Below the pieces are notes generated by a model. That model saw only the letters and a program-made list of their open reading frames with translations. It searched no databases and was not told the DNA's origin. The position numbers were made by a program, and so were the translations under genes. Positions 1 through 64,000 of a stretch of 64,000 bases of DNA are shown piece by piece (position 1 is the stretch's first letter; every line of letters begins with the position of its first letter). The DNA comes from Roseateles depolymerans (lineage in GTDB: Bacteria; Pseudomonadota; Gammaproteobacteria; Burkholderiales; Burkholderiaceae_C), in the NCBI RefSeq assembly GCF_003387155.1, contig NZ_QUMT01000001.1, forward strand, positions 1 to 64,000, read 5' to 3'.

Positions 1-93
1 GGTCCCACCCCTTCCCATCCCGAACAGGACCGTGAAACGACTCAGCGCCGATGATAGTGCGGATTCCCGTGTGAAAGTAGGTCATCGTCAGGC
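1..93 (+). rRNA. rrf: 5S ribosomal RNA, 5'-truncated by the window edge
   Basis: The first 93 bases match the body and 3' end of bacterial 5S rRNA: the GGTCCCACC loop segment, a CCGAACAGG loop, a GTGAAACG segment, GCGCCGATGATAGT and the closing CAGGC. About 20 bases of the 5' strand lie outside the window. A strong intrinsic terminator follows immediately, so this is the distal end of an rRNA operon transcribed rightward. The exact 3' end is estimated. Confidence 0.95.
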
Positions 94-108
94 TATTAAC
101 CCTGCAAA

Positions 109-145
109 CCCCCTGAACTCCAGCAGTTCAGGGGTTTTGCTTTTT
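109..145 (+). terminator. Rho-independent terminator of the rRNA operon
   Basis: A perfect 10-bp stem, CCCCTGAACT at 110-119 with AGTTCAGGGG at 125-134, closes a five-base loop. TTTTGCTTTTT follows directly. It lies 16 bases after the 5S rRNA end, the expected place for the operon terminator. Confidence 0.93.
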
Positions 146-274
146 GTGCGTCAAAACTGAATGGTGCAACGGAAACTGGCCGGGGCAGGGCAGGGGCGTT
201 GAGATAGCGCAAACCATCCGATTAACGCTGCAACTCAGCGGTTATCTACCGAGCACTTTGAGCTCAAACCAGAC

Positions 275-1285
275 TCAACCCGCCTTCAACCAATCGCCCC
301 TGCCGGCGTTCGCATCCACCACCAACGCCCTCGCGCGCAGAAGTTCCTGGATCAATGGACGGACCCATTCCGCACGACCGGCCTCACGCAAAGCGTCCCG
401 GCCGTCCGGTCCGCCTTCGGCAACATGCTGAATCCTGGCGAAGATCGGCGTCTCCCCCGCCCACCGAACCAAGTCGTCAGGACAGATTGCCCCCGACTCC
501 ATCACCTTGAATACCATCAGCGCCTTGGCCGCATGCAGCGCATGGCGGCACGGTTCACGCCGAAAATGGGTCAGACGGGCGCGCGCCTTCGACAGTGCTG
601 CGGAGACGTCGGTGAACGGCGCCCCATGCCCTGGAATCACCGAGGCCGGTTGCAGGCCTTCAATCAGATCCAGACTCGCCTCCACTTCGGCGAAGGCATC
701 CCGCCCCTGAAGCTCTGGAAACACGATGCCGAAGCCGTTCTCCCAGAGCGCATCCGCTGAGATGACCACCCGGGTAAGTGGATCAAACAGAATCACCGAG
801 GCCGGATCGTGTCCCGGCGCCGCATGGATCTGCCAGCGGTCAAAAGGCTCCGGCAAGTGGCTTCCCGGCATCAGGCGCCCTGTTGGCGCAAACCGCTCGC
901 ACCACTGCCCGGTTTCCTTGAAGCTCAAGCGACTCTCGTCCCACTTCGCAGCCGCCTCAAAGTCGCCCGGCGGAATAAGGACCGGCGCGTTGAACCTCGC
1001 GGCCACTGCTGCATTCCCGCCGCAATGATCTGAATGCAGATGAGTGTTGAGCACCGCGACCAGGCCGCAGCCTTTCGTCACCTCCTCAATCAGGGCCACC
1101 GTCTGCGCGGCATGCCGCACATGCCCCGTGTCCACCACGACGGCAACGCCCGCAGGAGCGTCCGGATTCCCACCGTGAGAAGGGTTGCCAGGCGCAGCCG
1201 AAGCAGGCGCCCGTATCACGATGTTGTTGGAAGACAGCCACCCGCGCTCCAACACCACCACACCAGGCACCCACTCCATCGCCAT
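275..1285 (-). CDS. MBL-fold metallo-hydrolase
   Basis: A 336-residue metallo-beta-lactamase-fold hydrolase. The zinc-binding HLHSDH motif is at residues 82-87. It is followed by an SAD aspartate near residue 178 and a late PGHG histidine near residue 218, in the usual order for a binuclear site. A C-terminal helical tail fits the family of hydrolases that act on thioesters or other small esters, but the substrate cannot be read. It lies 18 bases downstream of the acyl-CoA ligase gene on the same strand, so the two are probably co-transcribed, which hints at a role in acyl-CoA metabolism. The second Met (residue 3) is an alternative start. Confidence 0.85.
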   Translation of the reverse strand: MAMEWVPGVVVLERGWLSSNNIVIRAPASAAPGNPSHGGNPDAPAGVAVVVDTGHVRHAAQTVALIEEVTKGCGLVAVLNTHLHSDHCGGNAAVAARFNAPVLIPPGDFEAAAKWDESRLSFKETGQWCERFAPTGRLMPGSHLPEPFDRWQIHAAPGHDPASVILFDPLTRVVISADALWENGFGIVFPELQGRDAFAEVEASLDLIEGLQPASVIPGHGAPFTDVSAALSKARARLTHFRREPCRHALHAAKALMVFKVMESGAICPDDLVRWAGETPIFARIQHVAEGGPDGRDALREAGRAEWVRPLIQELLRARALVVDANAGRGDWLKAG

Positions 1286-1303
1286 GGCCGCGCTATTCCC
1301 TGA

Positions 1304-3031
1304 TCAGTGCTGCCGCAGCTCCCGCCGCAGGATCTTGCCCACATTGGTCTTCGGCAGGTCATCCCGGAACTCGATGTATTTGGGGCGTTTGTAGCCCGTG
1401 AACTGGGCATGGCAATAGGCGCTGAGGTCTTCCTCGGCCAACGCGGGATCCTTCTTGATCACAAACAGCTTCACCGCCTCCCCCGAGTGGGGATCCGGCA
1501 CCCCGACCGCCGCACACTCCAGCACGCCGGGGTGCATGTTCACCACCTGCTCGATCTCGGTCGGATAGACATTGAAGCCACTCACCAGAATCATGTCCTT
1601 CTTCCGGTCCACGATGCGGGTGAAACCCTGCTCGTCCATGACGCCGATATCGCCCGTCTTGAAAAAACCATCCGGGCCGATCGCCTGCGCCGTTTCCTCC
1701 GGCCGATTCCAATAGCCCGCCATCACCTGCGGTCCGCGGATGCAGATCTCGCCGCGCTCCCCCAGCGGCACATCCCGGCCGGCGTCGTCGCGGATCGCAA
1801 TCTCGGTATTGGGCACCGGCAACCCGATCGACCCGTTGAAACTGCTGAGGTCCAGACGATTCACGGTGGCCACCGGTGACGTTTCCGACAACCCATAACC
1901 TTCCACCACCGCGCACCCGGTGATGCGCTGCCATTTCTCGGCAGTGGCCTGCTGCACCGCCATGCCGCCGCCATTGGAGATGACCAGCTCGCTGAAATCC
2001 AGCTTGGCAAACGCCGGGTCATTGGCCAGCGCGTTGAACAGCGTGTTGACCGCCGGGAACATATTGACCTTGTAGTTCCGCAAGGTCGCAACGAAGCCAG
2101 GAATGTCGCGTGGGTTCGGAATCAGCAGGTTCATCATCCCCAGCCGCGCCCCCAGCATGTAGCAGGCCGTCAGCGCGAAGATGTGATACAGCGGCAGCGC
2201 GCAGACGATGGTGAGCGGCCTATTGCCGAGCTTGCCCAGCATCGGCGAGAACCAGGCTTCGCTTTGCAGGATATTGGCCACCACATTGCGATGCAGCAGC
2301 GTCGCACCCTTGGACAGGCCGGTGGTACCGCCGGTGTATTGGAGGAATGCGGGATCGTCGGCTCGCAACGTGACCGGCTGCAGTTGAGCATGCGCGCCCT
2401 GGGACAGGGCCTGCTTGAAGCGCGTCACGCTGCGACCTTGTGTCATCGGCAACCGGAACTCCGGCACCATCTTCTTCAAATGCCGAACCGCAAAATTGAT
2501 CAGCGGCCCTTTCAGCACGCCCAGCATGTCGCCCAGCCCCGTCAGCACCACATGCCGCACCTGCGTGCGTTCAATGACCTCGGACAAAGTCTTCGCAAAA
2601 TTCTCCAGGACGATGATGGCTTCCGCCCCCGAATCCTTGAGTTGATGCTCCAGCTCCCGCGGCGTGTACAGCGGATTCACGTTCACCACCACATACCCCG
2701 CACGCAGGATGGCGGCAATGGTCACCATGTACTGCAGCACATTGGGCATCATGATGGCCACCCGTGCGCCCTTGGCCAGCCCGCGCCCCTGCAGCCAGGC
2801 ACCCAGCGCCCGGGAATGCTCATCGACCTGCGCGAAAGTCAGCCGCTGGTCCATGCACACCGCCGCATCCCGGCCAGCATGCACACGGAACGCCTCTTCC
2901 AGTAGCTCCACCAGCGAGCCATAGCGATCCAGCGGAATCTCAGCCGCCACGCCTTGCGGATAACTCGCCAGCCAAGGCTTGTCGGCATAGGTCACGGTCG
3001 GTGTTTCAGCAGTCATGGTCACAGCAGTCAT
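1304..3031 (-). CDS. fadD: Long-chain fatty acid-CoA ligase (AMP-binding)
   Basis: A 575-residue member of the ANL superfamily, close to the length of E. coli FadD. It shows the P-loop-like YTGGTTGLSKGA motif, the GYGLSETSP adenine-binding motif, the FFKTGDIG hinge segment and a C-terminal PKTNVGKILRRELR lysine motif. It activates fatty acids to acyl-CoA through an acyl-adenylate at the membrane or in the cytosol. The first Met has a GGAG only two bases upstream; the Met at residue 6 is an equally good start. It leads a probable two-gene unit with the MBL-fold hydrolase. Substrate chain length is inferred from family resemblance only. Confidence 0.9.
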   Translation of the reverse strand: MTAVTMTAETPTVTYADKPWLASYPQGVAAEIPLDRYGSLVELLEEAFRVHAGRDAAVCMDQRLTFAQVDEHSRALGAWLQGRGLAKGARVAIMMPNVLQYMVTIAAILRAGYVVVNVNPLYTPRELEHQLKDSGAEAIIVLENFAKTLSEVIERTQVRHVVLTGLGDMLGVLKGPLINFAVRHLKKMVPEFRLPMTQGRSVTRFKQALSQGAHAQLQPVTLRADDPAFLQYTGGTTGLSKGATLLHRNVVANILQSEAWFSPMLGKLGNRPLTIVCALPLYHIFALTACYMLGARLGMMNLLIPNPRDIPGFVATLRNYKVNMFPAVNTLFNALANDPAFAKLDFSELVISNGGGMAVQQATAEKWQRITGCAVVEGYGLSETSPVATVNRLDLSSFNGSIGLPVPNTEIAIRDDAGRDVPLGERGEICIRGPQVMAGYWNRPEETAQAIGPDGFFKTGDIGVMDEQGFTRIVDRKKDMILVSGFNVYPTEIEQVVNMHPGVLECAAVGVPDPHSGEAVKLFVIKKDPALAEEDLSAYCHAQFTGYKRPKYIEFRDDLPKTNVGKILRRELRQH

Positions 3032-3275
3032 GTCTCCGTCGCTCTCTTTATGCGCCTCGGGCGGAAGGTCCCCCAGGCAGTATGAAAGCCTATGCTCGCG
3101 GCACAGGGCGGTTCGGGCAAAGGGGGTTGCCCTAAGCCCACCGTCACCTTAATGACAGGCCTGCGTTCGAGGCACAAGTTGCCCCTGAAACCTCCGATCA
3201 AAAAGTCTGCTGGACAGGGCAGGTCACTCGCGGCCCCTACACTTCGCGCACTTCCTCTGCGCCACGTGCTCCCTG

Positions 3276-4259
3276 ATGAACGGCCATATCCATCGTTTCA
3301 CTTCCCTGTTCCGCTGGCTGGTGGGACCCCTGTTGTCCGCCTGGGTGGCCTCCCGCTACGGAGCCGGGGCCGGATTGGCCGTCCTGGCGATCTTTGTGGC
3401 CGGCCCGGCGCTGGTGATGCTGCCGAGCTTTCTGGCTCTGCGGTTCTTCCCGCCGGCGCCTGGTCTCCCTGCCGCCGCCTGGCGTGACCTGCTTGCCGCC
3501 TGGTGGCGGGAGGTCATCGCGGTGACGCGGGTCTTCAACTGGGACCAGCCCTGGAGGGCCCAACGTTTCCCGGACCATCTGCCGGCCGACACGCGCGCGC
3601 CGCGGGGCGTGATGCTGCTGCACGGCTATAGCTGCAATCGGGGGTTGTGGAATGCCTGGATGCAACGGCTGCGCGCCGATGGCATTCCCTACATCGCGGT
3701 GACGCAGGAGCCGGCCTTCGGGTCCATCGACCTGTACGCACCGACGATCGACGAAGCGATGCGCCGCCTGCAGGCCCTCACGGGCACACCGCCGCTCATC
3801 GTGGCGCACAGCATGGGCGGCTTAAGCGCCCGCGCCTGGTGGCGCAGCGTGGGCCATGCGCCCGACCGCATTCACCGCATTCTGACGTTGGGAACGCCGC
3901 ATCGCGGCACCCTTCTGGCGCGGCTGGGCTCTACCGTGAACGCACGGCAGATGCGGGACGACTCCCCCTGGCTGCTCCAGTTGGCCGAGGAAGAGCCACA
4001 CAACCTGGGCGGTCACTTTGACTGTCTCTACGGTCATTGCGACCAGATCGTCTTCCCGTCCGAGACCGCACTGCTACCGGGCGCGAGAGAGCTGCATCTG
4101 CCGGCCCGGGGCCACCTGCAACTGGTGTTCGAACCCCAGGCCTACGACCGCGCGATCCAGTTGGTCCACGCGGCGCCGGTCGATCCGGGGATCAGGCCTC
4201 AGCCTTCAGCACCCCGCGCCGGATCTGATCCAGCTCGATACTCTCAAACAATGCCTTGA
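3276..4259 (+). CDS. Membrane-anchored alpha/beta hydrolase (lipase-like)
   Basis: A 327-residue serine hydrolase. Two hydrophobic segments fill roughly residues 10-57, so the enzyme is probably anchored in the inner membrane. The fold begins at the oxyanion motif LLHGYSCN (about residue 115). The nucleophile is Ser179 in HSMGG, and Asp256 (CDQIV) and His280 (ARGHLQL) complete the triad. The resemblance is to bacterial triacylglycerol lipases and esterases; no lid or foldase gene is evident. Its last 68 bases overlap the convergent 3' end of hppD, and the Pro/Ser-rich C-terminal tail encoded there looks dispensable, so stop-codon drift is likely. Confidence 0.85.
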   Translation: MNGHIHRFTSLFRWLVGPLLSAWVASRYGAGAGLAVLAIFVAGPALVMLPSFLALRFFPPAPGLPAAAWRDLLAAWWREVIAVTRVFNWDQPWRAQRFPDHLPADTRAPRGVMLLHGYSCNRGLWNAWMQRLRADGIPYIAVTQEPAFGSIDLYAPTIDEAMRRLQALTGTPPLIVAHSMGGLSARAWWRSVGHAPDRIHRILTLGTPHRGTLLARLGSTVNARQMRDDSPWLLQLAEEEPHNLGGHFDCLYGHCDQIVFPSETALLPGARELHLPARGHLQLVFEPQAYDRAIQLVHAAPVDPGIRPQPSAPRAGSDPARYSQTMP

Positions 4260-5316
4260 AGTTGCCTTCACCGAAGCCTTCATTCCCCTTGCGCTGGATC
4301 AGCTCAAAGAAGATGGGGCCGATGACTTCCTTGGTGAAGATCTGAAGCAGCAACTCATGCGGCGCGCCCTGATGAGCGGCGCCGTCGATGAGGATGCGCA
4401 GCCGGCGCAGTTCATCCAGCGGCTCCTGATGCTCCGGCAGCCGCTTGCTGACCAGGTCGTAGTAGGTGTCGATGGTGTCCTGGAACTGCACGCCGGTGGA
4501 AATCATCCCTTCCACCGTCGCGTAGATGTTGTCGGTGCCCAGCGCCACGTGCTGAATGCCTTCGCCGTGATAGAGGTCCAGGTATTCCGCGATCTGGCTC
4601 TTGTCGTCGCTGCTTTCGTTGATGGGGATGCGGATCTTGCCGCACGGGCTGGTCATGGCCTTGGACTTCAGACCGGTCAGCTTGCCTTCGATGTCGAAGT
4701 AACGGACCTCGCGGAAGTTGAACAGGCGCTCGTAGAACTCCGCCCATTCCTTCATGCGACCCCGGAACACGTTGTGGGTCAGGTGGTCGATGTAGGTCAG
4801 GCCATGGCCCTTGGGTCGCGAGGCCACCGGCTGGCCCTGCTCATCGAGCAGCGGCACGAAGTCCACGTCATAGATGCTGATGTTGCCGATCTCGCCGGGT
4901 GCCGCACCGTTCTTGCCTTGCCAGCGGTCCACGAAATAAATCAGCGAATCCCCGATGCCCTTGATGGCCGGGATATTCAGCTCCATCGGGCCGGCCTTGT
5001 TATCAAAGCCCCAGGCGCCCAGTTCCAGTGCGCGACGATAGGCAAAGGCGGCGTCCTTCACGCGGAAGGCGATGGCGCAAATGGAAGGACCGTGCAGACG
5101 GGCAAACCGCTGCGCGAAGGCATCGGTCTCCGCATTGACGATGAAATTCACATCCCCTTGCCGGTACAGCGTGACATTCTTGTGGCGATGCCGGGCGACC
5201 GCCACGAATCCCATCGATGTGAACAAGGCGCCCAGGGCGGCCGGATCCGGTGCGGCGAATTCGATGAATTCAAAACCGTCGGTGCCCATCGGGTTGTCCC
5301 AAGGGGTGAAAGCCAT
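4192..5316 (-). CDS. hppD: 4-hydroxyphenylpyruvate dioxygenase
   Basis: A 374-residue non-haem iron dioxygenase that converts 4-hydroxyphenylpyruvate to homogentisate in tyrosine catabolism. Two vicinal-oxygen-chelate halves are present. The iron ligands are His178 (DHLTHN), His256 (IQHVAL) and Glu338 (FFELIQRKG). Length and motifs match bacterial HppD throughout. It is transcribed divergently from an Lrp/AsnC-type regulator across a 120-bp gap that contains a TTCAT-N5-ATGAA palindrome. That arrangement suggests the neighbour controls it in response to an aromatic amino acid. The 3' end overlaps the convergent hydrolase gene. Confidence 0.97.
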   Translation of the reverse strand: MAFTPWDNPMGTDGFEFIEFAAPDPAALGALFTSMGFVAVARHRHKNVTLYRQGDVNFIVNAETDAFAQRFARLHGPSICAIAFRVKDAAFAYRRALELGAWGFDNKAGPMELNIPAIKGIGDSLIYFVDRWQGKNGAAPGEIGNISIYDVDFVPLLDEQGQPVASRPKGHGLTYIDHLTHNVFRGRMKEWAEFYERLFNFREVRYFDIEGKLTGLKSKAMTSPCGKIRIPINESSDDKSQIAEYLDLYHGEGIQHVALGTDNIYATVEGMISTGVQFQDTIDTYYDLVSKRLPEHQEPLDELRRLRILIDGAAHQGAPHELLLQIFTKEVIGPIFFELIQRKGNEGFGEGNFKALFESIELDQIRRGVLKAEA

Positions 5317-5377
5317 GCGAGTCTCCAGAATTGTCGAAAATCAATTCGTGAGACTGTAGGCGTCGGCCCTCGCAGTT

Positions 5378-5392
5378 TTCATGCGATATGAA
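5378..5392. promoter_or_regulatory. Candidate operator in the hppD-lrp divergent region
   Basis: TTCAT-GCGAT-ATGAA is a perfect 5-bp inverted repeat with a five-base centre, lying 45 bases before the regulator start and 61 bases before the hppD start. Lrp/AsnC proteins bind short palindromes of about 15 bp, so this is a reasonable autoregulatory site. That is inference from position and symmetry only. Confidence 0.35.
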
Positions 5393-5436
5393 GCCTGGCG
5401 GATGGATCTGCGCAGGAATCCTGCAAGAATGGCGCC

Positions 5437-5919
5437 ATGGACAAGCAGATCGAGCTTGATGCGATCGACCGACGCATCCTCCACGCCCTCCAGGCGGACG
5501 GCCGCATGACCTATGACGCGCTGGCCGCGGAAGCCAACCTGTCGGCGTCTGCCGTCCTGCGACGAGTGCGCCGCCTGGAAGAAGCGGGCGTGATCGCGGG
5601 CTACGTGGCTCTGCTCAACCCGGAGCGGGTGGGCCTGGGCCTGACCGCCTACATCAATGTCCGGCTGGAAAAGCACACGGAGAGCCACAAACGCAACCCG
5701 ATGGATCTGTTCCGGGCGGCCGTGCAAAGCTGGCCCGAGGTGGTGGAGTGCTCAGCGCTGACCGGGGACATGGACTACCTGCTGCGGGTGCTGGTGGAAG
5801 ACATGTCTCACTACGCTCGGTTCATCACCGAGACGCTGCTGAAACATCCCAGTGTGCAGGACTGCAAGACCAGCTTTGTGCTGGACCGACTCAAGAACAC
5901 CACGGCACTGCCCGTATAA
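5437..5919 (+). CDS. Lrp/AsnC-family transcriptional regulator
   Basis: A 160-residue protein with an N-terminal winged helix-turn-helix (IDRRILHALQADGRMT, then LSASAVLRRVRRLEEAGVI) and a C-terminal RAM ligand-binding domain with SALTGDMDYLLRVLV. Proteins of this type form octamers that sense amino acids. It lies divergent from hppD and is probably its regulator, responding to tyrosine, phenylalanine or a related metabolite. The effector cannot be read from the sequence. Confidence 0.93.
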   Translation: MDKQIELDAIDRRILHALQADGRMTYDALAAEANLSASAVLRRVRRLEEAGVIAGYVALLNPERVGLGLTAYINVRLEKHTESHKRNPMDLFRAAVQSWPEVVECSALTGDMDYLLRVLVEDMSHYARFITETLLKHPSVQDCKTSFVLDRLKNTTALPV

Positions 5920-5945
5920 ACGGTGACCGGTGGCCGACGATCGGT

Positions 5946-5973
5946 GACTAGCAACCAACGACTAGCAACCAAC
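5946..5973. repeat. Two perfect tandem copies of a 14-bp unit
   Basis: The unit GACTAGCAACCAAC occurs at 5946-5959 and again at 5960-5973; a decayed third copy (GATCAGCGAC) follows. The repeat fills the gap between the converging ends of the lrp-type gene and the HDOD gene. Confidence 0.85.
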
Positions 5974-5996
5974 GATCAGCGACTGACCTCTGGCCA

Positions 5997-6875
5997 TCAA
6001 CCAGGCGTCCCGTCCAGTTCATGCAGCAGCTTGAGCGCATGAGCAGGGGAGAGCGTCAGCAGCTCCCCAATCTCCGCCAGGTCGTCTGGAATGGCGGGGT
6101 TCTCCCACCCCAGCGCCGTGTGCCGCGCCAGCCTCACGGCCAGCATGACGCAGCGGACCTGCGGGTCCCGCGCCTTCTTGTCGTTGGTAATCTGTGCCAG
6201 CAGTTCTGGCAGGTGCCAGGCCTTCATCAGGGCCTGCTCGAGATCGCCCAGCTCGATGTTCAGCACCTGCCGCTGTGCGGCGGTGCTGCGCAGCCCAGGC
6301 TGCGCCGCCTGCAACTGCTGGATTTGAAGCGCCAGTGCCGGCGCCTCGCACCACAACAGCATCTCCGAGAAGTCATGCAGCAGCGCGGCGCTGTGGATCA
6401 CCTCCGCATCCGGATCGGCCCGATGCGCGGCGAAGCCCAGCGCAAATCGCGCAGCCCGTTCGGCCCGCAGCAGCACGCGTTGCAGACCGGCCAGGGCCTC
6501 GGGGCGACCGGCCAGCCGCTCTTCCACGGTGGGCTGCGGCCCGAAGGCCTTGAAGAAAGGGGTGATGCCCAGGAGCACCAGCGCGGCAGTGACCGTTTCT
6601 GCGTCGGTCAGCAGCCGGCTGGAGCGCTGCGACGCGGCATGCGCCAGCAGCTTCAGGGTCATGAGCGGATCCTTGTTCAGGATCTCGCCCAGCAGATGGG
6701 CGTCTGCGGCGTCCTCATTGGATCGCCACAGCTCCAGCTGCTCGCTGGTACTCGCCAGGACTGGAATAGTCATATGGCGAAGGTGGGCGGTCCATGCGGC
6801 CAGGTCGCGAAGCGGCTGCTCCAGCATGGGCTGGGCCGGGGGTGCCGGCGCAGGAAGAGGAGGCAGTTCGCTCAT
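5997..6875 (-). CDS. HDOD-domain protein
   Basis: A 292-residue protein when started at the Met at 6875, which begins MSELPPLPAP; the open frame runs 28 codons further upstream in low-quality sequence. After a Pro/Ala-rich leader of about 35 residues, the rest is an HDOD domain: LGEILNKDPLMTLKLLAHAAS, a central LLHDFSEMLLW segment, then a helical bundle. HDOD proteins are non-catalytic relatives of HD phosphohydrolases found in signal transduction. No second domain (EAL, GGDEF, REC) is attached. An in-frame Met at residue 17 is an alternative start. The partner is unknown. Confidence 0.78.
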   Translation of the reverse strand: MSELPPLPAPAPPAQPMLEQPLRDLAAWTAHLRHMTIPVLASTSEQLELWRSNEDAADAHLLGEILNKDPLMTLKLLAHAASQRSSRLLTDAETVTAALVLLGITPFFKAFGPQPTVEERLAGRPEALAGLQRVLLRAERAARFALGFAAHRADPDAEVIHSAALLHDFSEMLLWCEAPALALQIQQLQAAQPGLRSTAAQRQVLNIELGDLEQALMKAWHLPELLAQITNDKKARDPQVRCVMLAVRLARHTALGWENPAIPDDLAEIGELLTLSPAHALKLLHELDGTPG

Positions 6876-6992
6876 GATCGGGCTGGGCCTTGTGGGCAGT
6901 GACGCACGGGGTGCTCTGATCGTATATCGGCTCCGCATCCGCCAGCTTGATGCCCACAAGCACGGCGATGAGGGCGATCCACACGGGCGCCA

Positions 6993-7253
6993 TCACAGAC
7001 GCCGGACGCCCGCGAGGGTGCCCACCAGTTGACCGTTGACATAAAGCGCGCCGTGTTCCGACGCGCCCGCCCCGAGCGCACTGAACTCCAGAAGGGGTTC
7101 TGCCATCGCCTGCCGAGGAGCCGGCGCCAGATGCCAGGCCCAGCGGATCAGCCGCCCGCCCAGCTGGAGCAGGCGACTGGCAACAACTTCCCGCCACCCG
7201 CGGGGATCGGCCAGACGACGATGGGCGTCGGCCATGCAAATGATCGAAGACAT
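6993..7253 (-). CDS. Small protein of unknown function (86 aa)
   Basis: I do not recognise this protein. The start at 7253 is chosen because AGGGAGA lies about five bases upstream; the frame is open further but without another ribosome-binding site. The protein begins MSSIICMADAHRRLADPRGW, has a central amphipathic stretch rich in Arg and Leu, and ends with HGALYVNGQLVGTLAGVRRL, which looks like a short beta-hairpin. There is no signal peptide or obvious transmembrane helix. It follows the small basic gene on the same strand and precedes the HDOD gene, so the three may form one transcript. Confidence 0.5.
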   Translation of the reverse strand: MSSIICMADAHRRLADPRGWREVVASRLLQLGGRLIRWAWHLAPAPRQAMAEPLLEFSALGAGASEHGALYVNGQLVGTLAGVRRL

Positions 7254-7320
7254 GGGGATCTCCCTGGGCTGCCTCCCTGACGCCCGGGGATGTTCCTCCG
7301 GGGGCCGGGAGCTCAGCCGT

Positions 7321-7506
7321 TCATGGACTGAGTTCGTGCATGTGCCGCAACTCGCGTTGCAGCGTCTGCTGGGCCTGCTGACGTTTGGCGCCGGCGCATG
7401 GGCCATGTCGGCCGGCCGCGCGTTTCAGGCTGGGGGCCACATGCGGATTGCGTGGCTTGCGCATCGTCAGCGTCTGCTGGGCGCGTGGTGAGGTGAACTT
7501 GGCCAT
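7321..7506 (-). CDS. Small, very basic protein of unknown function (61 aa)
   Basis: A perfect AGGAGG Shine-Dalgarno sequence lies six bases upstream of this ATG, the best ribosome-binding site in the neighbourhood and the main reason for calling the gene. The 61-residue product is rich in Arg, Lys, Gln and His (for example TMRKPRNPHVAPSLKRAAG, then RQQAQQTLQRELRHMHEL), with one Cys and no membrane segment. It may bind nucleic acid or ribosomes, but no family is recognised. An AT-rich inverted repeat lies 80-120 bases upstream. Confidence 0.55.
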   Translation of the reverse strand: MAKFTSPRAQQTLTMRKPRNPHVAPSLKRAAGRHGPCAGAKRQQAQQTLQRELRHMHELSP

Positions 7507-7587
7507 AAGAAGCCTCCTGGTGATGACAGCGGTGATGGAACAAGGGCGGATGTGGCAGTGCGCTTAAGCACCGGTCCGCCTCAAAAG

Positions 7588-7623
7588 TTGCGCAAATGAT
7601 AAACACTCGATTATCAAGCGCAA
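7588..7623 (-). promoter_or_regulatory. AT-rich inverted repeat and possible promoter of the small-protein genes
   Basis: TTGCGC (7588-7593) and TGATAA (7597-7602) are mirrored by TTATCA (7611-7616) and GCGCAA (7618-7623), a nearly symmetric 36-bp operator-like element. Read on the minus strand, it holds TTGCGC, 16 bases, then TATCAT, which could serve as a weak -35/-10 pair for the 61-aa gene. The rest of 7507-7942 shows no gene. Confidence 0.4.
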
Positions 7624-7942
7624 GTGGTTTTTATCTAGTGTTGTCGCTGGCCGACGGGACGTGGCAGGGTTGTCGTTGGAGCTGCCGCATTGGCGAGATC
7701 ACATCCCCAGAGTGATTGCGCAATCGCTGCGTGCGCAGGGCTGAACCGTCAGCGACTGCCTAATACACCCTTGACGCGCAGGCAGCTCGGCCCACGGCGT
7801 TGTCGCTCCGGCACTGGCTTGATTCGCTCGGCCCGGAGGGCACAAACCCTGCAATGCCCAATTGCCATCCCTACCTCAGAGACTTGAGCGTCCACAGAAC
7901 GGAGTCGAGAATGAATTTCGACCGTTCCCTCAGGAGATCGCC

Positions 7943-8437
7943 TTGGCCGATGTATCAAGTGATCAACGTTTCTCCAGCTCGCGCTCGAGGTGCTGGCTCC
8001 AATCGATGGCTCTCGCAGCGGTACCCGCCGTGATGTTGTCGTTCTGTGCTGGCGCCGCGGCGCAGTGCACCCCCACGACGCCGCCAAAAGCTTGCAACGA
8101 CGTCGTCGGCATCGGTGTTGACGAGAACGGGAGAGAAGTTCACGGCCCGAATGAGACCGGCCAATTCACTGGCCGTGACGGTGCTTGCTACGCCTACGAG
8201 CACCGCGGCTTTCACGGAGACCGATACACCCTGGGGCGAAAGAAGATGGCCAAGTACGTCGGCGGCAAATTCAACGACAAGATTTCGTCGTTCAGAGTCT
8301 CGCCAGGCTGCAAGATCGTTGCCTGGGAACACCGCGACCAGAAGGGGGAGGAGATCACCTTCAACAGCGATGCGGAGTACGTCGGTGACGCTTGGAACGA
8401 CAGGATTTCATCCTTCGCCTGCCGGTGCCCGCAATAG
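7943..8437 (+). CDS. Secreted beta/gamma-crystallin-like calcium-binding protein
   Basis: The start is taken as TTG at 7943, since AGGAG lies seven bases upstream; ATG at 8006 has no ribosome-binding site. The 164-residue product has an Arg-containing leader, a hydrophobic core (MALAAVPAVMLSFCAGAAA) and probable cleavage before QCTP. The exported part carries two Greek-key motifs. The first has YEHRGFHG with the calcium-type NDKISS motif; the second has WEHRDQKG with NDRISS. This (N/D)(N/D)xx(S/T)S signature is the hallmark of microbial calcium-binding beta/gamma-crystallins. Several Cys suggest disulphides in the periplasm or outside the cell. The role is unknown. Confidence 0.8.
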   Translation: MADVSSDQRFSSSRSRCWLQSMALAAVPAVMLSFCAGAAAQCTPTTPPKACNDVVGIGVDENGREVHGPNETGQFTGRDGACYAYEHRGFHGDRYTLGRKKMAKYVGGKFNDKISSFRVSPGCKIVAWEHRDQKGEEITFNSDAEYVGDAWNDRISSFACRCPQ

Positions 8438-8449
8438 AACCGTGCCCGC

Positions 8450-9112
8450 TCAGCGCTTCTTAGGCTTGAGCGGTGCCACGCTCTGCTGCAGCTTGCGCCA
8501 CGCGTCCGCTTCGGAGACGCCGGAAGCAGCAGCGGCCCCCGCTGGCTTCCCGGCCGCAGAACCTGACGCCGACTTCCCCGCAGCACCAGCCCCAACGCTC
8601 GCCCGCCCCGCTGCACCCCCCGCAGCAGGCGCAGGCGCGGCCGATGCGGCCCCGGGCGTCAGGACTTCCCCCAGCAGATCCAGCAAGCGCGTCCGCGCCC
8701 GCTGAGGATGCCGGCGGTAGTAGGTTAGCACCAGGCCAACGATGAACCGCTCATCATCATCCTGCGGCAGTCCGGGCGACGGCTCCGGCGCGGCGCCAGG
8801 TGTCGCCATCGAGAGGGTGGAGGCACCGGCCGTGCCGCCGCTGGCCCCCCCGTGCTCCTGATCCATCCACCCCATGGGCTTGTGGCTCAACTGCTCGAAC
8901 TGGCGCGCCAGCCGCTCGCCGATCTGCCGGGAGCGGCTCTTGATCTGGCTCCAGTAACTGGGCTGGATTTGCAAACGCTCCGCGAAGCGCCGCTCCAGCC
9001 CGCGCAGAGCGGCGGCATCGGGGTGCTTGACGGTGGCGGCAACGAATTCTTCGAAGAGGCGCATCGCGTTGTCCAAACGGATCTGCGCGACGTCGCGGGG
9101 GGCGGAACACAT
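8450..9112 (-). CDS. Putative DNA-binding protein with an Ala/Gly-rich tail
   Basis: A 220-residue protein. Residues 15-85 (RLFEEFVAATVKH to KPMGWMDQEH) have the layout of a phage-repressor-like helix-turn-helix: PSYWSQIKSRSRQIGERLARQFE followed by the GWMD ending often seen in such repressors. Residues 115-148 form a second helical segment (DDERFIVGLVLTYYRRHPQRAR). A low-complexity Ala/Gly/Ser linker and a basic end (KPKKR) follow. It converges on the crystallin-like gene with a 12-bp gap. No target or pathway is evident. Confidence 0.6.
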   Translation of the reverse strand: MCSAPRDVAQIRLDNAMRLFEEFVAATVKHPDAAALRGLERRFAERLQIQPSYWSQIKSRSRQIGERLARQFEQLSHKPMGWMDQEHGGASGGTAGASTLSMATPGAAPEPSPGLPQDDDERFIVGLVLTYYRRHPQRARTRLLDLLGEVLTPGAASAAPAPAAGGAAGRASVGAGAAGKSASGSAAGKPAGAAAASGVSEADAWRKLQQSVAPLKPKKR

Positions 9113-9193
9113 GCCGGCATGATAAAGCTTCGTTCACCAGGCCCCGTCCGACTGCGTCAACAGCCGCACGCGTCCTGAGGCTTCCCCCAATCA

Positions 9194-9219
9194 CTAGCCG
9201 CTATTGCTAGCCGCTATTC
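9194..9219. repeat. 13-bp tandem repeat spanning the stop codon of the EF-G-like gene
   Basis: CTAGCCGCTATTG (9194-9206) is repeated as CTAGCCGCTATTC (9207-9219). On the minus strand the repeat contains the natural TAG stop and supplies further TAG triplets. Confidence 0.8.
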
Positions 9220-11307
9220 GTCGTCCTGCACCTGATGCTGCGACGCCAACTGCGCCTGGACCGAGGGCGGAACCGGCTCATGATGGGACAGTGCCACGGT
9301 GTAGCGGCCCTGGCCGCTGGTCAAGGCATTGAGCCGGTTCTGATAGCTCGAAAGCTCAGCCATCGGCGCCGACCCCAGCACCACGATCTGACCGGGCACC
9401 GGGCTGCGTGTACCCGTCACCTGGCCGCGCCTGGCGGCGAGGTCCCCGGTGATGTCGCCGGTGGCGGCGGCGGGCGCGGTGATCTCCACCGTCACGATCG
9501 GCTCCAGCACCAGGGGCCGGGCCTCCTTCACCGCGGCCACCAGCGCCTTGCGGGCGGCGGTGATGAAAGCCACCTCCTTGGAGTCCACCGCATGGTGCTT
9601 GCCGTCGAGCACCGTCACCCGCAGGTCCTGCAGCGGATATCCGGCCACCACGCCCCGTGCCAGCGCCTGCCGCACGCCTTTTTCCACCGCCGGCATGAAG
9701 GCGCCGGGAATGGCGCCCCCCTTGACCTCATCCTGGAACTCGAACCCTGCACCCCGGGCCAGCGGTTCCACCCGCAGCCACACCTCTCCGAACTGCCCGG
9801 CGCCGCCGGTCTGCTTCTTGTGCCGGTAATGACCTTGCGCCACCGCGGAGATCGTCTCCCGATACGCCACCCGTGGCGGCTGGGCCACCACGTCCACCTT
9901 GTACTGCTCCTTCAGCCGCTCCAGCAGGGAGCGCAGATGCAGGTCGCCCAGTCCATAGACCCGCGTCTCGCCGGACTGTGCGGAGCCGGCCTCGGGATCC
10001 GCCGCGCGTTCCAGGCGAAGGCAGGGATCCTCCTCCACCAGGCGGGACAGCACATCCCACAGGCGCTGCTCGTCGCCGTGGCGGGTGGGGCGCAGGCTCA
10101 GGCCGTGCACGGGGATCGGCAGCTCCACCGGCGCCAGATGCAGATGCTCGTCTTCCGGCGCGTCGTGCAGCACCGCATCGAAGTGCAGCTCGTCCAGCTT
10201 GGCCAGGGCGCAGAGCTCACCCGGCAAGGCCTGCTCGATGTCCACATGCTGGCGCCCCTGCAAGCGCATCAGATGGGCCAGCCGCACCGGCTTGCGGGCA
10301 TGCCCCACGAACACCTGGGCATGGCGCCTGAGTGTGCCCTGATGCACCCGCAGCATCGCGAGCTTGCCCAGATAGGGGTCGGAGAGGATCTTGAACACAT
10401 GGGCCACCACATGGGCCTGCGGATCCATCGTCACCTGCAGGGGCTCGGCCTCATCGCCTTCGCCTTTGAGAAACTGTGGCGGGTTGGCCTCGTAAGGATT
10501 GGGCAGCAGCTTCTCGATCACGCCCAGCAGCTCACTCAGGCCCACGCCCTGGCGGGCCGACACAAAACACACCGGGATCAGATGCCCTTCCCGGAAGGCT
10601 TGCTCCAGCGGCGCATGCAGCTCGGTGGCGGGCACATCGCCGTCGTTGAGATAGCGGTCCACGAAGGCCGGGTCCACTTCCACCACCTGCTCCACCAGTG
10701 CCCGGTGCGCGTCCTCGACCGATCCCAGGTCCCCGCTGCCGCTGCAGCCGAAGAAGCAGTCCACCACCTGGGTCCCGCCGGCGGCGGGCATGTTCAGCGG
10801 CAGGCATTCTCGGCCGAAGGTCTCGCGCACCTGCGCCAGCAACCCCGGCAGATCCACCCCGGGCACATCGATCTTGTTGATGATCACCAGCCGCGTCAGC
10901 CCGCGCCGGGCCGCTGCTTCCATCATGCGCAGCGCCATCAGCTCGATGCCGGTCTGCGCATTGATCACCACCGCCACCGTCTCCACGGCTTCCAGCGCGG
11001 GCAGCGCCTGGCCGATGAAATCCGGGGACCCCGGCGTGTCCAGCATCTGCAGGTGAAGACCGTCGTGCTCGACGTGCAGCATGGCGGTGTGCAGCGAGTG
11101 CTGGGCCCGCCGCTCCTGCGAGTCGTCATCGCTGACGGTGCTGCCTTTTTCGACGGAGCCGACGGTCTTGACGGCACCGGCCGCATGCAGCAGCGCCTCG
11201 GCCAGCGTGGTCTTGCCGGCGCCGGCCGGGCCGGTCAAGGCCAGGGTTCTGATGGACGCAATGGCATCCACTGGCCCCGATGGGGTCAGGGCTAAGGATG
11301 GGGACAT
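9214..11307 (-). CDS. EF-G-like translational GTPase (paralogue)
   Basis: The start at 11307 has an AGGAG seven bases upstream, giving 697 residues; the open frame continues upstream without support. The G domain shows GPAGAGKTT (residues 26-34), the DTPGSPDF switch and NKID. EF-G domains II-V follow, including YRETISAVAQGHYRHKKQTGG and a GAIPGAFMPAVEKGV segment. The sequence belongs to the divergent second EF-G class rather than the housekeeping FusA, which normally sits in the str operon. Its role in translocation or ribosome recycling is inferred only from family. No ribosomal protein genes are nearby. Confidence 0.87.
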   Translation of the reverse strand: MSPSLALTPSGPVDAIASIRTLALTGPAGAGKTTLAEALLHAAGAVKTVGSVEKGSTVSDDDSQERRAQHSLHTAMLHVEHDGLHLQMLDTPGSPDFIGQALPALEAVETVAVVINAQTGIELMALRMMEAAARRGLTRLVIINKIDVPGVDLPGLLAQVRETFGRECLPLNMPAAGGTQVVDCFFGCSGSGDLGSVEDAHRALVEQVVEVDPAFVDRYLNDGDVPATELHAPLEQAFREGHLIPVCFVSARQGVGLSELLGVIEKLLPNPYEANPPQFLKGEGDEAEPLQVTMDPQAHVVAHVFKILSDPYLGKLAMLRVHQGTLRRHAQVFVGHARKPVRLAHLMRLQGRQHVDIEQALPGELCALAKLDELHFDAVLHDAPEDEHLHLAPVELPIPVHGLSLRPTRHGDEQRLWDVLSRLVEEDPCLRLERAADPEAGSAQSGETRVYGLGDLHLRSLLERLKEQYKVDVVAQPPRVAYRETISAVAQGHYRHKKQTGGAGQFGEVWLRVEPLARGAGFEFQDEVKGGAIPGAFMPAVEKGVRQALARGVVAGYPLQDLRVTVLDGKHHAVDSKEVAFITAARKALVAAVKEARPLVLEPIVTVEITAPAAATGDITGDLAARRGQVTGTRSPVPGQIVVLGSAPMAELSSYQNRLNALTSGQGRYTVALSHHEPVPPSVQAQLASQHQVQDDE

Positions 11308-11571
11308 GGCTCGCTCCTCTCGCTGTCGTGCGTTGTGGAAGGTCTCGGAGCCTGGATGCTGATGCCTGATTGCGGCCAGCGTAGAGGATGCGCCGCTGCG
11401 GCACAAGGGTCCGGCCGCTGCCGCCAACGGCGTGCTGTCCCTGGAACCGAGGAAATCCCGTGGCCGGCCGCAGAAGGAGAGGGCGCAGGAGCCGCCCGAT
11501 CGATCCAGGCTCGACATAGACTGCGCCTTTCAACCCGACCCCACCCAACCCAACCAGGAGTGACGACAGTG

Positions 11572-12861
11572 ATGGTGATGCGGCAGGCAGGCAGCCTTCA
11601 AAACAGCAGTGGTGCACCGACCGGCGTCGGCCCGCAGAGGGACACGATGCCGCGCGCCGGGCGCCGCAGGACCGTGTCGATGCTGCTGTCTGGCCTGCTG
11701 TCCGGGCTGGGGCCCGCGCTGACGCTGTCCACCCTGGCCGTTCTCATCAGCCCGCCTGTGCTGGCCGCCCCACCGCTGATGCAGGACAACGCGGCGGCCG
11801 ACAAGGCCGAAGCGGAGATCCCTTTGCAGACCCTGTCCACGGGCCTGGACCGTCCCTGGGGCATGGCCCAGCTGCCGGGCGGTGACCTGCTGGTCACGCA
11901 AAAGGGCGGTTCCCTGCTGCGCCTGTCGGCCACCGGCAAGACGCTGGCCACCATCAGCGGCGTGCCGGCCGTTGCCGACAAGGGCCAGGGCGGCCTGCTG
12001 GGCATCGCCATCGACCCGGACTTCAGCAGCGGCAGCCCCTGGGTCTATCTGTCGTATTCCGAACCCGGTGCAGGCAAGGAATCCGGCCTGGTGGGCACCT
12101 CGGTGGCCCGCGGCAAGCTGGTGGGCCAGGCCCTGGTCGATGTGCAGGTCATCTTCAGCCAGCAGCCCAAGGTGGACGGTGGGGGGCATTTCGGCTCGCG
12201 CCTGGTGTTCGCGCGCGACAAGACGCTGTTCATCACCACGGGCGAGCGGATGAAGGGCGAGCCGTCGCAGGACCTGATGCAGACGCTGGGCAAGATCATC
12301 CACATCCAGCGCGACGGCAGCATCCCTGCGGGCAATCCGGACTTCGGCAAGCCATCCCGTCCCGGCATCTGGAGTTACGGTCACCGCAACGTCCAGGGTG
12401 CGGCGCTGCATCCGGTCACCGGCGAGCTGTGGATCAGCGAACACGGCCCGCAAGGCGGCGACGAAATCAACATCGCCCGGGCGGGCAAGAACTATGGCTG
12501 GCCGGTGAAGAGCTACGGCTGCCCGTATGGCTCGCCGGTCGGGGAGGCCTGCCGTATCGGCGGCGGGACTCAGGCCCCGACCTTCGAGGAACCGTTGACC
12601 ACCTGGGTGCCGCTTTCCATCGCCCCCTCGGGCCTGACCTTCTACACCGGTGCCATGTTCCCGGCCTGGCGCGGCAACCTCTTCCTGGGTGCGCTGGGCG
12701 GCCAGGCGCTGTGGCGGCTGACGCTGGACGGGGACAAGGTCGTGGCCCGGCAGAAGCTCTACGGCAGCCTGGGGGAACGGATCCGGGATGTGATCCAGGC
12801 GCAGGACGGCGCGCTGCTGATGCTCACCGACAGTGGCAAGCTGCTGCGGTTGGCGCGTTGA
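11572..12861 (+). CDS. Soluble PQQ-dependent sugar dehydrogenase (glucose/sorbosone dehydrogenase family)
   Basis: A 429-residue exported protein. The twin-Arg-like GRRRTVSMLLSGLL segment and a long hydrophobic stretch end near VLAAP. The rest is a six-bladed beta-propeller: LDRPWGMAQLPGGDLLVTQK, GQGGLLGIAIDPDF, a GHRNVQGAALHP segment and SEHGPQGGDEIN. These resemble the PQQ- and calcium-binding residues of aldose sugar dehydrogenases such as YliI. It would oxidise sugars in the periplasm. A GTG at 11569 has better spacing to the AGGAG (8 bases) than the ATG used here (11 bases). The frame remains open upstream to 11335. Confidence 0.87.
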   Translation: MVMRQAGSLQNSSGAPTGVGPQRDTMPRAGRRRTVSMLLSGLLSGLGPALTLSTLAVLISPPVLAAPPLMQDNAAADKAEAEIPLQTLSTGLDRPWGMAQLPGGDLLVTQKGGSLLRLSATGKTLATISGVPAVADKGQGGLLGIAIDPDFSSGSPWVYLSYSEPGAGKESGLVGTSVARGKLVGQALVDVQVIFSQQPKVDGGGHFGSRLVFARDKTLFITTGERMKGEPSQDLMQTLGKIIHIQRDGSIPAGNPDFGKPSRPGIWSYGHRNVQGAALHPVTGELWISEHGPQGGDEINIARAGKNYGWPVKSYGCPYGSPVGEACRIGGGTQAPTFEEPLTTWVPLSIAPSGLTFYTGAMFPAWRGNLFLGALGGQALWRLTLDGDKVVARQKLYGSLGERIRDVIQAQDGALLMLTDSGKLLRLAR

Positions 12862-12880
12862 AGCCCCGCTGCGGGCCCCT

Positions 12881-12950
12881 TAGGCCGCTAAATGCCGCTA
12901 TAGGCCACTACGGGCCGCTACGTTCCGCTACGGCCCGCTGCCGCCCGGTA
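12881..12950. repeat. Seven-unit, 10-bp periodic repeat between convergent genes
   Basis: Seven consecutive decamers fit the pattern NNGGCCGCTA: taggccgcta, aatgccgcta, taggccacta, cgggccgcta, cgttccgcta, cggcccgctg, ccgcccggta. The period is close to one helical turn. It fills the gap between the sugar dehydrogenase stop and the end of the convergent GNAT gene, and no terminator hairpin is seen there. Confidence 0.8.
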
Positions 12951-12969
12951 CGGTCGCGGCGCTGTCCGC

Positions 12970-13479
12970 TCAGTCCAGCAATTTCCAATACACCGCCGTG
13001 GCGTGCAGCGTGCCGTCCGGGTTGGCGGCAAAGCGCGGAATCTCGCCGGTGCGTTGCCAGCCCTGAGACTGGTAGAAATGCTCGGCGGGCGACTGGGCCG
13101 TGGTGTCCAGCACCAGCAGGCTGAGGCCGGCCTCGCGGGCGGCGGTTTCAACAGCGGCCATCAGCTGCACGGCGACGCCGCGGCGGCGCGCCGACGGATG
13201 CACCATCAGCTTCTGCACTTCGCCACGGTGGCGCCCATTGGGCTTGCCGCAGAGGGACAACTGCACCGTGCCCAGCACCTGCGAGCCTTCGTGCAGCAGC
13301 CACAGCCGGTGCCGCGGCCCGATCTGGTCGAAGACCTGCTCCCAGTAGTCCCGCATCTGCGGCTCGTCCACATCCGCCAGGAAGCCGAGGGAGGCGCCCT
13401 CGTCCACCACCTGGAAGAACAGCTCTCCCAGAGCCGGCATCCAGTCACGGTCCTGTGCAGTCAAGGTGATCAAGGGCAT
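12970..13479 (-). CDS. GNAT-family N-acetyltransferase
   Basis: A 169-residue single-domain GNAT. The acetyl-CoA-binding motif A is VQKLMVHPSARRRGVAVQLM, and the preceding strand (VLGTVQLSLCGKPNGRHRGE) and the C-terminal AEHFYQSQGWQRTGEIPRF are typical. It closely resembles the next gene upstream, with shared LMVH, GATLGFL/GASLGFL and DYW segments, so the two arose by tandem duplication. The acceptor substrate is unknown. No clear Shine-Dalgarno sequence precedes the ATG. Confidence 0.88.
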   Translation of the reverse strand: MPLITLTAQDRDWMPALGELFFQVVDEGASLGFLADVDEPQMRDYWEQVFDQIGPRHRLWLLHEGSQVLGTVQLSLCGKPNGRHRGEVQKLMVHPSARRRGVAVQLMAAVETAAREAGLSLLVLDTTAQSPAEHFYQSQGWQRTGEIPRFAANPDGTLHATAVYWKLLD

Positions 13480-13607
13480 GGGGGAGGGGCGCCACCGAAG
13501 GCGCAGAAAGGTTCAGAAGGGCCCGCAACGGTCCAGGACGGGCGCCCGCGGCGGCACGGAATGAGCCGCGGCGACGTACGGGGCGAGGGCCCGCCGCCTC
13601 CAGTCGT

Positions 13608-14240
13608 TCAGACCAGGTGAGGCAGGCGCTTGTAGTAGATGGCCACATTCTGCAGCTGACCTTCGGCGCCGTGGCAGTGATCCGGAATCTGGCCGGCCCG
13701 CTGCCAGCCCAGATGGGCAAACACGGCTTCGGCCTGAGAGTCCGCGCAGGTCTCCAGCTGGAGCAGGTAGCGCCCTTGCGTGGCGGCCGTGCATTCCACC
13801 CGGCTCATCAGATGGCTGGCCACGCCCCGGCCCCGTTCCTGGGTGTGCACCATCAGCCGCTGCACCTCCCCACGATGGTGCGCATTGGCCAGCGGGCACA
13901 GTGACAGCTGCACGGCGCCCAGCAGGCGCCCGGGCGCTTGCGACTCGCAGGCGATCCACAGGCTGTGATGCTGGCCCAGCCGGGCGAACACCCCGTGCCA
14001 GTAATCCAGCGCTGCGTAGCGGGACAGCGGGGCGAGGAATCCCAGGGTGGCGCCCTGATGGACGTTGTCGATCAGCAAATGGGTCAGCGCCGGCAGCCAC
14101 TGCAGGTCACGCGAGTTGAGCTGGACGATCTGGATCGGTGCGCGCTGCTCGGCGGGTGCCAGCAGGGCGTCGCTGGCCTTGGCACTGGCGCCACGGGCGG
14201 CGCGGACAGGAGCGGAGACGGAACTGAGGGCAGCAAACAT
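13608..14240 (-). CDS. GNAT-family N-acetyltransferase (paralogue of the next gene)
   Basis: A 210-residue protein whose last 170 residues align along their whole length with the downstream GNAT: LQWLPALTHLL, GATLGFLAP, LDYWHGVFARLG, RGEVQRLMVHTQERGRGVASHLM and AEAVFAHLGWQRAGQIP. The additional N-terminal 35 residues are Ala/Ser-rich and may not be translated. A GGAG lies ten bases before the chosen ATG. The gap between the pair is 128 bp. The substrate is unknown. Confidence 0.85.
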   Translation of the reverse strand: MFAALSSVSAPVRAARGASAKASDALLAPAEQRAPIQIVQLNSRDLQWLPALTHLLIDNVHQGATLGFLAPLSRYAALDYWHGVFARLGQHHSLWIACESQAPGRLLGAVQLSLCPLANAHHRGEVQRLMVHTQERGRGVASHLMSRVECTAATQGRYLLQLETCADSQAEAVFAHLGWQRAGQIPDHCHGAEGQLQNVAIYYKRLPHLV

Positions 14241-14376
14241 GAACGGGCAACTCCAGGTCGAAACGACTTGTCCGTCTTGTGGACGGGACCTGGAAAACCC
14301 TGACGCAAGCCGTGTGCCAGCGCACCCTCCGGGCGGGCGCTTTTGTGCAAGGGTGGGCGGTATTCGCGCGATGGAT

Positions 14377-15570
14377 TCAGGCGGATGCCGCGATGCTCAG
14401 CTCGGCCTCGAGTCCTGGCTCTGCGCAAAGCCGTGCCCGACCCTGATGCTTGGCGGCGTAGAGGGCGGTTTCCGTGCGCTGCAGCAGATCGTCCAGATTG
14501 CGATCGCCGGGGCGAAGTTTCCCCCACCCGGCGGAGAAGCTCAGCGGCGCCCCGAGCGTCGGGCCTGCGGCCTCCTGCAGCGCATGGCGCAGTCGCCGGT
14601 CCAGGGCAGGGGGGCCGACCAGATCGGAACGTGCCATCAGCACGGCAAAGCGTTGACCGTCGATGCGGGCCACCAGATCACCCAGGCGTTTCTGCTCATC
14701 CAGGCAGCGGGCGAACAGCTGGATGGCCTGATCGCCCTTGTCTTCGCCCAGGGTCTGGTTCAGGGTCTTGAGCCCGTCCAAATCCATCACCAGCAGCATC
14801 AGCGGCTCGTTGTAGCGCCGGGCCATGGAGATCATGTCCACCGACCGCTGCTGGAAAGCGCGGCGGTTGGCAAGGCCGGTGGCGCTGTCCACCTGGCTGA
14901 GCCGGCGCAGTTCCGCTTCTGTCTGGCCGCGCCAGGCCACCAGCACTGCCATGCCGACGGTCAGCACGCAGACATTGGCCGTCACGGCGAACACCGTGTT
15001 GAGCGGATGCGGCGCATCGAAGCGGGGCAGGGCATCGGCGCCCATGCCGGCCAGCCAGGCCCGGGCCAGATTGAGCAGGCCGGCGCCTCCCAGGCTCACG
15101 GCCAGCAGCAGGCGCCAGCGCAGGTGGTCCGAGGGGGCGCGCTTGATGACGGGTTTCACGGGCTGCATCACGCTGGCTGCCAGCGCCAGCATCTGCAGGC
15201 CCAGGCATCCGTTGGACCATGCCAGCCGAAAGCCTTGGTCGCGCCATCCCAGCCCATAGCCCAGCATCAGCACCATGGGCAGGCCTGCATGCAGCCAGCG
15301 GCCCCAGCGGTCCGGCAGCCACTGTCGCGTGGCCATCCACAGCAGGCTCAGACTCAGGCTCAGCAGTCCCAGCGCCAGGGTGGCGACCAGCGCATGCCCT
15401 TCGGGCGGCAGCAACAGCAGGGCCCAGCCGGCGGCCTGGGTCGCTGCGGCCAGCTGTGCGAAGCGGGCGCCGGGGCTGTCCCGCCAGCCCAGTTGCAGGG
15501 GCAGCAAAACGGCCAGTGCCAGGGACAGGATCAACAGCAGGCTGAAGAGCGTCGGGACGTCAAAGCGCAT
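14377..15570 (-). CDS. Membrane GGDEF-domain protein with degenerate active site
   Basis: A 397-residue protein. About six transmembrane helices fill residues 8-212, resembling an integral-membrane sensor. A GGDEF domain follows (DSATGLANRRAFQQR, then MDLDGLKTLNQ). The catalytic loop reads DGQRF at 304-308 where GGDEF/GGEEF is expected, so the acidic metal- and substrate-binding residues are lost. The inhibitory I-site RLGD (295-298) stays at the correct distance. The protein is therefore probably not a diguanylate cyclase but may bind c-di-GMP. The ligand of the membrane part is unknown. There is no clear ribosome-binding site. Confidence 0.85.
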   Translation of the reverse strand: MRFDVPTLFSLLLILSLALAVLLPLQLGWRDSPGARFAQLAAATQAAGWALLLLPPEGHALVATLALGLLSLSLSLLWMATRQWLPDRWGRWLHAGLPMVLMLGYGLGWRDQGFRLAWSNGCLGLQMLALAASVMQPVKPVIKRAPSDHLRWRLLLAVSLGGAGLLNLARAWLAGMGADALPRFDAPHPLNTVFAVTANVCVLTVGMAVLVAWRGQTEAELRRLSQVDSATGLANRRAFQQRSVDMISMARRYNEPLMLLVMDLDGLKTLNQTLGEDKGDQAIQLFARCLDEQKRLGDLVARIDGQRFAVLMARSDLVGPPALDRRLRHALQEAAGPTLGAPLSFSAGWGKLRPGDRNLDDLLQRTETALYAAKHQGRARLCAEPGLEAELSIAASA

Positions 15571-15672
15571 CGCAAAGGGGCTGACCGCGAGGGCCTGCCA
15601 GGATGGAGCTGCCCCATTGTGGCCCCACCGTGCCCCCGCTACCGACCCGGTGGGCCCCCCACTTGACGAGCG

Positions 15673-16620
15673 TCATCCGAATTGGCGACGGTAACGAGAG
15701 GGGGCGGGCAGGCCGAGGCGTCGGAAGTGATGGCGCAGCGATTCTGGCGACCCGAGTCCTGACAGATCGGCCACGGCTTCCACGTCGAGCGCGGGGCGAG
15801 TTTCCAGCAGTTCCTTGGCCAGTGCGACCCGTTCCTGCACCAGCCAGTCCATCACGCCCATGCCGGTGGCTGCCTTGAAGTGCCGCTGCAGGGACCGTTC
15901 ACTCATGTCCACATGACGGGCGAGCGTCGCCACCCGATGGTCCTCTCGCGGATGCGCGCGCAGATGGGCCTGCAAACGGGCCATGGGGCTATCGCTGCTG
16001 CTGGGCATTGGACGCGGCACGAACTGCGCCTGCCCGCCATCTCGCTGCGGCGCCATCACCAGCCGCTGGGCCACCGCATTGGCCACCGGGCTGCCGTGAT
16101 CCTTGCGGACCAGATGCATCAGCATGTCTAACCCCGCCGCTGAACCTGCGGACGTGATGACCGTCCCTTCGTCGATGTACAGCGCCGACGGGTCCACCTC
16201 GATCAACGGAAACGCTTCGGCCAGTTGCTGCGCGTAGCGCCAATGCGTCGTGGCGCGGCGACCGTCCAACAGTCCTGCATGGGCCAGCACAAAGACGCCG
16301 GAACAGATGCTGCAGACGCGGGCGCCTCTCGCATGGGCCTTCTGCAGCGCCCGAAGCAGGGCCTCGGGCGGGCGTTCACGGGCATCTCTCCACCCGGGCA
16401 CCACGATGGTGTCTGCCCGCCGCAGCATGGCGAGGGAATAGGGGGCCTGGACCTGCACCCCGCCGGTCCCGCGCAGCGGGCCTGGCTCAACGGCACACAC
16501 CGCATGCCGATACCAGTCCACGCCGAGCTCGGGCCGCTCCAGCGCGAACAGCTCCACGGCGCAGCCGAACTCGAACATGCACAGACGGTCGTAGGCGAGG
16601 ATGGCAACGAGATGCGGCAT
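15673..16620 (-). CDS. ftrA: GlxA/FtrA-type AraC-family transcriptional regulator
   Basis: A 315-residue regulator. Residues 1-190 form a DJ-1/PfpI-like domain: the VAILAYDRLCMFEFGCAVELF start and a nucleophile-elbow-like ICSGVFVLAHAGLLDGRRAT. Residues 225-315 form the AraC double helix-turn-helix (LARHVDMSERSLQRHFKAATG and SGLGSPESLRHHF). This is the FtrA arrangement. It is divergent from a rhodanese-domain gene 97 bp away, its likely target. The effector is unknown. Confidence 0.88.
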   Translation of the reverse strand: MPHLVAILAYDRLCMFEFGCAVELFALERPELGVDWYRHAVCAVEPGPLRGTGGVQVQAPYSLAMLRRADTIVVPGWRDARERPPEALLRALQKAHARGARVCSICSGVFVLAHAGLLDGRRATTHWRYAQQLAEAFPLIEVDPSALYIDEGTVITSAGSAAGLDMLMHLVRKDHGSPVANAVAQRLVMAPQRDGGQAQFVPRPMPSSSDSPMARLQAHLRAHPREDHRVATLARHVDMSERSLQRHFKAATGMGVMDWLVQERVALAKELLETRPALDVEAVADLSGLGSPESLRHHFRRLGLPAPSRYRRQFG

Positions 16621-16717
16621 GGCGGGATCTTACCGATCCCTGTCGCGCGCGCCACTGGCCCGCCCGGTGATCCAACGAGACACTGACTGCATTCAAAGCG
16701 CCAACGCAGGAGCAGGC

Positions 16718-17146
16718 ATGATCCCGACCCCCCCTCTGCCCACAAGCCCAACCAATGCTGTGACTGCTGTGCCGCCAGCAGCCAGCGCGGACGCATTGGC
16801 GCACTTCGAGCAGGCCTTCCGCTTTGAGACGGACTGCTGGGACGTGCATGACGCGATGTCGAGCGGGGAGCCGGGTTTTGTGCTGGTGGATGTGCGCAGT
16901 GCTGCGTTGTATGCGGAGGGGCATGTCCCGGGCGCGATGTCATTGCCGCACGGCAAGATCACCGAGGGCAAGATGGCCGCATACCCGAAGGACACGCTGT
17001 TTGTGGTCTATTGCGCGGGCCCACACTGCAACGGTGGGCACCGTGGCGCTGTGCGCCTGGCGCGACTGGGCCGACCGGTCAAGTTGATGATCGGCGGCAT
17101 CACTGGCTGGTTGGATGAAGGATTCGCTTTGAACCGCACTGCCTAG
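16718..17146 (+). CDS. Rhodanese-like domain protein
   Basis: A 142-residue single-domain rhodanese; the ATG at 16718 has AGGAG six bases upstream. The sequence has FVLVDVRSAALYAEGHVPGAMSLPH, then VVYCAGPHCNGGHRGAVRLARLG, which holds the catalytic-loop Cys at the expected place, and ends with GGITGWLDEGF. Such proteins transfer or carry sulfane sulfur. The loop has a second Cys (CAGPHC) that could form a disulphide with the first. Divergent pairing with the FtrA-type regulator suggests control by it. Confidence 0.88.
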   Translation: MIPTPPLPTSPTNAVTAVPPAASADALAHFEQAFRFETDCWDVHDAMSSGEPGFVLVDVRSAALYAEGHVPGAMSLPHGKITEGKMAAYPKDTLFVVYCAGPHCNGGHRGAVRLARLGRPVKLMIGGITGWLDEGFALNRTA

Positions 17147-17266
17147 AACACAGCGCACAAGACCCCCACGACCGATTGATTTGCGCCGCAAACAAAGCGA
17201 GGCAGGCCACTACCGGAGGACAGCCGCTCCTTAAAGTACGTGGCGGACCACCGTATCAGAAAGGCG

Positions 17267-17353
17267 CGGCCGGGGGCTTCTTTGCGGAAGTTAAGAAGGG
17301 AATGGCCGGCGCAGCCGGACAGGAATGACATGGAGCAAAGAAGCCCCCGGCCG
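17267..17353. repeat. Large hairpin element A with conserved 49-nt loop
   Basis: Nineteen perfect base pairs join 17267-17285 to 17335-17353. They enclose a 49-nt loop that contains a small CCGGC-GCA-GCCGG hairpin at 17316-17328. The loop is about 84% identical to that of the element at 62972-63074. The arms share only the innermost TTTGC/GCAAA with that copy. The element lies between the convergent ends of the rhodanese gene and creA, and no T-run follows on either strand. The remaining part of 17147-17381 shows no gene. Confidence 0.85.
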
Positions 17354-17381
17354 TGACTTTCGAGCGAAGGCAAAGAAGCAT

Positions 17382-17918
17382 TTACTTCAACGGAATCGGC
17401 GTCCCCCGATCCACCGGCACTGCTGTCACGCTGTTCTGCGGCGACCCTTCGATCACCCGATCCGAATACGTCAGATACACCAGCGTATTGCGCTTCGGAT
17501 CGATCATTCGGACCACTCGAAGCCGCTTGAAGACGAGCGAGCGTCGTTCCGAGAATACTTCTTCCTGCCGCGGCAGCGGCTTCGGAAAACTGATCGGCCC
17601 GACGGCACGACATGCGATCGACGCATCCGACTTGTCTTCGGCCAACCCCAACGCACCCTTGACGCCACCGGTCTTGGCGCGAGACACAAAGCAGGTGACC
17701 CCTTGCACGCCGGGATCGTCATAGGCATCCACCACGATTTTGTGATCGGGCCCGATCAGCTTGAACACCGTGTCCACCTCTCCGATGGCATCGGACTCGG
17801 CAGCGTGGGCGCTGCCGGGCCAGACAACTGCCAGGGCGGCGACGACCAGGCCGGTGGCGGCCATCGTCTGCAGGATTTTGCGCTGGGAAGCGAAAGGGAA
17901 ACGATCAGAACGGGACAT
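17382..17918 (-). CDS. creA: CreA family protein
   Basis: A 178-residue secreted protein of the CreA family. The start at 17918 has AGGAG eight bases upstream. A basic leader ([12 protein letters not shown]), a hydrophobic core and an AHAAE cleavage site indicate export. The mature part has the family features: [51 protein letters not shown] and [15 protein letters not shown], with two conserved Cys that may pair in the periplasm. The biochemical function of CreA is not known. Confidence 0.92.
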
Positions 17919-17985
17919 GCAGGCTCTCCTTGAATACGGCGTTGTAGCACGGCGCATGCCTGCCTCGCGTACGGAGTCTGTGGCC

Positions 17986-18351
17986 TCACCGTGACCGCGG
18001 AGTCGCTCCGCCGTGCACTTGCTGGCTGTCGCGCGGGGCCTCGTCGCGCTGATGCAGCCCGTAGTCTCGCACCACCTCCGCCACTCTCAGCCGATAGTCG
18101 TGAAACACCCCTGCGCGCCCGGCCACCTGCGCGGCCCGATGCTCGTCCAACTGCCGCCAGGCCCGCACCGCGTCCTCATCACGCCAAAACGACAAGGACA
18201 GCATCCGGCGCGAGTCGCTCAGGCTCTGGAAACGTTCGATGCTGATGAACCCATCCATCGTCTCCAGAACCGATCGCAGGTCCGCGGCCCGTTGCAGATA
18301 GTGCTCACGCTGGCCATCGGCCGGCACCACCTCGAAGATCACCGCGATCAT
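17986..18351 (-). CDS. Antibiotic biosynthesis monooxygenase (ABM) domain protein
   Basis: A 121-residue protein with the ABM ferredoxin-like fold: [38 protein letters not shown] and [23 protein letters not shown]. Proteins of this fold include cofactor-free monooxygenases and haem-degrading enzymes. The start overlaps the stop of the P450-like gene by four bases, so translation is coupled. The last 20 residues are hydrophilic and probably disordered. The substrate is unknown; the pairing suggests both act on one small molecule. Confidence 0.82.
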
Positions 18352-19379
18352 GCGACGTCTCCCTGGTCGAGCGTTGGAGACGCCCCCGATTCAAACATCA
18401 CCAGCGCCATATTGGGCAACGCAACTGTGTAATGGCCCGCAGGCAGCGCACGCACCGTCTGCCCAGCCGCCCATTCCAGCGCAGCCTCCGCGGTCGTGAG
18501 GGCCAGGCTTTCGCCGGGGCACCGATGGGGGCCTTCGCCGAAGATCAGAGACCGGTCTGTCAGCGAGACCGCCAAGAGCGTGCCGGCCGCCACCAGGCGC
18601 CCTGACACCTCGGTCGTCCGCTGCGCAAACCGACGCGTCAGCCGCACGGCACCGCCGCCACTGGCGATGTCGCGAAGCCCTTCGCGACCCGGCGCCAACC
18701 CGGTCCTCACCAGATGAAGAAGCCCATGCCCCAACAGCGCCGTCCCGGCTTCATGGCTCTGCCACAGCATCGACAGCCGATGGGCCTGGCCGGTCAGCGC
18801 ATCGGCCCAGCGATAGCCAGCGGTGCCATGCAGCCAGGAATGCTGCAGCGGAGCATCCGGGGCCGTGGCCTCGGCGTCACGCAGGGCCAGCAGCAGCGCC
18901 TCGGTCGCCTGATTCCCGGCTTGCACCGCGCAGGGCGAAGCGTTTTCCGCCAGCGCCGCTGCGACCGCTCGAAGGCGACGCACCAACGCACGCTGCTCAT
19001 CCACCGAGCCCATGTTCATCCCAAGCAGCCCGGCCACGGTCGCAGCAGGCACGGCCCAGACCCAGTGGTCCCAGCCATGCTCCCCCGCCGCCATAGCAGC
19101 CTGCCGCTGCGCCTCGCGCCGGACCGCTTCATCGGGCAGGGATCGCAGCACCTGGGTAAGCAGCGCTTTCTCCCCGGCATGCCGTGCGTCATCCCGTTGC
19201 CGCAACCATCGGACAAACACGTCAGCCAGGGGGCCGCCTGCACGGGCCAGCGTGGCGGGCCGCGGCTGACCGGGCGGGCGCACGCCCAGATCGGGGTGAT
19301 GCAGCAAGGCATGGGGGCAGGGCGTCGTGGGGGGCATGGGTGACAGGTGGGAAGGGAGTGAAACCGGGGACACCGACAT
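18348..19379 (-). CDS. Short, atypical cytochrome P450
   Basis: A 343-residue P450-like protein, about 60 residues shorter than usual. The haem-ligand motif FGEGPHRCPG (280-289, Cys287) is intact and EGLR (233-236) can serve as ExxR. The stretch between VAAGTLLAVSLTDRS and the haem loop is reduced, so the meander region is largely missing. In the I-helix, SHEAGT (208-213) replaces the usual (A/G)Gx(E/D)TT, so the acid-alcohol pair is altered. It may be an unusual monooxygenase or peroxygenase. It is divergent from an ArsR-family gene 43 bp away and coupled to the ABM gene. Confidence 0.78.
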   Translation of the reverse strand: MSVSPVSLPSHLSPMPPTTPCPHALLHHPDLGVRPPGQPRPATLARAGGPLADVFVRWLRQRDDARHAGEKALLTQVLRSLPDEAVRREAQRQAAMAAGEHGWDHWVWAVPAATVAGLLGMNMGSVDEQRALVRRLRAVAAALAENASPCAVQAGNQATEALLLALRDAEATAPDAPLQHSWLHGTAGYRWADALTGQAHRLSMLWQSHEAGTALLGHGLLHLVRTGLAPGREGLRDIASGGGAVRLTRRFAQRTTEVSGRLVAAGTLLAVSLTDRSLIFGEGPHRCPGESLALTTAEAALEWAAGQTVRALPAGHYTVALPNMALVMFESGASPTLDQGDVA

Positions 19380-19422
19380 GGTCTGCCACTGCCGACGAGC
19401 ATGCTTCGCTTAGGATCGAAAC

Positions 19423-20121
19423 ATGAATGCGCACCTGACCGCGGACGAAGCGCTGGCCCACATTGCGGGGAGCATGGCGGAGCCCGTTCGAGCGCGCATG
19501 CTGTGCTGCCTGATGGATGGACATGCACGGACGGCGACCGAGCTGGCGGCGGTCGGCGAGGTCGCCGCTTCGACGGCGAGTGCGCATCTGGCACGTTTGC
19601 TGTCGCAGGGACTGGTGGTCTGCATGGCGCAGGGGCGGCACCGTTACTACCGCTTGGCGGACGACACGGTCGGGCAGGCTTTGGAGGCCCTGCTGGTGGT
19701 GGCGGGTCAAGCCCGCCCGAGCTTTGAGCCGAGCACACCGATTGCATTGCGTGAGGCCCGGCGGTGCTACGACCACCTGGCGGGCCAATGGGGCGTGCGC
19801 CTGCATGACCATGCGCTGAGTCGCGGCTGGATCGAGCCGCAGGAGGGCAGCCCCGGTGGTTATCTGATCCTGCCTCTGGGTCTGGAGGCCTGGCAGGCAC
19901 TCGGGGTGGATCTTGGGGCGGCACAGCAGGGGCGTCGGCGCCCGGCCTGTGCCTGCATGGACTGGAGCGAGCGGCGGCCGCATCTGGGCGGTGCGCTGGG
20001 AGCGGTGTGGCTGCAGACCTTGTTGGCGCAGGGCTGGCTGGAGCCGGCGCTGGACAGCCGGGCGCTGACGGTGACTCGGCGGGGCCGCAGCCGCCTGAAT
20101 CAACTCTTGGAGACGACATGA
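19423..20121 (+). CDS. ArsR-family transcriptional regulator
   Basis: A 232-residue regulator with an N-terminal winged helix-turn-helix (MAEPVRARMLCCLMDGHARTA, then ASTASAHLARLLSQGLV and RHRYYRLADD). The C-terminal 120 residues are longer than in metal-sensing ArsR proteins and carry CACMDWSERRPHLGGALGA, as in ArsR-like regulators that sense small organic molecules. An AGGA lies nine bases before the ATG. The 43-bp divergent spacer contains the near-palindrome CGAGCATGCTTCG, a likely operator shared with the P450-ABM unit. The stop overlaps the DUF72 start (ATGA). Confidence 0.88.
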   Translation: MNAHLTADEALAHIAGSMAEPVRARMLCCLMDGHARTATELAAVGEVAASTASAHLARLLSQGLVVCMAQGRHRYYRLADDTVGQALEALLVVAGQARPSFEPSTPIALREARRCYDHLAGQWGVRLHDHALSRGWIEPQEGSPGGYLILPLGLEAWQALGVDLGAAQQGRRRPACACMDWSERRPHLGGALGAVWLQTLLAQGWLEPALDSRALTVTRRGRSRLNQLLETT

Positions 20122-20945
20122 GCGAGCTTCGCGGAGCTTCCTCCGCTGCAGGGACGGCATCGATCCGGGTGGGTGTGGGGGGCTGGACCTATGCACCGTG
20201 GCGCGAGACCTTCTACCCGCCGGAGGTCTCAGCGGCCAAGGAGTTGTACTACGCCAGCCGCCGGCTGAGCGTCATTGAGATCAACGGCACCTACTACAGC
20301 ACGCAGCGTCCGGCGACCTTTGCCAAATGGCGCGAGGCCACGCCGGACGGCTTTGAATTTTCGATCAAGGCCCACCGCCTGACGACCAACCGGCGCGTCC
20401 TGGCCGAGGCGGGCGAGTCGGTCCAGCATTTCCTCAACAGTGGGCTGTCGGAGCTGGGCGAGAAGCTGGGCCCGATCCTGTGGCAGTTTGCGCCGACCAA
20501 GCGTTTCGACCCGGACGATTTCGCGGCATTCCTGGACCTGCTGCCGGCGAAGCTCTCGGGCCTGCCGCTGCGACATGCGGTGGACGTCCGTCACGACAGC
20601 TTCCGCACGCCGGCCTTCCTGTCGCTGGCACGCCGACATGGGGTGGGAGTGGTCTTCACCGAATCCGACGACTACCCGCCCCTCCCGGATCTCACCGCGG
20701 ATTTTGTCTACACCCGCATCATGCGGACCCGCTCCGAGCTGACCACGGGCGTTGACGCGCCGACACTGGACGCCCTTGCCGCGAGCGTGCGCACCTGGCA
20801 ATCCGGCTCCCAGCCGACGGGCCTGCCCCTGATCGACCCGAGCCACGTCCCCGCGCCCCAGCCGCGCGACGTCTACCTCCTCTTCATCAGCGGCGCCAAG
20901 GAACGCGCCCCCGCCGCCGCCCAAGCCCTGATCACAAGAATGTAG
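20118..20945 (+). CDS. DUF72 (YecE-like) domain protein
   Basis: A 275-residue DUF72 protein: IRVGVGGWTYAPWRETFYP, ELYYASRRLSVIEINGTYY, FEFSIKAHRLTTNRR, LGPILWQFAPTKRF, then a late YLLFISGAKERAPAAAQAL. The fold is a TIM barrel of unknown biochemical role. The start overlaps the ArsR-type stop by four bases, so translation is coupled, though DUF72 genes often travel with unrelated neighbours. No catalytic residue can be assigned. Confidence 0.9.
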   Translation: MSELRGASSAAGTASIRVGVGGWTYAPWRETFYPPEVSAAKELYYASRRLSVIEINGTYYSTQRPATFAKWREATPDGFEFSIKAHRLTTNRRVLAEAGESVQHFLNSGLSELGEKLGPILWQFAPTKRFDPDDFAAFLDLLPAKLSGLPLRHAVDVRHDSFRTPAFLSLARRHGVGVVFTESDDYPPLPDLTADFVYTRIMRTRSELTTGVDAPTLDALAASVRTWQSGSQPTGLPLIDPSHVPAPQPRDVYLLFISGAKERAPAAAQALITRM

Positions 20946-21097
20946 CCCCCAGTCGCTTCGCTCCTGCCCAAAGCTCCCACGCTCCGCCGCCCCCCGCACG
21001 GCCCCCGTGGCCGTGCCCATCAAGCCACACCCGCGGGACTGGCTTTGCCAGACCGCCGGGTGGCGCCCCTCGGGGGCAGGAGCGAAGCGACTGGGGG
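20946..21097. repeat. Large 24-bp-stem palindrome with internal hairpins
   Basis: The arm at 20946-20969 pairs perfectly with 21074-21097 over 24 bp, starting CCCCCAGTCGCTTCGC. The 104-base interior holds two smaller hairpins, GCACGGCC/GGCCGTGC at 20996-21016 and CTGGC-TTT-GCCAG at 21039-21051. It begins right after the DUF72 stop. No T-run follows. The layout resembles the intergenic palindromes common in Burkholderiales, a comparison made from memory. Confidence 0.8.
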
Positions 21098-21126
21098 GCC
21101 TGTATCCACAGAGCGCATAATTTGCG

Positions 21127-22359
21127 GTGATGATTCACATCCCCACATTGATGCTGGCACTGCTCAGCGGCTTTGCGATGCTGGGTGTTCAACTGTGGAT
21201 AGCCCGTCGGAGCCGTCTGCGCTATCTCGACCTGGGCGTCTGGACCTGGGGCTCCTGGCTCCTGCTCTTCGGCTTCTGCCTCCTCGCGTCCCGCATCTTC
21301 CTCCCGCTCTGGTTCTCTGCCGTCGGGGGCAACGGCCTCATCGCCGTCGGCATCGTGATGTACTGCGAAGGCATCCATCGCCACGTCACCGGGCGCGGCC
21401 TGCCCCGCTGGTGGTTGTGGGGCGCCCCGGCCGTCGCCTGCCTGCTCATCGCCTGGATGCTGGCCTGGCCCCTGTATCTGCGCACCATCGGCATCTCGCT
21501 GCTGTTCGCGACGCTGCTGCTGCCCGGCATCGGGGTGCTGCTGGGTCCCGGCTGGCGCGCCGAATACTCGCTGCGCAGCGTGGCCCTCACCCTGATCCTG
21601 GCCACGGGCAGCCTGCTGCTGCGAGCGGTCCATGCCGCGCGCCATCCCGAGGACTATCAGCACCTTCTGCAAAGCAGCCTCGGCCAGGGCCTGACCTTCC
21701 TCTTCAGTTTCATCTGCCTCATCGGCGCCGGCTTCGGCTTCGTGCTGGCCAACTTCGAGCGCGTGGCCAGGCGCATGGAGGACATGGCCTCCACCGACGC
21801 GCTGACCGGCTGCCTCAACCGCGCCACCGCCGATGCGCTGCTGCGCCATGAACTGGAACGCGGGCGCCGTGAGAACACGCCAGTGGGCTTCGTGCTGCTG
21901 GATCTCGATCACTTCAAGGTCGTCAACGACACCCACGGCCACAGCGCCGGCGACACGGCGCTGCAATGCTTCGTGGCGGAGGTGCGGCGACGGCTGCGGG
22001 CGTCCGATGTCATGGGCCGATGGGGCGGCGAAGAATTCGTGCTGGTGCTGCCGTCCACCGACCAGGCCGGCGCCTCCCGGCTGGTCGAGCAGATCCGCGA
22101 GGGCGTCCAGGCGCTGCAGATCCGGCATGCATGCGGGGAGGTCTTTCGGATCACCGTGTCAGCCGGCGTGGTCATCGCGCAGCCGCATGAGCATCTGAGC
22201 GCGGAACAGCTCTTCACGCTGGTGGACCAGGCGCTCTACCAAGCCAAGGGCGCGGGACGCAACCGCGTCCATGTGCAGGACAGCGCGGCGCCGGCGCCTG
22301 CATCGTCCACCGGTGCCCACCCCGGCAGGCCGCCCTTCGCGCCGGACGCAAGCGCCTGA
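21127..22359 (+). CDS. Membrane-bound diguanylate cyclase
   Basis: A 410-residue protein. Six to seven hydrophobic helices (about residues 5-208) make an integral-membrane sensor. A GGDEF domain follows: STDALTGCLNRATADALL, LLDLDHFKVVNDTHGH and an intact active-site GGEEF at 300-304. The I-site RASD (291-294) is present, so product inhibition is expected. It should convert two GTP to c-di-GMP at the membrane. The start is GTG at 21127 or the adjacent ATG at 21130. The C-terminal tail of 25 residues is Pro/Ala-rich and disordered. Confidence 0.92.
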   Translation: MMIHIPTLMLALLSGFAMLGVQLWIARRSRLRYLDLGVWTWGSWLLLFGFCLLASRIFLPLWFSAVGGNGLIAVGIVMYCEGIHRHVTGRGLPRWWLWGAPAVACLLIAWMLAWPLYLRTIGISLLFATLLLPGIGVLLGPGWRAEYSLRSVALTLILATGSLLLRAVHAARHPEDYQHLLQSSLGQGLTFLFSFICLIGAGFGFVLANFERVARRMEDMASTDALTGCLNRATADALLRHELERGRRENTPVGFVLLDLDHFKVVNDTHGHSAGDTALQCFVAEVRRRLRASDVMGRWGGEEFVLVLPSTDQAGASRLVEQIREGVQALQIRHACGEVFRITVSAGVVIAQPHEHLSAEQLFTLVDQALYQAKGAGRNRVHVQDSAAPAPASSTGAHPGRPPFAPDASA

Positions 22360-22407
22360 AGCCTGGGCCCGCGTCGGCCCCCGCGCGGCGTGGTCTATGC
22401 TCGGACC

Positions 22408-23520
22408 ATGTCTGCCACCACCACCTCCTCCTTCCTGAGCCGCCTGCCCGCGGCATTGCCCCTCTGGACCTTGCTGGCTCCCGTGGCCGCCGTTGGCGCG
22501 CTGCTGGGACTTGGCGGCGGTGGAGGATGGCTGGTCCTGTCACTGGTCAGCGTGCTGCTGATCGCCGCGGTGCTCGCGGCGGTGCACCATGCCGAGGTCG
22601 TCGCCCATCGGGTCGGTGAACCGTACGGCTCACTGGTGCTGGCGGTGGCGGTGACCGTGATCGAGGTCGCCCTGATCGTCTCGCTGATGCTGGCAGGCGG
22701 CGAAACCACCAATACGCTGGCCAGAGACACCGTCTTCTCCGCCATCATGATCGTGTGCAACGGCGTGCTGGGACTGTGCATCCTGGTCGGCGGATGGAAG
22801 CATCAGGTGCTGCGATTCCGGGTGGACGGCACCAGCCCCACGCTGGCGGTGCTGGCTGCCTTGTCGGTCCTGACGCTGGTGCTGCCCGCCTTCACCACCA
22901 GCTCGCCGGGCCCCACCTTCACCCGAAGCCAGCTGTTCTTCGCGGGCGCGGTGTCGCTGGTGCTCTATGGCGCCTTCGTGTTCGTGCAGGCCGTCCGCCA
23001 CCGCGACTACTTCCTGCCGGTCACCGGTGCGGACGACCAGCACACCCACGCCGAGCCGCCCAGCAACCGGGTGGCGCTGGTGAGCCTGGCACTGCTGATG
23101 GCGTGCCTGGTGGGGGTGGTGGGCCTGGCCAAACTGCTGGCACCCACCATCGAGAAAGCGGTCAGCAGCATCGGCGCGCCGCCGTCGCTGGTGGGGGTGA
23201 TCGTGGCGCTGCTGGTGCTGCTGCCCGAGACGGTGGCCGCCGTTCGCGCGGCGCTTCACAACCGGCTGCAGACCAGTCTGAACCTCGCGCTGGGGTCGGG
23301 TCTGGCCAGCATTGGCCTGACGATTCCAACGGTGGCGGTGCTCTCACCCCTGTTCCCGCATTCGCTGGTGCTGGGGCTCTCGCCGCTGAGCATGGTGCTG
23401 CTGTTCCTGACCTTCATCGTAGGCGGCCTGACCCTGGGCGGTGGGCGAGCCACCGTCCTGCAGGGGGCGGTCCACATGGTCGTGTTTGTGGTGTTTCTGT
23501 TCCTGGCCGTGATTCCTTGA
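22408..23520 (+). CDS. Calcium:proton antiporter, ChaA type
   Basis: A 370-residue integral membrane cation/proton exchanger with about 11 helices. The two inverted alpha-repeats are seen: GEPYGSLVLAVAVTVIEVAL with its acidic residue, and LLPETVAAVRAALHNRLQTS with LNLALGSGLASIGLTIP. Both match ChaA/CaCA exchangers that expel Ca2+ or Na+/K+ for H+. A hydrophilic loop (DDQHTHAEPPSN) separates the halves. The open frame extends six codons further upstream; MSATTT is preferred as the natural N-terminus. The ion is inferred. Confidence 0.87.
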   Translation: MSATTTSSFLSRLPAALPLWTLLAPVAAVGALLGLGGGGGWLVLSLVSVLLIAAVLAAVHHAEVVAHRVGEPYGSLVLAVAVTVIEVALIVSLMLAGGETTNTLARDTVFSAIMIVCNGVLGLCILVGGWKHQVLRFRVDGTSPTLAVLAALSVLTLVLPAFTTSSPGPTFTRSQLFFAGAVSLVLYGAFVFVQAVRHRDYFLPVTGADDQHTHAEPPSNRVALVSLALLMACLVGVVGLAKLLAPTIEKAVSSIGAPPSLVGVIVALLVLLPETVAAVRAALHNRLQTSLNLALGSGLASIGLTIPTVAVLSPLFPHSLVLGLSPLSMVLLFLTFIVGGLTLGGGRATVLQGAVHMVVFVVFLFLAVIP

Positions 23521-23541
23521 TGGGTGGGCTTGCTGGAGCAT

Positions 23542-25098
23542 TCAGCGCCTGACCAACCGGAACGCGCTGACCAGCTCATTGAGCTGCTGGGCCTGGTTCT
23601 GCAGGGAACCGGCGGCCGCCGCGGACTCTTCCACCAGGGCGGCGTTCTGCTGCGTCATCTCGTCCAGCCGCTGGACGGCCACGTTCACCTGCCCGATGCC
23701 GCCGCTCTGCTCCGCAGCCGCGGTGGCAATCTCATTGACGATTTCCGCCACCCGTCGCACGCCCTGCACGATCTCGCTCATCGTCTCGCCGGCATCGGTC
23801 ACCAGACGGGTGCCGGCGGACACCCGCTCCACGCTCTCGCCGATCAGCGCCTTGATCTCCTTGGCGGCCGTGGCACTGCGCTGGGCGAGCGCCCGCACCT
23901 CGCCGGCGACCACGGCGAACCCGCGACCCTGTTCACCCGCCCGGGCCGCCTCGACTGCCGCATTCAGCGCCAGGATGTTGGTCTGGAAGGCGATGCCGTC
24001 GATCACGCCGATGATGTCGTTGATCTTGCGCGAGCTGGTTTCGATCTGCTGCATCACCTGCACCACCTCACCCACCACTGCGCCCCCCTTGGACGCGGAA
24101 TTGCGGGCTTCGCTGACGAGGTCATTGGCCTGACGGGCCGAACTGGCGGTGTGGGCCACCGTGCCGGTGAGCTCTTCCAGCGACGACGCCGTCTCCTGCA
24201 GATTGGACGCCGTCGACTCGGTCCGTGCGGACAGGTCCTGGTTGCCGGTGGCGATCTCCCGGGTGGCGACGTTGATGGTCTCGGTGCCTTCCCGCACCTG
24301 GCTGACCATGCGCCGCAGCGAGTCCTGCATGCGGCTGAGTTCCCGCAGCAACACGCCGATCTCGTCACTGCGCTCGACATGGATGTCCTGACTCAGGTCC
24401 CCGCTGGCGATGGTGGCGGCCACCTCGCCGGCATGCACCATCGGTGCCCGTACCGAGCGCGTGATGCGCCAGGCGATGAGCACGCCCAGCACCACGGCCA
24501 GTCCGGTCAGCACGATCATCAGGCTGGCGGCCTCACGGGCCTGCCGCGCCTGCTCTTTGGCGAAGTCGTCGGTGTCTTCGGCGATCAACGCGGTCAGCTT
24601 GTCCACGGTGGCCAGATAGTCGGCCGCCGCAGGTGCGAGCGTCTGGTCCACCTGGCGCTGGCCGCTGGCCGGGTCTGCCTTGATGGCCTCCATCACGGAC
24701 TTGCGAATGTCCACGTAGCGCTTGCGGGCCTGGGCGATGAGGGCCATCTGCGCTTTCTGGTCCTTGTCCTCGATGTCGGACTCGAGCTTGGCCTGCAGCT
24801 CATTGATGCGCTCGGTGGTCTTGCTCATCTGCCCGCCCAGATAGTCGATCAGCTGCTGCTGACCGCCGGACTTGGCGATGGACATCACCCGGTTCAGGTT
24901 GAGCTCGGTGGAGCCGCGCCACTGGAAGGCCATGGTGCGGCGCTGCTCCTGCTCATGCAGCGCGTCACTCAGACGCATCATCTCGCGCAGCTTGTAGACG
25001 CCGACGCCGGTCATCAAGGCCGCCATCGCCAGCACCGCCGCAAAGCCGACCTGCAGCAGCGTGGTGATCTTCATCCGGTTGAGTTTCTGGAACAGCAT
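23542..25098 (-). CDS. Methyl-accepting chemotaxis protein
   Basis: A 518-residue chemoreceptor. One transmembrane helix at residues 15-35 and a second near 195 enclose a helical periplasmic sensor. A HAMP domain and a long coiled coil follow, and the signalling tip ([19 protein letters not shown], then [18 protein letters not shown]) is fully conserved. There is no C-terminal NWETF pentapeptide. It faces the antiporter gene tail to tail. The ligand is unknown. The start at 25098 (MLFQKLNRMKITT) follows GGGGG; the Met eight codons later is possible. Confidence 0.93.
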   Translation of the reverse strand: MLFQKLNRMKITTLLQVGFAAVLAMAALMTGVGVYKLREMMRLSDALHEQEQRRTMAFQWRGSTELNLNRVMSIAKSGGQQQLIDYLGGQMSKTTERINELQAKLESDIEDKDQKAQMALIAQARKRYVDIRKSVMEAIKADPASGQRQVDQTLAPAAADYLATVDKLTALIAEDTDDFAKEQARQAREAASLMIVLTGLAVVLGVLIAWRITRSVRAPMVHAGEVAATIASGDLSQDIHVERSDEIGVLLRELSRMQDSLRRMVSQVREGTETINVATREIATGNQDLSARTESTASNLQETASSLEELTGTVAHTASSARQANDLVSEARNSASKGGAVVGEVVQVMQQIETSSRKINDIIGVIDGIAFQTNILALNAAVEAARAGEQGRGFAVVAGEVRALAQRSATAAKEIKALIGESVERVSAGTRLVTDAGETMSEIVQGVRRVAEIVNEIATAAAEQSGGIGQVNVAVQRLDEMTQQNAALVEESAAAAGSLQNQAQQLNELVSAFRLVRR

Positions 25099-25284
25099 CG
25101 CAACCCCCAACGTCTCATGATGTGTACGTTGATTATGGGAGTCGGGGGACGCGAGCGGCAAGCGCACGGGCAGGGGCGACTGAGCCACTTGTCACGGCCG
25201 GAGGCCGCCGTCCGGGACAACGCTGCGCGGGGCAGCGCTGTCCTCACAGTTCCTACGCCAGGCTTACGAATGCGCTACCCAGAA

Positions 25285-26829
25285 CTAGGCCAGCTTGAAG
25301 ACCCGCACCAGATCCGCAAGCTCCGCGGCTTGTTGCTGAAGGCTGTCCGCGGCCGCGCTGCTTTCCTCGACCAGGGCGGCGTTCTGCTGCGTGACCTGGT
25401 CCAGTTGCGTCACCGCCAGACCGATCTGCTGGATGCCGCGCGACTGCTCCTGGCTGGCCGACGCGATCTCCTCGATCAGTACGCTCACCTGGCGGACCTG
25501 CCCCACGATGCCCTGCATCGCCTGACCCGCATCGCCCGCCCGCTGGGAGCCGGAGGCCACCTGATCGGCGCTATGGGTGATCAGGGTCTTGATCTCGCGC
25601 GCTGCCTGCGCCGACCGCTGGGCCAGGGCCCGCACCTCGGAGGCCACCACCGCAAACCCTCGACCCTGTTCTCCGGCGCGCGCGGCCTCGACCGCCGCAT
25701 TCAGTGCCAGGATGTTGGTCTGGAAGGCGATGCTGTCGATCACCCCGATGATGTCGGCGATCTTGCGCGACGAGGCGCTGATGCCGTCCATGGTTTTGAC
25801 GAGGTCGGACACCACGGTCCCGCCGGCATCTGCAGCGCGGGCTGCTTCTGATGCGAGGGTATTGGCCTGTCCCGCCGTAGCCGCGTTGTTGTGGACCGTG
25901 CTGGTGAGCTGCTCCATGGACGCAGCCGTCTCCTGGAGGCTGCTGGCCTGTTCCTCGGTGCGCTGGCTCAGATCCAGGCTGCCGGTGGCGATCTCGCTGG
26001 AGCCGGTGGCGATGCTTTCGCTGCTGCCGCGAACGCGCGTGACGATGCCTCGCAGGGAGTCGGTCATGGCCGCGAGGGCCGCCACCAGGCGAGCCGCTTC
26101 GTCCGCGCCGGTGCTCGCGCTGCGTTCTCGCAAGTCGCCTTCCGCCACCGCCTCGGCGAAGGTCACCGCTTCCTTCATCGGCTCGGTGATGGAGCGGGTG
26201 GTCATCCAGGCGGCCAGCATTGCCAGCAGAACGGCCAGGCCGGTTGCAGTGAGACACCACAGCCGCACCGAAGCGCTGGTGGCTTCGGCTTCACGATAGG
26301 ACTCGGCGCCCACCCGGACCTGCAGGTCCAGCAGCGCATCAATCGCGGCCTTGGCCTGGTTGCCCAGCGGCACGATGCGTTCGCCGTACATCGCCTGCGC
26401 TCCCGCCACGTCGCCGCTCCTGAGCGCGTCACGGGCGGCCAGCAGGCCTTCCTTGACATAGCGGGTGCGGACCTCCGTCAAGGCCGACGCCAGGCGTCGC
26501 TCTTCGTCGGTGAGGTAAGTGGCCAGGTAGGTCTTCCAGATCTCGGACACCTTGCCGATGTTGGTCTGCAGCTGTGCGTCCAGCTCGGGCAGACGGGCGG
26601 GCTCGCGCAGCATCTCCATCACCAGGATGCGGTTGCGCAGCATCAGGCCGTCGATGTCGCCGATCTGCTTCAGCGGCAGGGTGCGGTCCTCATAGAGCGT
26701 CTTGAGCTCGCTGAAGACGCGCCCGCTGCCACGGATGCCGAGTGCTGAGATCAACACCAGCAGCACCAGCATCAGGCCAAAGGCCAGGGCCAGGCGGGTG
26801 CCTGTATTGACATTCCGGAGCAGTCCCAT
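25285..26829 (-). CDS. Methyl-accepting chemotaxis protein (4HB-type sensor)
   Basis: A 514-residue chemoreceptor preceded by GGAGGTG. Helix 1 is [20 protein letters not shown] and onward. The periplasmic four-helix-bundle sensor (about 35-190, with [20 protein letters not shown]) is typical of 4HB_MCP receptors. The second membrane helix, HAMP and the conserved tip [19 protein letters not shown] follow. It lies upstream of, and parallel to, the other chemoreceptor with about 190 bp between. No NWETF tail; ligand unknown. Confidence 0.94.
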
Positions 26830-26982
26830 CGTGCACCTCCCGAGTGCGCGCCTTTGGAGCTTGGCTGACGAGGATACCTGGCGCCTGGCGATCCGAAGCG
26901 CCAGGTCGTGCGGGGCGCCCTAAGGTGCCAGAATGCAGTCCTCGTGCCAAGGGGGGGAGGGTCCTCCCCAGGGTGTCCGATG

Positions 26983-29900
26983 TCACATGCTGCGCCGGTA
27001 TTGGCCGCCCACCTCGAACAGTGCCGACGTGATCTGACCCAGGGAGCAGACCCGCACCGCGTCCATCAGCACTTCAAACACATTGCCGTTGTCGATCACC
27101 GCCTGCTGCAGGCGCTGCAGCATGGCCGGGCTGGCGTCGGCATGGCGGGACTGGAAGGCCGCCAGGCGTTGCAGCTGGCTGGTTTTCTCCTGCTCGGTGG
27201 AACGGGCCAGCTCGATGTGCTCGGGCACCGGGTCCCCATGCGGATTGCGGAAGGTGTTCACGCCGATGATGGGGTACTCGCCGGTGTGCTTGAGCATCTC
27301 GTAGTGCATCGACTCTTCCTGGATGCGGCCCCGCTGGTAGCCCGTCTCCATCGCGCCCAGCACGCCGCCACGTTCGGCGATGCGCTCGAATTCCGCCAGC
27401 ACCGCTTCTTCCACCAGTTCGGTCAGCTCCTCGATGATGAAGGCGCCCTGGCTCGGGTTCTCGTTCTTGGCCAGGCCCCACTCGCGATTGATGATGAGCT
27501 GGATGGCCATGGCCCGCCGCACCGATTCCTCGGTGGGGGTGGTGATGGCCTCGTCGTAGGCATTGGTGTGCAGCGAGTTGCAGTTGTCGTAGATGGCAAT
27601 CAGCGCCTGCAGCGTGGTGCGGATGTCGTTGAAGGCGATCTCCTGCGCATGCAGGCTGCGGCCCGATGTCTGCACGTGGTATTTGAGCTTTTGGCTGCGC
27701 TCGTTGGCGCCGTAGCGGTCGCGCATGGCCACCGCCCAGATGCGGCGCGCCACCCGGCCCAGCACCGTGTATTCCGGGTCCATGCCGTTGCTGAAGAAGA
27801 AGCTCAGGTTGGGCGCGAAGTCGTCGATGTGCATGCCCCGGGCCAGATAGGCTTCCACGAAGGTGAAGCCGTTGGACAGGGTGAAGGCCAACTGCGAGAT
27901 GGGGTTCGCGCCCGCCTCGGCGATGTGATAGCCGCTGATCGAGACCGAATAGAAATTGCGGACGTTGTGCCGCACGAAGTAGTCGGCGATGTCGCCCATC
28001 ACCTTCAGCGAGAACTCGGTCGAGAAGATGCAGGTGTTCTGGCCCTGGTCCTCCTTCAGGATGTCGGCCTGCACCGTGCCCCGCACCTGCGACAGCACGG
28101 TGGCACGCAGCTGAGCCGCTTCTTCCGCGCTCGGCTCGCGGCCTTCCTCGGCGCGGAAGCGCTCCAGGCGCTGGTCGATGGCGGTGTTCATGAACATCGC
28201 CAGGATGGTGGGCGCCGGGCCGTTGATCGTCATCGAGACCGAGGTGGCCGGATCGCAAAGGTCGAAGCCGTCGTAGAGCACCTTCATGTCGTCCAGCGTG
28301 GCGATGCTTACGCCGGAGTTGCCCACCTTGCCGTAGATGTCGGGGCGCGGCGCCGGGTCGGCGCCGTAAAGCGTCACCGAATCGAAGGCGGTGGACAGGC
28401 GCTTGGCCGGCATGCCTTCGGACACGAGCTTGAAGCGGCGGTTGGTGCGGAAGGCATCGCCTTCGCCGGCAAACATCCGGGTCGGGTCCTCGCCTTCGCG
28501 CTTGAAGGGGAACACCCCGGCGGTGAACGGGAAGTAGCCGGGCAGGTTCTCCAGCATCAGCCACTTCAGCAGTTCGCCGTGATCTTCATACTGCGGCAGC
28601 ACGACCTTGCGCACGCGGGTGCCGGAGAGGCTGGTGGAGACCAGGGCGGTGCGCTGTTCGCGGTCGCGGATCTTCACGACGAATTCATCGCCCGCATAGG
28701 CCTGCTGCACCTGCGGCCAGCGGCTCAGCAGCTCGCGGGCATCGGCGTCCAGCCGCGCCTGGCGGGCCTGCGCCAGCGTCTGCAGCGCGGTGACGTCGAA
28801 CGATCCATCCGACTCGGTCAGCATGGTGGCGCTGGCCTGCAACTGCTGCACTTCACGCGCCAGCCGGGCCTGGGCCCGTGCGCGACGCTTGTAGCCGCGC
28901 ACCGCATCGGCGATCTCGGCCAGGTACCGGGCGCGGGCCGGCGGCACGATGGGCGTCTGGTGGGTACTGAAGCGGGTGCTGGCCACCGGCAGGCGGCCGC
29001 CGGTCAGGCCCAGGCCCAGCTCGGCCAGGCGCGGCTTGAGGGCCTGGTAGAGCGCCGTCACGCCGTCATCATTGAAGCGGCTGGCCATGGTGCCGAAGAC
29101 CGGCATCTCTTCCGGCTTGCGTCCCCAGGCTTCGCGATTGCGCTGCACCTGCTTGGCCACGTCGCGCCAGGCATCCGCCGCGCCCTTGCGGTCGAACTTG
29201 TTGATGGCCACGAACTCGGCGAAGTCCAGCATGTCGATCTTCTCGAGCTGGCTGGCCGCGCCGAACTCCGGCGTCATCACATACATCGGCACATCCACAT
29301 GCGGCACGATGGCGGCGTCCCCCTGGCCGATGCCGGACGTCTCCACGATCACCAGGTCGAAGCCGGCCACCTTGGCCGCCGCGATCACATCCGGCAGCGC
29401 CTTGGAGATCTCGGACCCGAAGTCTCGCGTCGCCAGCGAGCGCATGTAGACGCGCGGCCCCGCTGCCCAGGGGCTGATGGCATTCATGCGAATGCGGTCG
29501 CCCAGCAGCGCACCGCCGCTCTTGCGCCGCGACGGGTCGATGGAGATGACCGCCACGCGCAGGCGATCGTCCTCATCCAGACGCAGTCGGCGGATGAGCT
29601 CATCAGTCAGGCTGGACTTGCCCGCACCGCCGGTGCCGGTGATGCCCAGCACAGGCACCCGCAGGCCGGCGGCGGCGTCGCGCAGGGACTGGGTGAAGGC
29701 CTGGAACCCGGGGTCGGATTGCTCGTTCTCCAGCGCCGTGATGACGCGCGCCAGCGCACGCCAGGCTGCTTCATCGTGGCCCTGCAGCGCATCGAGGGAG
29801 TAGGGCGCTTGAGCAGCGAGCGCCTTGTCGCAGCGCATCAGCATTTCGCCGATCATGCCCTGCAGGCCCATGCGCTGCCCGTCCTCCGGGCTGTAGATGC

Positions 29901-30276
29901 GCACGCCGTGTTCATTGAGGTCGCGGATCTCGGCCGGCACGATCACGCCGCCGCCCCCGCCGAACACCTGGATGCCTTCACCGCCGCGCTGGCGCAGCAG
30001 CTCCACCATGTACTTGAAGTATTCGACGTGGCCGCCCTGGTAGCTGCTGACGGCGATGCCCTGGGCATCTTCCTGCAAGGCGGCGGTCACCACCTCGTCC
30101 ACCGAGCGGTTGTGGCCGAGGTGGATCACCTCCGCCCCCATGCCCTGAAGAATGCGCCGCATGATGTTGATGGCGGCGTCGTGCCCGTCGAACAGACTGG
30201 CGGCGGTCACGAAGCGGACCTTGTGGGTGGGGCGGTACTCGGCCAGGGCCTTGTACTCGGCGGACAGCTCGGTCAT
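26983..30276 (-). CDS. icmF: Fused isobutyryl-CoA mutase / G-protein chaperone (IcmF)
   Basis: A 1097-residue fusion enzyme. Residues 15-150 are the B12-binding domain, with the His ligand in LFDGHDAA (His32). Residues 205-420 are the MeaB/MeaI-type GTPase with GTGGAGKSS (P-loop Lys220), a [14 protein letters not shown] switch and NKFD. Residues 550-1097 are the mutase barrel. Its [12 protein letters not shown] with [18 protein letters not shown] is the isobutyryl-CoA rather than methylmalonyl-CoA signature. It interconverts isobutyryl-CoA and n-butyryl-CoA using adenosylcobalamin. AGGAG lies seven bases before the ATG. A LiuR-like palindrome upstream suggests control with branched-chain amino-acid degradation. 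Pivalyl-CoA may be an alternative substrate. Confidence 0.95.
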
Positions 30277-30374
30277 GGATAGTCTCCTGCTGGGTCGCCC
30301 GCGCCCGTCTGTGTGCGGACCGTGTCGCTCGTGGCGACGCTGGGCATCCCGATGCGGCCGATTCTAGGCGTCGA

Positions 30375-30389
30375 TTGACGTTAACGTAA
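30375..30389. promoter_or_regulatory. LiuR-like palindrome upstream of icmF
   Basis: TTGACGTTAACGTAA contains the perfect palindrome ACGTTAACGT (30378-30387). From memory this matches the binding-motif type of LiuR, a MerR-family repressor of branched-chain amino-acid and acyl-CoA catabolism. It lies about 100 bases upstream of icmF, which fits that regulon, but also 22 bases before nasT. Which gene it serves is inference. Confidence 0.5.
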
Positions 30390-30397
30390 ACGGGATC

Positions 30398-30413
30398 CAA
30401 GGGTATACCCTTG
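30398..30413. promoter_or_regulatory. 16-bp perfect palindrome covering the nasT start
   Basis: CAAGGGTATACCCTTG is identical to its reverse complement. It includes the likely nasT ribosome-binding site (AAGGG) and TTG start. It could be an operator for nasT autoregulation, or a small RNA hairpin that hides the start. It lies eight bases from the LiuR-like site. Confidence 0.45.
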
Positions 30414-31124
30414 AAAGCAGCGATCGGGCCGACGGCATGGAACTTGCGCCCGCGGCCCGATGTGAAAGCCCCACGTCCCCCCGCCACTGCTGCGCCGGAT
30501 CCCTCCCCAGAGGGCGCCGGCGTCCCTTTGCCTGCCACCCAGGGCCTGCGGGTTTTGCTGATCGATGATGGCGCCCACCGGGTGCATCTGATCAGCGAAG
30601 AGCTGGCGCGCCAGGGCTGCGAGGTGGTGGGCGTGATCGAGCAGGCCACCCTCATTCACGACTGCGTGCTGCGCCTGCAGCCGGATGTGGTGATCGTGGA
30701 TGCGGAGTCTCCGACGCGGGACACGCTGGAGAACCTGGCGACCCTGTCGGCCCGCATGCCGCGTCCGGTCGTGGTGTTCGCCGAAGACGCCGACCAGACC
30801 CCCATGCGCCGCGCCATCCAGGCCGGGGTCAGCGCCTATGTCGTGGCGGGCCTGCAGACCCAGCGCCTGGCGCCGGTGCTGCACGTGGCCATTGCCCGCT
30901 TCGAGCAAGACCGGGCGCTGCGCGACGAGCTGAACAAGGCCCAGGAACAGCTGGCCTCCCGCAAGCACATCGAGCGGGCCAAGGGCATCCTGATGAGCGA
31001 AATGGGCCTGGACGAGGACAAGGCCTATCAACGCCTGCGCAAGCTGGCCATGGACCGCGGAGAGACGCTGGTGCAGGTAGCGCAGCGGGTCATCGATGCG
31101 CACGACCTGCTGCGGCCCGGCTGA
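30411..31124 (+). CDS. nasT: ANTAR-domain response regulator (nitrate antiterminator NasT)
   Basis: A 237-residue protein. Residues 45-165 form a receiver domain (LRVLLIDDGAHRVHLISEEL, then VVIVDAESP with the acceptor Asp); the usual receiver Lys is not obvious. A coiled-coil linker leads to the ANTAR RNA-binding domain: LASRKHIERAKGILMSEMGL, DKAYQRLRKLAMDRGETLVQVAQRVI. The start is TTG at 30411 with AAGGG eight bases upstream; no ATG is available before the domain. It precedes the nitrate operon and should bind the two leader hairpins at 31357-31415 to prevent termination. No nasS sensor gene is adjacent. Confidence 0.9.
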   Translation: MKAAIGPTAWNLRPRPDVKAPRPPATAAPDPSPEGAGVPLPATQGLRVLLIDDGAHRVHLISEELARQGCEVVGVIEQATLIHDCVLRLQPDVVIVDAESPTRDTLENLATLSARMPRPVVVFAEDADQTPMRRAIQAGVSAYVVAGLQTQRLAPVLHVAIARFEQDRALRDELNKAQEQLASRKHIERAKGILMSEMGLDEDKAYQRLRKLAMDRGETLVQVAQRVIDAHDLLRPG

Positions 31125-31329
31125 CGCGAGGCGGGCGGCAGCACATGGACGCATCGCCGCCGCGCACCCATCCAGCGCACCAAGGCCACGCACCAATGCA
31201 ACGCGCGATGCCACGCAATCGTGCATGGCGGGGCCAGCCAGCGCCGAGGCATGCTGGCCGCGTGCCTGCCTGTGATGGAACGGCTCTCAGAGGAGAACCC
31301 CCGCAGCATGCCATCGCTTTGAGCCCCGC

Positions 31330-31345
31330 TGGCACGCTTCCTGCA
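31330..31345 (+). promoter_or_regulatory. Sigma-54 (-24/-12) promoter of the nitrate assimilation operon
   Basis: TGGCACGCTTCCTGCA matches the sigma-54 consensus, with GG at 31331-31332 and GC at 31343-31344 separated by exactly ten bases. The start point about 12 bases downstream falls near 31356, at the foot of the first leader hairpin. Two GCACCA half-sites at 31177 and 31190 could be part of NtrC-type enhancers, a weaker inference. The stretch 31125-31320 holds no gene. Confidence 0.75.
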
Positions 31346-31356
31346 AAGGACTGAGT

Positions 31357-31415
31357 GAGGGCCACAACGGCGTGACCCTCGAAGCCATCGGCGAAATTGG
31401 ACAAAGGCGTCCGAT
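31357..31415 (+). ncRNA. ANTAR-responsive dual-hairpin leader RNA
   Basis: Hairpin P1 pairs 31357-31365 with 31372-31380 (eight pairs and one C-A mismatch) around the loop AACGGC. Hairpin P2 pairs 31396-31402 with 31409-31415 (seven pairs, one G-U) around AAAGGC. Both loops are hexamers with A at position 1 and G at position 4, the known ANTAR recognition signature. The 3' half of P2 and its loop form the ascending arm of the terminator at 31403-31469, so P2 and the terminator exclude each other. NasT binding would favour read-through into nrtA. Confidence 0.85.
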
Positions 31416-31469
31416 CCGGTGTCTGCCGCTCCATGCGGCAGGCCAGTGATCGAGGCGCCTTTTTGTTTT
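31403..31469 (+). terminator. Leader attenuator terminator before nrtA
   Basis: AAAGGCG (31403-31409) pairs with CGCCTTT (31456-31462). CGATC (31412-31416) pairs with GATCG (31448-31452), and an apical CTGCCGC/GCGGCAG hairpin (31423-31441) tops the structure. TTTTTGTTTT follows. The ascending arm overlaps P2 of the ANTAR leader, so this is a conditional terminator. From 31470 to 31574 no further gene or signal is seen apart from the nrtA ribosome-binding site. Confidence 0.88.
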
Positions 31470-31574
31470 GTCTGTCTGCCTTCCGCGGGTTGCAGCCCCC
31501 GCGGATCCGGAGGTCCCCGCATGCATCCAGGTTCGAAGGATTCCAAGCGTTCCACCACCACACAGGAGGGTCTG

Positions 31575-32792
31575 ATGAGTGCTGAGCGTCGCCAGTTGCT
31601 CGCCACCGGCGCGGCACTCACAGGCCTGTCGGCCTTGCCCACGGCCTGGGCTGCGGGATCGGACAAGCCGGAGAAGGAGGAAGTCCGCATCGGCTTCATT
31701 CCGCTGACCGACTGCGCCTCGGTGGTGATGGCCGCCGCGCTGGGTTTCGACAAGAAATACGGCATCAAGATCGTGCCGACCAAGGAGGCTTCCTGGGCGG
31801 GTGTGCGCGACAAGCTGGTCAACGGCGAGCTGGACATGGCCCATGTGCTGTACGGGCTGGTCTATGGCGTGCACCTGGGCGTGGCCGGTCCGAAGAAGGA
31901 CATGGCCGTGCTGATGACCCTGAACAACAACGGGCAGGCCATCACGCTCTCCCGCAAGCTGGCCGATGCCGGCGCGAGCGACATCACCTCGCTGGCCAAG
32001 GTGATGCAGAAGGACAAGCGGGACTACACCTTCGCCCAGACCTTCCCCACCGGCACGCACGCGATGTGGCTGTATTACTGGCTGGCCAGTGCGGGCATCC
32101 ATCCGATGAAGGAGGCCAAGGTCATCACCGTGCCGCCGCCCCAAATGGTGGCCAATATGCGGGTGGGCAACATGGATGGCTTTTGCGTCGGCGAGCCCTG
32201 GGGCCACCGGGCCATCATCGACAACATCGGCATCACCGCCGTGACCACGCAGGACATCTGGCGCGACCACCCGGAGAAGGTGCTGGGCACGACCGGTGAC
32301 TTCGTCAAGAAGTATCCCAACACCGCGCGCGCCGTCGTCATGGCCGTGCTGGAGGCCAGCCGCTGGATCGACGCCAGCCTCTCCAACAAGCAGAAGATGG
32401 CCGAGACGATTGCGGACAAGGCCTATGTGAACACCAGCGTGGACGCCATCAACCAGCGCATCCTGGGTCGCTACCAGAATGGCTTGGGCAAGACCTGGGA
32501 CGACCCGCACTACATGAAGTTCTTCAACGACGGGGCGGTGAACTTCCCGTACCTGTCCGACGGCATGTGGTTCCTGACCCAGCACAAGCGCTGGGGCCTG
32601 ATCAAGGAGCATCCGGACTATCTCGGCGTGGCGCGGCAGATCAATCAGATCGACCTCTACAAGTCCGCGGCGTCGGCCCTTGGGGTGAGTGTGCCCAAGG
32701 ACAGCATGCGCAGCAGCAAGCTGATGGACGGCGTGGTGTGGGACGGCAAGGACCCGGCGCGGTATGCCGACAGCTTCAAGGTCAAGGCGTGA
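31575..32792 (+). CDS. nrtA: Nitrate ABC transporter, substrate-binding protein
   Basis: A 405-residue protein of the NrtA/CmpA family. AGGAGG lies five bases before the ATG. The N-terminus (ERRQLLATGAALTGLSALPTAWAA) is a twin-Arg/Sec-like signal, so this is the periplasmic receptor and not the cytoplasmic sensor NasS, which is homologous. VRIGFIPLTDCASVVMAAAL, FTFAQTFP-like ligand residues and GNMDGFCVGEPWG are family features. It delivers nitrate (perhaps also nitrite) to the NrtB-NrtC transporter. First gene of the operon after the attenuator. Confidence 0.92.
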   Translation: MSAERRQLLATGAALTGLSALPTAWAAGSDKPEKEEVRIGFIPLTDCASVVMAAALGFDKKYGIKIVPTKEASWAGVRDKLVNGELDMAHVLYGLVYGVHLGVAGPKKDMAVLMTLNNNGQAITLSRKLADAGASDITSLAKVMQKDKRDYTFAQTFPTGTHAMWLYYWLASAGIHPMKEAKVITVPPPQMVANMRVGNMDGFCVGEPWGHRAIIDNIGITAVTTQDIWRDHPEKVLGTTGDFVKKYPNTARAVVMAVLEASRWIDASLSNKQKMAETIADKAYVNTSVDAINQRILGRYQNGLGKTWDDPHYMKFFNDGAVNFPYLSDGMWFLTQHKRWGLIKEHPDYLGVARQINQIDLYKSAASALGVSVPKDSMRSSKLMDGVVWDGKDPARYADSFKVKA

Positions 32793-32872
32793 ACGCCGCA
32801 GCCCCGCTGCCTGCTCTATCGACTTCGCCGCTTCCCTCGCTTCCACCGCTTCCATCCAACCCGGAGCAAGAC

Positions 32873-33883
32873 ATGGTGAGTGCCGTCTTCCATTCCCCGC
32901 GTGACGACAGCCCGGCGCCGCCGGCAGTCCCCGCTGCAAACGTCGTGCCGCTGATGGCCAAGGAGGCGGGCGCAGGCGATGGCGCGTCGTCCGTAACGTC
33001 CGCCACGCACGCAGCCACACACGCAACGCCCGCAGCGCTTGCCACGCGCGCCACCGACGCAGGCGGCCCTGCGGCTGGCAGTGCCTCGGGCGTCCCGCCG
33101 TTTCGCGACCGGATGCTCACGGCGCTGCGCGCATGGGCCTGGCAATTGCTGCCGCCCGTCGCGGGCATGGCGCTGCTGTTGCTGTGCTGGCAGATTGCCA
33201 CGCAGAAGGGCGGCGCCTTCCCCACGCCAGGCGTGACCTGGGACGCCGCGGTCAAGCTCTTCTCCGATCCGTTCTACCGCAACGGCCCCAACGACCAGGG
33301 CATCGGCTGGAACGTGCTGAATTCGCTGCAGCGCGTCGGCCTGGGCTTCGGCCTGGCTGCAGCCGTGGGCATTCCGCTGGGCTTTGTCATCGGCCGTTTC
33401 GAATTCGCCAGCCGCATGCTCAACCCGCTCATCAGCCTGCTCAAGCCGGTGTCTCCGCTGGCCTGGCTGCCGATCGGCCTGCTGGTGTTCAAGAGCGCCA
33501 ATCCGGCCGCCATCTGGACCATCTTCATCTGCAGCATATGGCCGATGGTGGTGAACACGGCGGTGGGGGTCCAGCGGGTGCCGCAGGACTATCTCAATGT
33601 GGCCCGTGTGCTGCGCCTGTCCGAATGGAAGCTGGTCACCCGCATCCTGCTGCCGGCCGTGCTGCCCTACCTGCTGACGGGCGTGCGCCTGTCGGTGGGG
33701 ACCGCCTGGCTGGTGATCGTGGCGGCGGAGATGCTCACCGGGGGCGTGGGCATCGGCTTCTGGGTCTGGGATGAATGGAACAACCTGAATGTCCAGCACA
33801 TCATCATCGCCATCTTCGTGATCGGCCTGGTGGGCATGCTGCTGGAATGGGCGCTGGTCTCGCTGGCCCGCCGCTTTGAATGA
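32873..33883 (+). CDS. nrtB: Nitrate ABC transporter permease
   Basis: A 336-residue permease. The ATG at 32873 has GGAG six bases upstream; a GTG overlapping the nrtA stop (32789) is the alternative. The first 75 residues are Ala/Thr/Pro-rich and probably cytoplasmic. About six helices follow, with the ATPase-coupling EAA-like loop near VQRVPQDYLNVARVLRLSEWKLVTRILLPA. The sequence belongs to the NrtB/SsuC/TauC permease family, and the substrate is set by the operon context. Confidence 0.9.
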   Translation: MVSAVFHSPRDDSPAPPAVPAANVVPLMAKEAGAGDGASSVTSATHAATHATPAALATRATDAGGPAAGSASGVPPFRDRMLTALRAWAWQLLPPVAGMALLLLCWQIATQKGGAFPTPGVTWDAAVKLFSDPFYRNGPNDQGIGWNVLNSLQRVGLGFGLAAAVGIPLGFVIGRFEFASRMLNPLISLLKPVSPLAWLPIGLLVFKSANPAAIWTIFICSIWPMVVNTAVGVQRVPQDYLNVARVLRLSEWKLVTRILLPAVLPYLLTGVRLSVGTAWLVIVAAEMLTGGVGIGFWVWDEWNNLNVQHIIIAIFVIGLVGMLLEWALVSLARRFE

Positions 33884-33893
33884 GGAGCGCGAC

Positions 33894-34697
33894 ATGACTC
33901 AAGCCTTTGTGAGCGTGCAGCAGGCCGAGATGACCTTCATCACCCGGCAGGGCCGTTTCCCGGCGCTGCGGGACATTTCCCTCGACATCGCCCGTGGGGA
34001 ATTCGTCTCGCTGATCGGCCATTCCGGCTGCGGCAAATCGACGCTCCTGAATCTGATCGCCGGCCTGCTGCGGCCCACCCGCGGTGGACTGCTGTGCGAC
34101 GGCCGCGAAATCGCCGGCCCGGGGCCGGAGCGCGCGGTGGTCTTCCAGAACCATTCGCTGCTGCCGTGGCTCAGCTGTTTCGACAATGTGATGCTGGCGG
34201 TGGAGACCGTTTTTGGTGCGCGCGAAGCCCGGCCGCAGCTCGTCGCCCGGACCGAAGCGGCCCTGCAGTTGGTCGGCATGGCGCATGCAATGAGCAAGCG
34301 CCCGCATGAGATCTCCGGCGGCATGAAGCAGCGAGTGGGCATCGCCCGCGCGCTGGCCATGGAGCCCAAGGTGCTGCTGATGGACGAGCCCTTCGGCGCG
34401 CTGGATGCGCTCACCCGTGCGCATCTGCAGGACGAGCTGCTGAAGATCGTCGCCGCCACCCAAAGCACCGTGGTGATGGTGACGCACGATGTGGACGAGG
34501 CGGTGCTGCTGTCCGACCGCATCGTGATGATGACCAATGGCCCGGCCGCCACCATCGGCGAGATCCATCCAGTGACGCTGCCACGCCCCCGGGACCGGGT
34601 GGCACTGGCGGAGGACCCGGTCTACATGCAGGCCCGCAAGGCGGTGATCGACTTCCTCTACACCCGCCACCGTCACGGCGAGGCGTCGGCGGCCTGA
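33894..34697 (+). CDS. nrtC: Nitrate ABC transporter ATP-binding protein
   Basis: A 267-residue ATPase of the NrtC/NrtD/SsuB type. Walker A is GHSGCGKST, the signature is ISGGMKQRV, Walker B is VLLMDEPFGALD and the switch His is in MVTHDVDEAV. It lacks the extra NrtA-like domain of cyanobacterial NrtC, so it is functionally an NrtD-like ATPase that powers NrtB. GAGGAG lies before the ATG, which follows the nrtB stop by ten bases. Confidence 0.92.
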   Translation: MTQAFVSVQQAEMTFITRQGRFPALRDISLDIARGEFVSLIGHSGCGKSTLLNLIAGLLRPTRGGLLCDGREIAGPGPERAVVFQNHSLLPWLSCFDNVMLAVETVFGAREARPQLVARTEAALQLVGMAHAMSKRPHEISGGMKQRVGIARALAMEPKVLLMDEPFGALDALTRAHLQDELLKIVAATQSTVVMVTHDVDEAVLLSDRIVMMTNGPAATIGEIHPVTLPRPRDRVALAEDPVYMQARKAVIDFLYTRHRHGEASAA

Positions 34698-34755
34698 GCC
34701 GCAGGCCTAGATCCCTGGCGTCAGGCGTTGGTTCTCTCCTCTCTGGAGTGTCCGC

Positions 34756-37266
34756 ATGAAGAAGATGAAACTGGTGATGGTGGGCAACGGCATGGCCGGC
34801 GTGCGCACGCTGGAAGAGCTGCTCAAGATCGCCCCGGATCTCTACGACATCACCGTGTTCGGCGCGGAGCCGCATCCGAACTACAACCGCATCCTGCTGA
34901 GCCCGGTGCTGGCCGGGGAGCAGACGCTGGACGAGATCATCCTCAACCCGTTGTCCTGGTATGAGGAGCACGGCATCACGCTGCACCTGGGCAAGCGGGT
35001 GGAGACGATTGATCGGGTGAACCGCCGCGTGGTGGCGCACGACGGCACCGAAGCCGTCTACGACCGGCTGCTGCTGGCCACCGGTTCGTCGCCCTTCATC
35101 CTGCCGGTGCCCGGCAAGGAGCTCGACGGCGTGATCGCCTACCGCGACATTGCCGACACCAACACCATGATCGAGGCGGCGCAGCGCTACCGCCACGCCG
35201 TGGTCATTGGCGGCGGCCTGTTGGGGCTGGAAGCGGCCAACGGGCTGATGCTGCGCGGCATGCAGGTCAGCGTGGTCCATCTGCATCCGTGGCTGATGGA
35301 GCGCCAGCTGGACGACCAGGCGGGCGCGCTGCTGCGCCAGTCGCTGGAAGACCGCGGCCTGCGTTTCCTGATGGGGGCGCAGACCGAGGCCCTGATCGGC
35401 GGTGCAGACGGCCGCGTCATGGCGGTGCGTTTCAAGGATGGGCAGGAGATTCCGGCCGATCTGGTGGTGATGGCCGCCGGCATCCGTCCCAACACCGCGC
35501 TTGCGGAGAGCGCCGGCCTCCATTGCCAGCGCGGCGTCGTGGTGACCGACACCCTGCAGACGGTGACCGACCCCCGCATCTACGCCGTGGGGGAATGCGC
35601 CGCGCATCGTGGCATCGCCTACGGCCTGGTGGCGCCGCTGTTCGAGCAGGGCAAGGTCTGCGCCAATCATCTGGCGCAGTTCGGCATCGGCCGTTATCTG
35701 GGCAGCCAGACCAGCACCAAGCTCAAGGTGACCGGCATCGACCTGTTCTCCGCCGGAGACTTCATGGGCGGGGCGGGCACCGAAGAAATCGTCATGAGCG
35801 ACCCCTTCGCCGGGGTCTACAAGAAGCTGGTCATCCGGGACGACCGGCTGGTGGGGGCGTGCCTGTATGGCGACACCGTCGATGGCAGCTGGTATTTCAA
35901 GCTGCTGCGGGAGGGCCGCAAGATCAGCGACATCCGCGACCGGCTGATGTTTGGCGAGAGCAACATCGGCGATGTCGGCCACCAGGGCCACAACAAGGCG
36001 GCCGCCATGGCCGATGGCGACGAGGTCTGCGGCTGCAACGGCGTGAGCAAGGGCGCCATCTGCAAGGCGATCAAGGACAAGGGCCTGTTCACGCTGGAGG
36101 AGGTCCGCAAGCACACCAAGGCCAGCGCATCCTGCGGGTCCTGCACCGGCCTTGTGGAGCAACTGATCATGTTCACCGCTGGCGGCGACTACTCCGCCAC
36201 GCCGCGCAAGAAGGCGGTGTGCGGCTGCACCGAGCTGAGCCACCAGGAAGTGCGCGACGCCATCTTCCGCGACCATCTGGTGCGCATGAGCGATGTCTTC
36301 GAGCGTCTGCAGTGGTCCACCCCCAATGGCTGCGCCACCTGCCGGCCGGCGCTCAATTACTACCTGATCTCCTCCTGGCCGAAGGAAGCGGTGGACGACC
36401 CGCAGTCGCGCTTCATCAACGAGCGCAGCCACGCCAACATCCAGAAGGACGGCACCTACTCAGTGATCCCGCGCATGTGGGGCGGAGAGACCTCGGCCGC
36501 CGAGCTGCGCCGCATTGCCGATGCGGTGGACAAATACCGCATCCCGACCGTCAAGGTCACTGGTGGCCAGCGCATCGATCTGCTGGGGGTGCGCAAGGAA
36601 GACCTGGTGCATGTCTGGCGGGACATCGGCATGCCCAGCGGCCATGCCTATGCCAAGGCCCTGCGCACGGTGAAGACCTGCGTGGGCTCCGAATGGTGCC
36701 GCATGGGCACGCAGGACAGCACCCAGATGGGCAAGGACCTGGAGCGAGCCATGTGGCGCATGTATGCGCCGCACAAGGTCAAGTTCGCGGTCAGCGGTTG
36801 TCCGCGCAACTGCGCCGAGGCCGGCATCAAGGATGTCGGCATCATCGGCGTGGACTCCGGCTGGGAGATGTACATCGCTGGCAACGGCGGCATCAAGACC
36901 GAGGTCGCCCACTTCTTCACCAAGCTCCGGACCGCGGAAGAGGTGCTGGAGTACACCGGCGCCTTCATGCAGCTCTATCGCAAGGAGGGCTGGTATCTGG
37001 AGCGCACGGTTCATTACGTCAGCCGGGTGGGCCTGGACCACGTGAAGCAGCGCATCCTGGAAGACCACGAAGGCCGCCGTGCCTTGTGGGCCGAGCTGCA
37101 GTTCGCGCTCGATGGAGAGCCGGACCCCTGGTTTGAATTCACCAAGGCGCAGGTGGATCTGCGCCAGTTTGATCCGCTGCTGGCGGTGCCCGCTCTGCCT
37201 GCCTCCTCTGCGATGCCTGTCTCAGCCGCCTCCGCCCCCTCACCTGCGTTGCAGTCCCACCCTTGA
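34756..37266 (+). CDS. nirB: Assimilatory NADH-nitrite reductase, large subunit
   Basis: An 836-residue flavo-iron-sulfur-siroheme enzyme that reduces nitrite to ammonium in the cytoplasm. Residues 1-300 bind FAD and NAD(P)H (VMVGNGMAGVRTLEELL and VVIGGGLLGLEAANGL). Residues 420-545 carry two BFD-type [2Fe-2S] segments (CGCNGVSKGAICKAI with SCGSC, and CGCTELSHQ with CATC). The sulfite/nitrite reductase half holds TCVGSEWCRMG and SGCPRNCAEAG, the Cys ligands of the 4Fe-4S/siroheme centre. GGAG lies eight bases before the ATG. The Ala/Ser/Pro-rich tail of 30 residues looks dispensable. Confidence 0.96.
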   Translation: MKKMKLVMVGNGMAGVRTLEELLKIAPDLYDITVFGAEPHPNYNRILLSPVLAGEQTLDEIILNPLSWYEEHGITLHLGKRVETIDRVNRRVVAHDGTEAVYDRLLLATGSSPFILPVPGKELDGVIAYRDIADTNTMIEAAQRYRHAVVIGGGLLGLEAANGLMLRGMQVSVVHLHPWLMERQLDDQAGALLRQSLEDRGLRFLMGAQTEALIGGADGRVMAVRFKDGQEIPADLVVMAAGIRPNTALAESAGLHCQRGVVVTDTLQTVTDPRIYAVGECAAHRGIAYGLVAPLFEQGKVCANHLAQFGIGRYLGSQTSTKLKVTGIDLFSAGDFMGGAGTEEIVMSDPFAGVYKKLVIRDDRLVGACLYGDTVDGSWYFKLLREGRKISDIRDRLMFGESNIGDVGHQGHNKAAAMADGDEVCGCNGVSKGAICKAIKDKGLFTLEEVRKHTKASASCGSCTGLVEQLIMFTAGGDYSATPRKKAVCGCTELSHQEVRDAIFRDHLVRMSDVFERLQWSTPNGCATCRPALNYYLISSWPKEAVDDPQSRFINERSHANIQKDGTYSVIPRMWGGETSAAELRRIADAVDKYRIPTVKVTGGQRIDLLGVRKEDLVHVWRDIGMPSGHAYAKALRTVKTCVGSEWCRMGTQDSTQMGKDLERAMWRMYAPHKVKFAVSGCPRNCAEAGIKDVGIIGVDSGWEMYIAGNGGIKTEVAHFFTKLRTAEEVLEYTGAFMQLYRKEGWYLERTVHYVSRVGLDHVKQRILEDHEGRRALWAELQFALDGEPDPWFEFTKAQVDLRQFDPLLAVPALPASSAMPVSAASAPSPALQSHP

Positions 37267-37275
37267 GGAGCCGCC

Positions 37276-37656
37276 ATGCCGACCTGGATCTCCATCTGCG
37301 CCGTCACCGACATCCCCGTGCTCGGCGCCCGCCGTGTCTCCCGCCAGCGGGGCCCGGAAGTGGCTCTGTTCCGTACCTCGGGCGATCAGGTGCACGCGTT
37401 GCTGGACCGCTGCCCGCATCGCGCCGGACCGCTGAGCCAGGGCATCGTCTTCGGCGGCGCAGTGGCCTGTCCGCTGCACAACTGGACCATCTCGCTGGAC
37501 AGCGGCTGTGCCCGTGAGCCCGATGAAGGCCGCACACCGGTGTTTCGGGTCAAGGTCGAAGCGGGGCAGGTGTGGCTGGATGGCGAGGAACTGGACACAG
37601 TGGGCGTGGACCTGCCTCCGGTGAAGGCCGGCCCCTGCACCCGCGTCAACTGCTGA
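37276..37656 (+). CDS. nirD: Nitrite reductase small subunit (Rieske type)
   Basis: A 126-residue NirD-family protein. It retains a complete Rieske [2Fe-2S] motif: CPHRAG (Cys46, His48) and CPLHNW (Cys65, His68). Many enterobacterial NirD proteins have lost these residues, so this version should bind a cluster and could shuttle electrons to NirB. It begins nine bases after nirB with its own GGAG. Confidence 0.93.
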   Translation: MPTWISICAVTDIPVLGARRVSRQRGPEVALFRTSGDQVHALLDRCPHRAGPLSQGIVFGGAVACPLHNWTISLDSGCAREPDEGRTPVFRVKVEAGQVWLDGEELDTVGVDLPPVKAGPCTRVNC

Positions 37657-37666
37657 GCACCGCGTT

Positions 37667-40492
37667 ATGGGCCGCACCACGCGATCGACCTGCCCCTACT
37701 GCGGCGTCGGCTGCGGTGTGCTGATCGACACCACCGAGACGCCGGACGGGCCGTGCATCACCGGCGTGCGGGGGGATCCGGACCATCCTGCCAATGCGGG
37801 GCGGCTCTGCACAAAGGGCGCCACGCTGCATCTCACCGCCAGTCCGATGGTGCGGCAACATCAGCGCCTGCTGCAGCCGGCGTGGCGAGCGGACCGGCGC
37901 GCGTCCTTCCAGCCGGTGGACTGGGACACGGCGCAGCAGCAGATCGCGGACCGGCTGCTGGACCTGCGGGCCCGTCATGGTCGCGATGCCATCGGCTTCT
38001 ACATCTCTGGCCAGTTGCTGACCGAGGACTATCACGCCTTCAACAAGCTGGCCCGGGGTCTGGTCGGCACGAACAACATCGACAGCAACTCACGGCTGTG
38101 CATGAGTGCGGCGGTGGTGGGCTACAAACAGACGCTGGGCGCGGATGCGCCGCCGGCCTGTTATGAGGACCTGGACCTGGCGAGCTGCCTGTTCCTGGCC
38201 GGCACCAACACGGCCTGGGCGCATCCGGTGCTGTTCCGTCGCATCGAGGCGGCGCGGGCGGCCCGGCCAGACCTGAAGATCATCGTGGTGGACCCGCGGC
38301 GGACGGAGACTGCGGAGTTCGCCGACCTGCACCTGCCGCTGCGTCCCGGCACCGATGTGGCGCTGTTTCAGGGCCTTCTGCATGCGTGCATCTGGGAGGG
38401 CTGGATCGACCGGCCCTTCATCGACCAACATACCGAGGGCTTTGACGCGCTCAAGGCCCTGGTGCGCACCATGACGCCTGCCGAGACCGCGCGGCTGACG
38501 GGGCTGAAGGAGGCGCAGGTGCTGCAGGCGGCAGAGTGGTTTGCCCGCTCACCGGCCAGCCTGTCTCTCTACTGCATGGGCCTGAACCAGAGCAGCAGCG
38601 GGGCGGCGAAGAACACGGCGCTGATCCACCTGCATCTGGCGACCGGACAGATTGGCCGGCCCGGCGCTGGGCCCTTCTCGTTGACGGGCCAGCCCAATGC
38701 GATGGGGGGACGCGAGACCGGCGGCATGGCCACACTGCTGCCGGGGCATCGGGATCCTGCGTCCGCCGAGGACCGGGCCGCCATCGCCGCGCTGTGGGGC
38801 TGTGATCCGCTGTCGGATCGCCCTGGGTGCACGGCGGTGGAGATGTTCGAGGCGGCTGCGCGCGGGGAGATCAAGGCGCTGTGGATTGCCTGCACCAATC
38901 CTGCCCAGTCGATGCCGGACCAGGCGCTGGTGCGTGAGGCGCTGTCCCGTTGCGAGCTGGTGGTGCTGCAGGAAGCCTTCGGCGGCACGGCCACCGCCGA
39001 CTTCGCCGACATTCTGCTGCCCGCCGCCACCTGGGGTGAAAAGGACGGCACGGTGACCAACAGCGAGCGCCGCATCAGCCGCGTGCGCGCCGCAGTGCCG
39101 CCCGCTGGCGCGTCCCGACCGGACTGGCAGATCGTGCGGGACGTGGCGCAGCGCATGGAAGCCGTCCTCCGCCCGGGGGCCGACAGCCTGTTTGCCTGGG
39201 ACCGGCCGCAGCAGCTGTGGGAGGAGCATCGGGCGGCCACGTGCGGAAAGGACCTGGATATCTCCGGCCTGAGTTATGAACGGCTGGAGGCGGCGCCGCA
39301 GCAATGGCCGTTCCCCGCGGGGGCGGAGCAGGGGCGGGCTCGGCTGTACGAGGACCGGCGCTTCGCCCATGCGGATGGTCGGGCCCGTTTCGTGGTGCGG
39401 CCGTTTGCGATGCCGGCGGACCGGCAGGACGCCCGGTTTCCGATGGCGCTCAGCACGGGTCGCCTGCGGGATCAATGGCACGGCATGAGCCGCAGCGGTA
39501 CGGTGCCGCGCTTGTTTGCGCATGCGCCTACGCCGGCGCTGCATCTTCATCCGGCGGATATGGAACGGCGTCGGTTGAAGGATGGGGCGCTGGTGCGGGT
39601 CACGTCCCGCCGCGGGTCGGTCATCCTGCCGCTGCAATCGGACGCTGTGTTGACGCCGCAGTCCGCCTGGTTGCCGATGCACTGGGGGAGTGAGTTCGTC
39701 GGGGGACAAGGGCAACTCGGGGTGAATGCCGTGACGCAGCCGGCGTTCTGCCCGGATGCGCGCCAACCGGAATTGAAGTTTGCCGCCGTGGCGGTGACGC
39801 CAGTTGAGTTGCCGTGGCGCCTGGTGGGCGCGGCCTGGGTGGGGCCGGGTGAGGGGGCGGCGCTGAGACGCCAGTTGCGTGGGTTGATGGACCAGGCGGC
39901 GTATGCGTGCTGCCTGCCTGCGCCGGTCAGTGCGGCTGGGACCGCGACAGCGACTGCCACAACACTGACGCACACCGAGGCTGCCACGGAGGAGCCACTG
40001 GAAGGCTGGTCCCTGGAATTGGCCTTCGCCGATCGTCCCTCGGACGCCGTCGTGCAGGCTCTGGCCAGCGTCCTGGGCCTCACCGGCGTGGGCGTTCTGC
40101 GATATGCCGACAGCCAGCGAGGACGCAGCCGCCTGCTGCGCCTGTCCGGAACCGGCGCCGATGCGCGACTCCAGGCGATGCTGCGCGTGGGCGAAGGCCA
40201 GGAGGCTCAGTGGCTGGACGCGCTCTGGCGGGACCAAGTGCCAGTGGCGCCGTTCAGTCGCCGGCTGCTGGCACCCGAGGCCGAAGGTCCGGCCCAGGGG
40301 CTCAGTCCGCAAGTCTGCAACTGCTTCAACGTCCGGGAAGACGCGATCAAGGCGTGTCTCGCCCGTCATGCGGACGCACCCCCCAGCGAGCGTCTGGCCC
40401 ATCTGCAGGCCACGCTCCGCTGCGGAACGTCCTGCGGCTCGTGCCTGCCCACGCTGCGTCGATGGGCCCAGTCCACGGAGGAGGTGATATGA
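37667..40492 (+). CDS. nasA: Assimilatory nitrate reductase, catalytic subunit
   Basis: A 941-residue molybdopterin enzyme reducing nitrate to nitrite in the cytoplasm. The N-terminal 4Fe-4S site is CPYCGVGC with a later LCTKG Cys. The molybdopterin domains include SRLCMSAAVVGYK, where the Cys is the probable Mo ligand, and QPNAMGGRETGG. The C-terminal 60 residues form a BFD-like [2Fe-2S] domain (CNCFNVREDAIKACLARH, then CGTSCGSC), as in NasA that takes electrons from an NADH-linked partner. No separate nasC gene is seen, so the donor may be NirB or a distant reductase. The stop overlaps cobA. Confidence 0.95.
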   Translation: MGRTTRSTCPYCGVGCGVLIDTTETPDGPCITGVRGDPDHPANAGRLCTKGATLHLTASPMVRQHQRLLQPAWRADRRASFQPVDWDTAQQQIADRLLDLRARHGRDAIGFYISGQLLTEDYHAFNKLARGLVGTNNIDSNSRLCMSAAVVGYKQTLGADAPPACYEDLDLASCLFLAGTNTAWAHPVLFRRIEAARAARPDLKIIVVDPRRTETAEFADLHLPLRPGTDVALFQGLLHACIWEGWIDRPFIDQHTEGFDALKALVRTMTPAETARLTGLKEAQVLQAAEWFARSPASLSLYCMGLNQSSSGAAKNTALIHLHLATGQIGRPGAGPFSLTGQPNAMGGRETGGMATLLPGHRDPASAEDRAAIAALWGCDPLSDRPGCTAVEMFEAAARGEIKALWIACTNPAQSMPDQALVREALSRCELVVLQEAFGGTATADFADILLPAATWGEKDGTVTNSERRISRVRAAVPPAGASRPDWQIVRDVAQRMEAVLRPGADSLFAWDRPQQLWEEHRAATCGKDLDISGLSYERLEAAPQQWPFPAGAEQGRARLYEDRRFAHADGRARFVVRPFAMPADRQDARFPMALSTGRLRDQWHGMSRSGTVPRLFAHAPTPALHLHPADMERRRLKDGALVRVTSRRGSVILPLQSDAVLTPQSAWLPMHWGSEFVGGQGQLGVNAVTQPAFCPDARQPELKFAAVAVTPVELPWRLVGAAWVGPGEGAALRRQLRGLMDQAAYACCLPAPVSAAGTATATATTLTHTEAATEEPLEGWSLELAFADRPSDAVVQALASVLGLTGVGVLRYADSQRGRSRLLRLSGTGADARLQAMLRVGEGQEAQWLDALWRDQVPVAPFSRRLLAPEAEGPAQGLSPQVCNCFNVREDAIKACLARHADAPPSERLAHLQATLRCGTSCGSCLPTLRRWAQSTEEVI

Positions 40493-41304
40493 GTTCAGCC
40501 CAGAACCCCCATGGCGCGACGTCGCCCGGCCGCACCGGTCCGGTCTGGCTGGTGGGAGCCGGTCCGGGTGACCCGGAGCTGCTGACGATCAAGGCCTTTC
40601 GCTGCCTGCAACAGGCCGACGTCGTGCTGACCGACGATCTCGTGGATGCCCGATTACTGGAATGCCTGCCCTCCCGGACGCGGGTGCTGAAGGTGGGCAA
40701 GCGGGGCGGCTGCGTGTCGACCGAACAGCGCTTCATCCACGAGCTGATGATCCGGGAAGCCCGCTCAGGCGCCCGCGTGGTGCGGCTCAAGGGCGGCGAT
40801 CCGTTTGTGTTCGGGCGGGGCGGTGAAGAGGTGGATGCGCTGCGGGAAGCGGGGCTGGCGGTTGAAGTGATCAACGGCTTGTCCGCGGGGCTGGCGGCGC
40901 CGGCCTCGGTGGGAGTGCCGGTCACGGACCGGCGCTGCACGCCCGGGGTGGCCTTCGTGACGGGCCACAACGGGGAACATGGGCAGCAACCGGACTGGTC
41001 AGCGCTGGCGCGCAGCGGGCTGACGCTGGTCGTCTACATGGGACTGACGCGAGCCGGCGTGATCTGCCGCGCGCTGATCGATGGCGGGCTGTCGCCGCAG
41101 ACGCCTGCGGTGATCGTCAGCGCTGCCCACACGCCGCGTCAGCGCGACTGCTTCACGACATTGGAGGCATTGCCCGGCGACATCGAGCGCCATGGCATGC
41201 CCAGCCCGGGGCTGCTGGTCATCGGCAAGGTGGTGGCCTTGTCAGAGAGCTGGCGTGCGCATGTGGGCGAGGCGGTGAGCCGGGCATGGGAGCCGGCCGC
41301 CTGA
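40489..41304 (+). CDS. cobA: Uroporphyrinogen-III C-methyltransferase
   Basis: A 271-residue SUMT. VWLVGAGPGDPELLTIKAFRCL, DLVD, GKRGG, VVRLKGGDPFVFGRGGEE and VEVINGLSAGLAAPA are the S-adenosylmethionine and substrate motifs. It makes precorrin-2, the siroheme precursor required by NirB, which explains its place as the last gene. The ATG overlaps the nasA stop by four bases, with GGAGG just upstream. The CysG dehydrogenase/chelatase domain is absent and must be encoded elsewhere. Confidence 0.95.
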   Translation: MSSAQNPHGATSPGRTGPVWLVGAGPGDPELLTIKAFRCLQQADVVLTDDLVDARLLECLPSRTRVLKVGKRGGCVSTEQRFIHELMIREARSGARVVRLKGGDPFVFGRGGEEVDALREAGLAVEVINGLSAGLAAPASVGVPVTDRRCTPGVAFVTGHNGEHGQQPDWSALARSGLTLVVYMGLTRAGVICRALIDGGLSPQTPAVIVSAAHTPRQRDCFTTLEALPGDIERHGMPSPGLLVIGKVVALSESWRAHVGEAVSRAWEPAA

Positions 41305-41340
41305 CGAGCGACCCGTGAGTGCCGAGGCCGTGGCGATCCT

Positions 41341-42513
41341 TCAAGGCCGCTGCTGCTCCAGCCTGCGCAGGGCCACCACCAGCACCAGCCCGACCACCAG
41401 CACCGCCGCAGTGATCCAGAGCGCCCCGCGATAGCTGCCGCTGGCCTGAGCCATGGCACCGGCCAGCGCAGGCGCCGAGACCTGTGCAGCGCCATAGCTC
41501 AGTGTCAGCCGAGCCATCGCCTTGCCCGGATTGCCGGGTGAGCGTCGGCCCACCAGCGCCAGGGTCAGGCTGACCAGGCCGATGAAGGTGGCGCCATACA
41601 GCAGTGCGCCGGTGAGTGCCGCGGCCAACCCGTCGGACATGGCGGGCAACACCACGGACAGCGTCTGCAACGCGAAAGCTGCGATCAGCGCCTCCAGATC
41701 ACCAAAACGCCGTGCGATCCGGTCCCACAGGAAGACCGCTGGTGTCGCCGCCACCCCCACCAGCAGCCAGGCCCACGGCCCTTGCCCTTGCAGCAGGGGT
41801 TGTCGCTCCACGATGGCGACGGTGAAGGTGGCGTGGATGACAAATCCCCAGCCAGCGCAGAAGTAGGCGGCCAGCATCAGGCGCATCCAGGTGGTGCTCG
41901 GCGCGGTGCCTTGCGTGTGGGCCGTTGGCGCCAGGGGCGGCGGCAGCGGAGGGCGCCAATGCCAGGCCAGGGCCAGCAGGGCGACGCCGATGGCGACGAA
42001 TCCCCACCAATGCGCGGCCCAGTCCCATCGCAAGGCGTCCATGCTCATGGCGCCGATGGCCGAGAGCACGATGCCCAGGCCCAGTCCCATGAAATGCACC
42101 CCAAGCTCAGGCCGGCGGCCCGCCCGGATCAGAAAGCCCAGCACCAGGCCGGAGCCCAGCAGCATGCCGGCTGCACCGGCCAGTCCGCCGAGATACCGCG
42201 ATAGCGCCCACAGGGGCACCGATGGCGCCAGCGGCATCAGCGCCGTGGACAGCAGGCCCAGCAGCAGGCCCGCCAGATACAGGCGGTAGCGCCACTGCGG
42301 CGCCTCCACCAGCGATGCGATCAAGGCGCCGCTCATGTAGCCGGCGTAGTTGATGGCGGCGAGCCCGCCACCGAGCGCATCCCCGACACCGGCCTGGGCA
42401 TGCATCAGCGGCAGCAAGGGGGTGTAGGCGAAACGGGCGATGCCCACGGTCAGCATCAGCGCAGTGATGCCGCCGACGGAGACCTGCCAGGGGCGTAGGG
42501 ATGCAGCGGTCAT
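41341..42513 (-). CDS. MFS transporter, YbfB/YjiJ type
   Basis: A 390-residue membrane protein with 12 predicted helices, of the YbfB/YjiJ branch of the major facilitator superfamily. GIARFAYTPLLPLM near the N-terminus and YAGYMSGALIASL are characteristic. The substrate is unknown. The start at MTAASLRPWQ is preferred over a frame that extends 32 codons upstream through poor coding sequence. It converges on cobA, so it is unlikely to belong to the nitrate operon. Confidence 0.87.
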   Translation of the reverse strand: MTAASLRPWQVSVGGITALMLTVGIARFAYTPLLPLMHAQAGVGDALGGGLAAINYAGYMSGALIASLVEAPQWRYRLYLAGLLLGLLSTALMPLAPSVPLWALSRYLGGLAGAAGMLLGSGLVLGFLIRAGRRPELGVHFMGLGLGIVLSAIGAMSMDALRWDWAAHWWGFVAIGVALLALAWHWRPPLPPPLAPTAHTQGTAPSTTWMRLMLAAYFCAGWGFVIHATFTVAIVERQPLLQGQGPWAWLLVGVAATPAVFLWDRIARRFGDLEALIAAFALQTLSVVLPAMSDGLAAALTGALLYGATFIGLVSLTLALVGRRSPGNPGKAMARLTLSYGAAQVSAPALAGAMAQASGSYRGALWITAAVLVVGLVLVVALRRLEQQRP

Positions 42514-42976
42514 CAGGCGGTCTGCGGGGCGTGGACCTGCGAAGAAGCTGGTGCCGCGCACCAGGTGTCCCTCCGCAGAGTCGGCCCGTTCTTGTGGAAC
42601 AAGGCGCACAGGGTAACGTCAGCGGCGCCGCTGCGCTCGCGGATCGTGTGTTTGTCCTGGCAGGGCTCGGGATCCGATCGTCTTTCATGATGGTCGCGCA
42701 CCAGCGCATCGGTGCAACAGGACGCCACCCATGAACGGGGCGCCCATGTAAGAACCCGGCGACCCGGCGACCCGTGACGGTCCTGGAGGCGCAAGCTGCC
42801 TTGCGCGCGCGCACTTCAGTGGAGGTGGTGCAGCTTCCCAAACGCGCCACGGGGCCTGTGCGTAACGAACGCTGACATTGATGGCGCTTCGGACTCACGG
42901 AAGTCCCTCATAGCGGGGGCTGGCGGCCCTCCCGGCGCCCTTAAGCTGGACCCATCACTTCAACGGATGACTCGGG
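42514..42976. other. Intergenic region with no gene seen
   Basis: This 463-bp divergent region should hold the promoters of the MFS gene and of the DUF3617 gene. No ORF with a ribosome-binding site, no tRNA and no terminator is evident. A short direct repeat (GGCGACCC twice, near 42761-42776) is the only regularity. Confidence 0.6.
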
Positions 42977-43546
42977 ATGACGAAGAATTTCTTTCGCGGG
43001 GCAGCCTTGGGCGCCGCTTTGTGCGCGGCCTTTGGCGGCGTCAACGCCCAGACGGTGAACGTCAAGCCCGGTCTGTGGGCGAGCAGCACAGCCGGCACCA
43101 TCAACGGACAGAAGCTGCCTTCGATCCTGGACATCAAGGGCGCGCTCACTGCGCAGCAGAAAAGCGCGCTGGTGTCCGGCATGCAGCAACTCGGCCTGCC
43201 CGTAGGGTCTCCGAGCCTGGCCTGCCAGGAGACCGAAAGCTTCGCATTGCCCAAGCCGCAAAGCACGGAACAGTGCACCTTCACCGCATCCCCCAGCGAC
43301 GCCAACAGCGGCACCATCCAGATGAGCTGCAATGGGCAGCTCAAGGGTAGCGGGCGAGGCACCTACAAGGTCAGCGGCAAAACGAGCGCGACGCTGAATT
43401 GGAAGATGGAAGGCACCACGCCCCAGGGGACGCCCGTGAAGATGGAGCAAACCACCGTCTACAAGTGGGTGGAGGCCGATTGCAGCCAGCCGCCCAAGGG
43501 CCTGGACCCGTCCTTGGTGGACCTGCTCAAGTCCGACGGACGGTAA
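42977..43546 (+). CDS. Secreted DUF3617 protein
   Basis: A 189-residue exported protein. The signal peptide is FFRGAALGAALCAAFGGVNAQ. The mature part has the DUF3617 outline: VKPGLWASSTAGTINGQ, a Cys in PSLACQETESFALP, EQCTFTASPSDANSG, MSCNGQLKGSGRGTYKVSG and YKWVEADCSQPP, with four Cys that could form two disulphides. The function of the family is unknown. Its final 39 bases recur at 44877-44915, past the rhomboid gene. Confidence 0.85.
   Translation: MTKNFFRGAALGAALCAAFGGVNAQTVNVKPGLWASSTAGTINGQKLPSILDIKGALTAQQKSALVSGMQQLGLPVGSPSLACQETESFALPKPQSTEQCTFTASPSDANSGTIQMSCNGQLKGSGRGTYKVSGKTSATLNWKMEGTTPQGTPVKMEQTTVYKWVEADCSQPPKGLDPSLVDLLKSDGR
43508..43546. repeat. 39-bp direct repeat, copy 1 (end of the DUF3617 gene)
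   Basis: This is the 3' end of the DUF3617 gene, encoding PSLVDLLKSDGR and the stop. The identical 39 bases occur again at 44877-44915, 1.37 kb away, so the pair brackets the rhomboid gene. Confidence 0.95.
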
Positions 43547-43591
43547 AGCAGATCCGGCGGGTGGGTGATGGGGGCGCGGCGCGCCACGCGC

Positions 43592-43660
43592 CGATCCTGA
43601 ACCGTGCCACCCACTGCGTCAGCTTCCGCTCCCAGCTCATTCACCGACTCCGCCGCCGAC
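43592..43660 (-). pseudogene. Remnant of the 3' end of a chemoreceptor gene
   Basis: About 70 bases are roughly 80% identical to the last codons of the chemoreceptor gene that begins at 45183 on the same strand, including CTCATTCACCGACTCCGC. The identity stops near 43660 and nothing else of the receptor remains. It is a scar of duplication or recombination and is not expected to be expressed. The rest of 43547-43811 has no gene. Confidence 0.75.
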
Positions 43661-43811
43661 GCGATTGTCGAAGATGCCCAGTGGCACTAGCGCTCACGCT
43701 CCCTGCCGATCTTTGTCATTGACGGAGCAAGCCGCAAAACAGCAGCATTCAGATTCGCTGGCTTACAGACCGAGCTTTCATTGACGGTGCTTCTCTGAAG
43801 GACAAGGAATC

Positions 43812-44858
43812 GTGTGGCGGGAACTGAAATCATTGCCCAGGCATGACGGGCAGGGCTGGGCGCAGTGGCGCCATCGCGTGTCTCGCGACGCAGACGCCGA
43901 CACGCTCAAATCCGATCTCCGTTCATGGAGTCCCACCAGCCTGACATTGGTGGCGGGGCCCGGAGACCGCAGGTTTCTCCCACCGGTCTATCAGCGCCAG
44001 TTTCGAGGTCGCGCAATGGATGCCGTGAGACGAAGCTGTCGGCTTGCCGTGTCTAGCTGGACCGGCTTTTGTCTCGTGCTCATCGGTCTTGCGTTGATGA
44101 CACGAACACCGCGCTATGCAAGCTACGCACTGCTCTTTGGGCTGGTTGCAGCAACCATCGCAACTGATTACTTTGCCGCATTGAGGACCGCCTCCGGTAT
44201 CGGGGAAAGAGCGCTCTTCTTCCGATGGATGCAGACGGCTGCAGCACCAAGAGTCGGGCTCGTCGCCTGGTCGCTGCTATTGGGACTGTCGGGAGCAACG
44301 CAGCTGCTTCTTCAGGATAGGCTGGGCAGTCTGGAGTCGGTGGTCGAGCAGTATGGGATTGTCTACAGCGAGGTGCTTCAGCAGGGGCAGTGGTGGCGTG
44401 TATTGAGCGGAAGCTTCCTCCATGCAGGGCTTGCTCATTACGCAAACAACGCGATGTTGCTGCTGTTTACGGGACCTATCGTTTGGGGGCTGTTCGGGGC
44501 CGGCAGGTCTCTCATCATCTTTGCTTCCGGGACGGTCGTCGGACCCTTGGCACAGATGGCGTTTGGAACGCCGGAATTCGACAGCTATTTGGGCCTCTCC
44601 TCACCCGTGCTCGCGATGTTCGGGCTGCTCATTGCTTCAGCGTGGCGCAATCCGCGCGTATTGCCAAAAGGATTCCCGCTGACTCTCATCGGGATCGTCA
44701 CCGTGTCCGTGGTGGGCGCCGAGCTGCTCTCCGAGCGTGTCGCTTCGTCCGCGCACGTGGCGGGTCTTGCGGTGGGCGTACTGTTTGGTCTTCGAGTTCC
44801 TACGCTTGCTGAAGACCATCGTGTCAGTGGAGCAGCGTCTAGGCGTGGGGCTGTCTGA
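43812..44858 (+). CDS. Rhomboid-family intramembrane serine protease
   Basis: A 348-residue polytopic protein with a GTG start preceded by AAGGA-like sites. The N-terminal 75 residues are cytoplasmic; two helices precede the six-helix rhomboid core. GQWWRVLSGSFLHAGLAHYANNAM is the conserved helix-2 motif. The nucleophile is Ser263 in GLSSP (the usual GxSG with its second Gly replaced by Ser), and His315 in AHVAGLAVG completes the dyad. Base composition is clearly lower in G+C than neighbours. With the flanking 39-bp repeats, this suggests acquisition by transfer. The substrate is unknown. Confidence 0.85.
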   Translation: MWRELKSLPRHDGQGWAQWRHRVSRDADADTLKSDLRSWSPTSLTLVAGPGDRRFLPPVYQRQFRGRAMDAVRRSCRLAVSSWTGFCLVLIGLALMTRTPRYASYALLFGLVAATIATDYFAALRTASGIGERALFFRWMQTAAAPRVGLVAWSLLLGLSGATQLLLQDRLGSLESVVEQYGIVYSEVLQQGQWWRVLSGSFLHAGLAHYANNAMLLLFTGPIVWGLFGAGRSLIIFASGTVVGPLAQMAFGTPEFDSYLGLSSPVLAMFGLLIASAWRNPRVLPKGFPLTLIGIVTVSVVGAELLSERVASSAHVAGLAVGVLFGLRVPTLAEDHRVSGAASRRGAV

Positions 44859-44876
44859 CATCCGGTGCTCGACGCT

Positions 44877-44915
44877 CCGTCCTTGGTGGACCTGCTCAAG
44901 TCCGACGGACGGTAA
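44877..44915. repeat. 39-bp direct repeat, copy 2
   Basis: Identical to 43508-43546. It preserves the last 12 codons and stop of the DUF3617 gene in isolation, showing that a second copy of that gene's end once adjoined the chemoreceptor region. Confidence 0.95.
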
Positions 44916-44958
44916 TGGCGGCATCCGGCTGCCTTTTCGGGGCGGGCCGTCTACGTCC

Positions 44959-45180
44959 TCAGCCGGGGTGAATGTCAGCCCAGCTCACCGCACCCACGCC
45001 CTCGCCGGTGACGCCAGGCACGACGCCAGCCCATAAAGGACGCGCCCCATCGGCCAGCTCGTAATAGCCGCGCTACAGGGCCACGGCTTGCGCGGAGGAA
45101 TGTGCACGGACGATCAGGTCCAGACTTTCTCCGTCGTCGTTGTCAGCCCGCACGAAGTACACCGGGACTGCCTGGGGAGA
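44959..45180 (-). pseudogene. Decayed small gene of unknown family
   Basis: One minus-strand frame reads through about 70 codons: AVPVYFVRADNDDGESLDLI, VRAHSSAQAVAL, a TAG at 45073-45075, then RGYYELADGARPLWAG and VVPGVTGEGVGAVSWADIHPG with its own stop at 44959. The protein-like composition on both sides of the single TAG, in one frame, indicates a nonsense mutation in a real small gene. No start codon remains: the 5' end abuts the chemoreceptor stop. Family not recognised. Confidence 0.6.
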
Positions 45181-45182
45181 CA

Positions 45183-46724
45183 CTACCGCTCCCCCGTCCT
45201 GAAATGCGCCACCAGCTGCGTCAACTTCCTCGCCTGCTCATTCACCGACTCCGCTGCGGCCGCTGACTCTTCCACCAGCGCCGCATTCTGCTGCGTCATC
45301 TGATCCAGCTGTGCCACCGCGCCATTCACGCTGCCGATGCCCTGGCTCTGTTCCACCGTGCTGGCGCTGATCTCGCTGATGATGTCCGACACCCGCTGCA
45401 CGCTGGCCACGATCTCCTGCATCGTCTCGCCGGCCTCCCGCACCAGCTGAGACCCAGCCTCCACCTTCGACACGCTGTCCCCGATCAGGCTCTTGATCTC
45501 GCGCGCCGCCCCCGCGCTGCGCTGCGCCAGCGCCCGCACCTCGCTGGCCACCACGGCAAATCCCCGACCTTGCTCACCGGCCCGTGCCGCCTCCACGGCC
45601 GCATTCAGTGCCAGGATGTTGGTTTGGAAAGCAATGCTGTCGATCACGCCGATGATGTCATTGATCTTCTTGGCGCTCGCATCGATCGCGCCCATCGTGC
45701 CCACCACCTGTCCGACGACCGCGCCCCCTCGCTGCGCGACTTCCGCAGCACTGCCGGCCAACTGATTCGCCGTCCGCGCACTGTCCGCACTTTGCTGCAC
45801 CGTGCCGGTGAGCTGCGCCAGCGAAGACGCCGCCTGCTGCAGATTCGAGGCCGTCTGCTCGGTGCGATGGCTCAGGTCCGCATTGCCGCTGGCAATTTCC
45901 GCGCTGGCCGTCTGCATGGCTTCGACACTGCCGCGAAAGCCCATCATCATCGTGCGCAGCGAGGCCGTCATCTGCGCCAGGGCCTGCTGCACCTCGCCGA
46001 TTTCATCTTCGCGCACCTGCTGCGTCTGGTCGGACAGATCCCCGTCCCCGATCCGTCCCGCCTGGACCACCAGCTGCTTGAGCGGCGTGGAAATGGTGCG
46101 CACGAAATACGCCGTCGCCACCGCCAGCAGCAGCACGATGACACTCATCACCGCCGCCACGCCCCACACCGTGCGCATGCGCTCCGCGCCGGCGGCTTCC
46201 CGCAGCGCCGTGGCCTTGGCTTGCTGCAGCTTCACAAACGCCTGTTGCGCTTCCAGGTACTGCTCGATGGCCGGCACCACCTTCTGCTTGAGCGCGGCAT
46301 GCGACGCCTCGACCTGCCCGTCGGACTTGAGCTTCATCGCTTCATTGCGCGCCGCAATGTAGGCCTTGCGACGTTCGGCCACGGTTGCCATGGCGGCCTT
46401 GTCGGCATCGTCATCCACCAGCGCTTCGAGCTGCTTCTGCACCTCGGTGATGGTCTCGGTAGTGCGGGCAATGTCCGCCTTCATCGCCTCGGCCACCGCC
46501 ATGTCGTTGGCGGCCAGCCCGCCCTGCACACGGCTGGCATTGGCCTCCGTCAGACCGCGCCATCGCAGCGCCAGCTCGAAGCGTTGCTGCTGCTTCTCCT
46601 GCGTCACCTGCGAGGCCGCCAGCAGCGCCCGCGTGCGCACCGCAGCGCCGGTGGACATCAGCACCGTCATCGTGGCCATCACGATCACGGGAATCCACAG
46701 GCGGGTGGCTATCGACATCTTCAT
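45183..46724 (-). CDS. Methyl-accepting chemotaxis protein (4HB-type sensor)
   Basis: A 513-residue chemoreceptor starting [15 protein letters not shown]. The periplasmic domain (about 30-185) is a four-helix bundle. A second membrane helix near 195-215, HAMP, coiled coil and the conserved tip [37 protein letters not shown] follow. It ends [14 protein letters not shown] without an NWETF tail. The tip is nearly identical to those of the receptors at 23542 and 25285, which makes the three genes likely partners for recombination; a fourth fragment lies at 43592. Confidence 0.93.
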
Positions 46725-46751
46725 GATCGGCACTTTCGGAAGTCGGAGACG

Positions 46752-46767
46752 GTGGACCTGGGTCCAC
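46752..46767. promoter_or_regulatory. 16-bp palindrome upstream of the chemoreceptor
   Basis: GTGGACCTGGGTCCAC is a perfect 7-bp inverted repeat with a two-base centre, lying 28 bases before the chemoreceptor start and in the divergent spacer with coaX. It may be an operator. No matching regulator is known to me. Confidence 0.3.
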
Positions 46768-46904
46768 ACCTGCCCCCGTATGGTGCATCAAACGCAGAAA
46801 AATGGAGAGTCAGCTCTCCAACCCCAGTCTCTTCGACGCCCGCGCGCACCGTCTTGAGGAGAAACGCTGCTAACCTGCCGTCTGTCCCAGCGTCGCGTGA
46901 ACTT

Positions 46905-47684
46905 ATGAGCTTTTTGGCCATCGACATCGGTAACACCCGCCTCAAGTGGGCGCTGTATGCCGGGCCGCAACCAGGCAGTCCCATGCTGGCGCATGGGGCG
47001 CAGTTCCTGGAGAACATCGAAAAACTGGCCGAGCATGACTGGGCCAGCCTGCCCGCGCCTGGCAGCCTGCTGGGCTGCAATGTGGCGGGGGATGGCATGC
47101 GCCACCGCGTGGAAGAGCAGCTCGAGGAACTTTGGGACCTGGAGCCGCGCTGGGTCGCCTCCTCGGCGCAGGCCGGCGGCGTGACCAACGGCTACGACCA
47201 TCCCACCCGCCTGGGCACGGACCGCTTCGTGGCGATGATCGGCGCCCGCCACCACGTGCTGGCCCGCAACCCGGGCCGGCCCCCGCAGCCGGCGCTGGTG
47301 GTGATGGTGGGCACGGCCGTCACCGTGGACGCTCTGGACGCCGATGGCCGCTTCCTTGGCGGCTTGATCCTCCCCGGCCACGGCATCATGCTGCGGGCGT
47401 TGGAAGGTGGCACGGCGGGTTTGCGTGTGCCAACCGGGGAGGTGCGCGAGTTCCCGACCAACACCTCCGATGCGCTGACCAGCGGCGGCAACTACGCCAT
47501 CACCGGCGCCATCGAGCGGATGCACCGCCACATGGTGCGCCGCTGCGGTCAGGTGCCGGTGACGCTGATGACCGGTGGCGCGGGCTGGAAGGTGTCACCC
47601 TCGCTGGACATCCCGCATGAGCTGATCGACTCGCTCATCTTCGACGGACTGCTGGCCTTGCAGTCCCATCGACTGGCGCTCTGA
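46905..47684 (+). CDS. coaX: Type III pantothenate kinase
   Basis: A 259-residue CoaX, catalysing the first step of coenzyme A synthesis. The N-terminal phosphate-binding motif is [48 protein letters not shown] and [29 protein letters not shown] are the substrate and dimer motifs. Type III kinases need a monovalent cation and are not feedback-inhibited by CoA. The ATG at 46905 has no strong ribosome-binding site. It is often linked to birA in relatives; birA is not seen here. Confidence 0.94.
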
Positions 47685-47758
47685 GCGCTGCGCCCAGCGC
47701 AGGCCCGTAAGCCCGCAGGCCTGCATGGCTCGCGTGGCCCGCACCGCCGGGGCTGCGC

Positions 47759-48547
47759 TCAGCCCCAGGTTTCCTTCAACACCGTCCGGAACAGCTCCGA
47801 CAGCAACGGCTCCACTTCCGCACGCGGCTGCGGGTCGGGGCGGATGTGCTCCAGTCGCTGCAGCTCTTGCTCGATAAAGCGCTGAATGACCGGCACCTGG
47901 GGCGACAAGCCCATCTCCGGGGACGATTGCTTGAGCACCAGCAGGTCCTGGATCGCCGGCACCAGGCCGGGCACCTTGTCCGCCATCTCCAGCAGCCGCT
48001 GGAACTCGATCGGCGCCGGCCGCTGATAACGCTCCAACCACCGGACCGACAGCAGCGGACGCAGCACGTAGAAGTACTTCTTCAGTGGCACCTGCTCGTT
48101 CTGCAGGTAGCCCCGGAAGTTGGTCTGCGCCATGCTGCGGTAGTGGTAGATGCCGCGCTCCACCGAATAGACGGTGGGCAGCAGCGCCAGCGCACGGCGG
48201 TGAAAGCTGCCGTTCTTCTCATAGACGATGGGCGATTGCACCCATTCGACAAACCCCGGGTTGGACTTCCAGAACAGGCGAAGCGCCTTGCGCAGGTCCC
48301 AGCCGTTGATGTCCATGTCATCCACGATCGGATATTCGATGACGTCCCGCTGCTCCTCCAGCCCCACCGACAGGTAGCGCTCCGGTCGATGCACATAGAT
48401 GAAGCGGGCGTCGTAGTCGCTGTTGGGCGACGCGAATCCCCAGGCCCGGCTCCCGGACTCCACCGCCAGCAACACCTTGGCGTCGTGTTCAACTTCGGCG
48501 CGCCGCAGGCGGGCCAGGACTTCTCGTCGGGCGGTATCGTCAATCAT
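47759..48547 (-). CDS. Nucleotidyltransferase-superfamily protein (YcgL/RlaP type)
   Basis: A 262-residue protein of the predicted nucleotidyltransferase family related to phage RlaP. The active-site signature is VESGSRAWGFASPNSDYDARFIY (GS, then DxD-like Asp), followed by DINGWDLRKALRLFWKSNP and SMAQTNFRGYLQ, KKYFYVLRPLLSVRWLE. The substrate may be RNA or protein; none is established here. It ends 74 bases after coaX in convergent orientation. Confidence 0.85.
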   Translation of the reverse strand: MIDDTARREVLARLRRAEVEHDAKVLLAVESGSRAWGFASPNSDYDARFIYVHRPERYLSVGLEEQRDVIEYPIVDDMDINGWDLRKALRLFWKSNPGFVEWVQSPIVYEKNGSFHRRALALLPTVYSVERGIYHYRSMAQTNFRGYLQNEQVPLKKYFYVLRPLLSVRWLERYQRPAPIEFQRLLEMADKVPGLVPAIQDLLVLKQSSPEMGLSPQVPVIQRFIEQELQRLEHIRPDPQPRAEVEPLLSELFRTVLKETWG

Positions 48548-48654
48548 GAGGCTTCAAACGGGCGAGGGAGCAAGGCGGTTGTCCGGGCTGTGCGCAGCGG
48601 AGTCGCCTGATGCGCTGGCCGGGCACTGTAGGCATTTCCGAAGTGAAGCCAATA

Positions 48655-48683
48655 GAAAAAACGCCAGGGGGTCGCCCTGGCGT
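48655..48683 (-). terminator. Intrinsic terminator of hslVU
   Basis: ACGCCAGGG (48661-48669) pairs with CCCTGGCGT (48675-48683), nine bp with a five-base loop. Read on the minus strand it is followed by six T residues (48655-48660). It lies about 80 bases after the hslU stop. Some function from the other strand is possible, since CTTGTTTT follows on the plus side. Confidence 0.88.
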
Positions 48684-48762
48684 CTTGTTTTCACGACGGG
48701 TGGTGGGAAGTCCCGACTGGCGTCCCGCCCAAGGACTCGCGTTGATCCCCGCCGATCCCTGA

Positions 48763-50109
48763 TCAGAGGATGAAGCGGCTCAGATCCTCGTTCTGCGCCA
48801 GGGCGCCGAGCTTGCCGTCCACGGCCGCGCCGTCCAGGGTGATGGTCTGGCCGGCGTGCTTGTGGGCGTCGAAGCTGATGTCGTCCAGCAGCCGCTCCAG
48901 CACGGTGGACAGGCGCCGCGCGCCGATGTTCTCGGTGCGTTCGTTCACCTCGTAGGCGATCTGCGCCAGTCGGCGGATACCGTCCTGGCTGAGCTCCAGC
49001 GTGAGGCCTTCGGTGGCCAGCAGCGCCTGGTATTGCTTGACCAGGCTGGCATGCGTGCTGGAGAGAATCGCTTCAAAGTCGGCCACCGACAGCGACTTGA
49101 GCTCCACCCGGATGGGGAAACGCCCCTGCAACTCGGGGATCAGGTCGCTGGGCTTGCTGAGATGGAAGGCGCCCGAGGCGATGAAGAGGATGTGGTCCGT
49201 CTTCACCATGCCGTACTTGGTGTTGACGGTGGTGCCTTCCACCAGCGGCAGCAGGTCGCGCTGCACGCCCTGGCGGGAGACATCCGCACCGCCGTGCTCG
49301 GACCGGCTGGCGACCTTGTCGATCTCGTCGATGAAGACGATGCCGTTGTCCTGCGCATTCGTCAGGGCGGTGGTCTTGATCTCGTCCTCGTTCACCAGCT
49401 TGGCGGCTTCTTCCTCCACCAGCAGCTTCATGGCTTCGCCGATGCGCACCTTGCGCGTCTTGCGACGGGCCTGGCCCATCTGCGAGAACAGGCCCTTGAG
49501 CTGCTCGGTCATCTCTTCCATGCCCTGCGGCCCCATGATCTCCATGGTGGGCTTGGGCTCGGCCAGCTCGATCTCGATTTCCTTGTCGTCCATCGAGCCC
49601 TCGCGCAGGCGCTTGCGCATGGTCTGGCGGGCGGTGTTTTCGCCGGTCGCTGCGGTCGTGCTGTCGCTGGGGGTGAAGCCGGTGGAGCGGGGCGGGGGCA
49701 CCAGCACATCCAGGATGCGTTCCTCGGCGGCATCTTCTGCACGGGTGCGCTGCAGGCGCATCTGGCGCTCGCGCTCCTGCTTCACGGCGATGTCCACCAG
49801 GTCGCGGATGATGCTGTCCACGTCCTTGCCCACATAGCCCACTTCGGTGAACTTGGTGGCTTCCACCTTGATGAAGGGGGCGTCGGCCAGCTTGGCCAGA
49901 CGGCGGGCGATCTCGGTCTTGCCCACGCCGGTGGGGCCGATCATCAGGATATTCTTGGGGGTGATTTCCGAGCGCAGCTTGTCGTCCACCTGCTGACGGC
50001 GCCAGCGGTTGCGCAGCGCGATGGCCACGGCCCGTTTGGCATCCGCCTGGCCGACGATGTGGCGGTCCAGTTCGGAGACGATTTCCTGCGGCGTCATGCT
50101 AGCGCTCAT
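48763..50109 (-). CDS. hslU: ATP-dependent protease ATPase subunit HslU
   Basis: A 448-residue AAA+ unfoldase. The N-terminus is [16 protein letters not shown], Walker [10 protein letters not shown], the pore loop [13 protein letters not shown], an I-domain (about 110-240), Walker [12 protein letters not shown] and sensor GRFPIRVEL. The C-terminal LSRFIL tail inserts into HslV to activate it. The start overlaps the hslV stop by four bases. It unfolds substrates for HslV in the cytosol as part of the heat-shock response. Confidence 0.97.
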
Positions 50110-50663
50110 TCCAGTACTTCCAGCGTGTGGTTGCCATTGGTGTAGATGCAGATCTCACCCGCGATGACCAGCGACTGCTTGACGATGTCAGCGGCGCTGA
50201 GCTCGCTGTGGTTGAGCAGGGCCTTGGCGGCCGCCTGCGCATAGGCGCCGCCCGAGCCGATGGCCACGATGCCCTGTTCCGGCTCCAGCACGTCGCCGTT
50301 GCCGGTGATGATCAGCGAGGTCGTGCGGTCCGCCACGGCCAGCATGGCTTCCAGGCGGCGCAGCACGCGGTCGGTGCGCCAGTCGCGGGTCAGCTCCACG
50401 GCGGCCCGGGTGAGGTTGCCCTCGTATTTCTCGAGCTTGGCCTCGAAGCGCTCGAAGAGGGTGAACGCATCCGCCGTTGCACCGGCAAAACCCGCCAGGA
50501 CCTTGCCCTGATAGAGCTTGCGCACCTTGCGGGCGGTGGATTTGACAACGATGGTGCCCAGGGTCACCTGGCCGTCACCGCCGATGGCAACCTGGTTGCC
50601 GCGGCGGACACTGACGATGGTGGTGCCGTGATAGGGCGGCAAGGGGGAGGATTCTTGTGACAT
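50106..50663 (-). CDS. hslV: ATP-dependent protease proteolytic subunit HslV
   Basis: A 185-residue peptidase of the proteasome family. The catalytic Thr is in [11 protein letters not shown]. About 13 residues ([13 protein letters not shown]) precede it and must be removed to free the Thr; in E. coli only Met precedes it. [25 protein letters not shown] and [13 protein letters not shown] are family motifs. The ATG at 50663 is chosen over an in-frame TTG at 50678. First gene of hslVU, behind a sigma-32-like promoter. Confidence 0.96.
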
Positions 50664-50697
50664 GGCGGAGCCGGGCAAACAGCCTTGGACTCTCCAA

Positions 50698-50724
50698 GTG
50701 TGGGGCGGATGCGGGATTCACAAG
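50698..50724 (-). promoter_or_regulatory. Sigma-32 (heat-shock) promoter of hslVU
   Basis: On the minus strand, CTTGTG (50719-50724), 13 bases, then CCCCACAC (50698-50705) fits the heat-shock consensus CTTGAA-N13-15-CCCCATNT. It ends 35 bases before the hslV start. hslVU is a known sigma-32 regulon member. The inverted repeat CTTGGA-CTC-TCCAAG (50684-50698) lies at the expected transcript start. Confidence 0.6.
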
Positions 50725-50808
50725 AGGGAAAACGGACGAAAGGAGACACGGCGGCAGGGTTGTGCGCGGTGCACGCCGACACTTCGGCCAGGCCTGACAG
50801 ACACCCCA

Positions 50809-50843
50809 TGAAAAACGGTCTCCGGGGGACCCTGGAGACCGTT
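50809..50843 (-). terminator. Intrinsic terminator of the STAS-like gene
   Basis: AACGGTCTCC (50814-50823) and GGAGACCGTT (50834-50843) form a perfect 10-bp stem around a ten-base loop. On the minus strand the stem runs directly into TTTTT. It lies 31 bases past the stop of the gene at 50874. It also separates that gene from hslVU. Confidence 0.85.
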
Positions 50844-50873
50844 CTTTGGGGGCGTTTCAGGAGCCGTCTGCCG

Positions 50874-52616
50874 TCAGACGTGCCGGACCTTGACCCGGGC
50901 ATGTTCATTGATGCCCATGGCACCAAAGAACAGGGCCACCAGGCGGTGGGCGTCGGTGAACTGGACCGCGCGGTTTTCGCTGCGGCGGGCCAGCACCCAG
51001 TTCAGCAGGTCGCCAGCGGCCATGAAGTCCAGGCGGATCAGCTTTGGGCAGGCGATGTTGACCAGCGAGGCGGGGCCCAGCTGATCCGTCATCAGCTTCA
51101 GGGTTTCGCTGATGTCGCCGCTGAGCTGGCCGGACAGCTCCATCTGGGCCGCCGTGCTGAGCGCATCGGTGATGGTCGATTCGAGGAAGCTGATGCCGGT
51201 GTCCATGGCCGGCTGCACCGACGAATGGGGCGACGCGGTCGACAGGCTGTTGCCGCTGACCCGCACATGGGCCTCCGCCTTTTCCCAGGAGGGCGGCGAG
51301 ACTTCATAGGTGACGCAGTAGTCGATGGCAACTTCGTCGAACTGGTCCGGACGGTTGGCCAGACGCAGCGCCTCCAGGCGCACCATCCAGTAGACCGGGT
51401 CGGCATCACGCGCGCCGACCGGGGCCTGGTCCTTGAGGACCTGGAAGAAGTGGTCGCCGGCCAGCCAGCGCAGGTCCAGCGCCTGCGGGGCCCAGGCGCG
51501 GAAGACTTCCCGCAGGCGGGCACAGGCTTCCGGATCGATCTGGCGCAGGTTCTGGAAGTCCAGCACCCAGGGCAGGGGCAGGTTCTCGCAGCGGCTGCGC
51601 ATCTGCAGCACGCCGTCCACGTCCAGATATTCCGGGCAGGACCAGGCCACCGTGGTGCTGTTGCCGCGCGGGGCGCGTTCCTGCTGCACCGCTTCGGCCA
51701 CCAGCTTGGGCAGCGAGAACCACTGCGGCGACGACAGGCCGAACTGCTGGGCGTAGTCGTTGGCCAGATTTTCGAACTTGGCTTGCTGGCCGGTGGCGCG
51801 GTAGAGGTCGAACAGCACCAGCCAGGTGTCGGCATGGGTGTGGCGAGGGCCGCCTTCACGGGTCAGGTCGGCCAGGCTGCGTTCGCAGTGTTCGTAGTCG
51901 CCGTTGGCGAAGGCAATGACGGCTTCGTCCAGTTCGGCGTCGTGCACCACCTCGTTGACTTCCACATCGCTCGGGTCGGCGACCGGGAAGGTCAGGGTCG
52001 GGATGGCGGCCTTGAGTTCGGGGATGGGCGCTGCGGCACCGGTGCTCTGCGGCGACAGGCCCGAGCCCATGTTGGCGGCCGACGGCGCGGGGGACAGGTC
52101 CAGCCGCTCCACGGTGGCGGGCGGCGGGGCGAAGGCCGGGGCACGGGCGCCGATGTTGTCAGCGGGCTGGGTGGGATTGAAATTGACCGGCCGGGTGCTG
52201 GTTTCAAAGAAAGCCGGCGGATGCTGGCCCTGCACCTGGGTGGGCGCGAAGCTCTCGCCCACCATCTGCTGCTCGATCTGGTCGATCTTGGACTTGATGC
52301 TGGTCTGGCTGCCGTTGATCTCGCTGATGCGGCCCAGTTCGTCGATGCCGGAGGTGGCATGACCGCCCAGCGCCGCCAGTTGCTCGGGGGTCAGGCCTTC
52401 CCGGCGGATGCGGCGCAGCATGTCCAGCTCGCGCTTGCGGACGAAGTCGTTGCGCCGCTTGCGCTCGACCATGGCGCGCAGCTCGGCCTTGGCCGCGTCC
52501 GCTTCCGGGTCGTCCTGGCGCGAGTTGATTTCCGCCCAGTCCGTCGTCGGGTTGGCGACGAACCGAGCCACCTTGCGGAAGAAGCTCTCGCCGTCTTTGG
52601 TGGTGGAGTCGGTCAT
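50874..52616 (-). CDS. STAS-like repeat protein of unknown function
   Basis: A 580-residue soluble protein. Residues 1-100 are charged and helical (AKAELRAMVERKRRNDFVRK). Residues 100-215 are a Pro/Ala/Ser-rich linker. Residues 215-320 look TPR-like (ELDEAVIAFANGDYEHCERSL, TWLVLFDLYRATGQQAKFENL). Two segments then resemble STAS domains: about 325-405 (PEYLDVDGVLQMRSRC, WVLDFQNLRQIDPEACARL) and about 500-580 (PKLIRLDFMAAGDLLNWVL, VQFTDAHRLVALFFGAMGI). STAS domains usually act as anti-sigma-factor antagonists, but no partner gene is adjacent. There is no signal peptide. Confidence 0.65.
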   Translation of the reverse strand: MTDSTTKDGESFFRKVARFVANPTTDWAEINSRQDDPEADAAKAELRAMVERKRRNDFVRKRELDMLRRIRREGLTPEQLAALGGHATSGIDELGRISEINGSQTSIKSKIDQIEQQMVGESFAPTQVQGQHPPAFFETSTRPVNFNPTQPADNIGARAPAFAPPPATVERLDLSPAPSAANMGSGLSPQSTGAAAPIPELKAAIPTLTFPVADPSDVEVNEVVHDAELDEAVIAFANGDYEHCERSLADLTREGGPRHTHADTWLVLFDLYRATGQQAKFENLANDYAQQFGLSSPQWFSLPKLVAEAVQQERAPRGNSTTVAWSCPEYLDVDGVLQMRSRCENLPLPWVLDFQNLRQIDPEACARLREVFRAWAPQALDLRWLAGDHFFQVLKDQAPVGARDADPVYWMVRLEALRLANRPDQFDEVAIDYCVTYEVSPPSWEKAEAHVRVSGNSLSTASPHSSVQPAMDTGISFLESTITDALSTAAQMELSGQLSGDISETLKLMTDQLGPASLVNIACPKLIRLDFMAAGDLLNWVLARRSENRAVQFTDAHRLVALFFGAMGINEHARVKVRHV

Positions 52617-52675
52617 GCTTTGGTGGCTTCTCTCTGGACAGTTCCGGACATCGATGCGGGTCAGGTCAGCAGACC

Positions 52676-53329
52676 TCAGTCCCCAAACATCTTCTGCTTG
52701 AGTTCACGGCGTTGCTGAGCTTCCAGCGACAGGGTGGCGGTCGGGCGGGCGATCAGCCGGCCCAGGCCGATGGGTTCACCGGTTTCGTCGCAGTAACCAT
52801 ATTCGCCGCTGTCCAGACGGGTCAGCGACTGCATGATCTTCTTCAGCAGCTTGCGCTCGCGGTCGCGGGTGCGCAGTTCCAGGGCGTGTTCTTCCTCGAT
52901 GGTGGCACGGTCGGCCGGATCGGGGACGATGGAGGTGTCTTCACGCAGGTGCTCGGTGGTTTCACCGGCGTTGGACAGGATGTCTTCCTTGAGCTGGGTC
53001 AGCTTGGCGCGGAAGAACTCCACCTGCTTGTCGTTCATGTATTCGCTGTCCGGCATGGCCAGCACTTCAGCGTCAGTCAGTTCAGCACCGGGCTTGGATT
53101 TCCAGGCATTGGCGAGTTTGGGGTCGGCTTTCACGGCGGTGCGGGTGTTCTGATTCAGGGTTGAAGAGGCAGTCGCGCGCTGGACGGGAGCGTCCAGCGT
53201 GGCGACCGAACTGTCAGGAGCGTCCGCCTCGGGGGCGTCAGCGCTACTTGCGGCCTTGGCCGCCACAGGCTTGGCAACCTTGGCGCCTGCCTTCGGTGCA
53301 CTGGTCTTGGAGGCCGGGGTCTTGCTCAC
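52676..53329 (-). CDS. dksA: RNA polymerase-binding transcription factor DksA (Cys-poor type)
   Basis: A 217-residue DksA with a GTG start; AGGAG lies six bases upstream. The first 65 residues are a low-complexity Ala/Lys extension absent from E. coli DksA. The coiled-coil tip holds the DxxDxA motif, DPADRA at 137-142. The zinc-finger Cys are replaced: C180xxT183 and S201xxA204 stand where CxxC and CxxC are expected. The globular domain is probably zinc-free. DksA works with ppGpp at the secondary channel of RNA polymerase to repress rRNA and activate amino-acid genes. Confidence 0.93.
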   Translation of the reverse strand: MSKTPASKTSAPKAGAKVAKPVAAKAASSADAPEADAPDSSVATLDAPVQRATASSTLNQNTRTAVKADPKLANAWKSKPGAELTDAEVLAMPDSEYMNDKQVEFFRAKLTQLKEDILSNAGETTEHLREDTSIVPDPADRATIEEEHALELRTRDRERKLLKKIMQSLTRLDSGEYGYCDETGEPIGLGRLIARPTATLSLEAQQRRELKQKMFGD

Positions 53330-53437
53330 GTTACTCTCCTAGCGGCGCTTATCAGCGAGGGCGGACCTGCCAGTCCGGGCATGGGCGCGGCGATTGTAGC
53401 CACGTCCCGCATCCCGGACCGATCAAACAGTGTGTCA

Positions 53438-54580
53438 CTAAGCCAGGCAGCCTTCCAGCCCCTGAAGCAGGATGTCTTTCGGCAAATCGATACCAATGAA
53501 GACCAATTTGCTGATTCGGGGTTCTTCCGGCGCCCACTTTGGGCCCAGGTCCGAGCCCATCAGCTGGTGCACGCCCTGGAAAATGACCTTTTTGTCGGTG
53601 CCCTTCATGTTCAGGACCCCCTTGTAACGGAGCATCTTCGGACCATAGACCTGCACGATCGCGCCCAGGAAGTCTTCCAGCTTGGCCGGGTTGAAGGGCC
53701 GGTCCGAGCGGAAGACGAAGGACTTCACGTCGTCGTCATGGTGGTGATGGTGGGGGTGGTTGCAGTGCTCCCCGTGTTCATGGTCGTGGTCATGCCCATG
53801 GTGGTCATGGCCGTGACCGTGATCGTGGTCGTGATCGTGGTCGTGGTCATGCTCCTCCACGCTCAGGAATTCGGGGTCGATCTCCAGCTTGGCATTCAGA
53901 TTGAAGCCGCGCAGGTCGAACACCTCGGAAATGGGCACTTCGCCGAAATGCACCCGGCGCTGCGGCGCGCGCGGGTTCATGTGCTTGAGGCGGTGGGCCA
54001 GGGCGTCCACGGCGGCGTCGTCCACCAGATCGGTCTTGCTCAGGAAGATCTGGTCGGCAAAACCGACCTGGCGGCGCGCTTCCTGGCGGGTGTCGAGCTG
54101 GTCCCCGGCATGTTTGGCGTCCACCAGGGTCAGGATGGAGTCCAGCAGGAAGGTTTCCGCGATCTCGTCATCCATGAAGAAGGTCTGGGCCACCGGGCCG
54201 GGGTCGGCCAGGCCGGTGGTTTCGATCACCACGCGCTCGAAATCCAGCTCGCCGGTGCGGCGGCGGCGCGCCAGGTCGGTCAGGGTGGTGCGCAGGTCCT
54301 CGCGGATGGTGCAGCAGACGCAGCCGTTGCTCAGCTGGATGATCTGTTCCTGGGTGTCGCTCACCAGGATGTCGTTGTCGATGTTCTCCTCGCCGAACTC
54401 GTTCTCGATCACGGCGATCTTCTGGCCATGGGTTTCGGTCAGGACGCGCTTGAGCAGCGTCGTCTTGCCCGACCCGAGGAACCCGGTGAGGATGGTGGCG
54501 GGGATCAGGCCGGGAGCGGCCGAGGGTCCCTCCGCTGGGGCTGCTGAGGCTGCGGGTGCATTCGATGCTGCTGTCGACAT
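53438..54580 (-). CDS. CobW/ZigA-family GTP-dependent metallochaperone
   Basis: A 380-residue COG0523 GTPase. Walker A is GFLGSGKTTLL, the metal site is the GCVCCTIRED (CxCC) motif, with ENEFGEENIDND and SKTDLVDD (NKxD-like). A His/Asp-rich stretch of about 45 residues near position 240-285, with long HD repeats and a CNHPHHHHHDDD end, should bind zinc or a similar metal. The CobW_C domain follows (VKSFVFRSDRPFNPAKLEDFL). Zinc is favoured by family resemblance; no Zur site was confidently found. It is divergent from corC. Confidence 0.88.
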   Translation of the reverse strand: MSTAASNAPAASAAPAEGPSAAPGLIPATILTGFLGSGKTTLLKRVLTETHGQKIAVIENEFGEENIDNDILVSDTQEQIIQLSNGCVCCTIREDLRTTLTDLARRRRTGELDFERVVIETTGLADPGPVAQTFFMDDEIAETFLLDSILTLVDAKHAGDQLDTRQEARRQVGFADQIFLSKTDLVDDAAVDALAHRLKHMNPRAPQRRVHFGEVPISEVFDLRGFNLNAKLEIDPEFLSVEEHDHDHDHDHDHGHGHDHHGHDHDHEHGEHCNHPHHHHHDDDVKSFVFRSDRPFNPAKLEDFLGAIVQVYGPKMLRYKGVLNMKGTDKKVIFQGVHQLMGSDLGPKWAPEEPRISKLVFIGIDLPKDILLQGLEGCLA

Positions 54581-54646
54581 GGTGTACAACCAAAAGTAAG
54601 GAGCTTGGGCCCGGCAAATGGGGGCGAAAGACTGTGGTTCAAGCGA

Positions 54647-55585
54647 ATGTCAATGTCAATGCGTTATTCTGACGCCTCCTCCACCACGGCACACACTGCA
54701 GTGTCTGAACCTCAGCCTAGTCGGCCCGCCAAACATGGCGGGCGTGGCAACGACCATCGCGGTCTTCTGGACCGCGTCCTTGAATTCCTCCATCCGGGCC
54801 CCGACTCCACCAGCGAGTTGATGGAGACCCTGGCGGAGGCCGAAGAACGTGAGCTCATCGCGCCCGAGTCCCGGCAGATGCTGGAAGGCGTGCTGCGCAT
54901 GGCCGAGCTCAGTGCCGGCGATGTGATGGTGGCAGCGCCCCGCATGGACCTGCTGGACATCCACGCCAGTGTGGATGAACTGCTGGGTGCGGTGATCGAC
55001 ACCGGCCATTCCCGCTTCCCCGTGTATGACGGGCAGCGGGACAACATCATCGGCATTCTGCTCGCCAAGGATCTGCTCAAGCTCCAGCGGGCGCCCGAGC
55101 TGAACCTGCGTGCGTTGCTGCGCCCGGCAGTTTTCGTGCCTGAGAGCAAGGGCCTGAACGAGCTGCTGCGGGATTTCCGCTCCAACCGCAACCATCTGGC
55201 CATCGTGATCGACGAGTTCGGCAACACCGCCGGCCTGATCACGATCGAGGACGTGTTGGAGGAGATCGTTGGCGAGATCGAGGACGAATTCGACGTCGGC
55301 CATAGCGATGCCGGCATCTACACCCTGGCCGACGGCAGTTTCCGGGTGGCCGGGGACGCCACCATCGGCGCGGTGAACGAGGCGTTCGGCCTGACCCTGC
55401 CGGACCAGGACTTCGACACCATCGGCGGCATGGTCGCCCATGAGCATGGCCGGGTGCCCCGTCGGGGGGAGTCGGTCGATCTGGCCGGCCTGCGCTTTGC
55501 GGTCATGATCAACCGCGGCGGTGCGGTGCGCTGGTTCAAGGTGATCCGCGTACCCGCCACTGAAGCCGACGACAGCAGCGGCTGA
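54647..55585 (+). CDS. corC: CorC-type CBS-domain transporter accessory protein
   Basis: A 312-residue YbeX/CorC protein. A short N-terminal region (LLDRVLEFLHPGPDSTSELMETLAEA) leads to a CBS pair (VMVAAPRMDLLDIHASVDELL, HSRFPVYDGQRDNIIGILLAKDLL, NRNHLAIVIDEFGNTAGLITIEDVLEEIVGEIEDEFD) and a CorC_HlyC domain ending in FAVMINRGGAVRWFKV. The DUF21 membrane domain is absent, as in E. coli CorC. It has roles in magnesium/cobalt efflux. Three Met (54647, 54653, 54659) compete as the start. The stop overlaps lnt (TGATG). Confidence 0.92.
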   Translation: MSMSMRYSDASSTTAHTAVSEPQPSRPAKHGGRGNDHRGLLDRVLEFLHPGPDSTSELMETLAEAEERELIAPESRQMLEGVLRMAELSAGDVMVAAPRMDLLDIHASVDELLGAVIDTGHSRFPVYDGQRDNIIGILLAKDLLKLQRAPELNLRALLRPAVFVPESKGLNELLRDFRSNRNHLAIVIDEFGNTAGLITIEDVLEEIVGEIEDEFDVGHSDAGIYTLADGSFRVAGDATIGAVNEAFGLTLPDQDFDTIGGMVAHEHGRVPRRGESVDLAGLRFAVMINRGGAVRWFKVIRVPATEADDSSG

Positions 55586-57138
55586 TGCGCGGCGCGGGTT
55601 CTTTCCTGGGGCAGGGCGGTCTGCCCGCCCCTTCGCGCCTGTCCGTGCTGCGTCACCCCCTGCTGGCGCTGCTGGCGGGCGTGCTGCAGACCGGTGCGTT
55701 CGCGCCCAGCCCCGCCTGGTGGTTGCAGCCGCTGGCCCTGGCGGCGCTCTTCTGGGCCGCGCTGGGCAGTCGGCCGCGCCGTGCCGCCCTGCTGGGCGGA
55801 CTGTTCGGCGTAGGCTGGCTGGCCTCCGGACTGTGGTGGCTCTACATCAGCATGCATGACTTCGGTCATCTGCCGGCGGCCGTCTCGGCGCTGGCGGTGC
55901 TGCTGCTGGCGGCCTTCCTGTCTCTGTATTACGCGCTGGCGCTGGGCCTGGCGGCACGCCTGTCGGGGCCGGCCTGGACCCGCGCGCTGGGGGCTGCGGC
56001 CCTGTGGCTGGCGGCCGAGCTGGGCCGGGCGACGCTGTTCACCGGTTTCCCGTGGATTGCCAGCGGCTATGCCCACACCCAGGGGCCGCTGGCGGTTTTT
56101 GCGCCGTGGATAGGCGTCTACGGTATCGCCGCCTTGAGCGCTGCGCTGGCGGCGTCGCTGGCCCTGGGGGCCTGGCGTCAGCTGGGCGTCCTGCTGCTGG
56201 GCATCGGCGCGCTGGGGCCGCTGCTGCCCCGGGACTTCACGCAGCCGGCCGGCAGCTTGGCCGTCTCCCTGGTGCAGCCCAACATTCCGCAGGACCAGAA
56301 ATTCGACAAGGACCGCTTCGACGACAACCTGAACCGCTTGTCGGCCCTGGTCGAATCCGCCCGTGGCCAGGTGGTGATCACGCCGGAATCGGTGCTGCCG
56401 CTGCCCCTGGCCTGGCTGGAGCCGACCTCGGTCGCGCGCCTGCAACAGGCCGCGCAACAGCGCCCGCTGCTGCTGGGCACCTTCCTGGGCAATGAGCAGC
56501 AAGGGTTTGTGAACTCCCTGGTCGCCCTGGGCGTGGCCCAGCCGTACGACTACGGCAAGCGCCACCTGCTGCCTTTCGGGGAATTCATTCCGCCGGGCTT
56601 TCACTGGTTTGTCCGCGCCATGCGCATCCCGATGGATGACCAGGCCCACGGCACCCATCAACGGGCGCTGGTGCTGGGCGGGCAGCGGCTGCGTCCGCTG
56701 ATCTGTTATGAGGATCTGTTCGGCGAGGATGTGGTGGCCAGCGCCCTGGACCAGGGCGAGGCGTCGGCCACTGTGTTTGTCAATGCCAGCAACCTGGCCT
56801 GGTTCGGGCCCCGCATGGTGCAGGACCAGCATCTGCAGTTCTCGCAGATGCGGGCGCTGGAGTTCCAGCGTCCGATCGTGCGGGCCACCAATACCGGGGC
56901 CACTGCGCTGGTGGACCATCAGGGGCAGGTGCGGGCGCGTCTGCCGGCGGAGCAGGCGGGCGTGCTGGAAGTGACCGTCGAAGGTCGTCGCGGCGAGACG
57001 CCGTATGCCCGCTGGCTGGCTGCGGCGGGGTTGTGGCCGCTGTGGCTGGTGGCGGTACTGGGCGTGGGGCTGGGCCTCGCGGGGGGCCGGATGCCGTCCC
57101 GGGGGCAGTCCGGGATGCGTGCGCGGCGGTCGGCCTGA
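55585..57138 (+). CDS. lnt: Apolipoprotein N-acyltransferase
   Basis: A 517-residue inner-membrane enzyme performing the last step of lipoprotein maturation. About six N-terminal helices (residues 20-215) precede a periplasmic nitrilase-like domain. The catalytic residues align as Glu268 (VVITPES), Lys325 (YDYGKRHLLPFGEFIP) and Cys374 (PLICYEDLFG). A final helix closes near residue 495. It overlaps corC by one base; corC-lnt is a conserved pair. Confidence 0.96.
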   Translation: MRGAGSFLGQGGLPAPSRLSVLRHPLLALLAGVLQTGAFAPSPAWWLQPLALAALFWAALGSRPRRAALLGGLFGVGWLASGLWWLYISMHDFGHLPAAVSALAVLLLAAFLSLYYALALGLAARLSGPAWTRALGAAALWLAAELGRATLFTGFPWIASGYAHTQGPLAVFAPWIGVYGIAALSAALAASLALGAWRQLGVLLLGIGALGPLLPRDFTQPAGSLAVSLVQPNIPQDQKFDKDRFDDNLNRLSALVESARGQVVITPESVLPLPLAWLEPTSVARLQQAAQQRPLLLGTFLGNEQQGFVNSLVALGVAQPYDYGKRHLLPFGEFIPPGFHWFVRAMRIPMDDQAHGTHQRALVLGGQRLRPLICYEDLFGEDVVASALDQGEASATVFVNASNLAWFGPRMVQDQHLQFSQMRALEFQRPIVRATNTGATALVDHQGQVRARLPAEQAGVLEVTVEGRRGETPYARWLAAAGLWPLWLVAVLGVGLGLAGGRMPSRGQSGMRARRSA

Positions 57139-57202
57139 GCCAGAACTTCCCTAGAATGGGCGCTTTCTCCAATATGCCCCGTTGTCCAGGGGTCGATGCT
57201 CC

Positions 57203-58156
57203 ATGCTGACTTTCCAGCAAATGATTCTTCGCCTGCAGGAATACTGGTCCAAGCAAGGCTGCGCCCTGCTGCAACCCTACGACATGGAAGTCGGCGCGGG
57301 GACCAGTCACACCGCCACGTTCCTGCGCGCGCTCGGTCCGGAGCCCTGGAAGGCGGCGTATGTGCAGCCCAGCCGCCGTCCCAAGGACGGCCGTTATGGC
57401 GAGAACCCCAACCGCCTGCAGCACTACTACCAGTACCAGGTCGTGCTCAAGCCGGCACCGGACAACATCCTCGAGCTGTATCTGGGCTCGCTGGAAGCGC
57501 TGGGCCTGGACCTGAAGAAGAACGACGTGCGCTTCGTCGAGGACGACTGGGAGAACCCCACCCTCGGCTGCTGGGGCCTGGGCTGGGAGGTCTGGCTCAA
57601 TGGCATGGAAGTCACGCAGTTCACCTACTTCCAGCAGGTGGGCGGCATCGACTGCAAGCCGATCACCGGCGAGATCACCTACGGCCTGGAACGGCTGGCG
57701 ATGTACCTGCAGAACAAGGCCTCGGTCTATGACCTGGTCTATTCCGACGCCACCTCGCCGTCCGGTCGTGTGCTGACCTACGGCGACGTGTTCCACCAGA
57801 ACGAGGTGGAACAGTCCACCTACAACTTCGAATACAGCGACGTCGACTTCCTGCTGCAGGCCTTTGGCGCCCATGAAAAGCAGTCCAAGTTCCTGATGGA
57901 GCAGCAACTGGCGCTGCCCGCCTACGAGCAACTGCTCAAGGCCGGCCACACCTTCAACCTGCTCGACGCCCGGGGCGCCATCAGCGTGACCGAGCGTGCC
58001 GCCTACATCGGCCGCATCCGCAACCTGGCCCGTGCCGTGGCGCAGAGCTATGTGGACAGCCGGGCGCGGCTGGGCTTCCCGATGGCGCCCAAGGACTGGG
58101 CGGACGACGTGCTCGCCCAGATCGAGAAGAAGAACAGCGACAAGAAGGCGGCCTGA
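57203..58156 (+). CDS. glyQ: Glycyl-tRNA synthetase, alpha subunit
   Basis: A 317-residue GlyQ, start [20 protein letters not shown]. The class II motif blocks are present: [40 protein letters not shown] in parts, YLGSLEALG, and [30 protein letters not shown]. It forms an alpha2beta2 enzyme with GlyS, which follows after 14 bases. A TAGAAT hexamer at about 57151-57156 may be a -10 box. Confidence 0.97.
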
Positions 58157-58170
58157 GCCCGACGACCGAC

Positions 58171-60321
58171 ATGAGCCACATCCCCACCTCCCCTCTGCTG
58201 GTTGAACTGTTTGTCGAAGAACTTCCGCCCAAGGCGCTGAAGAAGCTCGGCGAGTCCTTCGCTGCCGTGCTGGCCGACAGCCTGCGCAGCCAGGGCCTGG
58301 CCGCGGCGGATGCCGTGGTCACCCCTTTCGCGACGCCGCGCCGGCTGGCGGTGCACATCGGCCAGGTGGCTGACAAGGCGGCCGACCGCGCGGTGCAGCA
58401 AAAGCTCATGCCGGTGAGCGTGGCGCTGGACGCCGCGGGTCAGCCCACGCCGGCGCTGCTGAAGAAGCTGGCGGCGGCGGGGGCGGATGCGTCGGTGGTG
58501 CCGCAGCTCAAGCGCGCGCCGGACGGCAAGGCCGAAGCCTTGTTCCTGGACACGGTCGTGCCCGGCGTCACGCTGGTGCAGGGCCTGCAGAAGGCGCTGG
58601 ACGAGGCCCTGGCCCGCCTGCCCATTCCCAAGGTCATGACCTATCAACTGGCCGATGGCTGGAGCGACGTGAAGTTCGTGCGTCCCGCCCATGGTCTGGT
58701 GGCGCTGCATGGGGACGCGGTGGTGCCCGTGTCGGCCCTGGGGCTGCAGGCCGGCCGGACGACGCGCGGCCATCGCTTCGAAGCCCGCCAGTCGCAGATC
58801 GAGCTGCGCCAGGCCGACAGCTACCAGCAGCAACTGCGGGAAGAGGGCGCCGTCATCGTCTCCTTCGAGCAGCGCCGCGCGGACATCGTTCGCCAGCTGC
58901 AGGCCAAGGCCGAGCCGCTGGGCCTGACCCCGATCGACGCGCCGGAGCTGCTGGACGAGGTCTGCGCCCTGGTCGAGCTGCCCAATGTGCTGGCCTGCCA
59001 GTTCGAAGCCGAGTTCCTGGCGGTGCCGCAGGAATGCCTCATTTTGACGATGAAGGCCAACCAGAAGTACTTCCCGCTGCTGGACGGGCACGGCAAGTTG
59101 ACGAACCACTTCCTGGTGGTGAGCAACATCCATCCGGAAGATGCCAGCGCGGTCATCGAAGGCAATGAGCGTGTGGTGCGTCCGCGCCTGGCCGATGCCA
59201 AGTTCTTCTTCGACCAGGACCGCAAGCGCACGCTGGCGGACCGGGTGGGGGGCCTGGCCAAGGTGGTCTACCACGGCAAGCTGGGCAGCCAGGGCGACCG
59301 CAGCGAGCGGGTGCGGGCGATTGCCCACGGCATCGTCAACCAGTTGCGCATGGCCACGCTGCCCTACACGGTGGAAGCCAAGGACGAATTCGATGTGCTG
59401 GACAGCAAGGTCAAGGAAGCCTCGCTGCTGGCCAAGGCCGACCTGCTGACGGACATGGTGGGCGAGTTCCCCGAGCTGCAGGGCATCATGGGCGGCTACT
59501 ACGCCCGTCATGAAGGCCTGCGCGACGGGGTCGCCATCGCCATCGAAGACCATTACAAGCCGCGTTTTGCGGGCGACGCGCTGCCGCGCAACCATACTGG
59601 CACGGTGGTGGCGCTGGCGGACAAGCTCGAGACGCTGGTGGGCCTGTTCGGCATCGGCCAATTGCCCACTGGCGACAAGGACCCCTTTGCCCTGCGCCGC
59701 CATGCGCTGGGTGTGATCCGCATCCTGGTGGAAAAGAATCTGCCGCTGGAGCTGCCGGCGCTGATCCAGTCGGCCTTGCCGGCCTTTGGCGAGCTGATCC
59801 AGGACCCGACCGATGCGTTGCTGAGCTTCTTCGCCGACCGCCTGGCGGTCAGCCTGCGCGACCAGGGCTTCAGCGCCCAGGAAGTCGATGCCGTGCTGGC
59901 CCTGGCGCCGGCGCGGCTGGGGGACGTTCCGCGTCGTCTGGAAGCGGTGCGCAGCTTTGCGGCGCTGCCCGAATCTGCGTCGCTGGCGGCGGCCAACAAG
60001 CGGGTGGGCAACATCCTCAAGAAGATCGAAGGCGAGCTGCCGACCGAGGTCAAGCCCGAGCTGCTGCAGGAAGCGGCCGAGCGGGCCCTGGCGGAGGCGC
60101 TGGCGTCGGTGGGTCCGCAGGCGGACGAGCGCTTTGAGCAGCACGACTACGCGGGCTCCCTCAAGGCCCTGGCGGCCCTGAAGGCGCCGGTGGATGCCTT
60201 CTTCGACCATGTCATGGTCAATGCCGACGACGCGGCGCTGCGGGCCAACCGCCAGGCGCTGCTCAAGCGTCTGCATGACGCCATGAACCGCGTGGCCGAC
60301 CTTTCCCGCCTGGCGGCCTGA
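58171..60321 (+). CDS. glyS: Glycyl-tRNA synthetase, beta subunit
   Basis: A 716-residue GlyS, which carries tRNA-binding and anticodon recognition. It opens SPLLVELFVEELPPKALKKL, has VMTYQLADGWSDVKFVRPAH, LILTMKANQKYFPLLD and LPRNHTGTVVALADKLETLVG, and ends with the DALR anticodon-binding helices (FFDHVMVNADDAALRANRQALL). Length and order match bacterial GlyS. Confidence 0.97.
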   Translation: MSHIPTSPLLVELFVEELPPKALKKLGESFAAVLADSLRSQGLAAADAVVTPFATPRRLAVHIGQVADKAADRAVQQKLMPVSVALDAAGQPTPALLKKLAAAGADASVVPQLKRAPDGKAEALFLDTVVPGVTLVQGLQKALDEALARLPIPKVMTYQLADGWSDVKFVRPAHGLVALHGDAVVPVSALGLQAGRTTRGHRFEARQSQIELRQADSYQQQLREEGAVIVSFEQRRADIVRQLQAKAEPLGLTPIDAPELLDEVCALVELPNVLACQFEAEFLAVPQECLILTMKANQKYFPLLDGHGKLTNHFLVVSNIHPEDASAVIEGNERVVRPRLADAKFFFDQDRKRTLADRVGGLAKVVYHGKLGSQGDRSERVRAIAHGIVNQLRMATLPYTVEAKDEFDVLDSKVKEASLLAKADLLTDMVGEFPELQGIMGGYYARHEGLRDGVAIAIEDHYKPRFAGDALPRNHTGTVVALADKLETLVGLFGIGQLPTGDKDPFALRRHALGVIRILVEKNLPLELPALIQSALPAFGELIQDPTDALLSFFADRLAVSLRDQGFSAQEVDAVLALAPARLGDVPRRLEAVRSFAALPESASLAAANKRVGNILKKIEGELPTEVKPELLQEAAERALAEALASVGPQADERFEQHDYAGSLKALAALKAPVDAFFDHVMVNADDAALRANRQALLKRLHDAMNRVADLSRLAA

Positions 60322-60340
60322 TCGGCCAAGGACAGACAAG

Positions 60341-60991
60341 ATGCCCAACCGGTCCGAGCATTCGCATGGCATGAAGCTGGTGATCCTGGGTCGGGACGGC
60401 ACCATCAACCGCTATCGCGACGACCATGTGAAGGCACCGGAAGAGCTGGAGCCTTTGCCGGGGGCGCTGGAAGCGGTGGCGCGGCTGAATCACGCGGGCT
60501 GGCACACCGTCATGGCCACCAACCAGCCCGGCATCGGGCGGGGCTTGCTGGACATGGCGTCGCTTAATGCGGTGCACCTGAGGCTCAACCAGTTGCTGGC
60601 GGAGAAGGGCGGCCGGCTGGATGCGGCCTTCTTCTGTCCGCATGCACCGGAAGACAACTGCAGTTGCCGCAAGCCGCTGCCTGGGCTTATCGAACAGATT
60701 GGCGAGCGGTTTGGCGTCGATCTGCCGCAGGTGCACATGGTGGGCGCGTCCATGCGGGACGTGCAGACCGCGATGGCGGCTGGCTGCCGTCCGCACCTGC
60801 TGCGCGGCGAGCGCATGGCGGGCGTGGACGAGCAGCAGTTGCAGGAGCAACTGGCGCTGGTGCCGGGCGTGCGGGTCCATCCGGACCTGGCGTCCTTTGC
60901 TGAAACCCTGATCCAAGAAGAGCGTCGTGCCCGTGCGGATGCGCGGGGCGTGACGCCTGTTCCCGAATCCCGTCCTGGAGACCTGAGCTGA
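60341..60991 (+). CDS. gmhB: D-glycero-beta-D-manno-heptose-1,7-bisphosphate 7-phosphatase (variant)
   Basis: A 216-residue HAD-IIIA protein, with AAGGA eight bases before the ATG. MATNQPGIGRGLLD, a four-ligand zinc loop CPHAPEDNCSCRKPLPGL and MVGASMRDVQTAMAAGC match GmhB. The first motif reads ILGRDGTIN at 15-23: Gly17 stands where the nucleophilic Asp of DRDG is expected, while Asp19 remains. One base change (GGT for GAT) would explain it. It normally acts in lipopolysaccharide heptose synthesis. The last 25 residues are a hydrophilic extension. The stop overlaps plsC. Confidence 0.88.
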   Translation: MPNRSEHSHGMKLVILGRDGTINRYRDDHVKAPEELEPLPGALEAVARLNHAGWHTVMATNQPGIGRGLLDMASLNAVHLRLNQLLAEKGGRLDAAFFCPHAPEDNCSCRKPLPGLIEQIGERFGVDLPQVHMVGASMRDVQTAMAAGCRPHLLRGERMAGVDEQQLQEQLALVPGVRVHPDLASFAETLIQEERRARADARGVTPVPESRPGDLS

Positions 60992-61776
60992 TGCTCGCTG
61001 CCCTGCGTTCCCTGCTGTTTGTCCTCTGGCTCACCGTGACCGTCATTCCCTGGGGAACGGCGGTGGTGCTGGTCTCTCCCTTCCTGAGCAGCACCCGGCT
61101 CTACTGGATGTGTGCCGGCTGGCTCACGGTGGCGATGTGGGGCGCGCGGGTCATCTGCGGCGTGCGCTGGAAGGTGCGCGGCATGGAGCATCTGCCCACG
61201 GGTGCCAAGGAATCGGTGATCTTGCTGTCCAAGCATCAATCGACCTGGGAGACCTTTGCGTATCCCATGCTGATGCCGCGTCCGCTGGCCTACGTCTTCA
61301 AGCGCGAGCTGATCTACGTGCCGTTCTTTGGCTGGGCGATGTCGCGGCTGGACATGATCCACATCGACCGCAGCAAGCGCAGCGAAGCCTGGTCCAAGGT
61401 TCTGGCGCAGGGCAAGCGCCTGGCGGCGCAGGGCACCTGGGTCATCATGTTCCCTGAGGGTACGCGTGTGGCGCGCGGCACGGCGGGCGACTACAAGACT
61501 GGCGGCACACGCCTGGCGGTCGAGACGGGACAGCCGGTGGTGCCCATTGCGGTGAACGCTGCCCGTTGCTGGCCGCGCAAGAGCTTCCTGCTGCGTCCGG
61601 GTGTGGTGGACATCTCCATTGGCCCGCAGATTCCGAGCACGGGCCGTGCGCCGGCGGAACTCATGCAGGAAGTCCAGGGCTGGATTGAAGCGGAAATGCG
61701 CCGCCTCGACCCGGACGCCTATCCGGCCAGCGCCCCGGCTCCGGTCGCGGCCCCTCCCGCATCGGCACCGGTCTGA
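60991..61776 (+). CDS. plsC: 1-acyl-sn-glycerol-3-phosphate acyltransferase
   Basis: A 261-residue membrane acyltransferase that makes phosphatidic acid. Helices fill about 5-50. The active-site motif is SKHQSTWETF, HX4E rather than the usual HX4D. FKRELIYVPFFGWAMSRLDMIHIDR and VIMFPEGTRVARGT are motifs II and III, and VVPIAVNAARCWPR is motif IV. A Pro/Ala tail ends the protein. The start overlaps the gmhB stop by one base. Confidence 0.92.
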   Translation: MLAALRSLLFVLWLTVTVIPWGTAVVLVSPFLSSTRLYWMCAGWLTVAMWGARVICGVRWKVRGMEHLPTGAKESVILLSKHQSTWETFAYPMLMPRPLAYVFKRELIYVPFFGWAMSRLDMIHIDRSKRSEAWSKVLAQGKRLAAQGTWVIMFPEGTRVARGTAGDYKTGGTRLAVETGQPVVPIAVNAARCWPRKSFLLRPGVVDISIGPQIPSTGRAPAELMQEVQGWIEAEMRRLDPDAYPASAPAPVAAPPASAPV

Positions 61777-61791
61777 GTACACTTTGCGCCC

Positions 61792-62904
61792 ATGCCGCCT
61801 TCCAAGCTGCGGGGCCTGGCCGAACTGCTGAAGTTCACCCAGCTGTCCCTCTTTGACAGCGCCCCGCCTCCTGCCTCTTCCCCCGCTGTACCGCCTGCCG
61901 CGGCGCCCGTGCCGGTGTCCGGGCCGGCTGCCGGGCCTGGACAGGACCTCGCATCCATTGCGCCGGCGCAGCCGCCGCGACCGCAGGGGCCTCAGCCCCC
62001 GCTCACCCGGCAACCGTCCTTTTTCTCACCGGATGCCACGACGTTGACGCCTTCGCCCCGTCCGCGTGCGGACGGCGCTGCGCTGCGCCAGGTCGTGCTG
62101 CATGGTCAGCCGGTGCCTTACGAGCTCAAGCGAGCGCGACGCCGCAGCATTGGTTTTACGGTCAGCGAGGATGGCCTGCGTGTCTCTGCGCCCAAATGGG
62201 TGGCGCTGGGCGACATCGACAAGGCTTTGCAGCAGAAGGCGGAGTGGATCCTGCGCAAGCTGGTCGAACAGCGCGAGCGAGCACGCCGAACCCAGGCTGC
62301 GCGGGTGCATTGGGGCGATGGCTGCAGCCTGCCTTACCTGGGTGAGCCCTTGATCGTTGTGCTGGACCCGAGCCTGACTGGGGCGCGTCTGGACGAAGGG
62401 CGCAGTGATGCGCAGGGCACCTTGTCCACGGTGGCGCGTCGCATGCTGTACCTGGGGCTTCCGCAAACGGCCACGCCGCACCAGATCCGTGACACGGTGC
62501 AGGCCTGGCTGCAGAGGCAGGCCAAGGCCTGGTTCGAGCCGCGCTGCCGGCATTTTGCTCAGCAGCTGGGGGTCACGATGACGGGCTTGCGTCTGTCATC
62601 GGCCCAGACGCGCTGGGGCAGTGCCAATGCGGACGGCATCATCCGACTGAACTGGCGCCTGATTCATTTTTCTCCGGCGCTGATTGACTATGTGGTCGCA
62701 CACGAGCTGTCGCACCTGCTGGAGATGAACCACAGTCCTCGTTTCTGGGCGGTGGTCCGTTCCGTCATGCCGGACTATGAGTTGGCGCGCGACCGTCTCA
62801 AGCAGGCTGTGCTCCCGTTGATGGATGCAGACGGTGACGACTCGGACGTCCAGAGCGGCGCACCGAATCACGACCACGACCACGCACCGATGGTTGGATA
62901 TTGA
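61792..62904 (+). CDS. YgjP-type M48-like metallopeptidase
   Basis: A 370-residue protein. The first 90 residues are Pro/Ala-rich and disordered. The YgjP (DUF45) domain follows: PYELKRARRRSIGFTVSEDGLRVSAP, RWGSANADGIIRLNWRLIHFSP, and VVAHELSHLLEMNHSPRFWAVV with the HExxH zinc motif. Members are predicted metal hydrolases, and one has been linked to UTP hydrolysis. The end is His/Asp-rich (HDHDHAPM). It starts 15 bases after plsC and is probably the last gene of the glyQ unit. Confidence 0.88.
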   Translation: MPPSKLRGLAELLKFTQLSLFDSAPPPASSPAVPPAAAPVPVSGPAAGPGQDLASIAPAQPPRPQGPQPPLTRQPSFFSPDATTLTPSPRPRADGAALRQVVLHGQPVPYELKRARRRSIGFTVSEDGLRVSAPKWVALGDIDKALQQKAEWILRKLVEQRERARRTQAARVHWGDGCSLPYLGEPLIVVLDPSLTGARLDEGRSDAQGTLSTVARRMLYLGLPQTATPHQIRDTVQAWLQRQAKAWFEPRCRHFAQQLGVTMTGLRLSSAQTRWGSANADGIIRLNWRLIHFSPALIDYVVAHELSHLLEMNHSPRFWAVVRSVMPDYELARDRLKQAVLPLMDADGDDSDVQSGAPNHDHDHAPMVGY

Positions 62905-62971
62905 GAGCAGCGTGGGTGAGCCCTCGCTGATCCGCAACGTCCGATTGGACTGGTGGAAGTCCTGGGTGTGA

Positions 62972-63074
62972 GAAGACGGGGAGGCGGGGTCTGTTTGCGG
63001 AGGTTAAGGAAGGAATGGCCGGCGAAGCCGGACAGGAGGGACACGTAGCAAACAGACCCCGCCTCCCCGTCTTC
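62972..63074. repeat. Large hairpin element B with conserved 49-nt loop
   Basis: Twenty-seven perfect base pairs join 62972-62998 to 63048-63074 around a 49-nt loop with an internal CCGGC-GAA-GCCGG hairpin (63019-63031). The loop differs from that of the element at 17267-17353 at about eight positions. The arms beyond TTTGC are unrelated to that copy. It also lies between convergent gene ends (the YgjP-type and MBL-fold genes). No T-run follows. Confidence 0.87.
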
Positions 63075-63337
63075 GATGGGCAGTGCACCCCCCCCCCACG
63101 CCCCCGGTATTTACCCTTGCCAGGAGCCCAAGATTGCCCGCCCCCCGGCCCCTCTGCCGGGTTTTCCCCCTTAGGGGGGGCTTGTCCCCCATTCCTGGTG
63201 GGATGCACACTCGCCAACGCTGTCATCACCGCATCTGAGCACGATTGGAGCCTGCTCCGTGCGGCGCCACGATTTCCGCAGCCTGCGCTGTGTTCGGTCG
63301 ATCCGCGCTGACGTTAATTGATGCATACAAGGCTCAG

Positions 63338-63366
63338 CGCCGCCGCCCCCGGAAGGGGCGGCGGCG
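63338..63366 (-). terminator. Strong hairpin after the MBL-fold gene
   Basis: CGCCGCCGCCCC (63338-63349) pairs with GGGGCGGCGGCG (63355-63366), a perfect 12-bp stem with a five-base loop, starting eight bases past the MBL-fold stop on the minus strand. No T-run follows, so it may end transcripts weakly or protect the 3' end. Confidence 0.5.
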
Positions 63367-63373
63367 ACTGGTT

Positions 63374-64000
63374 TCAAGCCGAGAACCGATACACCCCGTC
63401 ATCACCCAGATGGCGCCGCAACTGTCCTCCCAACCAGAGATGGTTCAGGTGGGCCACCGCTTCCCCCATGGCAAATGTGGTCTGGTGTAAATCCAGCGGC
63501 CGCCGGAACATCATCGGCAGCAGTTCCGCCGCGTGACTGGGCTTGGCCGTACAGGCGGCCAGCACCTCCGCCAGCCGCTCCGCATGATGCTGCTGCAACT
63601 GATCGATCCGCGCATGCAGCCCCTTGAATGGTTTGCCATGCGCCGGCAGCACCAGCGTGTCTTCCGGCAGCGGCAACAGCCGCGCCAATGAATCCAGATA
63701 CTGTCGCAGCGGATCCGCTTCCGGCTCCACGTCCACCACCGACACGTTCGTGGAAATTCGCGGCAACACCATATCGCCGGCGATCATCACCCCCAGCGAC
63801 TCCGACCACAGACTCATGTGCTCCGGCGCATGCCCATGGCCCACCAGACAGGTCCACGCGTGGTCGCCGATTTTGAGCTCCATCCCGTCCATCAAGCGCC
63901 GGAACGCAGGCGGCACGGCCGGCACCATGTTCGGGTAATAACTGGCCCGCCCGCGGATTTTCTCCAGCGACGCCGGATCCGACAGCCCGTGGCTTCCGAA
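63374..64000 (-). CDS. MBL-fold metallo-hydrolase, 5' end beyond the window
   Basis: The visible 208 residues are the C-terminal part of an MBL-fold enzyme; the frame stays open to the edge, so the HxHxDH motif lies outside. Seen are SHGLSDPASLEKIRGRASYY, TCLVGHGHAPEHMSLWSE (zinc His), VMIAGDMVLPRIS (bridging Asp) and LVLPAHGKPFKG (final His). A C-terminal winged-helix-like tail (LLPMMFRRPLDLHQTTFAMG, EAVAHLNHLWLGGQL) fits the subfamily with a beta-lactamase-associated winged helix. Substrate unknown. Confidence 0.88.
   Translation of the reverse strand, partial: FGSHGLSDPASLEKIRGRASYYPNMVPAVPPAFRRLMDGMELKIGDHAWTCLVGHGHAPEHMSLWSESLGVMIAGDMVLPRISTNVSVVDVEPEADPLRQYLDSLARLLPLPEDTLVLPAHGKPFKGLHARIDQLQQHHAERLAEVLAACTAKPSHAAELLPMMFRRPLDLHQTTFAMGEAVAHLNHLWLGGQLRRHLGDDGVYRFSA

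Follow-up and report, generated by a model that had tools for sequence, protein, structure and literature searches.

A dispersed family of hairpin elements with paired but nearly free arms in Roseateles and a one-sided G-to-C skew beside its copies in one clade

Two long hairpins, copy A and copy B, lie between convergent gene ends in the window, by which the whole analysed stretch of 64,000 nucleotides of Roseateles depolymerans DNA is meant (Table 1). An earlier note on this DNA had described both as perfectly self-complementary around related loops, and this was borne out: the arms pair perfectly over 19 bp in copy A and 27 bp in copy B, and the 49-nt loops differ at 8 positions, which corresponds to an agreement of 41/49. 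Its statement that the arms have no common sequence apart from an inner TTTGC/GCAAA was overstated, as the 5' arms (19 nt) of the two copies agree at 11 positions. When folding was compared with dinucleotide shuffles, 0 of 200 were as stable, whichever strand of A or B was taken (z -7.3 to -10.8). Copy B is almost identical in three species and much of its intergenic flank is unalignable; copy A has diverged through paired substitutions. Near copy B, about 200 bp of non-coding DNA (63170-63374) adjoining a minus-strand gene at 63374 are strongly conserved in four species, in contrast to the hard-to-align neighbouring intergenic DNA in those four species.

Table 1. Positions of copies A and B, their parts and the adjoining skewed stretches in the window
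Feature	Positions	Strand	Description or basis
Copy A, perfect arms	17267-17285/17335-17353	+	19 bp
Copy A, stem including mismatches	17259-17285/17335-17361	+	27 nt, 93% complementary
Copy A, entire hairpin element	17259..17361	+	5' arm 17259-17285, core 17286-17334 (49 nt), 3' arm 17335-17361
Copy A, covariance-model match	17258-17362
Copy A, conserved purine-rich internal loop, 5' strand, ggaagttaagaagggaatgg	17286..17305	+	alignments
Copy A, P2 hairpin, CCGGC gca GCCGG	17306..17318	+	folding, alignment
Copy A, conserved internal loop, 3' strand, acaggaatgacatgga	17319..17334	+	alignments
Copy A, 3' side, negative GC skew	17362..19361	+	skew profile; comparison of right-hand gene with and without element
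Copy B, entire hairpin element	62971..63075	+	folding, covariance model
Copy B, perfect arms	62972-62998 and 63048-63074	+	27 bp; core 62999-63047
Copy B, P2 hairpin, CCGGC gaa GCCGG	63019..63031	+	folding, alignment
Copy B, 3' side, negative GC skew	63076..64000	+	skew profile; comparison with and without element

Searches with a loop-core pattern, in which up to 3 mismatches were allowed, detected 26 places in the Roseateles genome G000, while the reversed control pattern detected none. A covariance model gave 57 rows in the same genome, 4 of which are the opposite strand of the same place, and a separate scan recovered 53 elements, in which the core measures 49 nt (27 elements) or 41-43 nt (21 elements) or is long (5 elements). 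The fetched stretches of four relatives contained 44, 36, 22 and 10 elements. As the earlier note had anticipated, searching the host and its relatives with the covariance model brought up many more copies with paired but different arms. Matches were obtained in 19 of the 60 genomes searched (G000 counted), among them 15 of the 16 Roseateles genomes, and within this genus the copy number ranges from 0 to about 50. By pattern scan the carriers comprise at least Roseateles, Mitsuaria, Paucibacter, Rubrivivax, Aquabacterium, Ideonella, Rhodocyclales, Pseudoxanthomonas and Ca. Nitricoxidireducens; among the pattern matches listed, members have at least 19 of 25 arm pairs and every other match at most 16. 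Copies are also present in records of a cultured strain, Roseateles terrae CECT 7247. A class-wide draw, with only 10 candidates scored per genome, gave matches in 4 of 369 genomes, G000 again counted, and a plasmid collection searched with a 54-nt core (E 1e-5) gave none. Hairpins A and B are best described as belonging to a family of structured hairpin elements that is dispersed and non-autonomous. The three scans that depend on the core ends partly build in the conservation of these ends and miss copies with other ends, such as copy B in G008 and G001 (found by a core-blind scan) and the G011 copy C12:99027 (found as a model match). A literature search, mostly at the level of search results, found nothing describing the hairpin family or a one-sided G-to-C tract at hairpins.

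Each element folds into a rod, in which a stem of 26-28 bp with few constraints on its sequence is followed by an internal loop that is conserved and purine-rich (consensus GGAAGT..AAGRAGGR / GGACATGRA) and by a variable second hairpin, P2. The parts that are fixed across taxa flank P2, with GGAAGT or GTAAGT and AAGGAGGA-like purines on the 5' side and a GGGGGACATGRA-like strand on the 3' side, and P2 between them varies in sequence and length. Ten of 165 copies are about 60-70 nt longer through an insert between GGAC and ATGGA, and one such copy folds with two additional hairpins (P3 and P4) in its insert. In copies of the R. aquatilis type GGAACT occurs together with GAGATGG, elsewhere GGAAGT with GACATGG (seen, not counted), and this co-change suggests a putative short extra helix. 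The flanks are weakly conserved in G000, G008 and G011, with a GCAGTCCTCGGTG-like sequence upstream and GGCGC, followed in some copies by AGTCAAAGAA, downstream; these bases are possibly the true element ends.

For the analysis of pairing, 24 of the 26 core matches (two copies with longer loops were set aside) were aligned over 105 columns. In the stem 97.9% of the cells were paired, in stem and P2 together 98.2%, and both sides had changed in 25 of these 33 pairs. Such pairing was reached by 0 of 500 shuffles and dropped to 39-54% when the partner was slid by 1-3 columns. Since the 24 rows were picked by loop sequence alone, the pairing is not a selection effect. Their 5' arms fall into families, with a mean identity of 0.60 (range 0.29-1.0). 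A cross-taxon alignment admitted only rows with 20 or more of the 25 arm pairs (34 rows), which inflates the percentage paired, and here 83 of 500 shuffles came up to the measure of double-changed pairs.

The remaining stem mismatches are polar. On the core strand of the 24 copies 23 G.T and 0 A.C mismatches were counted; in 169 copies, in rows picked on Watson-Crick pairs only, 116 G.T stood against 5 A.C distinct contexts, and 165 copies gave 103 and 5. Counted over all 28 stem positions of the 169 copies, the numbers were 216 G.T and 26 A.C, most A.C lying at the outer end. Random decay, or a correction of the arms that is blind to the strand, would produce G.T and A.C alike, and the excess of G.T therefore indicates that it is the fold of the core strand that counts. 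Judged from this polarity, the fold of the core strand (the + strand here), be it as RNA or as single-stranded DNA, is under apparent selection. The proposal that pairing was kept while the sequence changed, as in a structured RNA, stands on the double-changed pairs, the high proportion of paired cells and the one-strand wobble; this combination of covariation and one-strand wobble pairs is one expected of a functional structured RNA.

Orthologous sites were anchored by flanking DNA, which yielded 109 copy pairs at the same place in two genomes. Copies at G000 element sites account for at least 31 of 44 elements in G008, 16 of 22 in G001, 7 of 36 in G011 and 10 of 10 in G012, all of them lower bounds on the fetched stretches; the 36 elements of G011 derive from 52 model rows, some of which are the opposite strand of one place. 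At 32 sites shared by G000 and G008 the identity was 0.90 for the elements and 0.50 and 0.61 for the flanks, compared with 0.74 and 0.37 and 0.41, respectively, in unrelated-pair controls. In another comparison, of 32 orthologous pairs, the stems contained 43 double transversions and 30 double transitions, and single changes led to G.U in 33 cases, to A.C in 3 and to other mismatches in 14; 18 paired indels, 3 double changes with a non-Watson-Crick pair and 1 other change were left out of this tally.

The predominance of double transversions and the scarcity of mismatch intermediates would also be expected if the elements were neutral relics with a functionless fold, in which nothing but template switching of DNA from arm to arm maintains perfect pairing. 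Template switching is described for RNA hairpins in PMC8794818, and the simultaneous paired changes and the loop inversion treated there recur in our family, the latter as a core inversion at one site (see below). However, the hairpins treated there are microRNA and rRNA genes, whereas the present family is a bacterial repeat that is dispersed and has wobble polarity. Copying from arm to arm gives no cause for G.T on one strand without A.C (116 vs 5), the non-paired internal loop is conserved across genera, and the elements are more alike than their flanks, so that we regard the purely neutral reading as highly unlikely. As template switching explains the paired transversions and the core inversion but not the wobble polarity, selection and switching are both likely at work.

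Next to the arms, the cores have a history of their own. The class of the loop module, or core, differs in 32 of the 109 orthologous pairs and agrees in 77, where 58 agreeing pairs are expected at random, indicating inheritance of cores in part and exchange in part. Clear homology of the arms persists in 12 of the 32 core-discordant pairs; for example, the element at L055 in G000 has a 42-nt core and its counterparts in G001 (L322) and G008 (L298) have a 49-nt core, with 27-28 of 28 arm positions in agreement. One clear inverted core was found (G008 L295 vs G000 L029), with arms identical except for one base, and G001 and G012 share the orientation of G000 at this site. It is the only one of 16 listed inverted sites that keeps its arms, the rest belonging to divergent pairs or having different arms.

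These observations bear on two ideas of the earlier note. Arms remade at each move are not supported, as the arms at shared sites descend through paired point changes. Insertion into the loops of existing palindromes is unsupported as worded: a core-blind scan detected no comparable hairpin at the places of A and B in 12 element-free genomes, and the constant stem length counts against it as well. What survives of it is a related process, namely the exchange of core class in 32 of 109 pairs and the one core inversion. The stepwise divergence of arms at shared sites implies that arms are neither captured nor remade, and that cores move or are converted within them. A look-up of empty sites yielded two G011 copies in gaps that have no family member in the window; both gaps are too diverged for a readout of target duplication, and one contains another hairpin. 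This is a different hairpin repeat (20946-21097), with 24-bp perfect arms and a 104-nt spacer, in a gap where G011 has a family member.

Genomic placement was assessed for 155 elements of five genomes with both neighbours called. With the element strand taken as +, 59 lie in ++ gaps, 44 in --, 42 in convergent and 10 in divergent gaps; for 99 element-free gaps the numbers are 19, 43, 11 and 26, respectively. Relative to these gaps, elements are moderately enriched between convergent genes and avoid the space between divergent ones. The position between convergent gene ends, which the earlier note had stressed, is thus correct for A and B but applies to only 42 of 155 copies in the family. A bidirectional transcription terminator at convergent gene ends would account for the enrichment (42/155 vs 11/99) and for the avoidance of divergent gaps (10/155 vs 26/99). 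Against this, 103 of the 155 copies lie between same-direction genes, and conservation sits in the loop, which a terminator does not need. Flank logos of 169 elements revealed no T run next to the stem, whichever strand was read, the adjoining positions being G/C-rich on both sides. With no T runs and most copies outside convergent gaps, we dismiss the terminator as very improbable. Among 14 close element pairs, 7 are in tandem and 7 inverted, all of the latter with their 5' ends facing; the close inverted pairs sit at L099, L100, L104, L321, L345, L350 and L386. A recurrent neighbour gene was rejected as a partner, as neighbours clustered only as orthologous loci and ABC-ATPase-like proteins, in calls prone to antisense frames.

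The family shares with REP/REPIN and GTAG/CGTC repeats that it is dispersed, intergenic, hairpin-forming and present in many copies, that it forms dimers and that it is unevenly distributed between lineages. According to PMC3733652, the stem of such palindromic repeats measures 5-13 bp (GTAG) or 8-9 bp (CGTC), their loop spans 2-20 bp and they carry a GTAG or CGTC tag; unlike these, the elements described here have a nearly free stem of 26-28 bp and are conserved in the internal loop. The flank logos of the 169 elements contained neither a GTAG nor a CGTC tag at the hairpin foot. A REP with its RAYT was rejected on stem length, tag and RAYT presence alike. One RAYT-like gene, with an NCBIfam score of 79.5 at a cut-off of 80, was found; in five species (L391, L393, L394, L395, L396) it has a AATTGGGGACAGA-type sequence before it and a TCTGTCCCCATTT- or CCCATTT-type sequence after it.

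A mobile hairpin of the REP/IS200 kind, with a + strand that folds as single-stranded DNA and a Y1 transposase that mobilises it in trans, would explain the G.T polarity from folded DNA. The dispersed intergenic copies, the tandem and inverted pairs and the range from 0 to about 50 copies within one genus speak for such mobility, as does the RAYT-like gene, whose neighbour is a copy at a single orthologous site shared by G000, G008 and G011. However, this gene has its own ends (AATTGGGGACAGA type) and the copy is missing beside it in G012 and G001, G026 carries 15 elements without any Y1 match, and the majority of copies lie at old shared sites. We consider this possibility unlikely.

Structured noncoding RNA motifs of unknown function resemble the elements in their covarying helices around conserved unpaired bases, one-strand wobble and optional helices; in contrast to them, tens of copies per genome are found here, with no tie to one gene. 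Rfam gave only 5S rRNA matches in the window, and for seven element loci nothing at or above the gathering score, the microRNA-hairpin matches lying far below gathering scores. Retron msr-msd RNA likewise has a long sequence-variable stem with conserved structure, and a retron-type RT (PADLOC RT_other/RT_outgroup) is present in 14 of the 16 Roseateles genomes searched. In G000 it is encoded at C1:288915-290066 (L408 838-2361), with the nearest model match of an element about 6 kb away. A retron ncRNA was rejected, as the RT is absent from 9 of 23 genomes searched, all nine of which have element matches. A CsrA sponge was discarded as well: PF02599 had no match in 7 Roseateles genomes, G026, G017 and G166, and was present in G071 and G333. 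As partner proteins, RAYT, retron-type RT and CsrA each fail on their distribution.

In one Roseateles clade the 2-2.5 kb of DNA 3' of the element are depleted of G and enriched in C when read on the element strand. On the 3' side of copy A the GC skew is -0.11 in the first kb and -0.06 in the second, compared with -0.01 and -0.02 on the 5' side; for copy B it is -0.15 up to the window end, compared with +0.05 on the 5' side. In 20 of the 53 G000 elements, picked well apart and with 10-kb flanks, the mean 3' skew was -0.14 in the adjoining DNA, -0.10 at 1.5-2 kb, -0.02 at 2.5-3 kb and about 0 beyond, upstream bins ranged from -0.02 to 0.04, and the first 2 kb on the 3' side were negative in 20 of 20. 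Over five genomes the 3' skew was lower than the 5' skew in 155 of 163 usable elements and at 88 of 92 independent sites. In the 504 kb of G000 sampled around elements, the nine strongest 1.5-kb skew tracts all lie 3' of an element; of 38 tracts above 0.12, 19 lie 3' of an element and 19 do not, one of them on the wrong side of an element.

The bias extends into coding sequence. In genes at 0.2-2 kb from the element on its 3' side, third codon positions have G 0.33 and C 0.54 where the gene runs along the element (0.43 and 0.44 at 4-9 kb), and G 0.33 and C 0.50 where it runs against it (0.45 and 0.42 at 4-9 kb). A at third positions is 0.03 higher in genes against the element, and the same was observed on the 5' side. 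Gene sense was rejected as the cause, as the third-position shift from G to C occurs in both gene senses, and so was replication-strand bias, as the skew is on one side only and is gone within 3 kb.

Genomes with and without an element at the same place were then compared, presence and absence at the places of A and B being confirmed by the core-blind scan. The gene to the right of copy B has a third-position coding skew of 0.44 in G000, 0.36 in G001 and 0.52 in G008, all with the element, compared with -0.01 to 0.08 in 11 genomes without it and 0.22 in G012, which likewise lacks it. For the gene to the right of copy A the values are 0.10, 0.13 and 0.29 with the element and -0.21 to -0.03 in 12 genomes without. 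The gene to the left of copy A differs between clades, G012 without the element (0.05) lying inside the range of the carriers (0.03-0.18). At nine further sites the difference between skew with and without the element was negative in 9 of 9 (-0.03 to -0.18); one of them, L449, was recounted by hand with the G011 copy and gave 0.006 (n 4) vs 0.160 (n 1), in the same direction. Two G011 sites showed a shift in the same direction, with one comparison each. As carriers share ancestry, sites rather than genomes are the independent events. At eight of the further sites the outgroup G015 was found, with a mean skew of about 0, and element-free clade members are often intermediate, some being skewed (L440 -0.13, L450 -0.11), for which, as for G012 at B, past presence of an element or another cause is needed.

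These element-free but skewed clade members would be expected if the skew were not caused by the element and elements persisted where the downstream DNA is C-rich, for instance where C-rich, G-poor RNA favours Rho-dependent termination. In the first 100 bases on the 3' side A exceeds T, as it does at a Rho-loading site, where an excess of A over T is expected. However, the near-zero mean of the outgroup, the low values at the places of A and B in 12 element-free genomes (except G012 at B) and a bias that spans 2 kb of genes in either sense, at third positions, argue against C-rich DNA that was there beforehand, which we find rather doubtful. The pattern with and without the element fits a presumed derived effect with some losses better than insertion into ready-made C-rich DNA, and from these sequence comparisons we infer that the element may be the cause of the tract.

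The tract is largely restricted to the clade. It was not seen at 15 elements of other Roseateles (0.002 upstream, 0.007 downstream), and at 43 elements in other taxa it was weak or absent, the largest group (25) having -0.011 downstream vs 0.007 upstream. The tract is thus not an automatic product of the fold, and a clade-specific factor is needed. The retron-type RT was rejected as this factor, as it also occurs in genomes whose elements have no tract. At the site with the clear inverted core no switch of the tract to the other side was visible.

With a little more confidence than doubt, we favour an explanation that unites a selected one-strand fold, inherited arms, exchanged cores and an element-driven G-to-C mark on the 3' side in one clade. 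The + strand would act as a folded single strand, most simply RNA, recognised through its internal loop by a putative factor, with the arms serving as a stiff stem. Perfect pairing would be held by selection on the fold, probably aided by template-switch copying from arm to arm, and copies would swap cores by recombining with one another. In the skewed clade, the active element would repeatedly expose or resynthesise the adjoining 3' DNA, and this strand-specific, error-prone activity would leave the G-to-C mark. G-to-C changes arise from error-prone polymerases or oxidised guanine. More tentatively, and in our estimation rather less probable than its opposite, the element could itself be a polar mutagen: the folded strand would start a recurrent strand-specific process, such as error-prone resynthesis or a + strand that stays single-stranded for long, by which G is turned into C over about 2-2.5 kb of chromosome on the 3' side, genes included, and the same process would supply the paired C-G/G-C changes in the stem.

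The tract is the part of the finding that a specialist would not expect. Through it, a substitution bias that affects ordinary genes over a whole region is linked to a small repeat; if the relation is causal, a 105-nt element has a part in shaping the GC skew and codon usage of these genomes, and bacteria have a directional DNA process still to be discovered. Independently of this, a stem that is free in sequence but must pair, present in tens of dispersed copies, is a clean natural experiment on the evolution of long perfect hairpins.

Skew was also observed apart from the 3' sides of known copies. The gene to the left of the copy B place has a third-position skew of 0.44 in G011 (L178 region), which is without copy B, perhaps owing to another element nearby. 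In the window, three 1.5-kb stretches without a family member in place are skewed, at 45150-46650 (-0.18), 200-1700 (-0.16) and 51750-53250 (+0.12).
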